The translations under genes were made by a program, and so were the position numbers. The notes under the pieces were generated by a model. That model was not told the DNA's origin. It saw only the letters and a list, made by a program, of their open reading frames with translations, and ran no database searches. Shown here piece by piece: positions 1 to 64,000 of a DNA stretch of 64,000 nt (within the stretch, counting starts at the first letter, position 1; the number at the start of each line of letters is the position of its first letter). The stretch comes from Antedon mediterranea (Eukaryota > Echinodermata > Crinoidea > Comatulida > Antedonidae): NCBI RefSeq assembly GCF_964355755.1, contig NC_092679.1, positions 14,932,932 to 14,996,931 of the forward strand, in the 5' to 3' direction.

Positions 1-1689
1 TAAAATCCAAAATCAAGCTCTTACACCACACACATAAAATCTCACACTTTTCCAACAATCTTAAACTTTTTTTTCCAAATTATTCAAACATTTTGAGGGT
101 TTGGGCGGTGGTTAGGGACAGTGAGTGGATGGGATGTGGTGTTATATTTGGGAAATCCAGCAGCAATCTCAAACTTGACCTCACTCAGTGATAATAATAA
201 TAACATTGACAAAATATTTCAATCTACTGTATATTTAAATTACACAATATTTGGCATATTAATACAGTTCATCTGTATATTGTCAATAATAGTAGATTGA
301 ACACAGATTTCCAACTGGCACAGCACTTTGTTTTTTGTATCTCTTACACTTTGAAAATTGTTCCTGGTCCCCTGGACAATTATGATGCAGTCAATGTATG
401 GTTAAAAATGTAGGCCTAACTTTGACAGCAGATGATGGATGAAGTGGATGGATGATGATGGTGACCGTTTCCTTCTCTTCTTCTAGCTAGGTCTCCCTCT
501 CATCACATTAGAGTTACTACAAAAGTAGGCCTACCCTATACTATCATAAAAGATCACTGGATTTACAACTTAAAAATACATACCAACAATTTATATCTTC
601 AATATGAAATAATATATCCCATATAATACGACTTGAGTTTGTTGACCTTCCAAATGACAGGCCGTTATATTTTAAGAACTACCGCCTTGTTGTACACTCG
701 GCATGTCCAGTTGCATAATATTAAAATGAAAATGTAAACAATCGATAAATTCCAGACTTAACAATAGAGGGGGCTATTACACTTTTTTTTAAATATCAGG
801 TAGCATTTTCTATTTCATTTAATGAAATATATTTTCTTTCACATTCTTTTTTCACTTTCAGTAAGAGTATAGTATAATAGTACCACGAGATTAATAAACT
901 GACAAATTCATATCTAATACACAGTATTTAAAAATATAAATTTTCTGAAATCAAATATTTTGTATAATTTATTTAGTTCCATGAAAAATAACATTTGAGA
1001 AAATAAATAATCCAACCTATAACCCATGAAATTAGCAAATGAATATTTTAATTTTAAAATAATTAGCTATAGTTATATATAATAATATAATAAAACCTTT
1101 ATATCACTTATAAATTTTAAAATTGTAAAAATATATCAATCTAAATTCAAAGATCCAAATATCCATATTAATAGGCTTCAGAAAACGCCAAACAAGAATA
1201 GTTAACTGTCTTTAAATAAACAGTAATGTGAATTGAAATTGTATTTAAACAATTTGAATTCAATTTTCACTAAGAGCATTCGGAAAAAGATAATCCTCAA
1301 TAGTTGTTGTTCAGCCAGAATCTGGCTATTCATGCAGACTGGGATTCAATGCTGATTTGCAATACCATCCGCTAGTGTGAACAAGGCCTTAGCAATAAAC
1401 TAAAAATGTAAATTTCAAGATCCATAACATGTTTGTTTGAGTGCAGTCTTTACAGTTTATATGCAATCTTGTTGGCAACATTTTCAATCATCCTAAAAGG
1501 TAAAATACATAACAATTAATTGATATTAAATACTGCATTCAATAGAATTATTATATACTTTTTGTTTAGGCTTTGAAACCTGGTAAGCAATCTGTTTTGC
1601 AAACTAAAACATTCAGTATACTCCAATCTCCATCTCCATCAACCGTGTATGGAAACACACGGTAACACATTTTACCAAACTTCTCTCCC
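1..1689. other. AT-rich region without recognised gene
   Basis: No open frame with flanking splice sites or recognisable protein similarity was seen on either strand. The stretch is AT-rich with a few short simple repeats, for example GATGGATGA-like words near 430-460. It lies downstream of the minus-strand gene that ends at 2037, so it may hold that gene's 3' flank. Confidence 0.5.
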
Positions 1690-2040
1690 ATATTCAGTGG
1701 CGTAAGGTAGGGGGTAAAGTCCCCGGATTTAGCACTCCTAAGGGGACCTCCAACACTGGGTAGTTGCATTGGACTGCTCATGCTCTCGGCCCCTTAAGCT
1801 CTGGGGACTCTGGGTTTAAGTGTCTTACACACCTGTTCTGGCACAGTTCCGGTCTGGGACCGGCAAATCAAATTGAACTTCTATGTATCGTTTTCTCGAC
1901 GCTCTGCGCGGCTATGCGGCAATCGATATGTAGCCGCGTGAAAATGGACAATTGACATTCGATTTGATTTGTCTGTGCCAGTCCGGAGCCGTGCTGGAAC
2001 AGCATGGCTCGTTTAGCCAGTGAGCGCTCATAGCTGTTAT
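1690..2040. repeat. Interspersed repeat, also present near 55.1 kb
   Basis: The segment about 1690-1800 (words such as TTTAGCACTCCTAAG and GGACTGCTCATGCTCT) and the segment about 2015-2040 (TAGCCAGTGAGCG, TCATAG) both recur in the same order at about 55,110-55,262. At 55 kb the two parts are nearly adjacent; here about 200 bases separate them. The sharing marks an interspersed repeat. The stop codon of the minus-strand gene lies at its right edge. Confidence 0.7.
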
Positions 2041-4078
2041 AAACAAATACTGGTTGTACCATAACCTACCCATTCATCATCATCAGCTCCAGCGTTATCC
2101 TGATTTGAAACCTGATGAGGTGCATCCTGTTCCTTGGAAGCAAACACCTTATCCGTCCAAGACGCACCAACCTCAGCGCCACCAGCGTAGTTACACACTC
2201 TGGTAGACACATCATCTAATTTAGTAATAGAGACTAAAAAAGGACAAATAATTATTGTTTTACAAATCTGTTTTTTTTATATGAATGTTTAATGGTTGGG
2301 AGGAGAAACAGTATTTTACTATATCTAGTATTTTGAAAATATTTAAATTTATTGAAGCAAGATCAGTTCAACTGCACTTACATACGAATGGACTGTCATC
2401 AGCTGTTTTTAATCGGATTGTTTCTTCATTGGCTATTTCCATTTTGTCCATGTCAGACTCCAATATCCAGAATGCTCCACAATCTTTTGGAGTGTGAGTG
2501 TCTGTTATAGAGGCTAATGGTGCTTTCTTTATTGTCTTTAAGACGTCAGAAAATTCAACCCTGTCTGTTTTACCTTTTGGGTCAAGTTCTGAAAAAGATT
2601 TGAACAACACATTTTAAAAATTATTAATTATCATACAGTATATATTAGATTCTTATTTATTTTCTTAATTCTGAAGTTCAAAGTAGAACATTCAAGAGAA
2701 AAACACAGAAAAGTATGACGACTTAATTCCATATTCTTAGCTACCATTGGTATCTATGTCAACAATAATTTTGGATCTACCAATATAGTACATACAAATA
2801 CAGTATAAAAAGTGAATTATATTTTATGGATTGATTAAGTTTATCCCGTGCTTGAATATAATCCCACCTCCTAATTTTAGGCTAATTACGGACACATTGA
2901 ATGCTAATGCAATTCGAGTATAATCCCACTCACTAGTTTTCCACAAAGCCCCTGGAACTATATTTGGTCATAAAGTATTTTTATCCTACACTATAATTTG
3001 TTTTCTTACTGTATGATGAATTGAGGTAGCCTGTGTTTGTAACCTGTTTAGCACTGAAGTTTGGTTCCATCTCTTCACCTTTATCAGTGAATTGTCGTCG
3101 ATGAGCTGTATGGCCTTGTATGTATAATACATAGTAGCGATACTACGTTAATAATAAAAGAAATACACAATAATTTCAAAAAGCTTTGAAAAACTAAAAA
3201 TGAAGATTAATCTGAGAAATTCAACCTATGAGAGGGCATATTTGGTCAAATTTTTAAAATTTATTTCTTCTTTATACAAAACTGTTTTCCTAGAGAGGGC
3301 CAAGCCCAGTACCATAATTGGCACACTGGGTGATGATTTCCTACTTTTTTTAAATAGTTACCAAGTTCTTTATCATGTACATGTGACCACGACTTAAGGT
3401 CCCATCCGAAGAATGAAGCTATATGATTGTAAATTAGGCTATTTAGTATTAGGAAGAAACTGTTGGAATATATTGTTATTTGTTTATTATCGAGGATGAT
3501 TTATTATTAAAGTTTATTGATTGTTATATTATATTGTTTGTTATATATACTGTTATTGAGGCGAAACTGTGTGCCAAATATTGTCAGACATTTTGTTAAA
3601 TAAATGTAGAAACTATTCGGTTAGCTACCTTTGTTTTTGTTGTATCATTTATAACATGTCTTGATTTACTTTTTAGAGTTCCTTCAATCAGAAAACCTTT
3701 GCCACTAAAAATTTAAAAAACAACACATTATGTAGGCCAAATTTATGAACTATTATAGACCTAATGTCAAATCAAATTGTACTTCTTTGTTTAATTAAAA
3801 TGACTAAATGGGTAAGATTCACCTACTTACTTGGTCTAGCCCTGTCAGTGTCGGTGTGTCTGGCCTAGGCTACTCACTGAGTGGAGTTTACTGTGCTAAC
3901 TAGGCCTACCTAGGGCCAGGCCTACCTATAAAGTTTAAACCTATCTATTCTAAGCCTTGATTGAAAAGACAGAAGGAAAGGCTTACATGCTATATTTTTC
4001 AGGCTTCCAAGGCTCGCCCCAATCATGGTTCAGCACAGGTATAGATTTTAATGATTCATTATGATACATTCGTGACAT
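2037..4078 (-). CDS. Unrecognised 211-aa protein, five exons
   Basis: CDS exons on the minus strand are 3987-4078, 3670-3704, 3010-3114, 2382-2588 and 2037-2233. All junctions are GT-AG and the phases agree, giving 636 bases and 211 residues. I do not recognise the protein. It starts MSRMYHNESLKSIPVLNHDW, with a GEPWKPE motif soon after, a basic patch (HTAHRRQF) near residue 43, and an acidic end (ADDDEWVGYG). There is no signal peptide or membrane segment. The small, polar, Trp/Pro-containing N terminus resembles some axonemal microtubule-associated proteins, but that is only an impression. The last bases and stop codon touch an interspersed repeat, so the native C terminus may have been altered. 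It shares a short promoter with the oxygenase gene at 4364. Confidence 0.72.
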
Positions 4079-4363
4079 TATAAATAATTAAATTGTCAAA
4101 CAACAACATCAATCGCTATGTAAACAACGAAAGAGTAAAACCCCAAACCCGGAAGTAATCCAGATGCGCTTACAAGTGACCTTTAAACTGAAATTACGTC
4201 ATATTCTGACAGGGGAAATCCCCTGTCATGTTTATTATTAGTGGTGTGTCTTTCGTTTCCATTTCCACGTCAGGTATTGTATAAAGTACTATATATAACG
4301 AGAACCTAATTATAAATTATTATTTATTGGTTAATGCTGAATATAGACGTTACTTTTGCACTA
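4079..4363. promoter_or_regulatory. Bidirectional promoter between head-to-head genes
   Basis: Only 285 bases separate the two divergent start codons. The interval contains CCGGAAGT at 4149-4156, a perfect match to the ETS-family core found in many animal bidirectional promoters, and it is richer in CG dinucleotides than its surroundings. No convincing TATA box was assigned. The promoter role is inferred from gene layout. Confidence 0.55.
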
Positions 4364-7300
4364 ATGTTTAAGAGTTTAAGCGACCGGTTGTTTTCATCGG
4401 ACTCATCAAACAAAGTAAGTCAGGCTAGCCAAGCCTAAATGAAGAGGCATGAGGCCTAAATTAAAGGCTGGTCCACCAAGCCTGGTTCAATTATTATGTA
4501 CTTAAGAACAACGATAAACAGACTGTTTATCGTTGTTCTTTCAGATCCATTTTTTTACGAGAGAGCACTAAAATTTAATATTAATTAATAGTCTGTTAAA
4601 AATGAATTAAAAAAAATAATATAAGATTTCATTATTTTTTGTTTTCTTTTAGATGGCTCAAAGTAAACGTGACATAAAGAAGGTTGACATCATCCCACCA
4701 GGTTTTAAGGAAGGAGAAAAGTTGGCTTTTTATCTTGACAATGTTTTTACTAAAGAGGTAATAGATAATTTTTATTTTAGCTTTAAAATAGCACGATGGG
4801 AGGAAAAGATGTTCATAAAAATGTGAAGTGTATAAATGAATATATATTTAATATTACTTCACAATTACTTACTATGATTATCTTAATGTTTCTATAAAAT
4901 GCTTTCTCAAATGGACGACGGGTTTCCCCAGAATAATATTGTTAATTTAGTGAAAAACTATTAAATAGAATATTGCAATATACTTTGCTAAATAAAACAT
5001 TACATTTTCTACCATAGGAATGTGATGAATGGATTAAGCTAGCAGAAGATAAAGGATTTGTAGTGGCAAAAATCAATGCAGGTGCATCGTGAGTAACTTG
5101 TCTTGACACATGAAATTGTATTGACATTGTGTTTGTGATAGTTGTGTTGGTGACAGTTGGATTGGTGACAATAAGGTTCTTTATATGTAGTATGATGGAA
5201 TTAAAATAAACAAAAATGATTTCTGACATTTTGGTGACAGTTGGGTTGGTGACATTTGTGTTGGTGACAGTAAGGTTGGCAACAGTCTGGTGACAGAAAG
5301 TTTAGAGACATTATTGTTAGTGACAGCAGTTTGGTGACAGAGTTTGGTGACATTGTGGTTAGTGGCAACAGTTTGGTGACATTGTAGTTAGTGGTAACAG
5401 TCTGGTGACAGAGAGTTTAGTGACATTGTGGTTAGTGACAACAGTCTGGTGACAGTGAGTTTAGTGACATTGTGGTTAGTGGAAACAGTCTTGTGACAGA
5501 GAGTTTAGTGACATTGTGGTTAGTGACAACAGTCTTGTGACAGAGAGTTTAGTGACATTTTGGTTAGTGTAATAAATTAATAACTTATTTATAATATTTA
5601 TATTATTAATGTTTTATTTGTTTTTTAGAGAATACTTGATGAATGACTACAGAAGGGGACATAGGTGTATAATTGATTCGATGGATATCAGGGATAAGGT
5701 TTGGGAGCGAGTAGCAGAGTATGTGCCAACTAATTTCAAGAATCGTGAAGTAGTAGGACTAAATGAAAGGTACGCATGTTTATTGATTCATAATATTTTG
5801 CTATAATGGCTCAAAATTAGTCCCAGACGGGCCTAAATACAATTAGCATTCGGATTGCATTAATAATGGAATTAAAGTATTGTGTCTGTATTTAGCCTAA
5901 ATGAAATTAAGCATAGTATTATATGCATAATTGTGGAGGATTATTCAACAACACGTTTAATGACGGGGAAGGGAACAATCTCTGTTCAACCCACTGGGTT
6001 GTCAAAGGCCTCTGTAAAAAAAGTGGTCAGGTTGAAATCTTAACAAGCGTACTGGTGGCTATAAAATATTAAAAATTGACATGTATATAGATGTAATTGT
6101 TGGCTGTGATAACCCATGATCACAGTCAACTTTGGTAGGGCCTTATGCACATCTAGTGGATATGTGCACTTTATAAATTATTATTATTATTATTACATCT
6201 CTGATTTATTGTAAAAAAATAAACATCCCACTATGTTTTTTTGTATTATATTCTGTAGTACAGTATTAAGGTTATAAAATTTCCATTTTTTTTCCTTGGA
6301 CCACATTGCCAACCCACTCCAAATTTCTTCTTGAAGTGCTAACTCCTGAATATGAATAAGCCTAACTGCAAAATGACTTATAGGACAACCCACTACCATA
6401 AGCCCATCGAATATTTTGTTGAATACAACTATATTAATTATTACCTTTCATTAATTTTTTTGCATCATTTCTTCATTTTTCAGGTTTCGATTTCTTCGAT
6501 ATGATAAAGGAGGATTTTTCAAGCCGCACTTTGATGGTTGCTACGTCCGTGAAGATAACTCAGCCTTAACACAGATTACTATTCAAATTTATTTAAATGA
6601 GGTAATGTGCATATTCATTTGTTTCAAAATTTTAATAAACTTCATTGCTAACATAATATTACTAGATGTATATGTTATAGTTAAAAAGATACGAGATACG
6701 AGAAGATCACCTTAATTTAAAATGAAATGTGAAATATGTAACATGCATAAATACAAAACAGAAACAGTTGTTCTTGGTAACCATGACAAAACAATAACAA
6801 TATTTTGATGTTCATTTTGAAGGGGTTTTCTGGCGGAAGTACAACATTTCTTAAACAAGATGAACGAGTGGAGTGTGTACCAAAAATAGGTAAAGTGTTA
6901 AGTGTCTTTAATTTTTACTTCATAGTATGTGATTTAAGATGGCTCTGGGTAGGATGAACTAAGTTGTAATGTGATATATTGCTTCTATTAATCTGTACAC
7001 TTTCCTTTGTTATGCAACGTGAAAAAAAAATGTTCAAAAAATGCTGATTAAATTCAAATATCTAAAAATTTGTAATAAAAGTTTGGACACTTTGGACACA
7101 ACGCAAGTGAATGGAACAATCACAAGTGACAGTTTTTACAATACTTATTGCACAAAGCCTCTAAGCGCTTCACAATATTGCCCCATTTATTTATTTTTAT
7201 CAAACACATATGGAAACATACTCCCACAATCGGCGAAATTGCGTTTTGACTTTACCAGGTACCCATTTACACACCTGGGTAGAGAAAGGCAAACGCAAGT

Positions 7301-7530
7301 AAAGTGTCTTGCCTAAGGATACAAGCAATGTAGCGAGCGTTGGATTCACACTAACGATCTCATGATCACACACTGAGCCATTCGCCCTTGCGTTTAAAAT
7401 ATTTTAATTATCTTATCTTTTATTTTCAGGACGAGTTTTAGTGTTTGAGCATCAAATAAGGCATGAAGGATCTGAATTATTTTCAGGCCGCAAATACGCA
7501 ATTCGATCTGACATTCTTTACAAGATGTAA
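4364..7530 (+). CDS. 2OG-Fe(II) oxygenase, prolyl 4-hydroxylase type
   Basis: Exons are 4364-4414, 4653-4757, 5018-5088, 5629-5769, 6484-6601, 6823-6889 and 7430-7530. All junctions are GT-AG and in phase, giving 217 residues. The start may instead be Met18 at 4653, since exon 1 adds only 17 residues. The C-terminal half is a double-stranded beta-helix oxygenase domain. RYDKGGFFKPHFDG supplies the iron ligands His138 and Asp140; FEHQIRHEG supplies the distal His196; and KYAIRSDILY supplies the basic residue for 2-oxoglutarate (Lys206 or Arg210). It should hydroxylate a protein or small substrate using iron, O2 and 2-oxoglutarate. There is no signal peptide and the protein is much shorter than collagen prolyl 4-hydroxylase, so a cytosolic or nuclear enzyme of the broad P4Hc group is likelier. 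The substrate is unknown. A minisatellite fills intron 3. Confidence 0.9.
5110..5572. repeat. GTGACA-type minisatellite in oxygenase intron 3
   Basis: Short GTGACA-bearing words (TTGGTGACAGT, TTTAGTGACATTG, GTTAGTGACAACAG) alternate to give a higher-order period of about 44-45 bases in the second half. The array lies wholly inside the intron between 5088 and 5629. Open frames crossing it are repeat artefacts. Confidence 0.85.
7130..7400 (-). repeat. SINE-like interspersed repeat with tRNA-like head
   Basis: The segment shares TACTCCCA(C/T)AAT, CCCATTTA(C/T)ACACCTGGGT and GCAAGTAAAGTGT-like blocks with 12,660-12,870 and, partly, with 15,100-15,185. Read on the minus strand, its head (7340-7395) has an A-box-like TGGCTCAGTGTG followed by a degenerate B-box region, as in tRNA-derived SINEs. 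It lies in the last intron of the oxygenase gene. The 91-residue open frame over it is not a gene. Confidence 0.65.
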
Positions 7531-9915
7531 CTCCTCCTTAAAACACTCACTTAAAGTAACTTATTTTATTTCATATACTGTACAGTAAACCAAGATTACT
7601 CGTTTTGACGTTGTATTTTTACATACATACAGTAGAACCTCTATTAAGGGGACACTTGCAAAACAGAAAAAGTGTCAACAGAATAGGGGTGTCCCCTAAT
7701 ATCGGGTGACTGTAGTGTTTAATTAAAACATGTTATTGCCTTTGTTCATTTCACAGAATTTTTCCTGAATTGGGGTGGGGTGTTCCCTGAATTGGGATGT
7801 CCCCCGAATTGAGGTGGGTTGTCCCCTGAATTGGGGCGGGGTGTCTCCTGAATTGGAGTGGGGTGTCTCCTGAATTTAGGTGGGGTGTCACCCTGAATTG
7901 GGGTGGGGGCATCTCCTGAATTGGAGTAGGGTGTCTCCTGAATTGGGGTAGGGTGTCCCCTGAATTGGGGTGTTCCTTGAATTGGGGTGGGGTGTTCCCT
8001 GAATTGGGATGTCCCCTGAATTGGGATGGGGTGTCCCCTGAATTGCGGTGGGGTGTCCCCTGAATTGGGATGGGGTGTCTCCTGAGTTGGAGTAGGGTGT
8101 CCTCTAAATTTGGGGTTTACTGCATTGGTTACTTTGCAATATTTTGATATTAATTTATAAGCAATGTTATACAGATGAGATATAGAAATAAATTATATTT
8201 TATTTAGTACATAATAAATAATACAGCAATTAATTTGCATTATTAAAAATAGAGGTTATATTTTTTAGTGGAGTTGTGTCTGGATATTACGAGGACTTTT
8301 GTAATAAAATTGCATACAAAATAGATTGTCTGTGTCTTTACTTGAGCCTTAATGTGGGGTTTCATCATTAATATTATGAATACACTCCTATTATAATAGA
8401 GTATTTATTGTTATACATTCTTTGAAAGTGAAACCAAATTAATTTAACCAGCCTACCTTTAATTTTTATTTATACAGTGTATATGTTTGTGTCCGGTTTC
8501 AAGATCACGCAATTACGATGTGATACAAAACAATTGTTATTGTTGTAATCAGATAGCTAAATTAGATTCTGTAATTAAATGTTTGTTTTAGTTTACAGTA
8601 AATGTAAAAATTGGTCCAATATATAGGCCTAACATTTTTTTGCCACTTTTTTTTAGTTTAAACCGTGAAGATGTATGTATATTGAATAGAATTCAAAATA
8701 GTTAAAGTAAATTATATTGTCTTATATGTATTTAAAATATCAAATTTTTTAGATTTTCAATAGGAGACCTACTAGATAGTGATTAAGGTCATGTCTCTGC
8801 CTGGTTCTTGCTTTGTTTTTTTGTTTCTTTTTCATGTATTATTTTTGGTCTTTTTATGTATCTTTGAGGCAAAATATATCAAATACTTCTTAGTATACAA
8901 ACAGGCATATCTTTCAATCATGTTGCTGCTTTCCACTCCAAGTGAATGTCTTGATCCGCCCGGTGCATCCTGTATCAACACGGTATACAGGAGTATTATC
9001 CCAAAAATTAGTACAAACAATAAATAATAATAATAAATACTAGTTTTACTTAGGTTTTTTAAGGTTTATTTTGTTTTCTACCCTGTATCAATCCCGTAAA
9101 TAGTTAAATAATGTATAGTACTTTGATTTAAAAATGAACCCTATATATTTAAGCTATAAATTAAAACTTTTGGCATCTAACATCAAAAACAGTTTGAAAC
9201 TGTCAATGTTTTAGATCTATGTTTACAATACAGATTACATTACTGAAATATACATTAATAAAAGAGGAGTTCTAAATTGTTTGTCTAATATAAACATAAT
9301 TTAAAATGGTACAGATATTGAAATCTTCAAGAGTAACAAATTCACCCCAGATTACACAAACACACCGCTGTCATAAATATATATATTCAGCATTCTAAAT
9401 GCAAGGACCTCAATGTTCTAGCCATTGTAAATTATCTAAATCTCATTAAATTGTTTAAAATATTGGAGTTATTTTTGCCAAATTATGCAAGGTAAATTTT
9501 CATACAAAAATATATAGCCTCAAATACAAATTGCAAAGTTTCCGGGCGGTACTTGTTTACAAGAGGTACTTTTTGATCTATATATCTATTTATGCAAGGT
9601 AAATTATCATACAAAAAAAAACATATAGCCTCAATCCAAATTATAGGAGATATCTGCTTAAAAGAAGTACCAAATGCACAAACTGTGGACAGCAAAAACA
9701 AACAACTTTTAGATGAGTGTCCATTATGGAGGTGTTCGCTTACAAAGGATGTCTGCACACGGAAATTCAACTGTAGTTAGGTTTTTGTTCTTCAGAATAC
9801 AATTTAGATTAATAATTTTATGTTAATTAATGTTAATTTATGATTTCAAGCATCTTTGGTTTTCCTATACCTGTAAAAGTATGCAGTGCAAAACCTGCAA
9901 TAAGGCACTCTTTAT
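7531..9915. other. Intergenic region between two convergent genes
   Basis: This is the space between the 3' ends of the oxygenase gene (plus) and the KMO gene (minus). It holds a CCCCTGAATTGGGG minisatellite (7755-8105), several AATAAA-like words usable as poly(A) signals, and a two-copy repeat of about 107 bases (9485-9640, ATGCAAGGTAAATT...ATATAGCCTCA). No coding region is supported. Confidence 0.6.
7755..8105. repeat. Minisatellite, 22-24 bp unit
   Basis: About fifteen imperfect copies of a unit close to GGGGTGTCCCCTGAATTGGG. The copies vary by single substitutions (CCCTGAATT, TCCTGAATT) and by small changes in the run of G. The upstream sequence at 7640-7715 (ACCTCTATTAAGGGGACAC) looks related and may be the seed of the array. 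Confidence 0.85.
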
Positions 9916-23651
<13,736 letters not shown>

Positions 23652-23879
23652 GATTTATTAATAATTATTATTTATCATAAATGTACAAACTACACAACAA
23701 CACACACACACGCTGCTGCTCTGCATGCTGCGCTGTTTTTATTTTGTTTATTATATATTGGTGGGACATTCCATTTTTGTCAGAAGGGGTGTCAAATTGT
23801 CAAAATTATTTATACTACCAAAAAATTAATACGAGATGAATAAATCCAACCATTTTGTAGTTCAATAATGCTATTCACT

Positions 23880-26380
23880 TTGGTAAAAAAAACCTGTCAA
23901 ACAAAAAAGATTTCGCTTATATGATTTATAAAATCAAAAAATAAAACTTTAAATAGGCCGTTTTTTTGTGGTTTTAATAAAACTTTTGGTCAAAAAAAAT
24001 CCAAAAAGAACAATTTCGCTTATGAAAAAGAAAAAATCAATGGTTAAATAAACCATTTGCTTTTTTATCTTTAAATTACCATTAAAAAATCCGTTCACTC
24101 AAAGTGATTAACTATTAATTATGACATAATCATGGCATATTCAACAACAAAAACATTTTAAAATTGGCTTTTAAATATGAAGACATTATAAATTAGGATA
24201 TTAGTTGAAAACTTATGATCTAAAACATAATATTTTATTGCGTGATTGTATAATATACAACCCAATAATAAACTTTAATGACAATCTACAACACAGGTTT
24301 CCCAGAGTTGAGTCAAGGGACTTCTTAACTCATAATTAATTTTAACATCATTTCAACACATCAACTAAATTTTAACGTTGATTCAACGTTGAAATTATGT
24401 TCTGTGCCCACTGGGTTACGCCACTGAATACTGATACGAAATTGAAAGCAATTATAAAAGCGGAAGAAAGCTGTCAGTTGTTAAATTGCATATCATAAAA
24501 TAGTTATTATTTGTAGATCATTTCTATTACAAGTGTGTTTAAGACGTTATTGTCTTTTACCGAAATTCTGACACTTAAATAGTTAAATAATGTAAACCAT
24601 TGACGCTTTAGTTTCCCTAGGAGGCAACGCAAAAACTTAGGTCATAACGCAAGCGAATCAACCAATCAAAAGTGATTTGAAATATCGCTTTTGATTGGTC
24701 AATTCACTTGCGCTGTGGCTGACATCCTTGCATTGCATCCTTGTTAGAACCAAGATTTAAATTAAGAAACACTGAATTAAACATCTTTCCATTGCTTTAT
24801 ATAATGTAGGGCTACTTTTCTCCAGAGGGATGCTCTGGTTCACCTAGACTTCAGAATTCTTATTATTTACGCTTCATGAAACTGGACTTAAGCTCTGTCT
24901 ACAATATCAAACTTTACGTGACAAAGAAATCCGATGTGCCCATAAATGAACATATCTCTATCACTACCATATTTAAGCATATAACTACCATATTTATCTA
25001 CCACAAAGAAATTGGAAGCCTGGCCAAGTGAGCAAAGAAAGTAGTTGGTTGTAACACCACATATTATAAAATACAAAATAATTGTTGATCTTCTTAGAAA
25101 TTACAAATACAAATATCAGATAGTATATAATTTTACAGAGAGAGAAGAGAAAGAAAATTGATCTTTTGATTGAGTACCAAATAACACAACATAATCTATG
25201 CTCAATTCTCAATTGCATTTTTTATTTCAGAAATAAAACGACCATAGTATGCATATAACTTCTTTTCACTCTTTACATAACTCTAAATGATGTGCATTTT
25301 GTGAAAATTATAAGCATTACAGCAGCCTATAGCTTATCTCATCATAAGTAAAATATCCACTGACATACTGTATATCTGACAGTAGTCTACATTACTGCAC
25401 GTATTCAGTATAAACAAATTAAATTTTTCTGGAATGTATTTGAAATGTAGGAATTATTTCTATTCATAATATTTTAGAGACAAGAGAGTTTTCTTAGATA
25501 AAACTTTTAAAATGTTCCATACTGTACTGTATATCTGTAGTCTAAATCAACCCTCTATTGTTGTATGTATTACATGTGTATTAACATTTTCAAATAAATC
25601 TACAAAAAAAAATATATAATGAATAGAATTTGGGAATAATTTGTATCAAGGCAAGATAAGTCTAAAATTGTATACAAATGTGTTTTAAATAGTCAGTATA
25701 AATAATTTTAGATACTGTAGTATAAAGTTTTACAGACAAGTTTTTGTATATTTAATCGTACAATCCCACAGTGGTCTACATAAATTCTAAATAAGTTCTA
25801 TATTATAGAGAGTATGCCTACAAAATTGCACCAATGTTACCATAGTCTACTTTAACCCTGGTTATTTTATACAATTTAAAATATGCAGTCTAAAAAACTA
25901 CAAATACACAAATTTCAAATTCTGTTTGTTAAAATTATTAAATTATTCATTATAAATTCATTGTATCTTTTCAACAATCTATTAATTGCATTTACTAAAA
26001 ATGATCGCATAATGATCATAAATCTAATTGTTTTAAATCTTTAAAATTAAGTCAAAGTTTACATTACTTTATGTATTTTATAAAATTACAATTATTTAGT
26101 ATAACAATGTTGGGTCTTAAAGACGACTGGAATGAATTTTTTACAAATATTAAGTATAGTTTACTTTGCCAGTACCTTTGTACTGTAGTCTACAAGATAT
26201 AATTCTACAAGTATATATCAAGAAACTATGGAAATCGATATGTTAATGCTGTATATAAAAATCTGTAACTTTAATGTGGGCTGAAAATAGCACAACATCT
26301 GCTTTCTACCAAATCTTTTGCTCAGTTCCAGAGCATTTCAACATGCATACATACATACAGTATAGTTTTATAGTCATTGT
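23880..26380. other. Gene-poor region between KMO and ZU5/DD gene
   Basis: No complete gene was found. Contents: a foldback MITE (24,610-24,760, arms GCAAGCGAATC/GATTGGTCAATTCACTTGC); a short minus-strand open segment at 24,890-25,018 behind a plausible acceptor, whose sequence and flank recur in pieces near 32.8 and 33.8 kb; and AT-rich DNA from about 25,300. The last part resembles the region downstream of the paralogous gene (46.4-48.3 kb), with words such as TAAACTTTTAAAAT and GTACTGTATATCTGTAGTCTA. It may be duplicated 3' flank. Confidence 0.5.
24610..24760. mobile_element. Foldback MITE
   Basis: Arms AACGCAAGCGAATCAACCAATC... and ...GATTGGTCAATTCACTTGCGC are inverted copies around an AT centre, with AAAAGTGAT/ATCGCTTTT continuing the pairing. 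The ends (GGCAACGC, GCATTGCATCCTTG) resemble those of other small non-autonomous DNA transposons. It lies about 1 kb upstream of the KMO start codon. Confidence 0.7.
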
Positions 26381-26384
26381 TCAA

Positions 26385-27250
26385 GGATGGTGCACCAGAT
26401 AATCTGTGAACCTATTGGAAACACAGTCAGACCTAACACAAGATCTTTGTACATCTAACAATTAATTCAAATGTGCTCTTTATCTTCCATTGTCAAATCT
26501 TTAACACTCCTTGTAATAACTTATATAGTCTCATTGGCATCTTCAAGCACGTCTGATGATGAAGAGTGTGCAACGTTTGGTTCTTTCTCTGGTTAAGAAA
26601 AACTAGATGTCGATGAAGTTGACATGTTTAGTACTAAATCTGATCCATTGGAGTCATCAAAATTAGGGATGGAGCCGTCTGTTCCATCTTTAGGGGAAGA
26701 AGTCTGGTGTAGTGGACATGCTGGGTTCTCAAGTTGGCATTGCGGTTGTTTATGGGATTAGCAAGCTGGTTCAAGTTTTGGCTTGTTTTTTTAATAAGGT
26801 CTTCAACCAAATTAGCAGCATCAAATCTTGTACATGTTTTTTTTTAAATGTTGAATTAGTTTTTCAAGAGGCTCATCTTTTGCTTCCCAGGCTTGTAACA
26901 CACATTCAGTTGGTGACGGATATGTCTCACCTAATCTAATAAGATTTTCACAACCGATTACACTTGCAAGACTTCTCCAATCATTTCCGCCTACCATTGT
27001 AGGATTTAGCCTTTCACACAATTTAATTCGGAGTGGATAAGGAACTCCTAATTGACATGATATTGGTGGATAACTCTGTGGCCAAGACATTTGACTTGGT
27101 ATTACATAGTTATGATTGGAAGGAGTTGAAAATGGATAGGAAGTACCAATGAAGTGTGAGCCTTCATATGTAGAAGACATCAGACTGTTGAAATAGTCAC
27201 TGTCTCTACTTGGAAGCCGAGTTTGACTTTGTGCTATCTGAAATCTGTGA
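26385..27250 (-). pseudogene. Decayed death-domain exon, copy of 48.3-kb exon
   Basis: This segment matches the last exon of the IPT-ZU5-death-domain gene (48,280-49,200) along its length, including the 3' flank (GTGCACCAGATAATCTG). The death-domain core is still readable (NDWRSLASVIGCENLIRL, PSPTECVLQAW). It is broken in two places seen directly. The A-run after EKLIQHLK is expanded and shifts the frame. Further on, a serine codon of the intact copy is a TAA stop (TTTTTCTTAACC). It lies just downstream of the stop codon of the neighbouring ZU5/DD gene, which has its own intact death-domain exon. Use as an alternative truncated exon cannot be excluded. Confidence 0.8.
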
Positions 27251-27427
27251 CCTTGATGTTAAATGTTTGGAGTTTGGATTCTTAAGGTTTTCTTCCTGTG
27301 ACTCAAAAATGGACATCAATACGGAAGTTGACATACTAATCCAATCTGATCCATTTTGAGTTGAAGGCTCATCTATCTTTAAACATATGTTGGTTGTCCT
27401 GGCTACTGGTTTCACCTGTCAATGCAC

Positions 27428-30111
27428 CTATGACATTGTGGTCGAGGTATTGGCAAGCTGATTTGAGTTTTGGTTTGTTTCCTTAATATAATCCTCAACC
27501 AATTTGGCAGCACCAAATCGTTTACATGTTTTTAAATGTTCAACTAGTTTTTCAAGATGTTCATCTTTCGCTTCCCATGCTTGTATCACGCATTCAGTTG
27601 GTGATGGAAATCTCTCACATAATCTAATGAGATCTTCATGATCAATTACACTTGCAAGCTTTCTCCAATCATTTCCATCTGTAACTGCTGGATTTAGTAA
27701 AGCACACAATTTTGAACGAAGTGAATTGGGAATTTTCACAGGAGATAATACTGGTGCCACTAGAGGTAGAACATTGTCACTATGTGATGAAGATATTTGA
27801 CTTGGAACTTTATCATAATAAATATGAGTATTAGAAGGACAGAAGGATTCTTCATTATACCGAGATGATGATGGCATCTGACTAAGAGAACATTCACTCT
27901 GAAAGGCAAAGCCACTGTCTCCTCTATCAAGAGAAAGGCTACTTAGTGGTTCGATTGGTAAGGATGTCTGTGTAGTTGGTCTGACATTTGAAGCTTGTAC
28001 AGTTGGTCGGACGTTCGAAGCTTGTATAGTTGGTCTGACGTTTGAAGACTGTGTAGTTGGTAAATTGGGTTTCTGTTTTTTGTAAAAAGAAAAAAATTAT
28101 ATAAAAGTTGAAATTAATTAAACTAAGAACTTCATACAGGTCTACATAAAGCATTATGATTTACACGTTTATCAAATTGAAAGTACAGTGCATTTTGATA
28201 CAGGTAATGTATAAAAAAACTTTTATTGGCTGGCTTTCTACAATTGCTTTTTAGGACACAATAAATATTTTAAAGAGCCTATGTTTTATATTTACAAGAT
28301 ATAAATGTGAATTGATTAATGGACGAACTTACTTTGAGTCTATTTGTGAATTCTAGTTCAACTTCATCAAAGCCATCTTGTTGAACAGATATTTGACAAT
28401 GAAACACAGTCAAATTATCATCATTCTTAAACGTGTATTGGCAGCTACCACAATCTCTCCTATACAGGCTTTTTATAGTCTGATAATAAAATAAACTTGG
28501 TTAACAGTAGAGATGATAGAATAAAAATAGCAATAACTAGATCTGTATTAATCAGTGACAAAAGTGTTTAATATACTCATTTTTTATTTCATTACAGATA
28601 TATTGTCCCCTAAAAACATAAATTCACGGCCTTCACAGTTTTAGAAAGTAAATGGTTAAATATAACCAAAATTCCAGCCAATTTGACTATTTCTTTTTTG
28701 TTCAAAGTGAATAACTATTATTAGACATTAAAATGGAATATTCAACAAAACATTAAAAACATTTTTTTCAGGGGGACAATATGAGGCAGACGATGTGAGA
28801 GCTATCAAGGTCAAAGCAAAAAATTAAAAATATCCTACATAATTTAAAACACTTGATAACAAACCAATGATGGATTTAGAAAGGTTATAATCACATACTG
28901 TAAAAAACTACTGTAACATACCTGTTCCTTTTTTTTGGTTTTCCTAATCCAACCATCTTCAGCTGTTATATTAACTTTTACACTTGAATCACATCTGAAA
29001 AGCTCAACATTTAACTTGTGAGTCATCTGATGTCTGCCTTCTTTTTTCTGTTCTCTTTCAACTTTCTGATAAACATATCAATAATAATTAAGCAATAGGA
29101 GATTTGTTGCACTATCTATACACATTAATAAAAGTTTTTATGTAACTAGGTCAAAAGTAAATTTTTAGCAAGCTTTAAAACCAACATTTCTTACTCAATG
29201 CTGGTCATTTTTAGGTTATGTGCTTTCGAAAAATAAGTTGGTGGTATTTGCTCTTCTTAAGGAGCACAAAGAATATTAAGAAAGGCAGAATACTTTCAAT
29301 TATGTTGACAAAAACGTGTGCAGAGTCACATTATTATTGATGAAAAACGACTGTTTTCAGATTGAAATAAAAGTAGTAGTCGACCTACTGTTGTAAGGTC
29401 ATCTCTTTCACCATGACAACAAATGTGAACTTCCTGGAAATCCTGAAAGTCAGCAAGTTCATTTGCGTAAACTACGATTCGCATAAGTTTAACACAAATT
29501 TCTTTTCCTGGTTCTGGGATTATAACATAGTCAGTAAAACTGTTTACAAATAGGTATCCATATTTCTTCTTGAGAAAGAGTATTGGAGATGTTGAATCAT
29601 CGTCTTGGTTGTGTTTCACTTCCTCCCAATCTTTATCTTCATCTGGAATTAAGATTGTAATAATTAACAAACTTTTGCAGGCAGCTGCAATTTTTATGAA
29701 TATTACGATAATAATAATAATAATAACAATGCATGCTCTATACTTACCAGGTTCAGCATGACTTGAATAAAGCTGAAGAGGGCAGTCTTCCTGTTTTACA
29801 GAATGAGGAAACATAATCAAAACACGTCCTTGAAACTTATAACGATTTGGAAGACATGTGATAATTGGAGCAATGCATCCTTCAGTTGAATCTTGATGTG
29901 GCACATTAGAATAATTCGAGTTAACATCCAATCCGATTTCTACAACATCTCCTTCTGGTATGGCCTTAGGTGGAATTATTAATTTAACCCCAGTATTCAA
30001 AAGAGTCAGACATGCGCCATAGGAATCCACTTTTTGCCTATTGGTGAATTTGCCCAACTCAAGTTTACCAATTCCTTCTGCACACTCAAGATTACATTGC
30101 TTGTGCATCAT
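27428..30111 (-). CDS. ZU5-UPA-death domain protein, five coding exons
   Basis: Exons are 29748-30111, 29389-29642, 28922-29065, 28333-28479 and 27428-28072, with GT-AG sites and agreeing phases, giving 517 residues. Residues about 28-125 form a ZU5 domain (LIIPPKAIPEGDVVEIGLDV, APIITCLPN, VLIMFPHS). Exons 2-4 give the rest of ZU5 and a UPA-like domain (FHCQISVQQDGFDEV). A linker follows with four 9-residue repeats (TIQASNVRP, TVQASNVRP) and GDSGFAFQS. The death domain is about 417-499 (LNPAVTDGNDWRKLA, PSPTECVIQAWEAKD). ZU5-UPA-DD occurs in UNC5, UNC5CL, PIDD and ankyrins, where ZU5 packs on UPA and DD. There is no membrane segment, so a cytosolic signalling adaptor is likely. The first exon has an acceptor at 30,131, so a 5' exon exists; no IPT exon was found upstream. 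A non-coding first exon near 31.87-31.97 kb is possible. Confidence 0.85.
28601..28781. mobile_element. MITE with TATTGTCCCC ends
   Basis: The ends TATTGTCCCCTAAAAAC and TTTTTTTCAGGGGGACAATA are inverted. The same family is seen with both ends at 55,682-56,010 and with at least the right end at 50,580-50,850 and 33,681-33,714. Internal words recur (AGCCAATTTGACTA/AGTCAAATTGGCTGCCAGCC). This copy lies in an intron of the 517-aa gene. Confidence 0.75.
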
Positions 30112-30859
30112 GCTTTTCTTTTCACAATAAACTGAAATGAAAATTCATCAAAAATGGTATGAAAAATAGATTAAATAATAAATTACTAAATTTAAATAAG
30201 AGATAATCATAATCATTTCATAAAAAACACATCATCTTGGCCTTTCAAACAAGCACAAATGTTTTGGTATTTCCGGGAGCAGAAGTGATGTTACATATTC
30301 TTCAAGACCTTTGAAATGACACCAAACACGGCTATATTACGATTATGATTCAAAATGTGATTATACATAATCATACATGACTAGTTTGATATCTATACAC
30401 CATACAGTACATGACAGTACATGCCAACACTGCTGTTTTGGCCAGGAGACTCCTGTACTTTAGACTCTTGTACATCAGGAAGTGTTATACAATTTCTGCA
30501 AGTAGAAATTAACTCGTTCTTACAGTTCATAGGAAAAAGTTCTTACTAATTTGCAGATCCAAATAGTTTATCTAATTGAAACAATAGGCTATTGTATAAG
30601 ACTTCCTGATGACTCACTTCAATATAACTGTGTCACTTATGTTTTATATTTCGCCTGAAGAGTGCAGCCAGCTACATGCTGCATGGTCATACGAAACAGA
30701 TTTGTAGCGATTAAAACAATGAAGTAACCAAGTTTTCTGCTGTTTTTTATTTTTATTTATGCTCTACCTTGGTATTGAGCACTCTATCCTAACGGTCTGA
30801 TACTTTCAACCTGAGTATGTATATATATAATCAAAAGGCAAATTACTAAAAAATAATGA

Positions 30860-31010
30860 CAATGCTGTGGGTATCAATCAGGGAATTTGGGTATCAGTGG
30901 CTGGATCTCAATGGAGATACAAAATAAACGATAAGTAAAACAGCCAGAAAAAGTAGAAGAGCTTTCAGGCAACACTAGCCCTTCATCAGTGCAAATGAGC
31001 ATACTCGGAA
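30860..31010 (-). mobile_element. Penelope-type 3' fragment
   Basis: On the minus strand the sequence reads CTGATGAAGGGCTAGTGTTG, AGCTCT, GGCTGTTTTACTT, TCCATTGAGATCCAGCCACTG and ATACCCA. The same blocks in the same order occur on the plus strand at 62,000-62,165. In many invertebrates this block lies just after the GIY-YIG frame of Penelope-like retroelements; that link is recalled knowledge. Confidence 0.6.
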
Positions 31011-31980
31011 AAAGTAGATAGTATAATAAGCAGACAAGCGCTGCCCGAGTAAACTGGAATAAAAGAAATAAAAACAAAGGAGGCACAGGCTGGTGAATAG
31101 AGGGTGGAGAGAGTAATAATAATAAATACTTTATTTTAACACGGAAAAGCTTGTGTCACCATAAAGGTGTTCTTCTACAAGGCCGTGATCAACTAACAGT
31201 AATACATTACACATTTAAAAATAACAAATTTTTAAAATAACAAATTTTTAAAATAACAACTGAGTAGAAAACAAGAAGATACTTGGTAGATATAAACAAT
31301 TAATTTTGGAATAGAACTTTAAAAAAACAGCTTAAATGGTGGTTAATATTGAAACTTAAATTTAGGTAGTTAAATGAAATAATTTTATCGATCTGGGAGT
31401 ATGTTCCTAATAAATGCTAAGTCCAATGGATATAGCCTATAGGAGGCCTGGCCTATACCTAAAGTTTGCGGCCTAAACTACTCATTAAAGTATTACGCCT
31501 CAACTCGGTGAATCCTCTATCTATTCATACTACCTACTACTAGGTCTACTACTAGTTAGGGCCTATTCCTTATTTTATTATAGGCCTAGCTTTCTTTTAG
31601 GCAGTAGGAGGCTTGGCCTAGCCATGGAGTAAAGGCCTAGCCTAGCCCTCCTAAGGGGATAACCCGCCCGGCTTAGGCTCTCTAGCTACTAGCTAGGCTT
31701 AGTTAGTAGGGGGCCTAGCTAGGCCCAGGCCTAGCTAGAGTGGCCTAATCTAACTAGGCCTAGGCTAATAATACTTAATATAGGCCTTTATTTTTGTGAT
31801 ATATATGTATATTCAGGGACATTTTACATCTCCCTGGTATATTTATTATTCTACAAAAAACTTACTTACTTTAAATTTACTGTATCAGATTAAAATTACA
31901 TCGAAAAAGAGCGAAAAATGGTATGCTGCTGCGCTTCGTCGACGACGCAATTAATAGAAAAGGGAAATTCCCACTCATAT

Positions 31981-32132
31981 GGCGCGCCGAAGTGTCATTT
32001 ATTCGGAAATAAACATATCTTAGTTTAAAACTAAGATATCTCTTTAATAGAGATATCACTCCTCAACACTAAGATATCTCTATTAAAAACTAAGATATCT
32101 CTATTGCTTGAATAAATGACAGCTTGGCGCGA
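31981..32132. mobile_element. Foldback MITE with GGCGCG ends
   Basis: GGCGCGCCGAAGTGTCATTTATTC (31,981-32,004) is repeated inverted as GAATAAATGACAGCTTGGCGCG (32,110-32,131). Between them, four palindromic AGATATCTCTATT / AACTAAGATATC words pair with one another. It lies about 0.1 kb upstream of a possible first exon of the ZU5/DD gene. Confidence 0.8.
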
Positions 32133-32508
32133 TGTGAGTGTGATCATAACCTTTCATAACTGTGCTGTAGAATTACTATTTTCATGAGATTTTGTAAATG
32201 AGGAAACTCATGATGTCATTATGCACGTCATATGGTAATTTAAATATGATAAATGAAAAGTTTAATATCACATTTATATCTGCTCTTAATGCACTTGACT
32301 TGGTCTTAAACCAACCGTTAAAAGAGATAGAGGGGGCTTCAAAATAGTAATTGGCGGCCATTTTCAATTTATGCTACTTTAACCCACTTTCCGATGTCCG
32401 ATTTTGGTAAATTTTTGATATAATGTTCATTTGGACCATATCAACCAGATAAAAAAACAAAAAATCTTGTTGCAATTTGCCTACTCATACTTTTACTGGA
32501 CTAACTTA

Positions 32509-33175
32509 GTGTGTGTTTCCTTATCGCAACTTGTTCTACATAATCAGTTGGGTATATTCACAAGTGTGATGTCAGTGGGTTTTTTTAAGAACATAATATA
32601 ATGAATGTAGTTTTGCTACTGGATGGATAGATGCGGTAAAACCACTATTTATGAAATTTGATATTGATGCTGATGATTTTGCTTTTGTATACGGATAGTC
32701 AAATGCATTTTATAGCTTGAGAACATTACAGGTTTGTTAAGACGTTATTGCTATTGCAAATTCAACTGGTTCTTACCTACTGGTCTTCAGCATTCTTATT
32801 ATTTACGCTTCATTGAAACTGGACCGTCAGTACTTTTTATTGTTATCTACCACAAGAAATTGTGTGTTTCCTTATCACAACTTGTTCTACATATCAGTTG
32901 GGTATATTCACAAGTGTGACGTCAGTGTTTTTTTTTAAAGAGAATGTAGTTTTGCTACTGGATGGAGATGCGGTAAAACCACTATTTATGATATTTGATA
33001 GTGATGCTGATGATTTTGCTTTTGTATACGGATAGTCAAATGCATTTTACAGCTTCAGAACATTACAGGTTTGTTAAGACGTTATTGACCTATTGCAAAT
33101 TCAACTGGTTCTTACCTACTGGTCTTCAGCATTCTTATTATTTACGCTTCATTGAAACTGGACCGTCAGTACTTT
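32509..33175. repeat. Two-copy tandem repeat of about 350 bp
   Basis: A unit running from GTGTGTTTCCTTATC through GTAGTTTTGCTACTGGATGG, TTTTGTATACGGATAGTC and ACCTACTGGTCTTCAGCATT to GAAACTGGACCGTCAGTAC occurs twice in a row. The end of the unit also recurs near 24,850 (CTTATTATTTACGCTTCAT). Copy 2 carries an open stretch of about 30 codons, closed by TAG in both copies. Confidence 0.75.
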
Positions 33176-33959
33176 TCACGCTGCTGCTATAGCCCGCTAC
33201 GTCACACGAGATGACTCATTTATTAGATGAAATCTAGTTATAGTACTACTACACTTTGACATTTTTGCTAAAATGGAAACTCGATTATAATTTATAGGTA
33301 TCAGCTGCATTTCTGGTATTTATGAGTCCCATGACAATACTGTATTTTGCTGTCAGATAATCATTGAATTATTATCAAAACAGTCCATGAAAGTTTTTGT
33401 TTGTAATATGATACTTCACACTTGAAGTATCTAAGGCGTGATGAAGTGACCCCCAGACTTGACCTTAGCAATAAAATAAACTAAATTGAGTCTGTTTCAT
33501 ATCAAAGTTATTCACTTCTGTAACAAAATTTAAAAAGAGAAAAGAAACGTTTAATTATAACTCAAAAACCACATTGTCTGACAGACAATTGAAGTATTTT
33601 TTGCTTTTAATTACATTTTTTCAGGTAAAATAACTATTATGTGACAATAAAATTACACATTCAAAAACAAATTTAAAATAAAAAATATTTTTCAGAGGGA
33701 CAATATATCTTTAAAACTGTTACGTCAATAAGCGAGCAGCGTTTTTTGTAAGAAATATTTCTTGTTATTGCTATCTACCACAAGAAATTGGAAGCCAACG
33801 AACAAATAAAGGTTGTTACAAAAATAAATCGTTGATATTGTAATATTTTAAAAAATTACAAATTTAAATATCGACAAAGAGAAAGCAAATTGACCTTTTA
33901 ATTCCGATATTACAATATAGTTGGGGAGCCAGAAATATGTACCTTCTGAATAGTATGTC

Positions 33960-35175
33960 AACAAAAATATTCCAATACACCCAGTAGTCTCGATATTACG
34001 CTCCTTAATCAATTCATCTCTTTTATCTGGCATTTTTCCTGATGCTTTGAAAATTATTGGTGTTATAACTCCACTATTAAAGAAATCTACATTAGATCCT
34101 CATTCTTTTGCTAATTTGTCTAAAGTTATCGAGAAGGTAGTTTGTTCAATTTTGGTTAAATTTTTAAATCTAAATAATTTATTCGATCAGTCAGCCTATA
34201 GAAAGGCACACAGCACGGAATCTGCTGTACTGAAAGTAAATAACGATATTTTGCAGGCCCTCGACAAGGGACACTGTACAGTGTCTGTATACCTGGACTT
34301 GTCCGCGGCCTTCAATACTATTGACCATTGTATCCTCATAGATCGACTTTCAGACTTAGGTCTTTCTGGTACAGTGTTGGCATGGTTCAACTCTTACATA
34401 ACATCGAAAAAACAGTCTGTTAGAGTGGAATCAGCTATCTCCGATCCTGTTTCTATAGATTTTGGTGTCTCCCAAGGTTCCACCCTGGGGCCCATTTTGT
34501 TCTTAATTTACATGCGCCCCCTCGGTGATATTATTCACAAACATACAATCAAGTATCACATTTACGCTGATGATACTCAACTGTATACTTCAATCCAGAG
34601 AATACCACTGAGTCAATCCGCATCCTAGAGGCATGTATTGATGATACGTACATTCGTGGCTGTCTTCCAACATGCTTCGCTGTAAACACCGATAAGACTG
34701 AAGTCCTTTACATAAATTCCAAACGTCATGCAAATATGCCCATAATTGAAACCATTCGTGTGGGAGACGCCTATATCATTCCATCGTTTGAGGTACGTAA
34801 TGTCGGCGTAACATTTGACTCCGCTTTATCCATGAATAGGCATATCACCAATATTAGCCGAGCAGTATCTTTTCAACTCCGGAACATCAGGGTAGTTAGA
34901 CGTTTCTTAAACGAGGATACTACATTAAAGCAAGTGCATGCCCTAGTAACATCCAGATTGGACTAGTGTAATGGAGTTCTTTATGGATTGCCTCAAACAT
35001 CTATTAGAAGACTTCAACTACTAATGAATAGTGCTGCCCGTCTCGTCACGTCACTCGGACACCTAAATTTCAACATATCACCCCTGTTCTCCGTCTCCAT
35101 TGGCTCCCTGTTGAAAAGCGTATTGTTTTCAAAGTTCTGTTATTTGTTTTAAATCCATTCATCATTTGTCCCAGC
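33960..35175 (+). pseudogene. CR1/L2-like LINE, left part of a split copy
   Basis: Reverse-transcriptase sequence is clear on the plus strand: LDLSAAFNTIDH, FGVSQGSTLGPILFLIYM and YADDTQLY within 34,047-34,628. The downstream thumb and C-terminal region continues in shifted frames (VNTDKTEVLYINSK, GVTFDSALSMNRHI, LHWLPVEKRI). The copy is 5'-truncated with no endonuclease, has at least one frameshift after 34,600, and has a TAG in place of the Tyr codon in the usual LDYCN motif near 34,966. At 35,175 it is cut by the hAT-like insertion and resumes at 41,985. Confidence 0.88.
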
Positions 35176-35859
35176 CATAGTTGCCATTTCTGGCATTATT
35201 ATGCTTTTTGGCATTATTTGGAGGCCCACGGCATCTGGCATAATGCCGCAGCATTATTTAGCCGTTTTTAGCATAATCTGGCATAATTTTGTGTTTTTTG
35301 AACAACCAAAAAAATAATATACCACAGAACAAAAATAAAATATTTTGTTAATACATATCACCTTACACAATATCATATCGTAAAAAACAGATCTGTTCAG
35401 GTTTTCCGTACAATAGTTCTTCCATCCTTTCGTTTCGGACTTCATCGACTCTTCGGATAGGAAGGCTGCTCGAAAACTACCGTGTGTGCGATATAGGCAG
35501 CACAACAAATCCGAAGAGGCTAGCTATTGGCCAATTATGTTGCTCTATTTCAGAGACCATGCGGGTTATTGGATCCCCAGATATAGAGACAATTGAACGA
35601 AAACATTATGAAAGGGGTTTTGTTTTTTCAGTTCATAATTATAAGTGGCCACACCCCTACCCCAACCCTTAAAATGGCAATTTCCGGTAACTAGAAGCTC
35701 TAATTTTAAAAAGAATTTCTTCTAGAGAATTTGTTTTCCATATTTCAAATTATGTTCCATTTGCATCGTCGTAGCAACCCTTATTTCAAAATGTTCTTCA
35801 CCTCTCAGTGACCATGATGGGGCGAGGTCCTAGGGACTCTTATACATTTTTATTTAAAA

Positions 35860-36461
35860 TTAAGTGCAATTTCCGGCCATCTAGCAGCTCTATTTTTCCA
35901 ATTTGTTTTACCTCAGCCCCAACCATGGTGGGGCTGAGGTCCTTGAAACACTTAATATATATTTTTATTTCCTATTTTAAATTATAATTGGCACTTTCAA
36001 AACTATCATGGGCTAAGATCCTGGAGGTACTAATAAATATATTTTTATTTCACATTTGAAATTAAGTGCCATTTCCGGCCATTGAGTGAGCAGCTCTATT
36101 TTTTTCATATTTTCTTACCTCAGCCCCAACCATGGTGGGGTTGAGGTCCTGGAGACACAATTAATATATATTTTGATTTCCTATTTTAAATTATAATTGC
36201 CATTTTCGAACTATGGTGGGCTAAGATCATGGAGACACTAATAAATATATTTTGATTTCATATTTTAAATTAAGTGCCATTATATTTCCGGCCATCTAGC
36301 AGCTCTATTTTTCCAATTTATTTTACCTCAGCCCCAACCATGGTGGGGCTGAGGTCCTGGAAACACTTAATATATATTTTTATTTCCTATTTTAAATTAT
36401 AATTGGCACTTTCAAAACTATCATGGGCTAAGATCCTGGAGGTATACTAATAAATATATTT
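35860..36461. repeat. Palindromic satellite, about 210-bp unit, left block
   Basis: Units contain AAGTGCCATTTCCGGCCAT, then CCTCAGCCCC-AACCATGG-TGGGGCTGAGG (11-base arms), then TAATAAATATATTTTGATTTC. A half unit with the variant TATGGTGGGCTAAGATC alternates. The array continues at 41,192-41,620; the two blocks were one array before the Helitron-like insertion. Confidence 0.85.
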
Positions 36462-38038
36462 AGGTGATCATTTAGAATAAAATGATCACCTATTGTTATT
36501 GTATGAAATCTTTATTCTTATTCTTATTATTTATTTCTCTCTGTACAGATTTTGTGTAACAAATATCTCAAAAAGTTTAATGTTAATGATTACCAAAATT
36601 TCACAATGTCTTTCAAATACGTTAACTTAGTCCTAATAAGCTTTTCAGCGTGATCACTCATCCGTGACGTCACGTATACGCCATTTTGTGAAATCACATT
36701 ATCAATCATATCTCCATAATTTATTATCACATATTAATGAAAATCACTACACGTAAACTTGAGGTCAAGGTAAAAAATATTAGCAAATAAAAACTCGGGC
36801 GTTTCAAGGTCATGCACGTGAAATCGCGCGTTGAAATTTTAAAAAGCTCAAAATTTAGTTTTTATCAATTTAGAGCATGAAATAGGCCATTTGTGTGTTT
36901 AAAAAAATTACTGCGCAAAAACACATTTTTGCGCACGCGATTTTTAAAAAGGGTAAAAAATAAAATTTGATGTATACATCATATTCTACTCACAATCCTT
37001 AGTACATTCTCCGACTTTGAGTCCATTCCGACTTAAAATAACGCTATACGAGCACGTTAAAAATGACAAAATACGCACTTTAATTGTACAAAAGTGCTAA
37101 AAATGGTAAAAAATAAGGACTTTTTAAAATGAATATAACTATTCAGAATGGCAGGTGACCCCCAATTTTTTTAACTTATTATGGAAGCCAATAAGTTGTA
37201 TATACAAATGTATATACACATTAGACGTACAAAATGGTATGACGTCATCAAATGGCCACTTGAATTTAGAAATTAGGAATTTTTATCGTTTTGTGTGGGT
37301 TATCACATTCAATAGAGCGCATCTCCGTTATTTGAGCCCGATTTTCGCACAAATTTTAGTATGTGCTTGCTCAATTAATTATCTTTCTAATGAGTAGTCA
37401 ACATTTTTATTTTGATTACTTCATCACGCGTAAAAACTTGAATAACCTAGGTCGTGTAATTTCAGCTACACCATACATTTGAATATCTTAAAGCTCTTCA
37501 GAATTAAAGGTGACCTTGAAGATTATAATTTATTATGAAAGCTGATGAAATGTAGATATGAATTCATATAAAAATTAAGCGTATCGGATGTTGTGATGTT
37601 ATCATATGGCCAGTTGAAGTTAAAAAGTAGTTTTTAAATTTCTTTAGTCGAAGTTATAAGAATTTCAAAGAGCGCGCATTGCGCTTCTACGTGTCAAATT
37701 CTCTTCCAATCCTTATATCTATTTGCTCAATTCATTATCTTTCGAAATTGTCATCTTCGAGTTTATTTTGATAATTCCATCATACCAAAAAATTTGAACT
37801 TGATGTGTGTCCCATAATTTCACCTATGCTACACTGTATATAGATATACAGTATATACTGTACATTGTATATAGCATATAATAGGCATAACTCAGCACTA
37901 TAAGCGTATAATAGGATGGCATACATCAACATTTTCCTATCGTATGTTAACGTACGTACATGTTTAAAAAAAATTTATTTCATTAAAATGATAAAAATGA
38001 TCACCTATAATTCGTCAAAGTGACGAATTAAATTCTAG
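36462..38038. mobile_element. Helitron-like element, copy A
   Basis: The left end is a hairpin, AGGTGATCATTT-AGAATA-AAATGATCACCT. The right end has AATGATCACCT, then the hairpin AATTCGTCA-AAG-TGACGAATT, then AAATTCTAG followed by T. A 3' hairpin about ten bases before CTAG with T after it is the hallmark of Helitrons. The element has no long open frame, no Rep/helicase and no target duplication, so it is non-autonomous. Copy B follows directly after CTAGTT. Confidence 0.72.
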
Positions 38039-38040
38039 TT

Positions 38041-39633
38041 AGGTGATCATTTAGAATAAAATGATCACCTATTGTTATTGTATGAAATCTTTATTCTTCT
38101 TATTCTTATTATTTATTTCTCTCTGTACAGATTTTGTGTAACAAATATCTCAAAAAGTTTAATGTTAATGATTACCAAAATTTCACAATGTCTTTCAAAT
38201 ACGTTAACTTAGTCCTAATAAGCTTTTCAGCGTGATCACTCATCCGTGACGTCACGTATACGCCATTTTGTGAAATCACATTATCAATCATATCTCCATA
38301 ATTCATTATCGCATATTAATGAAAATCACTACACGTAAACTTGAGGTCAAGATAAAAAATATTAGCAAATAAAAACTCGGGCGTTTCAAGGTCATGCGCG
38401 TGAAATCGCCCGTTGAAATTTTAAAAAGCTCAAAATTTAGTTTTTATCAATTTAGAGCATGAAATAGGCCATTTGCGTGTTTCAAAAAATTACTGCGTAA
38501 AAACACATTTTTGCGCACGCGATTTTTAAAAAGGGTAAAAAATAAAATTTGATGTATACATCATATTCTACTCACAATCCTTAGTACATTCTCCGACTTT
38601 GAGTCCATTCCGACTTAAAATAACGCTATACGAGCACGTTAAAAATGACAAAATGCGCACATTAATTGTACAAAAGTGCTAAAAATGGTAAAAAATAAGG
38701 CCTTTTTAAAATGAATATAACTCTTCAGAATGGCAGGTGACCCCCAATTTTTTTAACTTATTATGGAAGCCAATAAGTTGTAGATATAAATATATATACA
38801 TATTAGACGTACAAAATGGTATGACGTCATCAAATGGCCACTTGAATTTAAAAATTAGTAATTTTTATCTTTTTGTGTGGGTTATCACATTCAATAGAGC
38901 GCATCTCCGTTATTTGAGCCCGATTTTCGCACACATTTTAGTATGTGCTTGCTCAATTAATTATCTTTCTCGTGAGTTGTGAACATTTTTATTGTGATGA
39001 CGTCATCACGCGTAAAAACTTGAATAACCTAGGTCGTGTAATTTCAGCTACACCATACATTTGAATATCTTATAGCTCCTTAGAATTAAAGGTGACCTTG
39101 AAGATTATAATTTATTATGAAAGCTGATGAAATGTAGATATGAATTCATATTAAAATTAAGCCTATCGGATGCTGTGATGTTATCATATGACCAGTTGAA
39201 GTTAAAAAGTAGTTTTTAAATTTCTTTAGTCGAAGTTATAAAAATTTCAAAGACCGCGCATTGCGCTTCTACCTGTCAAATTCTCTTCCTATCCTTATAT
39301 TTATTTGCTCAATTCATTATCTTTTGAAATTGCCATCTTCGAGTTTATTTTGATAATTCCATCATACCAAAAAATTAGAACATGATGTGGGTCCCGTAAT
39401 TTCACCTATGCTACACTGTATATAGATATACAGTATATACTGTACATATTGTATATGACACATAATAGGTACAACTCAGCGCTATAAGTGTATATGCATC
39501 ATGTCATAGGATGGCGTACATCAACTTTTTACAATCGTATGTTAACGTACGTGCATGTTTCAAAAATGTTAATTTCATTAAAATGATAAAAATGATCACC
39601 TATAATTCGTCAAAGTGACGAATTAAATTCTAG
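38041..39633. mobile_element. Helitron-like element, copy B
   Basis: It starts with the same AGGTGATCATTT hairpin as copy A and ends with the same hairpin and CTAG. By eye it differs from copy A by scattered single-base changes and small indels, so the duplication is recent. An open frame of about 80 residues (38,737-38,982) is shared with the other copies but simply reflects their common origin. Confidence 0.72.
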
Positions 39634-41190
39634 TGAGAAATTGTTTTTGTCCAAAAAAAATGTTTCTTCGCAATTTCTTTCTGTACAGATTTTGTGTAAC
39701 AAATATCTCAAAAAGTTTAATGTCAATGATTACCAAAATTTCACAATGTCTTTCAAATACTTTAACTTAGTCCTAATAAGCTTTTCAACGTGATAACTCA
39801 TCCTTGACGTCATTTATACGCCATTTTGCAAAATCACATTATCAATCATATCTCCATAATTCATTATCACATATTAATGAAATTCACTACACGTAAACTT
39901 CTGGTCAAGGGTAAATATATTAGCAAATAAAAACGCACGTGCACGTAGGGTCATGTGCGTGAAATCGCGCGTTAAAAATTTAAAATGCTCAAAATTAAGT
40001 TTTGATCAATTTAGAGCATGAATTAGGCCATTTGCGTGTTTCAAAAAATTACTGCGCAAAAAAAAATTTTGCGCGCGCGATACTTAAAAAGCGTAAAAAA
40101 TATGAATTTTTTTTACAAATCTCATTCTACTCACCGTCCTTAGTACATTCACCAAATTTGAGTCAGTTCCGACTTAAAATAACGCTATACGAGCAGGTTA
40201 AAAATGACAAAATGCGCAAATTAATTGCATCAAAGTGATGAAAATGGTGAAAAATAAGGCCTTTTTAAAATGAATATAACTCTTCAGAATGGCAGGTGAC
40301 CCCCAATTTTTTTAACTTATTATGGAAGCCAATAAGTTGTAGATATAAATATATATACATATTAGACGTACAAAATGGTATGACGTCATCAAATGGCCAC
40401 TTGAATTTAAAAATTAGTAATTTTTTTCTTTTTGTGTGGGTTATCACATTCAATAGAGCGCATCTCCGTTATTTGAGCCCGATTTTCGCACAAATTTTAG
40501 TATGTGCTTGCTCAATTAATTATCTTTCCCATGAGTTGTCAACATTTTATTTTGATGACGTCATCACGCGTAAAAACTTGAATAACCTAGGTCGTTTAAT
40601 TTCAGCTACACCATACATTTGAATATCTTATAGCTCTTCAGAATTAAAGGTGACCTTGAAGATTATAACTTATTGTGAAAGCTGATGAAATGTAGATATA
40701 AATTGATATAAAAATTAAGCTTATCGGATGTAGTGATGTTATCATATGGCCAGTTGAAGTTAAAAAGTAGTTTTTAAATTTCTTTAGTCGAAGTTATACA
40801 AATTTCAAAGAGCGCGCATTGCGCTTCTACGTGTCAAATTCTCTTCCATTCCTTGTATTTATTTGCTCAATTCATTATCTTTCGAAATTGTCATCTTCGA
40901 GTTTATTTTGATAATTCCATCATACCAAAAAATTAGAACATGATGTGGGTCCCGTAATTTCACCTATGCTACACTGTATATAGATATACAGTATATACTG
41001 TACATATTGTATATGACACATAATAGGTACAACTCAGCACTATAAGTATAATGCATCATGTCATAGGATAGCGTACATCAGCTTTTTACGATCATATGTT
41101 AATGTACACGCATGTTTAAAAAATGTTAATTTCATTAAAATGATAAAAATGATCACCTATAATTCGTCAAAGTGACGAATTAAATTCTAG
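39634..41190. mobile_element. Helitron-like element, copy C with different left end
   Basis: The right end is identical in design to copies A and B. The left end differs: GAGAAATTG...CAATTTCTTTC forms another hairpin in place of AGGTGATCATTT, and shared sequence begins at TCTGTACAGATTTTGTG. It is more diverged from A and B than they are from each other over its first 600 bases. Confidence 0.7.
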
Positions 41191-41191
41191 T

Positions 41192-41640
41192 TTTATTTTA
41201 TATTTGAAATTAAGTGCCATTTCCGACCATTGAGCAGCTCTATTTTTTTCATATTTTCTTACCTCAGCCCCAACCATGGTGGGGTTGAGGTCCTGGAGAC
41301 ACAATTAATATATATTTTGATTTCCTATTTTAAATTATAATTGCCATTTTCGAACTATGGTGGGCTAAGATCATGGAGACACTAATAAATATATTTTTTT
41401 TCATATTTTAAATTAAGTGCCATTTCCGGCCATCGAGTAGGTATTTTTTTCCAAATTTTCTTATCAACCATGGTGGGGCTGAGGTCCTGGAGACACTCAA
41501 AATAATTTTTTTTATTTCCTATTTTAAATTATAATTGCTATTTTCTAATTATGGTGGGCTAAGATCCTTTCATATTTGAAATTAAGTGCAAAGATCCCGG
41601 CCATCGAGCAGCTCTCATATTTCAGTTCAAAAATTATAAA
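41192..41640. repeat. Palindromic satellite, right block
   Basis: Continuation of the satellite at 35,860-36,461, with the same AACCATGGTGGGG and TAAGTGCCATTTCC words and the same alternate half unit (TATGGTGGGCTAAGATC). Units decay toward the right end, near 41,600. Confidence 0.8.
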
Positions 41641-41984
41641 TTTCCATGGCTGTGTAACAGGTTTTTTTTTTTTTGGGTGGGGGAGTGGGGTGGGGGTTGG
41701 TGTTGGTGTCATTTGCAATTACCATTTTCGCACCCCAGATATTTAGAATTATTAGTTATTACTCACAAAACTAAAAATATAAATTTTGTACGACATGGGG
41801 ATACAATTTTAGGCCCTATTTTGTGTCAGTTGGGGTTTTACAAACGTTTATTAGACATAAAACCGTTGGTGGCGCTGTTTAGGGCCACATTTTGGGGATC
41901 TGGCATTATTTTTCCCAATCTGGCATTATTTGAGACAGGATACGGCATAATTTAAATTTTATCGCTGGCAACGCTGGTCCCAGC

Positions 41985-42470
41985 GTATATTTCAGAGTTA
42001 ATCAAGTTTCGCTCGGCGACCTGTACTCGTTCCCTCCGGTCCACTCTTAACTAGTATCCACGGTGTAGATTGAAGTCATGTGTGGAGCGATCTTTCGTGG
42101 TCGCTGCTCCAAAATTGTGGAATTCTTTGCCTTTGGTGATTCGTGGGTCTCCCTCCGTTTCAATTTTCAAAGCTCACTTGAAGACTCACTTGTTTCGTTC
42201 TGTGTGAATTCATTATTTTTTCATATACATTTTATTCATTTTATTGTTTGTTAGGCAGGATAGTCACATGCTCACATCACTATGACACTTGTGAATCATT
42301 CACAACAATAGCTAGCTTGTCTTGAAAAGTTATTGAAACAGTGGGGTGATGTGAGATTCCTTTTTCGGACTTTTTCTGTTGTCTTGGTCAATTTATTCGT
42401 TTTTTAGGCTATTTCGTGGTTTATTTTACATCAACATTTTCATTTTCACACTTGTGCTAAACAGCGCATA
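41985..42470 (+). pseudogene. CR1/L2-like LINE, right part of the split copy
   Basis: The translation resumes the C-terminal region typical of this LINE group: AYISELIKFRSATCTRSLRS, a stop, then ERSFVVAAPKLWNSLPL and FKAHLKTHLF, ending near 42,208. The 3' untranslated part follows and is interrupted by the foldback at 42,471. A GCGCTATATAAAT word at 45,839-45,851, on the far side of the foldback, may be the original LINE end. Confidence 0.8.
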
Positions 42471-45400
42471 TACTCTAGTAGCTAGATCAACTTTCGTATG
42501 CACTTTGAGGTCCAGAGAATTTGACTTCAGAAATTGGTTTAGGGTGGTCAAACAATCAATTTTGGCTTGGTTACACATTTTGAAAATGTGGCGAAAGGTC
42601 AAAAGGTCAGGGTGAAAGGTTATAACACCAAACACCAACATGTCCTTAAATCTCGACAACCACTGGTCACAGCAAGGTAATTTTGGTCTCAAATTGATCA
42701 GAAGGTATACATTTATATTCAGTCTAATGGGACATTTTAGCAAAAAATGACCGGAAATGCCATTTCTGACCTTTGACCCACAACCCAGGGCATGTATGTA
42801 TCTCCGTAACTACTGGTCATAGACACTTGAATTTGGTCTTAAACTGTTCGAAATATAGATTTTGTTATTTGCTACACATTTTGAAAAATGTTACAAAAGG
42901 TCAAAGAGTCAGGGTCAAGGGTTATATGAAGAAATATAAATAGCTACTTGTATCTTGGCAACCACTGGTCGTAGCAAGTCAATGTTGGTCTCAAAATGTT
43001 CAGAAGGCATGCATTCATATTCAGTCTAATGGGGCATTTTAGTCAAAAATGATCAGAAATGCTCTTTCTGACCTTTGACCCACATACCAGGGCATCTTCA
43101 TATCTCTGTAAGTACTGGTCGTAGAAACTTAAATTTGGTATCAAATTGTTGGAAATATACATTTTTACATTCATTCTAACAGAAAATTTGGTGAAAAGAT
43201 GATCAGAAATACTATTAATTACTAATGTTTCAAACAAAAAACATACCTCTACACAACTTATTCTTACAGGGCATCTTCATATCTCTGTAAGTACTGGTTG
43301 TAGAAACTTAAATTTGGTATAAAATTGTTCGAAATATACATATTTACATTCATTCTAATAGAAAATTTGGTTAAAAGATGACCAGAAATACTATTAATTA
43401 CTAATGTTATTGTTTCAAACAAATAACATATCTCTACACAACTTATCCTTGGACAGTAATGTTTTGCAATAACTTATGCTTTAAATTGTTTCATTATACG
43501 ATTTAAAACAAATCCTTTACTGTTTGTAATTGTATTTTTGCTTATAATAATGCTAGAAAGTATTTTTGACCCCCGAGGATGATCAAACATTTTTATAGAA
43601 ACGTCGAGCCCAACAGAATTCTTTTCAGAATGCTAAAGTAACTTACCGAATTCATCCTAATAAACGCCCCGGGCATTTATTGTTCAGAAGGGTTTTTTCG
43701 TTTTTTATTGGTGTAATATGGTATGTACAGTATAATCAAATAAATACTACCTACAGCAGAAAAAAAAAATACAGCACAATTATTATCAAAAAGTGATACA
43801 AAAATGCTTGGTAAATTGTAGATTATGGTAGTCATTGAAATTTGTTGTGATACAATTATTAGTCGCGTGCAGCTCACTATGTCGGTCGGTTGGTCGGTAA
43901 ACACTAACTAAAATTTGAGCACGCTTCTGCAGCCATGTATATGGCCTTGTTGTGTATATGCATGTGGCGGGGCGTTTAAATCGAAGGGAGGGGTGAGCGT
44001 TTATTTAAAATGTTTCTGTCTTTTAGACACAGGCTCCATTTAACGAATCCTCTCCGGGTGCCAGTATAATGATATGAAACAATGACACATCATTATCCTG
44101 AGACACTATATGAGATTACACAATTTGTCATCTGTTTGTTTGTAACTACAATTTGTCAACAATCAACACTGTCTTTTGCATATATATGCCAATACATAGT
44201 TTCAATATGTCCAGCTTTCCTGAAAACACCCTTGTGTACTGTAGTGTGTTGTAGTATGATTTTATCATGATACCCTTCTGATGCTTTTATTGTCAATGCA
44301 TTTAGTACTTAAAAAATAAAAAAACCTAAATTTCTAGTGGTATTGATAATAAATCTCCAGAAATATTGTTTTATTATGTACACTGGGAACAGACGTGTAT
44401 AAATTATGTATAATTTGCCGGTGACATTCAAAAATATTATACAACAGTGTTATATACAGAATGATGACAATGAATTGGTCTATTATAGTTGTCTCAGATA
44501 CCTTTTCAATATCATGATTGTACTTGCACCCGGATGAAGGAGGTTTAATCCAGTTATTCTTATTACAATATTAATTGTGTTGTACTTTTAGTCGCGTCGC
44601 GACTCTACAGCTCACTATGTTGGTTGGTCGGTCGGTAAACACTCACTTGAGCACGCGACTGCAGCCATCTATATGGCCTTGTTTTATATCTAGGGTGTAT
44701 TTATTTGATATACATATATTTTTACCATATTACATCAAAAACAAACAAAAACGCCTCCACCGAATAAACATCCCTCCCCCTAAACACCCCTCTGAACAAT
44801 AAATGTCCGGGGCGTTTATTCGGATAAATACGGTAAGTTACTTCTAGCATTCTGAAAAGAACTGTTGAGTTCGACGTTTCTATCAATACTTGATCATCCT
44901 CGGGGGGGGTCAACAATATTTTCTAGCATTATTATAAGCAAAAGTACAATTATAAACAGTAAAGGATTTGTTGTAATTCCTATAATGAAACCATTTAAAG
45001 CATCAGTTATTGCATACTATTTATATAAGAATAAGTTGTGTAGAGGTATGTTTTTTGTTTGAAACATTAGTAATTAATAGTATTTCTGATCATCTTTTCA
45101 CCAAATTTTCTGTTAGAATGAATGTAAATTGTATATTTCCAACAATTTGATACCAAATTTAAGTTTCTACGACCAGTACTTACAGAGATATTAAGATGCC
45201 CTGGTATGTGGGTCAAAGGTCAGAAATGGCATTTCTGATCATTTTTCACTAAAATGTCTCATTAGACTGAATATGAATAAATGCCTTCGCAACATTTTGA
45301 GACTAAAATTGACTTGCTGCGACCAGTGGTTGCCAAGATACAAGTACCTATTTGTGTTTGTTCATATAACCCTTGACCCTGACCCTTTGACCTTTTGTAA

Positions 45401-45820
45401 CATTTTTCAAAATGTGCAACAAATAAATAAATGCATACTGCGAACATTTTAGGACCTAATTCAAGTGTCTACGACCAGTACTTACGGAGATACATACATG
45501 CCCTCTGTAGTGGGTCAAAGGTCAGAAATGGCATTTCCGGTCATTTTTGACTAAATTGTCCCATTAGACTGAATATAAATGTATACCTTCCGATCAATTT
45601 GAGACCAAAATTACCTTGCTGTGACCAGTGGTTGTCGAGATTTAAGGACCTATTGGTGTTTGGTATTATAACCTTTCACCCTGACCTTTTGACCTTTCGC
45701 CACATTTTCAAAATGTGTAACCAAGCCAAAAATGATAGTTTGACCATCCTAAACCAATTTCTGAAGTCAAATTCTCTGGACCTCAAAGTGCATACGAAAG
45801 TTAATCTAGCTACTAGAGTA
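42471..45820. mobile_element. 3.35-kb foldback element
   Basis: TACTCTAGTAGCTAGATCAA at 42,471 is matched, inverted, by TTAATCTAGCTACTAGAGTA ending at 45,820. The pairing continues inward (GTCCAGAGAATTTGACTTCAG, GACCTTTGACCCAC, TAAACGCCCCGGGC) to about 43,760 on the left and 44,690 on the right, so each arm is about 1.1-1.3 kb. The arms contain internal repeats with ACTGGTCGTAG... words. The centre (43,860-44,690) holds a direct repeat of about 100 bases (CTCACTATGT(C/T)GGT, GCAGCCAT, ATATGGCCTTGTT). No transposase frame was seen. Confidence 0.82.
43859..44690. repeat. Direct repeats in foldback centre
   Basis: AGTCGCGT...CAGCTCACTATG, GGTCGGTAAACACT, TTGAGCACGC, CTGCAGCCAT and TATATGGCCTTGTT occur in the same orientation at 43,859-43,958 and 44,590-44,690. 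They flank a 630-base segment with no recognisable content. Direct repeats inside a large palindrome are unusual and may mark an element inserted in the centre. Confidence 0.7.
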
Positions 45821-45859
45821 ATAGGGACTTTTGTATTTTGCGCTATATAAATTTTTAGT

Positions 45860-48280
45860 TACCAAGTTACGCAAAGTCTTAACTTTGACCATATTGATTT
45901 TTTGGCCCCTGTAGTGACCAAGCATCCCAATTTTTTTTCGGCCAACAGCAAAAAATTGATTTTTATTGATATAAGGAAGCAAAAAAACCTTGTTAACATA
46001 GTTTGCTAGAGGGTGCAGGTAAACTCTTTCTGGCTCCCCAACTAATAAACAATTTTTTCTTTTCAAACTCCAACATGCAACAATAGCTAGAAGGAAACCA
46101 AATTTATCTTAAAGTTTAATTTGAGTTAAATTTTATTTCAGAATCAAATCGTTACAAAAAGTAACACACAGAGTCAAATGATGATCAACTACTTGAAAAT
46201 CACATATAGTTATATTTTTAGCCCAACTTTGCTTTTATAAGACGGACAAAAGCCTGTAACACCATGTGACATAACGTTAAATTAATCATGCATCCAAAAT
46301 CAAGATCTGGATTAAAACGACTGTATCATCTTTCCATACATGGCTACTGTTTAATATACGTGTGTAATTGTTTCTAGATAACAATTCCTCTTCAATTGCA
46401 CTGTACAAAATACTGTTTTTATGTATTGTAGTGTGTACATTTATTGCATTTAGGTGCTAAGTTAGAAAAAAACAAATATCATATATTTGTTAATTAAAAA
46501 CAAATATTTTATAACAAAATATGTCAGGCATAGTGTAAAAATCTAGATTGTTGAAAAAAAACCATTTTAGATTTATTAAATAATGCTTGGCATTTGATAA
46601 AATTGCCCATCGTTTCAATATTTCATAATTGTTTTAAAATTTGAACTATCATCTCTCACAAACAGATTGTGTACAAAAATAAAACAAATGAAACATAGGG
46701 GAAACTATAGATCGATACTTATTGGAATGTATGATCAATATATAAATAAAAATATATGGCAAATTTACATTATGCTAAATATTATTGCATTTAGCTGTAC
46801 GACAAATAAAAACAGACATAAAAATACTTAGTAAGGACAACAACAACCTAACTTTAAAAAAATATTATATGATTGCAAAATAAGGCAAGAGGATTACAGT
46901 ATTTTTTTGGTTCTATGTTTTCCAGACAATGGAATGTACATAGATTTTCAAACATAAAGAACTATTCATTTTATGTAGATTTGCTGGTATTATTTTCATA
47001 CTATTTTCAATTCTACATATTTTCTACAATTTAAAATTTAATTTAAAATTTTGAATTCTAACAAAGAAGCAATCATTTAAGTTAATTGTACCGGCAAGTA
47101 TTTTAGACAAACATTAAAAAAGTAGAAAAACATACAAATGTTTACTGTAGTGTACAAATTGAATGTTTACAAACAGTATGGAATACTTTTGTTTACATTT
47201 TGGACATACTTTTTACCACCATAATTTTAATTTTACAGGTAAGAAAAACTTTAAAATAGGTAAAAATAGTATTATATACAATTTAAATTCTATACTTACA
47301 AAAAAGTTAGGAAACTAAATGCATTTTGTGGAATATTTAGGCATATTTTGTATGACCATACAACAAGGCAAGATAAGTATTTTAGATAAACATGTTAAGT
47401 ACAAAAGTGCCTCACTGCTTTTACTGTCTTTAATCTACAAAAACTTTTAAAATAAACTATAAAAATGGTTTAACAAAGAAAAAAGTATAGAATGTATTTT
47501 GTAACAATTCTAAACATAGTTTCATAACTTTTTACAGACAGGTTTTTTATATAAAAGTAAGTACAAAAGAGCACCACACTTTACTGTATGTCTACATGAA
47601 CTCTATAGAATTTAAAATAAATTAACTTTGTATTAAAAATATGCAGTATAAAAAAGATTAACCAAAATTAGGGAATGCATTTTGTGGCAATTTTGCATAA
47701 TGTCAATGATTATAATTTTAATTTTACAGGCAAAATTATTTTTTTTCGGTAAAACTTTTAAGTGCTTGCATAAAAAAAAGTGCACCACTGTACTACTGTA
47801 TGTCTGTAGTCTACATTAACTCTATGTATTCTATACAGTTAGTTTAGAGAATGTATATTGTGGACATTTTAAGTTTATTTTTAATTGTACGGTTTTATAG
47901 ATAAAACAAAGTATCCCTAGTAAATCTTACTCTATGTATTGAACAAAATTTCACGTTTACTTTCAAATATTCAATTTTGTTGACAATCTATGCAGTGCAT
48001 TTTATTAAATTTTATTTATTTTTTAAAATTTTATATTGTATAAAGATCATAAATTTAATTTTCAATAAAATATTTAAAAAATAAGTACAAAAATACATTG
48101 GGAGAAGACTTTAGAATGCATTTTTGCATAAATTGCCAGTACCTTACATAACTGGTACTGTAGCAGTCTACAACACCTGCCATAATAACTATGGCCGATG
48201 GTTACCTTGAACCATATTATTAAAGTGGTTTGGAGTGTGGCCATATCTTACCCCACTTGAGTTGTTGAGGGTGCACCAGA
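45860..48280. other. AT-rich region downstream of the IPT-ZU5-DD gene
   Basis: No gene was seen. From about 46,900 to 48,100 a loose unit recurs every few hundred bases (GTACAAAAGTGC, TACTGTATGTCTGTAGTCTAC, AAAATAAACTATAAAAATG, TTTACAGACAGG). The same kind of sequence lies at 25,300-26,350 beyond the decayed death-domain exon, so this flank was part of the duplicated block. Some of it may be 3' untranslated sequence. Confidence 0.5.
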
Positions 48281-48346
48281 TGATCTGTAAACCTATTGAA
48301 AACACAGTCAGGCCTAATACAACTTCTTTGCACATCCAAAAATCTT

Positions 48347-51300
48347 TCAAATGTTATTTACTTTATCCTCCATTGTCAAATCTTCAACACTCCTTGTAAT
48401 ATCTTGCATATTCTCATTGGTATCTACAAACACGTCTGATGATGAGTGTGGAAAGTTTGGTTCTTTAAACTCTTTCTCTGGTGAAGAAAAACTAGATGTC
48501 GATGAAGATGTTGACATGTTTAGTACTAAATCTGATCCATTGGAGTCATCTAAATTAGGGATGGAGCCATCTGTTACATCTTGAGGTGAAGACTTGTGTG
48601 AACGTGTTGTGTTCTCAAGCTGGTTGTTCCTGGTACTGACATTACCTGTGGGACATATGGCATTGCGGTTGTTTATGGGATTAGCAAGCTGGTTCAAGTT
48701 TTGGTTTGTTTTTTTAATATGATCTTCAACCAAATTAGCAGCATCAATTCTTGAACATGCTTTTAAATGTTCAATGAGTTTTTCAAGAGGCTCATCTTTT
48801 GATTCCCAGGCTTGTAACACACATTCAGTTGGTGATGGATATGTCTCACCTAATCTAACAAGATTTTCACAATCAATTACACTGGCAAACATTCTCCAAT
48901 CGTTTCCATCTGCCATCGTAGGATTTAGCTTTTCATATAATTTAATGCGGAGGAAATAAGGCACTTTTAATGGACATGATATAGGAGATTGTGGTGAGAA
49001 AATTGATGGATGGCCATATGGATATGACATTTGCCCTGGAAATGTATAGTTAGGAGGTGGTATGCGAGGGTGGGAAAAGTTGGGACCAGTGGAGTGTGAC
49101 AATCCTTCATTATACACAACTGTAGATGACATCTGACTGCGGAAAGATGCACTTGCATGGCCACTGTCTGTACTTCGAGTTTGACTTTGTTGTATATCTG
49201 AACTCAGCCATCTGCTAGCTTGCACTTGTGATTGGTTTTCTCCAGTTCTGTTGTCATCAAGAACATTAACGCCTCTCAGCGGTGCTGTTGGTAGATCTAA
49301 GTTCTATCCACAAATTTGCAAAACAAATTATACATAAGAAAATGTAAAAATGGATATAATAAAATCAATACAGGTCTATAATCAAGTAATAATTATTATC
49401 GATTTAACAAATTAAATATAGAATTTACAAATTTTGAAAATGAAAATTCTGAAATCATTGACAAAACCTATTGGCAGACTTAACCATGGAATAAATCTAG
49501 GATCTTAGAGGAGGCGCTGTACAAGCCAGTTCTTAATGGTTTGAGCTCAGCTTCTGGATCTGAAGCCCAGGGTTTGAGAATCATCAATATCATTGGTTTT
49601 TAATAGTTGAGGCAATATAGTTGTGAGAAAGTATTTAGAGTGTTAGGTTCATCTAGGAAATAAGTTATTTATCTTGCAAATACAACTTACTTTAACTCTA
49701 TTTGTGACTACTAGTTTTGCTTTATCAAAGCCAGATTGTTGAACTGATATTTGACAATGGAACTCATTGATATCACCAACATTTTCAAATGCATATTGGC
49801 AGCTACCAATATCCTTCCTCCACAGGTTGTTTAAAATCTGAAAATAATGGTAACAATAGAGATAAAGCAATTACTCTATACAGTATATTAATGGTATTTA
49901 TTTTTTAATACTTTAAAAAAGAAAAAATTATTTATCCAAAGGTAATTCCTTATTATTTTTCTATGATAAAATAAATGTTTGTCTACATACTGTAGTTGCG
50001 CTAGATCAGGATAAGGCTAATCACCCTGATGAGTGACGCAGTAGAAAATATTTTATTCCTTAATCTATATTTTTATTGATCAAAGAAACTACAACACATA
50101 CCTGTTCCTCTTCTTCTGACTGCATAATCCAACCATTTCCAGTTTTTACATTAACTGTTACACTTGATTCACAGTTGTAAAGCTCAAATCTTAACAAATG
50201 AGTCATCTGACGTCTGTCTTCTTTTTTCTCTTCCTCATCAATAGCCTGTATGATACACAAATCATGTAAAATTGATATCTAGTAAAATTGATAAATTTTA
50301 CTAGATATCTGATATCTAGTAAAATTGATAAATTTTACTAGATATCTGATATCAAGTAAAAAAAATCAAGAGAATGTGAATTGTTTAATGTGTTGCAATA
50401 GTTGAGTCAGGAGCACTGTATCGCAACTGACATGCTCCATGGTACTGGTGGTAGAGCAAGTTTTCTCGTATAGAGGACTAAAACTGTTCGTTTAGTAGTA
50501 GGTATACAATTGCCTGTGTGAACTATAAATATTATTTGTGACCAGTAGCAGGGTACCCCGAAGTACCTCAAATGCTTAAAGATATATTATTTTCTTGAAT
50601 ATGACACTTTAATGCCACATAATAGTTAATATTCACTTCGACCAAAAATGTTATTTAAAGCAAATATAGTCAAATTGGCTGCCAGCCAATGGGGTTTTTG
50701 TTGAATTTAACTGTTTATTTTGTCATTTTATAAGTGAAAACAGGCGATTTTTTTTTCTATGGAAGTTATTAACTTGGTTAAAACTACAAAATGGCCTATG
50801 CAAAATCTGATTTTATTAATCTTCATTTTTCATGTTTTTGGGGACAATACATCTTTTAATGAAGGGCTCAATAAACAATAGTAAAAGTTCCTTATCTATA
50901 AAATTGTGTTTACCTTATTTAAATAATAATCACAGCTAAATCTTGAGAAACTATATTAAAAACAACTGGAGAGCCAAAACAAAATGTGCAATAGAAAATA
51001 GGGGTTCATACAGTAAGTTTGTATGTATCTGAGCTTTAATTTACTTGAAACACGAAAGTAGATAACTTTTACTAAGCCTACCTTTTTAAGGTCATCTCTG
51101 TCACCATGGCAGTGTATGTGAATTTCTTGGAAAGTCTGACAGTCATCAAGCTCATTTGCATAAACAACAATTCTCATATATTTAGCTTGATATTTTCCTG
51201 ATGGTAGCGTAATAATAACAAAGTCAGTAAAATGATTTACAAATAGGTAACCATATTGATTCTTCAGAAAGAGTATTTGAGATGAATCCTCTTGATTGTG

Positions 51301-54300
51301 TTTGACCTGCTTCCAATCTTTTGCCTCATCTAGAATTAAAATTAATATTCATTAGCAATCAAATGTTAGGTTGTTATTAGTCTATAGTGTGTTCTAATCA
51401 TAAATGGTCGAATTGATGGTGTTGTGATGTGAATTAATGCAGATGTTTGTGACAATTATGCAGTGGTTGCTGATGAATTACGAACCGATACTGATATCAT
51501 GAAGATATCGGGGACTTTTGAGCTCACACCTACTGGTACTCATCCACAGGTTTAAAGTTTCAATTGGACATGCACGGGCGGTCGCAGGACTATTTGAAGG
51601 GGGTTGCCCAAGAGGGCCAGTAATACTGAATATTTGCGCCACAGGCCACCCCCCCCCCCCCCATGGTGGTGGGAGAATTTTTGTTAAATGACACACCTAG
51701 ATGGCCGGAAATGGTACTCTCGCACGTAAAATTCATGATAAATAGAAATGACAATCTATATCGGGCTACAGTAGCAAACAGATCATATCACGCCTGGTTT
51801 TTCCGCCCGTAAAACACAAGCAACAAACAAAAGGATAACATTTTTTGCGTTCAATGCGAAGGTCAGAGGCGGTCCCCGACGAAGGTACTTCCGGTAAAAT
51901 GTAATAAATTCTAGGAATTAAAATCAATTAATACAAATTAATAACTATTATCAATTAATAATTAAAACAATTTAGAAAAAAATGTAAAGCTGCTGCTATA
52001 AATATATTGAGCAAAACGTTAAATTGTATTATTTTGAAATAAATGCTAAATAAGTCAGTAAAACCCCAATATCCAAAATTCATTTTCATTTATCCACTAT
52101 AAACTGTACAACCACACTCGAGAAAAGAAAATATGATCGAAATTTGCAGAAAGAAGCAATTAAACACTGTTTTTCCTTCGGAACATTCGTAATTATTAAG
52201 GAAATTCGCCCAAATATTACGGACGTAGGGAAATGAAGATAAATATATGGTACTACGGAAATACTTAAATGATGGAGAATCCCCGGCAAAATGCAATGAT
52301 TATGGAGAAATGAAAGACCCATGACGGGATTTACCACGAACACATGGACACAAGCAATCCAAACATTCAACAAAAACTCTGACTGCCGGTAAATTATGCA
52401 CGGTATTGTTGACTGCAGTCTGTCAATTTACATAGGCCTATAGTCTTTTCAAACCCTGGTCGACTTCTATAACATTAATAGTTAATAATTTATATAATAT
52501 GATGAAATCTAAATTTTAATTAGTGGCAGAAAAAAACATTTAGTATGACATTTAGGGTGTTGCCCGGGCAACTGGGGCAACACCCGTCTGCCCCTGACAT
52601 GTATGTTGACACGCCAGTGAACGTATGACCTTTGTAATTCAGTGCACATGGCCAGGCATAGCGTTGGTAGCTTAGGCCTAGCCTAAATCCTATATTCCTC
52701 AAATTAAGGCTGGTGGCTTAGTTATAGGACCTACAGTAGGTCCACCTGTATTACTTAAATCTTTATTTATAATAACTAACTCTATAATTTACAGTTCGAA
52801 ATGCCTTTTACTAAATTTTAATAAATAATTGCTAGGTCATCCTCCGCCATGATTTTAGTATTATGACATCATACGTCCACTTGTACTCAGTCACAGAGCA
52901 AACAGCATTTTTGGCAGTTGACTTAAAAGTCATAAAAATTACATCATAGGGTGAACTTAGTGAATGTGCGAATCGAAAAGTTTAATTCTTTTACTTGAAA
53001 ATAGTATATACGTACCAGGCTCAGAATTACTTGTATAAAGCTGAAGAGGGCAGTCCTCCTGTTTTCCACAATGAGGAAACACAATTAATACAGGTTTCTG
53101 AAATCTGTAACCATTTGGAAGACATGTTATTATTGGAGCAATGCACCCTTTATTCAAATCTTTATATGGCAGCTTTGTATAATTATCCAGAGAGTCCACA
53201 GCCAATCCGATGTCAGTAACTTCTCCCTCTGGTATAGCCATTGGAGGAATTATTAACTGAACACCAGTATTTGGAATCTTCAAACGTGCGCCAGACGAAT
53301 CCACTTTAACACTTGGAATATTCCTCACTACAGAATCAACTTCGTCTTCTTTACTTGGTGGACAGATAGGCTTTCTGTATTCCACAGGACTTACAAGTGT
53401 TGAAGTTGCAGAGCAGTATCCGCTAGAAACTGAATCTTGAGTATACAAAAAACGTTGGCATGGAGATAAACATTGGATGGCACAGTCTGTTTCAACCTCA
53501 CTTTCAAGAACTTCAATAATCGTCATACTCGTTTTTGATTCATCACAATCAATCTCACTCTCAAAACCTTTACAAACAGTACCTAAACTGTCATAACCAC
53601 TATCTTCTGATTTACAAAATCTTTCTTGTTGAATCTTTATAAATTTATTCTGACCAGCAGTTTCGGGTGAATGAACCCTTCGTAGATTATTGGATAACCT
53701 TACATCTGACCTGTTAGGTTCATTAATGGCCTCAGCCTTCTGAAGTGTTTTCTTTTGCAGATTTGTGGATTTGCTAGACTCCAGTTCACTACAACCAGTT
53801 TGTCCTTCATCTGCAGAGTCTTGAGGACTGTACTGGCAGTGCTTCATGGTCTTCTTCTTCTTCTCAGAAGTGTTTTGAAGACTGGAGTACATTTTCATTT
53901 GTTCTTCAACTGGAATATCTGAAATAATTCAAAATATGATCTGTAATAATCTGGGATGCGACTGGTTTTCTTTTAATGAACGAAAATATTCTCCCCATTC
54001 CCCCTTTACCTAAGGCATCGACTGCCTAATAATGTGGGGTTTAGATAAATCAAGTTTTTTGGGGGGAATTCAAGGGGTGGTAAGAGAGAGTGGGGAGTGG
54101 GGTTGGAGAGGGAGGAGGGGTGGATCCAACTCAGCCCAGGTTCCTCCTAAATATTTAAAAAATACAATAGAAAAGCACATTATAAATTCAGCACTTCATT
54201 TGCTAAAATTGTAGGTGTTAGGTCCCCACTACCACTACTACTTTATATAAAAACCTGGCGCCACCACTGCTATTACAGATACAAATAACTTATCACTTAT

Positions 54301-55522
54301 CACAAAGACAGATATAAAAATATAATATAAAAATATATGATAACAATAATTACTATAGTACAATCTTAAAATTACAGTTCATAACTATTTAAATTAAAAA
54401 TGAAGTTCATTACTAAATATCTTATTAATAATTGTTTTTATTGCAACAATTATTGTAGACAGTACTGTATTCATTATAGATCTAATTTACCTCTTGAGGT
54501 CATCATTAAAATTAACATATAAAGGTATCAGTTATACTTACTCTCATTGGTTAATGAAGGAACATAGGTAAACTGTAGTATATTACTGAGGATACCATCT
54601 GAGGATCTCTTAAGCTGTACACCAACTTTTACCTTTGAGGTAATTTTCGCATCGGAGTACGATGGACAATAAAAATGAATTGTCTGAAATAAATAAAAGA
54701 AATTAAATGATTTAAAAAGCACACAAGAGTATCAAAAATACCCACCACATATTGGCCCCCCAGCCCATTATTTGTGCTTTCATGGTTGCTGGATTTTACC
54801 CCTTACCCCAACTCCACAACTAAACATCCACACCAACCTGAAGGCCATTTTGTCCAATTTCATAAGCAATAACGTTTTTTTTTTATTTTTCACAATTTAT
54901 TTGATAATAATATTAATAATAATACAGTAAATAATAAAGAGTTTTGATAGAGTTTTTACTTTAGTGAATATGTACTTACATTGCTAATAGTTCGTTCAAT
55001 TTTGGCTTGTTTTTTCCATCCAGTCGTTCTCTCAATGAAATAAACTTCAATATCACCTAGAACTGTTGATATTTTTATATTGTAGTACACAAATAGTAAA
55101 TGTTTTACAGTGGTGTAACATAGTTGGGAAAAGGCCACTGGTTTAGCACTCCTAAGAGGCCCTCCAACGCTGGGGAGAGTTGCATTATTGGACTGCTCAT
55201 GCTCTGGCGCCCGGTCATAGGTTTAGCCAGTGAGCGGTCATAGCCGTTACACGGTTACACCACTTGTTGGACGTTAAGAATATTTTATTAGTTTAAGAAT
55301 TATTGACTGTTCTATATTATTCAGGCCTATATAGAGAGACTTGAGAGAGACTTTTTAATCACCATTCCCCCTTCCCTACCACAAACCATTTTGCTACAGT
55401 ACTATTCTATTTTTGGCCTGCTTACCTTCCTCCAATGAGTCTACTGACACTGTAGCAATAATAATTTCATCACCAGTAGCTTGGCCTGAAGTAACACTTA
55501 AACTCTTCAGTTCCAAATTCAT
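48347..55522 (-). CDS. IPT(Rel dimerisation)-ZU5-UPA-death domain protein
   Basis: Exons are 55426-55522, 54980-55062, 54542-54683, 53016-53918, 51082-51329, 50102-50245, 49691-49837 and 48347-49303. All are GT-AG and in phase, giving 906 residues. Residues 1-102 match the Rel/NF-kB dimerisation (IPT) domain: LKSLSVTSGQATGDEI, GDIEVYFIE, TIHFYCPSY, VGVQLKRSSDG, LQFTYVP. A basic KKKKTMKH (127-134) follows, where Rel proteins have their nuclear signal. Then come DSGYDS (213-218), ZU5 (from about 312; LIIPPMAIPEGEV, APIITCLPNGY), a UPA-like region (to 588; FHCQISVQQ), DSGHAS (634-639), a death domain (about 702-782; DGNDWRMFA, PSPTECVLQAW) and an acidic, Ser-rich tail. Three in-frame stops just before the first ATG show that no Rel DNA-binding half precedes it in this exon. 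It probably acts as a cytosolic or nuclear signalling protein. It is paralogous to the 517-aa gene. Confidence 0.9.
50271..50350. repeat. Tandem perfect palindrome in intron
   Basis: GATATCTAGTAAAATT, the spacer GATA, and AATTTTACTAGATATC form a 16-base perfect inverted repeat. It is present almost twice in tandem with a period of about 40 bases. It starts about 25 bases upstream of the exon 50,102-50,245 acceptor and could extrude as a hairpin close to the splice site. Confidence 0.85.
50580..50850. mobile_element. MITE of the TATTGTCCCC family, intronic
   Basis: The right end ATGTTTTTGGGGACAATACATCTTT matches the family at 28,601-28,781 and 55,682-56,010. The interior shares TAATAGTTAATATTCACTT and GTCAAATTGGCTGCCAGCCA. 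The left end (AAAGATATATT) has lost its CCCC block. Confidence 0.65.
51480..52630 (-). repeat. Long interspersed repeat, inverted copy at 61.8-62.7 kb
   Basis: In reverse complement it shares with 61,840-62,700 the blocks GGGTGTTGCCCC, GGATTGCTTGTGT, TGCATTTTGCC, TATTTATCTTCATTTCC, TTTCTGCAAATT and CCTGTGGCGCAAATA. At 52,558-52,588 GGGTGTTGCCC and GGGCAACACCC are inverted. A C-run (51,648-51,661) and CCATGGTGG lie near the other end. No coding capacity was found. It sits in intron 4 of the IPT-ZU5-DD gene. Confidence 0.7.
55104..55262. repeat. Second copy of the repeat at 1.7-2.0 kb
   Basis: TTTAGCACTCCTAAGAGG, CCCTCCAACGCTGGG, GGACTGCTCATGCTCTGG and TTTAGCCAGTGAGCG occur in the same order as at 1690-2040. 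It lies in intron 1 of the IPT-ZU5-DD gene, between the first two IPT exons. Confidence 0.75.
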
Positions 55523-55681
55523 ATTTTATTACTATTTATCTATAAAATTAACACAAAAATGATCATGCTTGTAAAGTAAAAGTACTAAATATAACATCAG
55601 TATGTATATAAAAAATGAGTCAAGAAGATTATTTATTATATATAATATAATATATATTATAAATACTGTATTAAAGATTTT

Positions 55682-56010
55682 TTGTCCCCTGAAAAAACCC
55701 CATTTTTTGTTGTTGAATATGCAATTTTAATCTCACATAATAGATATTTACTTTGACAAAAAATTGGATAAAATAAACTGTAATTTAAAGCAAAAGGTAG
55801 TCACATTGGTTGCCAGCCAATGAGATCCTGGATCCGCTGATTGATTTTGACTGATTGATTTATTTTATTTCACCTTATTTATAGAGGGTGACCGTAAACA
55901 GTGTATGCTGACATTTATCTGACTGACATTTTTATACGGAAAAACTACTAAATGGCCTATTCAAATTCTGATTTGATTAATCTTGTTCTTCTTGTTTTTG
56001 GGGGACAATA
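55682..56010. mobile_element. MITE of the TATTGTCCCC family upstream of start codon
   Basis: TTGTCCCCTGAAAAAA at the left and TTGTTTTTGGGGGACAATA at the right are inverted ends; the flanking TTAAAGAT words also match. It lies about 160 bases upstream of the start codon of the IPT-ZU5-DD gene, probably in a 5' intron. Confidence 0.75.
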
Positions 56011-56324
56011 CAGTACATCTTTAAAGATAACAGAGAATAAAAAAAATAATTGGGACAAACCAACACACAAGACAAAAAAAGGTATTAAAAGTAATCTAAT
56101 ATTCATGATTACATAATAAAACAATACAAAAATAATACAAAAGCCCATGGACCCCAAACTGATAATGAATTAATATTAATAAAGTTTGAATTAAAACACA
56201 TATTAGAAGGAATAGGAATTATTTACCTTCCTCAAAAACAACAAATTTTAAAAGTGAAGTCAGATGTTGAAATAAAATAATAAAACACGAATTTACCCAT
56301 CCACCATTTTGAAAATGTAGCCTA

Positions 56325-56350
56325 ATTTTTGTAAGCACTTCCGCGTTTAG
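56325..56350 (-). promoter_or_regulatory. Candidate promoter with ETS-like site
   Basis: CACTTCCGCG (minus: CGCGGAAGTG) is an ETS-family core in a short, relatively CG-rich patch about 0.8 kb upstream of the IPT-ZU5-DD start codon. Directly downstream, on the minus strand, a possible non-coding exon ends in GGTAAATTC at about 56,290. The assignment is from position and motif only. Confidence 0.3.
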
Positions 56351-56536
56351 GATTCTTCACCACAGACAGGATATTTGCACCCACTAACTGCGCAGCTATT
56401 TCCGACAGGTACACTTGGTTGGTTGGTAGCCCGCTTGGTAGGTAATATGCTACTCGAAATAACTTGTTTCACAGGCTAACTGTACTCTCCATTAACTTGA
56501 AAATAAAATATATTTAATGTATAAATACTTACTATT

Positions 56537-59500
56537 ATTATTATTATTATTCACTTTTATTTCAAATATCAAAAAATTGACCAAAATTACAACTCGTGGC
56601 TAAGAGCCAAATTGCGTGTAAAATACATGTCATATCAAAAATATAAATATATATAAAAAATATGAAAACAAAAAAAACAACAAAGAAGGGGAGAGCAGTC
56701 GCAAACTAGCAGGGGAGAAAATTAAGAATTCAGTAATTTGATGAAGTAGGGTATAGGGCTATTGGTAAATCTGGATGTTTTAGACGCTAGCTGGGTAATT
56801 TTGTTTTTATTTCTTAAATTCCTACCATGACAGCTATGTCTGGTCGGTGGGATTAAATCAGCTGTTTGTTTAATTTTGGGGAGATACTCAGCGAACTTGC
56901 GACAATGCTCCACCCTTCTTTGAGCCAAAGTCTCTAATTTAAGAAATTCAAGGGCACCAGAGTAAGAAAAGTAATCATTGCCTAACATTATACGGCAAGC
57001 CCTCTTTTGAACATTTTCAATACAATCGCTTAATCTACTAGACAGGCCAGAATGCCAAACAACATCAGCATACTCAACAACTGGTCTAATGTAACCACAA
57101 AAGGTCAATTTAAGCTCTTCAATGTTAAAACCAAATCGTTTTAGTGATCGTAAAAAGAAAAGTTTCCTGGAAGCTTTAGTGATGATGGAATCAATATGAC
57201 AGTCCCATTTAAGGTTGTCTTGAAAAAAAACTCCCAGGATCTTGGCTTTATTAACATATTGGAGCTTATCAGTTCCCAAGTGTATGTCAACGTGTGAAGG
57301 TTGGGTAGAACTGAAACACACCTTAAGGGCCTGACATTTTTTGGGGTTAAGCACTAAACAGTTGTCGTTACACCAGCGGAAAAAAGAATTAAGATCATCT
57401 TGTAAAAAACCAGGCAATGAGAGCTTACGATTTTCACAAAATGTAAGATCATCTACATATTTCAGATACTTAGTTTTAGCATTTGTACCAGCATCGTTGA
57501 TCATGATCTGGAAACATAAAGGGCCTAACTTGGTTCCCTGTGGGACACCAGCTTTTAAGTAAGAGTAATTAGATAAGGTACCATTATATTTGACACACTG
57601 CATACGCATAAAAAGAAAATCACACAACCATGGTACCAAAGCCCCCCTGACACCAATATCAATGATCTTATTAACAAGGATGGTATGGTCGATAAGATCA
57701 AAGGCCTTGGAGAAATCAGTAAGAACCATGGTACCAACATTGTGCTTATTCTCAGCACCTTGACAGAGATAATGCACCAAGTGGGTCAGGTAATGAGCAG
57801 TAGACAAACCCTTAACATTTCCAAACTGGTTAACATCGATTTTTGAACTTATATCTTGTAAGATCCAGTCAGTGATAAACTCCTCAGCTACTTTGGCAAA
57901 CACAGAAGTAATGGAGATAGGTCTGAGTTTGTCAATAGTAGGAGGCTGAACCTTGGGCACAGGGACTACAACTGCCTTTTTCCACTGAGAAGGGACAATG
58001 CCTTCAGAAAAAGAACAGTTGAGTATATCACAAAGTGGTTCACAAAACTCCATGGCAAATAATTTAACAATTTTGGGTGGGACCAAATCTGGTCCGCAGG
58101 CCTTGTTTTCTTTAATAGATCTTAATTTTTTATAAATATCCCAAGGATGAAGTTTAGGTGCAGGTTTGTCAGAGGGAAGGAATGCAGGGAGTTGAGTTTT
58201 ATTTAGAAAAGGGATGTGAGCACTAATGTTAGTAAACAAGTCATTGATGACATTAGCAATGGATTTATGATCCAATGGAGAGATTTCAGGAACTGGTATA
58301 TTGAGATCGATTTTCTTAGTGTTTGTCATAACTCTGACCTGTTGGTGCCATTTACCTGGGTCAGTTTTTTGCAGGTGTCTAACTCTATCTACATTAAATT
58401 TTACTTTAGCTTTAATGATTTCCCTCTTGACTTTGTTTCTGCAAGCTTTCCAATGGGTTAAGTTATTGGATTTAAACGCTTTTTGGCGTTCAGAAATAGA
58501 ATTTCTGATATTTTGTGTTAGCCAAGGTTTATCAGTATTGTGCGTTTTAATATTTTTCAACGGGAAAAACTTATTAATAGCAGTGATCAGTTTGTAATAG
58601 AAAGCATCAACTTTACTCTGTGTAGAAATGCAGCTATAAATATCATTCCAATTCTGAGATACAATCCAGGTGCCAAACGATCTTATTCTGGTATCATATA
58701 AGGGACGAACACTTATAGATTTGACAACATTTTTGATAGCTTGAACTTTAGGTTTCCATAAAATACAGATGTGGTCACTAAAACCAAGAGGAGACATCGC
58801 TTCTGGGGTATGGTATTTAGTTTCAAAATTAGTCAAGATGAGGTCTAATGTAGCAAGTTCACGGGTTGGAAAATTAACAATTTGTTTTAAACAGTTATTA
58901 CGTAAAATGTAGTTAATGTTCATTCTGTTGAAATCGCCCATAATGCAAAAACCAGTCTGAAGTGATCTAGAACGAATAAGGTCTATCGTTTCACAAATAT
59001 GCCGCTCAAGAAGAAGTTGATATGGGGAGTCTGTTGTGATGTAGATAGCACAAACAACGATTGATGACATTCCTCTTGGTAGACGAGAACATTTTAAGTT
59101 TATCCAAATGACTTCCAATTCAGGTGGTACAGGGATGTCAAGGATTGCACAATCAATGTTATCCTTCACATAAATTGCCACACCGCCTCCACGTCGATCC
59201 TCTCTACATTTGCCAAAAAAAGAATATCCTTGAACATGAATTTGAGCATTACATATATGAGGTCCATACCAGGATTCAGTAAATACTCCGACATCAACCC
59301 CTTGGGTGTTTAATAACAAACTCAATTCATCATGTTTATTGCAAAGTGATTGAGCATTGGTAAGTAAAAACAAAGGTAGTTGGCAAGAAGATGGTCTATC
59401 CTTGGCACCCACATTATTTGATAATGGGATGTTTATCAGTTGTCGATGCAGAAAATGAGTAAAATTTTTTCTTCTTTTATTAGAGTTAGGCAAAGAAGCA

Positions 59501-59940
59501 TAATAACTAATTCTCACTGGTATACGTCGATGAATATGAGAACCACCACGTCTTCCTCTCTTGCTAGGCCGAAGCCTAGGCCTGGTAGGAATCCAGCTGT
59601 TAGTGCTACCAGGCGTGAGTTGAGAACAGCAAGGCATACAACTGTTAGTAGAGCAAGTAGAGCAGGCTTGGTCCGGCATAGGCCTAGGCCTAGCAGATTT
59701 CATCGAAAATAAGATGAAAATCAGGAAATGAATCGAAATGTCCGGAAAAAAAGCAATGATTAAATCCACTAAACAACAGCAAAATTACAGACATAACACA
59801 ATACGACATCAAAAAGTTAACAAAACAACAGCAAAAAAATCAAAAATCATGAGAAAATCAAGGAGGTCGTCAGCTAGCTCAGCGCCCTCTGTAGTATTAT
59901 TATCAACTCTGCTTCAATACATTTTTCAATAATAAGCAAA
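56537..59940 (-). mobile_element. LINE with intact single frame
   Basis: The 3' end is an (AAT)n microsatellite (56,536-56,560, plus-strand ATTATT), typical of CR1-superfamily LINEs. The coding frame is 56,722-59,769. The 5' end is placed only roughly, before 59,950, because no target duplication was found. It lies between the promoter of the IPT-ZU5-DD gene and the divergent small gene at 60.3 kb. Confidence 0.8.
56722..59769 (-). CDS. LINE endonuclease/reverse transcriptase, 1015 aa
   Basis: One uninterrupted frame. A Cys-rich, basic N terminus (CSTCSTNSCMPCC, then RPSKRGRRGG) precedes an apurinic-type endonuclease from about residue 132 (LTNAQSLCNKHDEL, TESWYGP, RRGGGVAIYV, GDFNRMN, GFSDH). 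The reverse transcriptase follows (RPISITSVFAKV, LTDFSKAFDLIDH, AGVPQGTKLGPLCF, YVDDLTF) with a C-terminal region (YADVVWHSGLSSRL, ENVQKRACRI). The catalytic box reads YVDD where CR1/L2 relatives often have YADD. The product nicks target DNA and copies the element's RNA into it. Translation may begin at Met23 instead. No lesion was seen, so this copy may be young or active. It belongs to the CR1/jockey side of non-LTR elements; the exact clade is not certain. Confidence 0.93.
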   Translation of the reverse strand: MDLIIAFFPDISIHFLIFILFSMKSARPRPMPDQACSTCSTNSCMPCCSQLTPGSTNSWIPTRPRLRPSKRGRRGGSHIHRRIPVRISYYASLPNSNKRRKNFTHFLHRQLINIPLSNNVGAKDRPSSCQLPLFLLTNAQSLCNKHDELSLLLNTQGVDVGVFTESWYGPHICNAQIHVQGYSFFGKCREDRRGGGVAIYVKDNIDCAILDIPVPPELEVIWINLKCSRLPRGMSSIVVCAIYITTDSPYQLLLERHICETIDLIRSRSLQTGFCIMGDFNRMNINYILRNNCLKQIVNFPTRELATLDLILTNFETKYHTPEAMSPLGFSDHICILWKPKVQAIKNVVKSISVRPLYDTRIRSFGTWIVSQNWNDIYSCISTQSKVDAFYYKLITAINKFFPLKNIKTHNTDKPWLTQNIRNSISERQKAFKSNNLTHWKACRNKVKREIIKAKVKFNVDRVRHLQKTDPGKWHQQVRVMTNTKKIDLNIPVPEISPLDHKSIANVINDLFTNISAHIPFLNKTQLPAFLPSDKPAPKLHPWDIYKKLRSIKENKACGPDLVPPKIVKLFAMEFCEPLCDILNCSFSEGIVPSQWKKAVVVPVPKVQPPTIDKLRPISITSVFAKVAEEFITDWILQDISSKIDVNQFGNVKGLSTAHYLTHLVHYLCQGAENKHNVGTMVLTDFSKAFDLIDHTILVNKIIDIGVRGALVPWLCDFLFMRMQCVKYNGTLSNYSYLKAGVPQGTKLGPLCFQIMINDAGTNAKTKYLKYVDDLTFCENRKLSLPGFLQDDLNSFFRWCNDNCLVLNPKKCQALKVCFSSTQPSHVDIHLGTDKLQYVNKAKILGVFFQDNLKWDCHIDSIITKASRKLFFLRSLKRFGFNIEELKLTFCGYIRPVVEYADVVWHSGLSSRLSDCIENVQKRACRIMLGNDYFSYSGALEFLKLETLAQRRVEHCRKFAEYLPKIKQTADLIPPTRHSCHGRNLRNKNKITQLASKTSRFTNSPIPYFIKLLNS

Positions 59941-60320
59941 ATGTGGTAGTCTATACTGTGTATCGTGGGAATTCTCCTCCATATTATTATAATATTAACG
60001 TGATATCATCATCCGGGTCGCTGGGAAAGGGGAATTCCCAACAAAGATCGTTCCATTTTGTTTAAAAACAGCCCAGAATAGGCAAGAGTGAGGCGTGCCT
60101 GACTAACCAAAAACTAGTGTTTTTGTTACAATAATGTACAAAATATTCATTAAATTACTAAACTTTTGGCAGTATGTGTTTCCTATAGATAAAATGCATA
60201 CTCTCTAGGACGACCGACAACAGAACGAACCCCCTAAAACTAATAGAAGATTCTATTTTGCTGCCATGCGACCCTCTATACAAAGAGTAATGTGTGTGCG
60301 ATACGTTTGAAAACAAAAAC

Positions 60321-61126
60321 ATGGCGTCGGCTAATAACGATGGGATTTCCAACAGTAAAATCACGAATTCTAAACAAGATAGTGTATCGTCTGATGGGCT
60401 AAACATCTCTAAGCATTTGCCTCTAACACCAGGTATTCCCTCCGCCACAGTGAAAGTTGTATTCACCGAAAAATTGATTGAAGAAAAACCGGATATTGAC
60501 GGGACTGCGGCTGCTGGCACTAGTACTACTACTACTGATACTGCTAACGAAAATATCAACAAAAACAACAGTAAAGATGAGATTAAACCCGATTACATTG
60601 CGCCAGAACAAAACCCATACGTAAAAACAGTTAATTACATGGAAGAACATAGTATTATGCACATTTTTCAAGTAAGAGGTCGTATTTTAAGTAGTTGGTT
60701 GTATTGTATCACTATATCAGATTCTTTTGTGAATGTACGTGATGGCAAGCTAGCATGATACTATAGATAGATAGGCCTAGAAGAATAGTCAGTAGGCTGC
60801 GACACGCCTATATAGTTCTAGTACTATAACTATAGCCATATCGTTTTAAAATATCATGATAGAATAGCCCAGCATAATTTGTTGGTTGTGCTGTGTCTCT
60901 ATAAATTATAAATATAGTATAATATAGGCCTATATATATATTTATATATATATATATAGAAATTGTTATCGTACTATTCATTCATATTAATTAATTTTAT
61001 ATTTAGCATCTTACATCAGGAATTGTGTATCAGAGGCCAGATGACCCACTACAATATATGGTAGATGAATTGGAGAGAATGAAAACCAAGAAATCAGAAG
61101 AAGGTGTTTATTTTCCAGGTTCCTGA
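60321..61126 (+). CDS. RIIa/DPY-30-like docking domain protein, 156 aa
   Basis: Exons are 60,321-60,671 and 61,007-61,126, joined in phase 0 by GT-AG. An upstream in-frame ATG at 60,294 would add nine residues. The N terminus is Ser/Thr/Asn-rich and probably disordered. The C-terminal part (YMEEHSIMHIFQHLTSGIVY, then QRPDDPLQYMVDELERMK) has the two-helix pattern of the RIIa/DPY-30 dimerisation-docking family found in TEX55, EFCAB10 and the N termini of some adenylate kinases. Such domains bind amphipathic helices of A-kinase anchoring or radial-spoke proteins, so a ciliary or sperm role is plausible. The stop in EEGVYFPGS follows directly, although a GT at the same place could lead to another exon. 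Confidence 0.72.
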
Positions 61127-61820
61127 TATTATATTATAGGACTATGATGATAGGCCTGCATATCGATTGTTGCCACCAATAGGGGGAAAACCTAGGCTAT
61201 CAAAATATAATGAAATCTGGCATTAGGTTCATGCCCCTTCTCCCATATTTACGAAGGCTACGAATTACAAACATTTGTAATAGTATCTTACACGATATTC
61301 GTGGTCAATTGTTGACCCGGTGGTAGTACTGTACTAGTAGGTAGATCGACAAAACAAGTCAGTACTCTACAACTTCACAGAACAATGGATTCTTATATTA
61401 CATTTTACTTGATAAAATCGTTGTACCGTAATGACTTTGTGGTAAAGTTTAACATTTCGCAGTATGTCGTGTAGGTGTAGAATCAGGCGATCGACCGTCC
61501 TATATAGGAAATTGACAACTTAAGTTTCAGTAATGTTCCCCTACACAATTATTTTCACTTTTATTGTTTTTTTTTAATTGTACAGTAAATTAAAAATGTT
61601 ATTATTAGCTTAATAAAGAGTTTCATAATTACAAGTATATAATCATTTAACTTTTATTTTGATTTAAACCCGATTAAGAGAAATATTATCATCGTGTTTA
61701 AGGGTCACTTCAATGGCACATAGACGTAAGTCAACTAAGGCCATACAAATTACAAATACTTGTTTAGCGCAGCCACAAAACAAATTCACGGATTGTTAAT
61801 CTATACAGTTTTAGTAGTTA
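61127..61820. other. No gene seen
   Basis: AT-rich sequence downstream of the docking-domain gene. No coding segment, RNA gene or clear repeat was recognised. Confidence 0.5.
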
Positions 61821-61829
61821 TATAACACG

Positions 61830-62700
61830 GTTGGGCGTCCGTAGGGGTGTTGTTGCCCCAGTTGCTCGGTAATTTCGTACTAAATTTTTTTTTTCTGTCA
61901 CTAAATTAAAATTTAGATCCCATTTAATCATAATAATAGTAATAACCATTAACGTCAGCATATATATATATATATATATATATGACGTTATCCAAATTCC
62001 TTCACTTGCACTGATGAAGGGCTAGTGTTGCCCGAAAGCTCTGCTAACTTTTCTGGCTGTTTACTTTATCGTTTTGATTTAGCTTTTCGCTTTTTATTTT
62101 TGTATCTCCATTGAGATCCAGCCACTGATACCCACAGCATTGTCATTTTCTTTTCAGTAATTTGCCTTTGGATTTATATATTTTTTAAATATTTTTCTGA
62201 ACCATTCTCAGAATAAATTTCTGACTGTTTGGATTGCTTGTGTGCGTCATCAGAGAGTACGAAAAGCCGGCCACACACTGTGTTCGTGGAAAGCTCCGTC
62301 ATATGGGTCGTTGATTTGTCCATAATTATTGCATTTTGCCGGGATTCCACATCATTCATTATGCCGTAGTACCCTATTTATCTTCATTTCCTCCTTACGT
62401 CCGTATATTGGGCCCCCGATTGGGCCGAATTTCCGTAGTAATTACAGACGTTCCGAATTCTCAGTGTTCAATTTCTTTTTTTTCTGCAAATTGTGATCAT
62501 ATTTTCTTCTTTATCTCTGGGTGTGGTATTAAGTAACACTGTGTTGTACAGTTTATGTTTTTGTTGTTTGCTACTAAAGCCCGATATTTCCGGCGAACTA
62601 GAGATGCCATCATTTATTGTACCTGCGAGCATTTCACAAAATCCGCTTCCCTACAGGCCCCGCCATGGGGGACCTGTGGCGCAAATACTCGATATATAAC
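61830..62700 (+). repeat. Long interspersed repeat with nested Penelope fragment
   Basis: Same family as 51,480-52,630 in the opposite orientation. Between its GGTGTTGTTGCCCCAGTTGC end and the body lie a (TA)n run (61,960-61,982) and a Penelope-type 3' block (about 61,995-62,180: CTGATGAAGGGCTAGTGTTG, TCCATTGAGATCCAGCCACTG) that is absent from the 52-kb copy. The fragment therefore inserted into this copy. Confidence 0.65.
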
Positions 62701-63309
62701 GCCTTAAACTCTTGGGAAAGAGTCCAGCGATCCGCCACTGATATTTCAGACAATAATTAAATTGGGCAAAAATAATTAAAAGAACAATACGTATGAAGCG
62801 TGTTAGAACTTAACTTAGAAATACACTAGCTTTATAAAATAAATGATTGCATGCAATACTTTTAAGACACACACTCACAGATTTACGGACACTGTTTCTC
62901 TATTTATTTTCGTTGTTGTTTATTAAAAGTGTCATACTTTTACTTTTTTTAGGCAAAAAATAATTATGACTATTTAAAGTAGGCATTATTGATTAAAACT
63001 AGGCAAGGCCCAGGCCTAGAATAGGCCTACTTACTTTTAATAAAGAAAGCGGGACCGAGTGCGATTTTTATTTTAGAATCGGAAGAAGATTCACCGAGAA
63101 AAGGGGTCAATCTTCATGAAATTGAGATCCGGCCGTTTCCTTTCTCCTGGTGCAATGCTGCAATATTATGTATTCCACTGTTATTTAGCAGGTAACATGT
63201 TAGGAAATTCTGGTAGCCCTTCCGTAATATAATATAAGCATTTTTTAAAATTTAAAACATGAAACAGTGCTTTGGTTATTTTTTTTTGCAATAAGCCTAC
63301 TGAAAGTGA

Positions 63310-64000
63310 AATTCGATGGAATTAACGCACGAGGACACATTGCAACCTACACATAATACAAATGCTTGTGACCGCATACCTCTAGTATCATCCTATGAAT
63401 AAGAAGGTTATTAACATTGTCCGCGATAACTTTTCAATTTTGACTGAAGATAAATCCGCTACAAAAGATATTTTTCAAGAACCACCCATGATAGCTTACA
63501 GACGTGATCAAAGCATTAAAGACACTTTAGTTAAATCTAAATTACAAAACAAAGGTAATGAATCAACTGGAACATTCAAATGTAATAGAAATAGATGTTC
63601 GACATGTACGTTTCATGTTCAAACCAAATAGTAGGACCTTCTGGTAATTATGTTATCACAGATCGTATTACGTGCACCACTAGAAATCTAGTTTATTGTA
63701 TTTCGTGTACTAAATGTAATATGCTTTATATTGGTGAAACTAAACGCAGGTTAGGTGATAGGTTTGTAGAACATTTAAGGTCTATTAAACTAAAGACTCC
63801 CGGATTACCTGTAGCCACCCATTTTTGTAATAATGAGCATTCCCTTTCGGATATTACAATTTCTGGTGTTAAAGTATGTAATGGTTCTGAGACATCTCGT
63901 AGAATTATAGAAGAAAGAATAATTGTAAAGCTTGGCACTCTTGCCCCTACCGGCATAAATGTACAATCTGGGAGAATGAGAAAAAGTCGCCCCAACCGAG
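63310..64000 (+). pseudogene. Penelope-like element, GIY-YIG end, frameshifted
   Basis: The linker (IVRDNFSILTEDKS, EPPMIAYRRDQSIKDTLVKS) and Cys motif (CNRNRCSTC) are in the frame 63,395-63,631. A -1 shift at about 63,628 leads to the GIY-YIG domain: GPSGNYVITDRITC, CISCTKCNMLYIGETKRRLG, DRFVEHLRS, THFCNNEHS, RIIEERIIVKLGTL. A further frame break lies just before 63,395 (RIPLVSSY in another frame). The reverse transcriptase that should precede it is absent, so the copy is truncated, and it continues past the window edge. GIY-YIG cuts target DNA in Penelope retrotransposition. Confidence 0.88.

Follow-up and report, generated by a model that had tools for sequence, protein, structure and literature searches.

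PIDD is known to cleave itself at HF/S, and CARD8 and NLRP1 at SF/S, at the border between the ZU5 and UPA domains (PMC3210808). The two halves of CARD8 remain associated until UPA-CARD is released by proteasomal removal of the N-terminal half (PMC9213247). Mammalian UNC5CL (ZUD) was reported to bind p65 and to restrain NF-kB, according to PMC13255311, which cites Zhang et al. 2004. Marine invertebrates are known to shuffle immune domains, ZU5/UPA fusions included (PMC8195603).

Analysis of a window of 64,000 nucleotides of Antedon mediterranea (contig NC_092679.1) showed a gene in which a Rel-type dimerisation (IPT) domain appears to be joined to ZU5, UPA and a death domain (DD). No protein joining ZU5, Rel homology and a death domain was found in the open-licence full-text literature, in agreement with the original prediction that the architecture had not been described, and the IPT-ZU5-UPA-DD combination was not mentioned in the immune domain-shuffling surveys PMC8195603 and PMC2575513. 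The architecture is new and is built from known parts; an unpublished or merely deposited case is possible.

Gene model and domain content

The gene model consisted of eight minus-strand exons (55522-48347) that gave one reading frame of 904 amino acids, with GT/AG borders, compatible phases and all splice sites intact. The matches to RHD_dimer, ZU5 and Death all exceeded the curated Pfam cut-offs. The predicted joining of these domains in a single open frame was therefore confirmed, and its length was corrected from 906 to 904 amino acids. The exons and the features within them are listed below.

17 nt upstream of the exon 1 ATG, minus strand: possible acceptor TTTTATAG, near the ancestral Rel exon border
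55426..55522, minus strand: exon 1, ATG and first part of the Rel-type IPT (aa 1-32)
54980..55056, minus strand: exon 2, middle of the IPT (GDIEVYFIE...), whose phase-1 entry intron is positioned as in the Rel genes of the genome
54542..54683, minus strand: exon 3, C-terminal half of the IPT (VGVQLKRSSDG...LQFTYVP), preceded by a phase-0 intron
53016..53918, minus strand: exon 4, disordered linker and ZU5
53842..53865, minus strand: basic cluster EKKKKTMK (aa 124-131), putatively NLS-like
53587..53604, minus strand: DSGYDS (aa 211-216), which fits the beta-TrCP phosphodegron DSG-hydrophobic-x-S
53053..53307, minus strand: ZU5 domain (aa 310-394; Pfam, E 8e-18)
51082..51329, minus strand: exon 5, end of the ZU5 sandwich, predicted cleavage site and start of UPA
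51226..51234, minus strand: HFT (aa 439-441), aligned with the self-cleavage sites of PIDD (HF/S) and CARD8/NLRP1 (SF/S)
50102..50245, minus strand: exon 6, UPA
49691..49837, minus strand: exon 7, UPA
48347..49303, minus strand: exon 8, linker with a second DSGxxS, death domain, Ser-rich tail and stop
within the exon 8 linker, minus strand: the second DSGxxS, DSGHAS (aa 632-637)
48707..48988, minus strand: death domain (aa 692-785), modelled as six helices and closest among solved structures to UNC5H2/UNC5b

The N-terminal exons had been read as a Rel-type dimerisation domain, and the Pfam search agreed: RHD_dimer (PF16179) matched aa 8-101 in the whole protein (53 bits, E 3e-14) and residues 1-105 alone (57 bits, E 2e-15). 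In a search against solved structures, residues 1-105 resembled RelA, RelB and p52/p50 (best E 4e-9). The identity between this IPT and Rel IPTs was 26-36%. In an IPT tree it grouped with p65, but its branch was very long (3.45 changes per site), and the placement was not relied on. The long branch and the low identity are what IPT exons that are decaying or artefactual, and functionless, would give. This explanation is very improbable, as the splice sites are intact, 105 stop-free codons are expected by chance with a probability of about 3e-4 at the local base composition, and the core residues of the IPT are preserved enough for the E-value of 2e-15.

Continuation of the same frame into ZU5, UPA and a death domain had also been predicted. 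ZU5 and the death domain (aa 707-780, E 3e-7) were both found by Pfam in one frame, while the UPA model (PF17217) was silent on the protein, its UPA being too diverged for the model. The UPA was tentatively assigned from the collinear homology of aa 310-555 with an UNC5CL-like protein encoded elsewhere in the genome (BLAST E 7e-14), whose own UPA was detected by Pfam (E 5e-8). The C-terminal part matched UNC5B across ZU5 and the death domain in the search against solved structures. The UNC5CL-like protein is encoded at C3:36.96 Mb by a single-exon gene with one transmembrane-like segment, ZU5, UPA, a death domain and THFT.

A tandem paralog was found in the same window, together with a decayed exon and two retroelement sequences.

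27428..30131, minus strand: tandem paralog, ZU5-UPA-DD; five exons found, of which the first is entered in phase 1; cleavage position NSFTD
26476..27258, minus strand: last exon (linker and death domain) present a second time behind the paralog, decayed by stops and a frameshift
33954-34628, plus strand: reverse transcriptase fragment between two ZU5 genes
56722-59784, minus strand: LINE ORF, almost complete, with endonuclease and reverse transcriptase, immediately upstream of the IPT exons and on the same strand

ZU5 and the death domain of the paralog shared 68% identity with those of the gene, and an IPT was looked for upstream of the paralog and not found. Comparison of the two copies gave a dN/dS of about 0.3 in ZU5, the first part of UPA and the death domain, which indicates purifying selection. 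No such selection was seen in the linker, and the second part of UPA was without clear constraint (pN about equal to pS). The death domain was modelled from the two window copies with fair confidence (pLDDT 73), and the p100 and p105 death domains ranked below UNC5H2/UNC5b at Foldseek E-values above 0.001; on this model, the death domain is of the UNC5 type.

The junction of exon 3 and exon 4 is the weakest link of the predicted gene, and was drawn on phase, proximity and a consensus donor. Exon 3 ends in the consensus donor GTAAGT in phase 1, and the phase-1 acceptor of exon 4 follows 623 bases further on the same strand. If the locus held two transcription units, exons 1-3 would form a short gene, or the relic of one, that encodes only the IPT, and ZU5-UPA-DD would belong to another gene starting in or upstream of exon 4. 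Such a division would agree with the possible ATGs at about aa 112-114, with the paralog that has no IPT, and with the stop that is met within 5 codons when exon 3 is read through, behind which AATAAA lies at about 100 bases. The fit in phase between donor and acceptor on one strand, and the position of the exon 3 donor at the ancestral Rel site, argue for a single gene and make two units quite unlikely.

Origin of the IPT exons

The DNA-binding half of Rel proteins had been noted as missing, with in-frame stops before the ATG, and both statements held. In a genome-wide search, no RHD DNA-binding half (PF00554) was found in the gene and no such exon near it on C10 at ~14.99 Mb, even at E<=10, and in-frame TAA codons stand immediately upstream of the ATG. 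The IPT fragment starts exactly where RHD-N normally ends, as would be seen in a true Rel/p105-type gene whose DNA-binding exons were missing from the window or the assembly; against this stand the stops in frame, the lack of any RHD-N match near the gene and the LINE ORF just upstream of the IPT exons, and we regard it as extremely improbable.

The genome contained six RHD_dimer genes, the chimeric gene included, and the genome-wide search placed RHD_DNA_bind exons at four NF-kB/Rel genes, one on C6, two on C7 and one at C10:22.38 Mb. The IPT at C8:7.015 Mb was rejected as a second case, as it reads by eye as NFAT with its own RHD, although PF00554 did not fire there. Because the other RHD_dimer genes are accompanied by RHD_DNA_bind or the NFAT RHD, the IPT of the gene is, within the sensitivity of the search, the only one in the genome without a DNA-binding half. 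A further tblastn match to Rel IPT in the window (18633-18746, plus strand, E 0.003) was judged to be noise, with no splice-bounded or continuing exon around it. The Rel-class genes were three (C7:0.734 Mb, C7:0.747 Mb and C10:22.38 Mb), and the p105-type gene on C6 carried a glycine-rich stretch. The two Rel-class genes on C7 (733.9-735.9 kb and 746.3-749.1 kb) are in tandem, with IPTs 85% identical and frames that stop right after the IPT.

In all three Rel-class genes, the IPT lies on three exons and is entered in phase 1, with introns after the first G of G-D-D-I-x-V (phase 1) and between R-Q and V-A-I-V (phase 0); the p105-type gene and the Rel-class gene at C10:22.38 Mb show a phase-1 exit from the IPT. 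The IPT of the chimeric gene has introns after the G of GDIEV (phase 1) and between ISN and TIHF (phase 0) and is left in phase 1, which are the Rel-class positions and phases (1, 0, 1), and its ATG sits at the start of the ancestral IPT exon. The first of these introns (between G and D, phase 1) is absent from the p105-type gene on C6. The ZU5 exon is entered in phase 1 in both the gene and the tandem paralog. The introns and phases show the textbook 1-1 signature of exon shuffling, by which the chimera appears to have arisen; judged by the intron pattern, the likely donor of the IPT is a Rel-class gene and not p105. A Rel-class gene would have supplied its three IPT exons, which form a module with phase-1 introns on both sides, and these would have been placed in front of an UNC5CL-like ZU5-UPA-DD gene at its phase-1 entry. 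Such an insertion explains the IPT intron pattern, the phase-1 exit and the phase-1 entry of the paralog that has no IPT. The original comparison with p105 was upheld for the order of the domains and not for a derivation along p105 lines: since the IPT introns are Rel-class and the death domain is UNC5-type, the p105-like order appears to be convergent and not a result of descent.

Cleavage site, linker and dimer face

HF[S/T/C] was present at the cleavage position in 23 of the 25 readable ZU5 genes of the genome; the tandem paralog has NSFT(D) and the UNC5CL-like protein THFT, and UNC5B is without the motif, with QLG aligned at this position. Self-cleavage of ZU5-UPA at HF/T is predicted from the motif and the family, with Thr as a plausible nucleophile. 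The PIDD-like gating by ZU5-UPA-DD that had been proposed is better supported through this motif. A large ZU5 expansion was observed on C4 (13.3-26.8 Mb), with >20 ZU5 exons, nearly all with HF[S/T/C] and many with Cys as the presumed nucleophile; it is possibly a FIIND-like immune family.

The motif DSG-hydrophobic-x-S is the beta-TrCP degron of IkB proteins. DSGYDS is located in the N-terminal half, ahead of ZU5, and a motif of this form was present in 0.2% of shuffled linkers, a figure uncorrected for the motif having been spotted by eye before the test, and one to be read with the commonness of short degron motifs in mind.

For the dimer interface, eleven dimer-face positions of p50 were picked from established knowledge of the interface; PMC8904830 names Asp254, Tyr267 and Phe307 among them. 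A single one, the counterpart of p50 E265, was retained in the IPT of the gene, with replacements at R252, D254, Y267, L269, D302, H304, R305, A308 and V310, on an alignment that is loose in the dimer-face half (26-36% identity), so that single positions may shift by one or two. The four Rel/NF-kB genes of the genome retained nearly all 11 positions. The basic DKVQKED loop, which contacts DNA in Rel, was replaced by an acidic loop. It had been proposed that the IPT pairs with Rel proteins; with 1 of 11 interface positions kept, this was weakened. From these residues, ordinary Rel pairing is disfavoured, and an altered homodimer or a surface for another partner may be formed. Because the dimer face is not conserved, the IPT is probably a docking or sensing domain rather than a classical Rel dimer half.

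Pairing with Rel/NF-kB subunits would give DNA-binding-dead dimers, acting as a trap or inhibitor and gated by the closed state of ZU5-UPA-DD. The clear Rel-type IPT, the NLS-like cluster that follows it as in Rel proteins, and the UNC5CL-p65 interaction reported in PMC13255311 are consistent with such dimers, but the loss of all interface positions except E265, which contrasts with the other four genes, and the acidic loop leave them rather unlikely.

Proposed switch and comparison with known systems

Our tentative preference, at somewhat below an even chance, is that Rel-class IPT exons were shuffled onto an UNC5CL-like gene and that the protein is a cytosolic, self-cleaving death-fold switch coupled to the NF-kB pathway. 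In this switch, ZU5-UPA would cleave itself at HF/T, as the motif and family suggest, and the halves would remain associated and hold the death domain closed, by analogy with PIDD, CARD8 and UNC5b. The IPT would probably dock onto, or sense, a partner from the NF-kB side. On NF-kB-pathway signals, the N-terminal half (IPT, DSGYDS linker and ZU5) would be phosphorylated and destroyed, and the freed UPA-DD could assemble with partners of the IRAK/MyD88/FADD type. The fuller version, a new class of innate-immune switch in which the Rel-derived domain senses or docks the NF-kB machinery, DSGYDS serves IKK as the site for marking the N-terminal half for destruction, and the self-cleaved UPA-DD is released, is speculative and on balance unlikely.

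The gene joins two pathways already known to touch in mammals. As mammalian UNC5CL was reported to bind p65 (PMC13255311), the two parts of the gene are of kinds found in proteins said to interact, and the gene may be regarded as a Rosetta-stone fusion, a hint that the UNC5CL-p65 contact so reported is both direct and ancient. If a Rel IPT is indeed combined, outside a transcription factor, with a self-cleaving death-domain module, a single molecule would couple death-fold signalling directly to NF-kB status, and if the switch operates as proposed, NF-kB signalling would be turned directly into death-domain assembly within one polypeptide. The gene also offers a compact test of whether the release of ZU5-UPA through degradation of the N-terminal half, a mechanism known from inflammasome CARD proteins, is of general use and drives death domains as well.

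Compared with NF-kB1/2 (p105/p100), the gene has the same order of IPT, basic cluster, DSG-type degron and death domain, but is without RHD-N, the glycine-rich region and ankyrin repeats; no Ank family was among the Pfam matches of the 904-aa protein between the IPT and the death domain. The IPT intron positions and phases are identical to those of the Rel-class proteins of the genome, which carry RHD-N and showed no ZU5, UPA or death domain in the stretches that were read. With PIDD1 it shares ZU5-UPA-DD with the HF/[S/T] site, but it has one ZU5 where PIDD1 has two, no LRRs, and the IPT in their place. The order of disordered N-terminus, ZU5, self-cleavage site (here predicted), UPA and death-fold domain is common to CARD8/NLRP1 (FIIND), in which the N-terminal half can likewise carry a destruction signal, whereas the gene ends in a death domain and not a CARD, and its N-terminal domain is a Rel IPT. 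UNC5CL (ZUD) is alike in having ZU5-UPA-DD and no netrin-receptor ectodomain; the UNC5CL-like protein of the genome also has HF/T at the cleavage position, and UNC5CL is reported to be linked to p65/NF-kB (PMC13255311). That UNC5CL-like protein differs from the gene in its single transmembrane-like segment and in having neither an IPT nor a degron linker.
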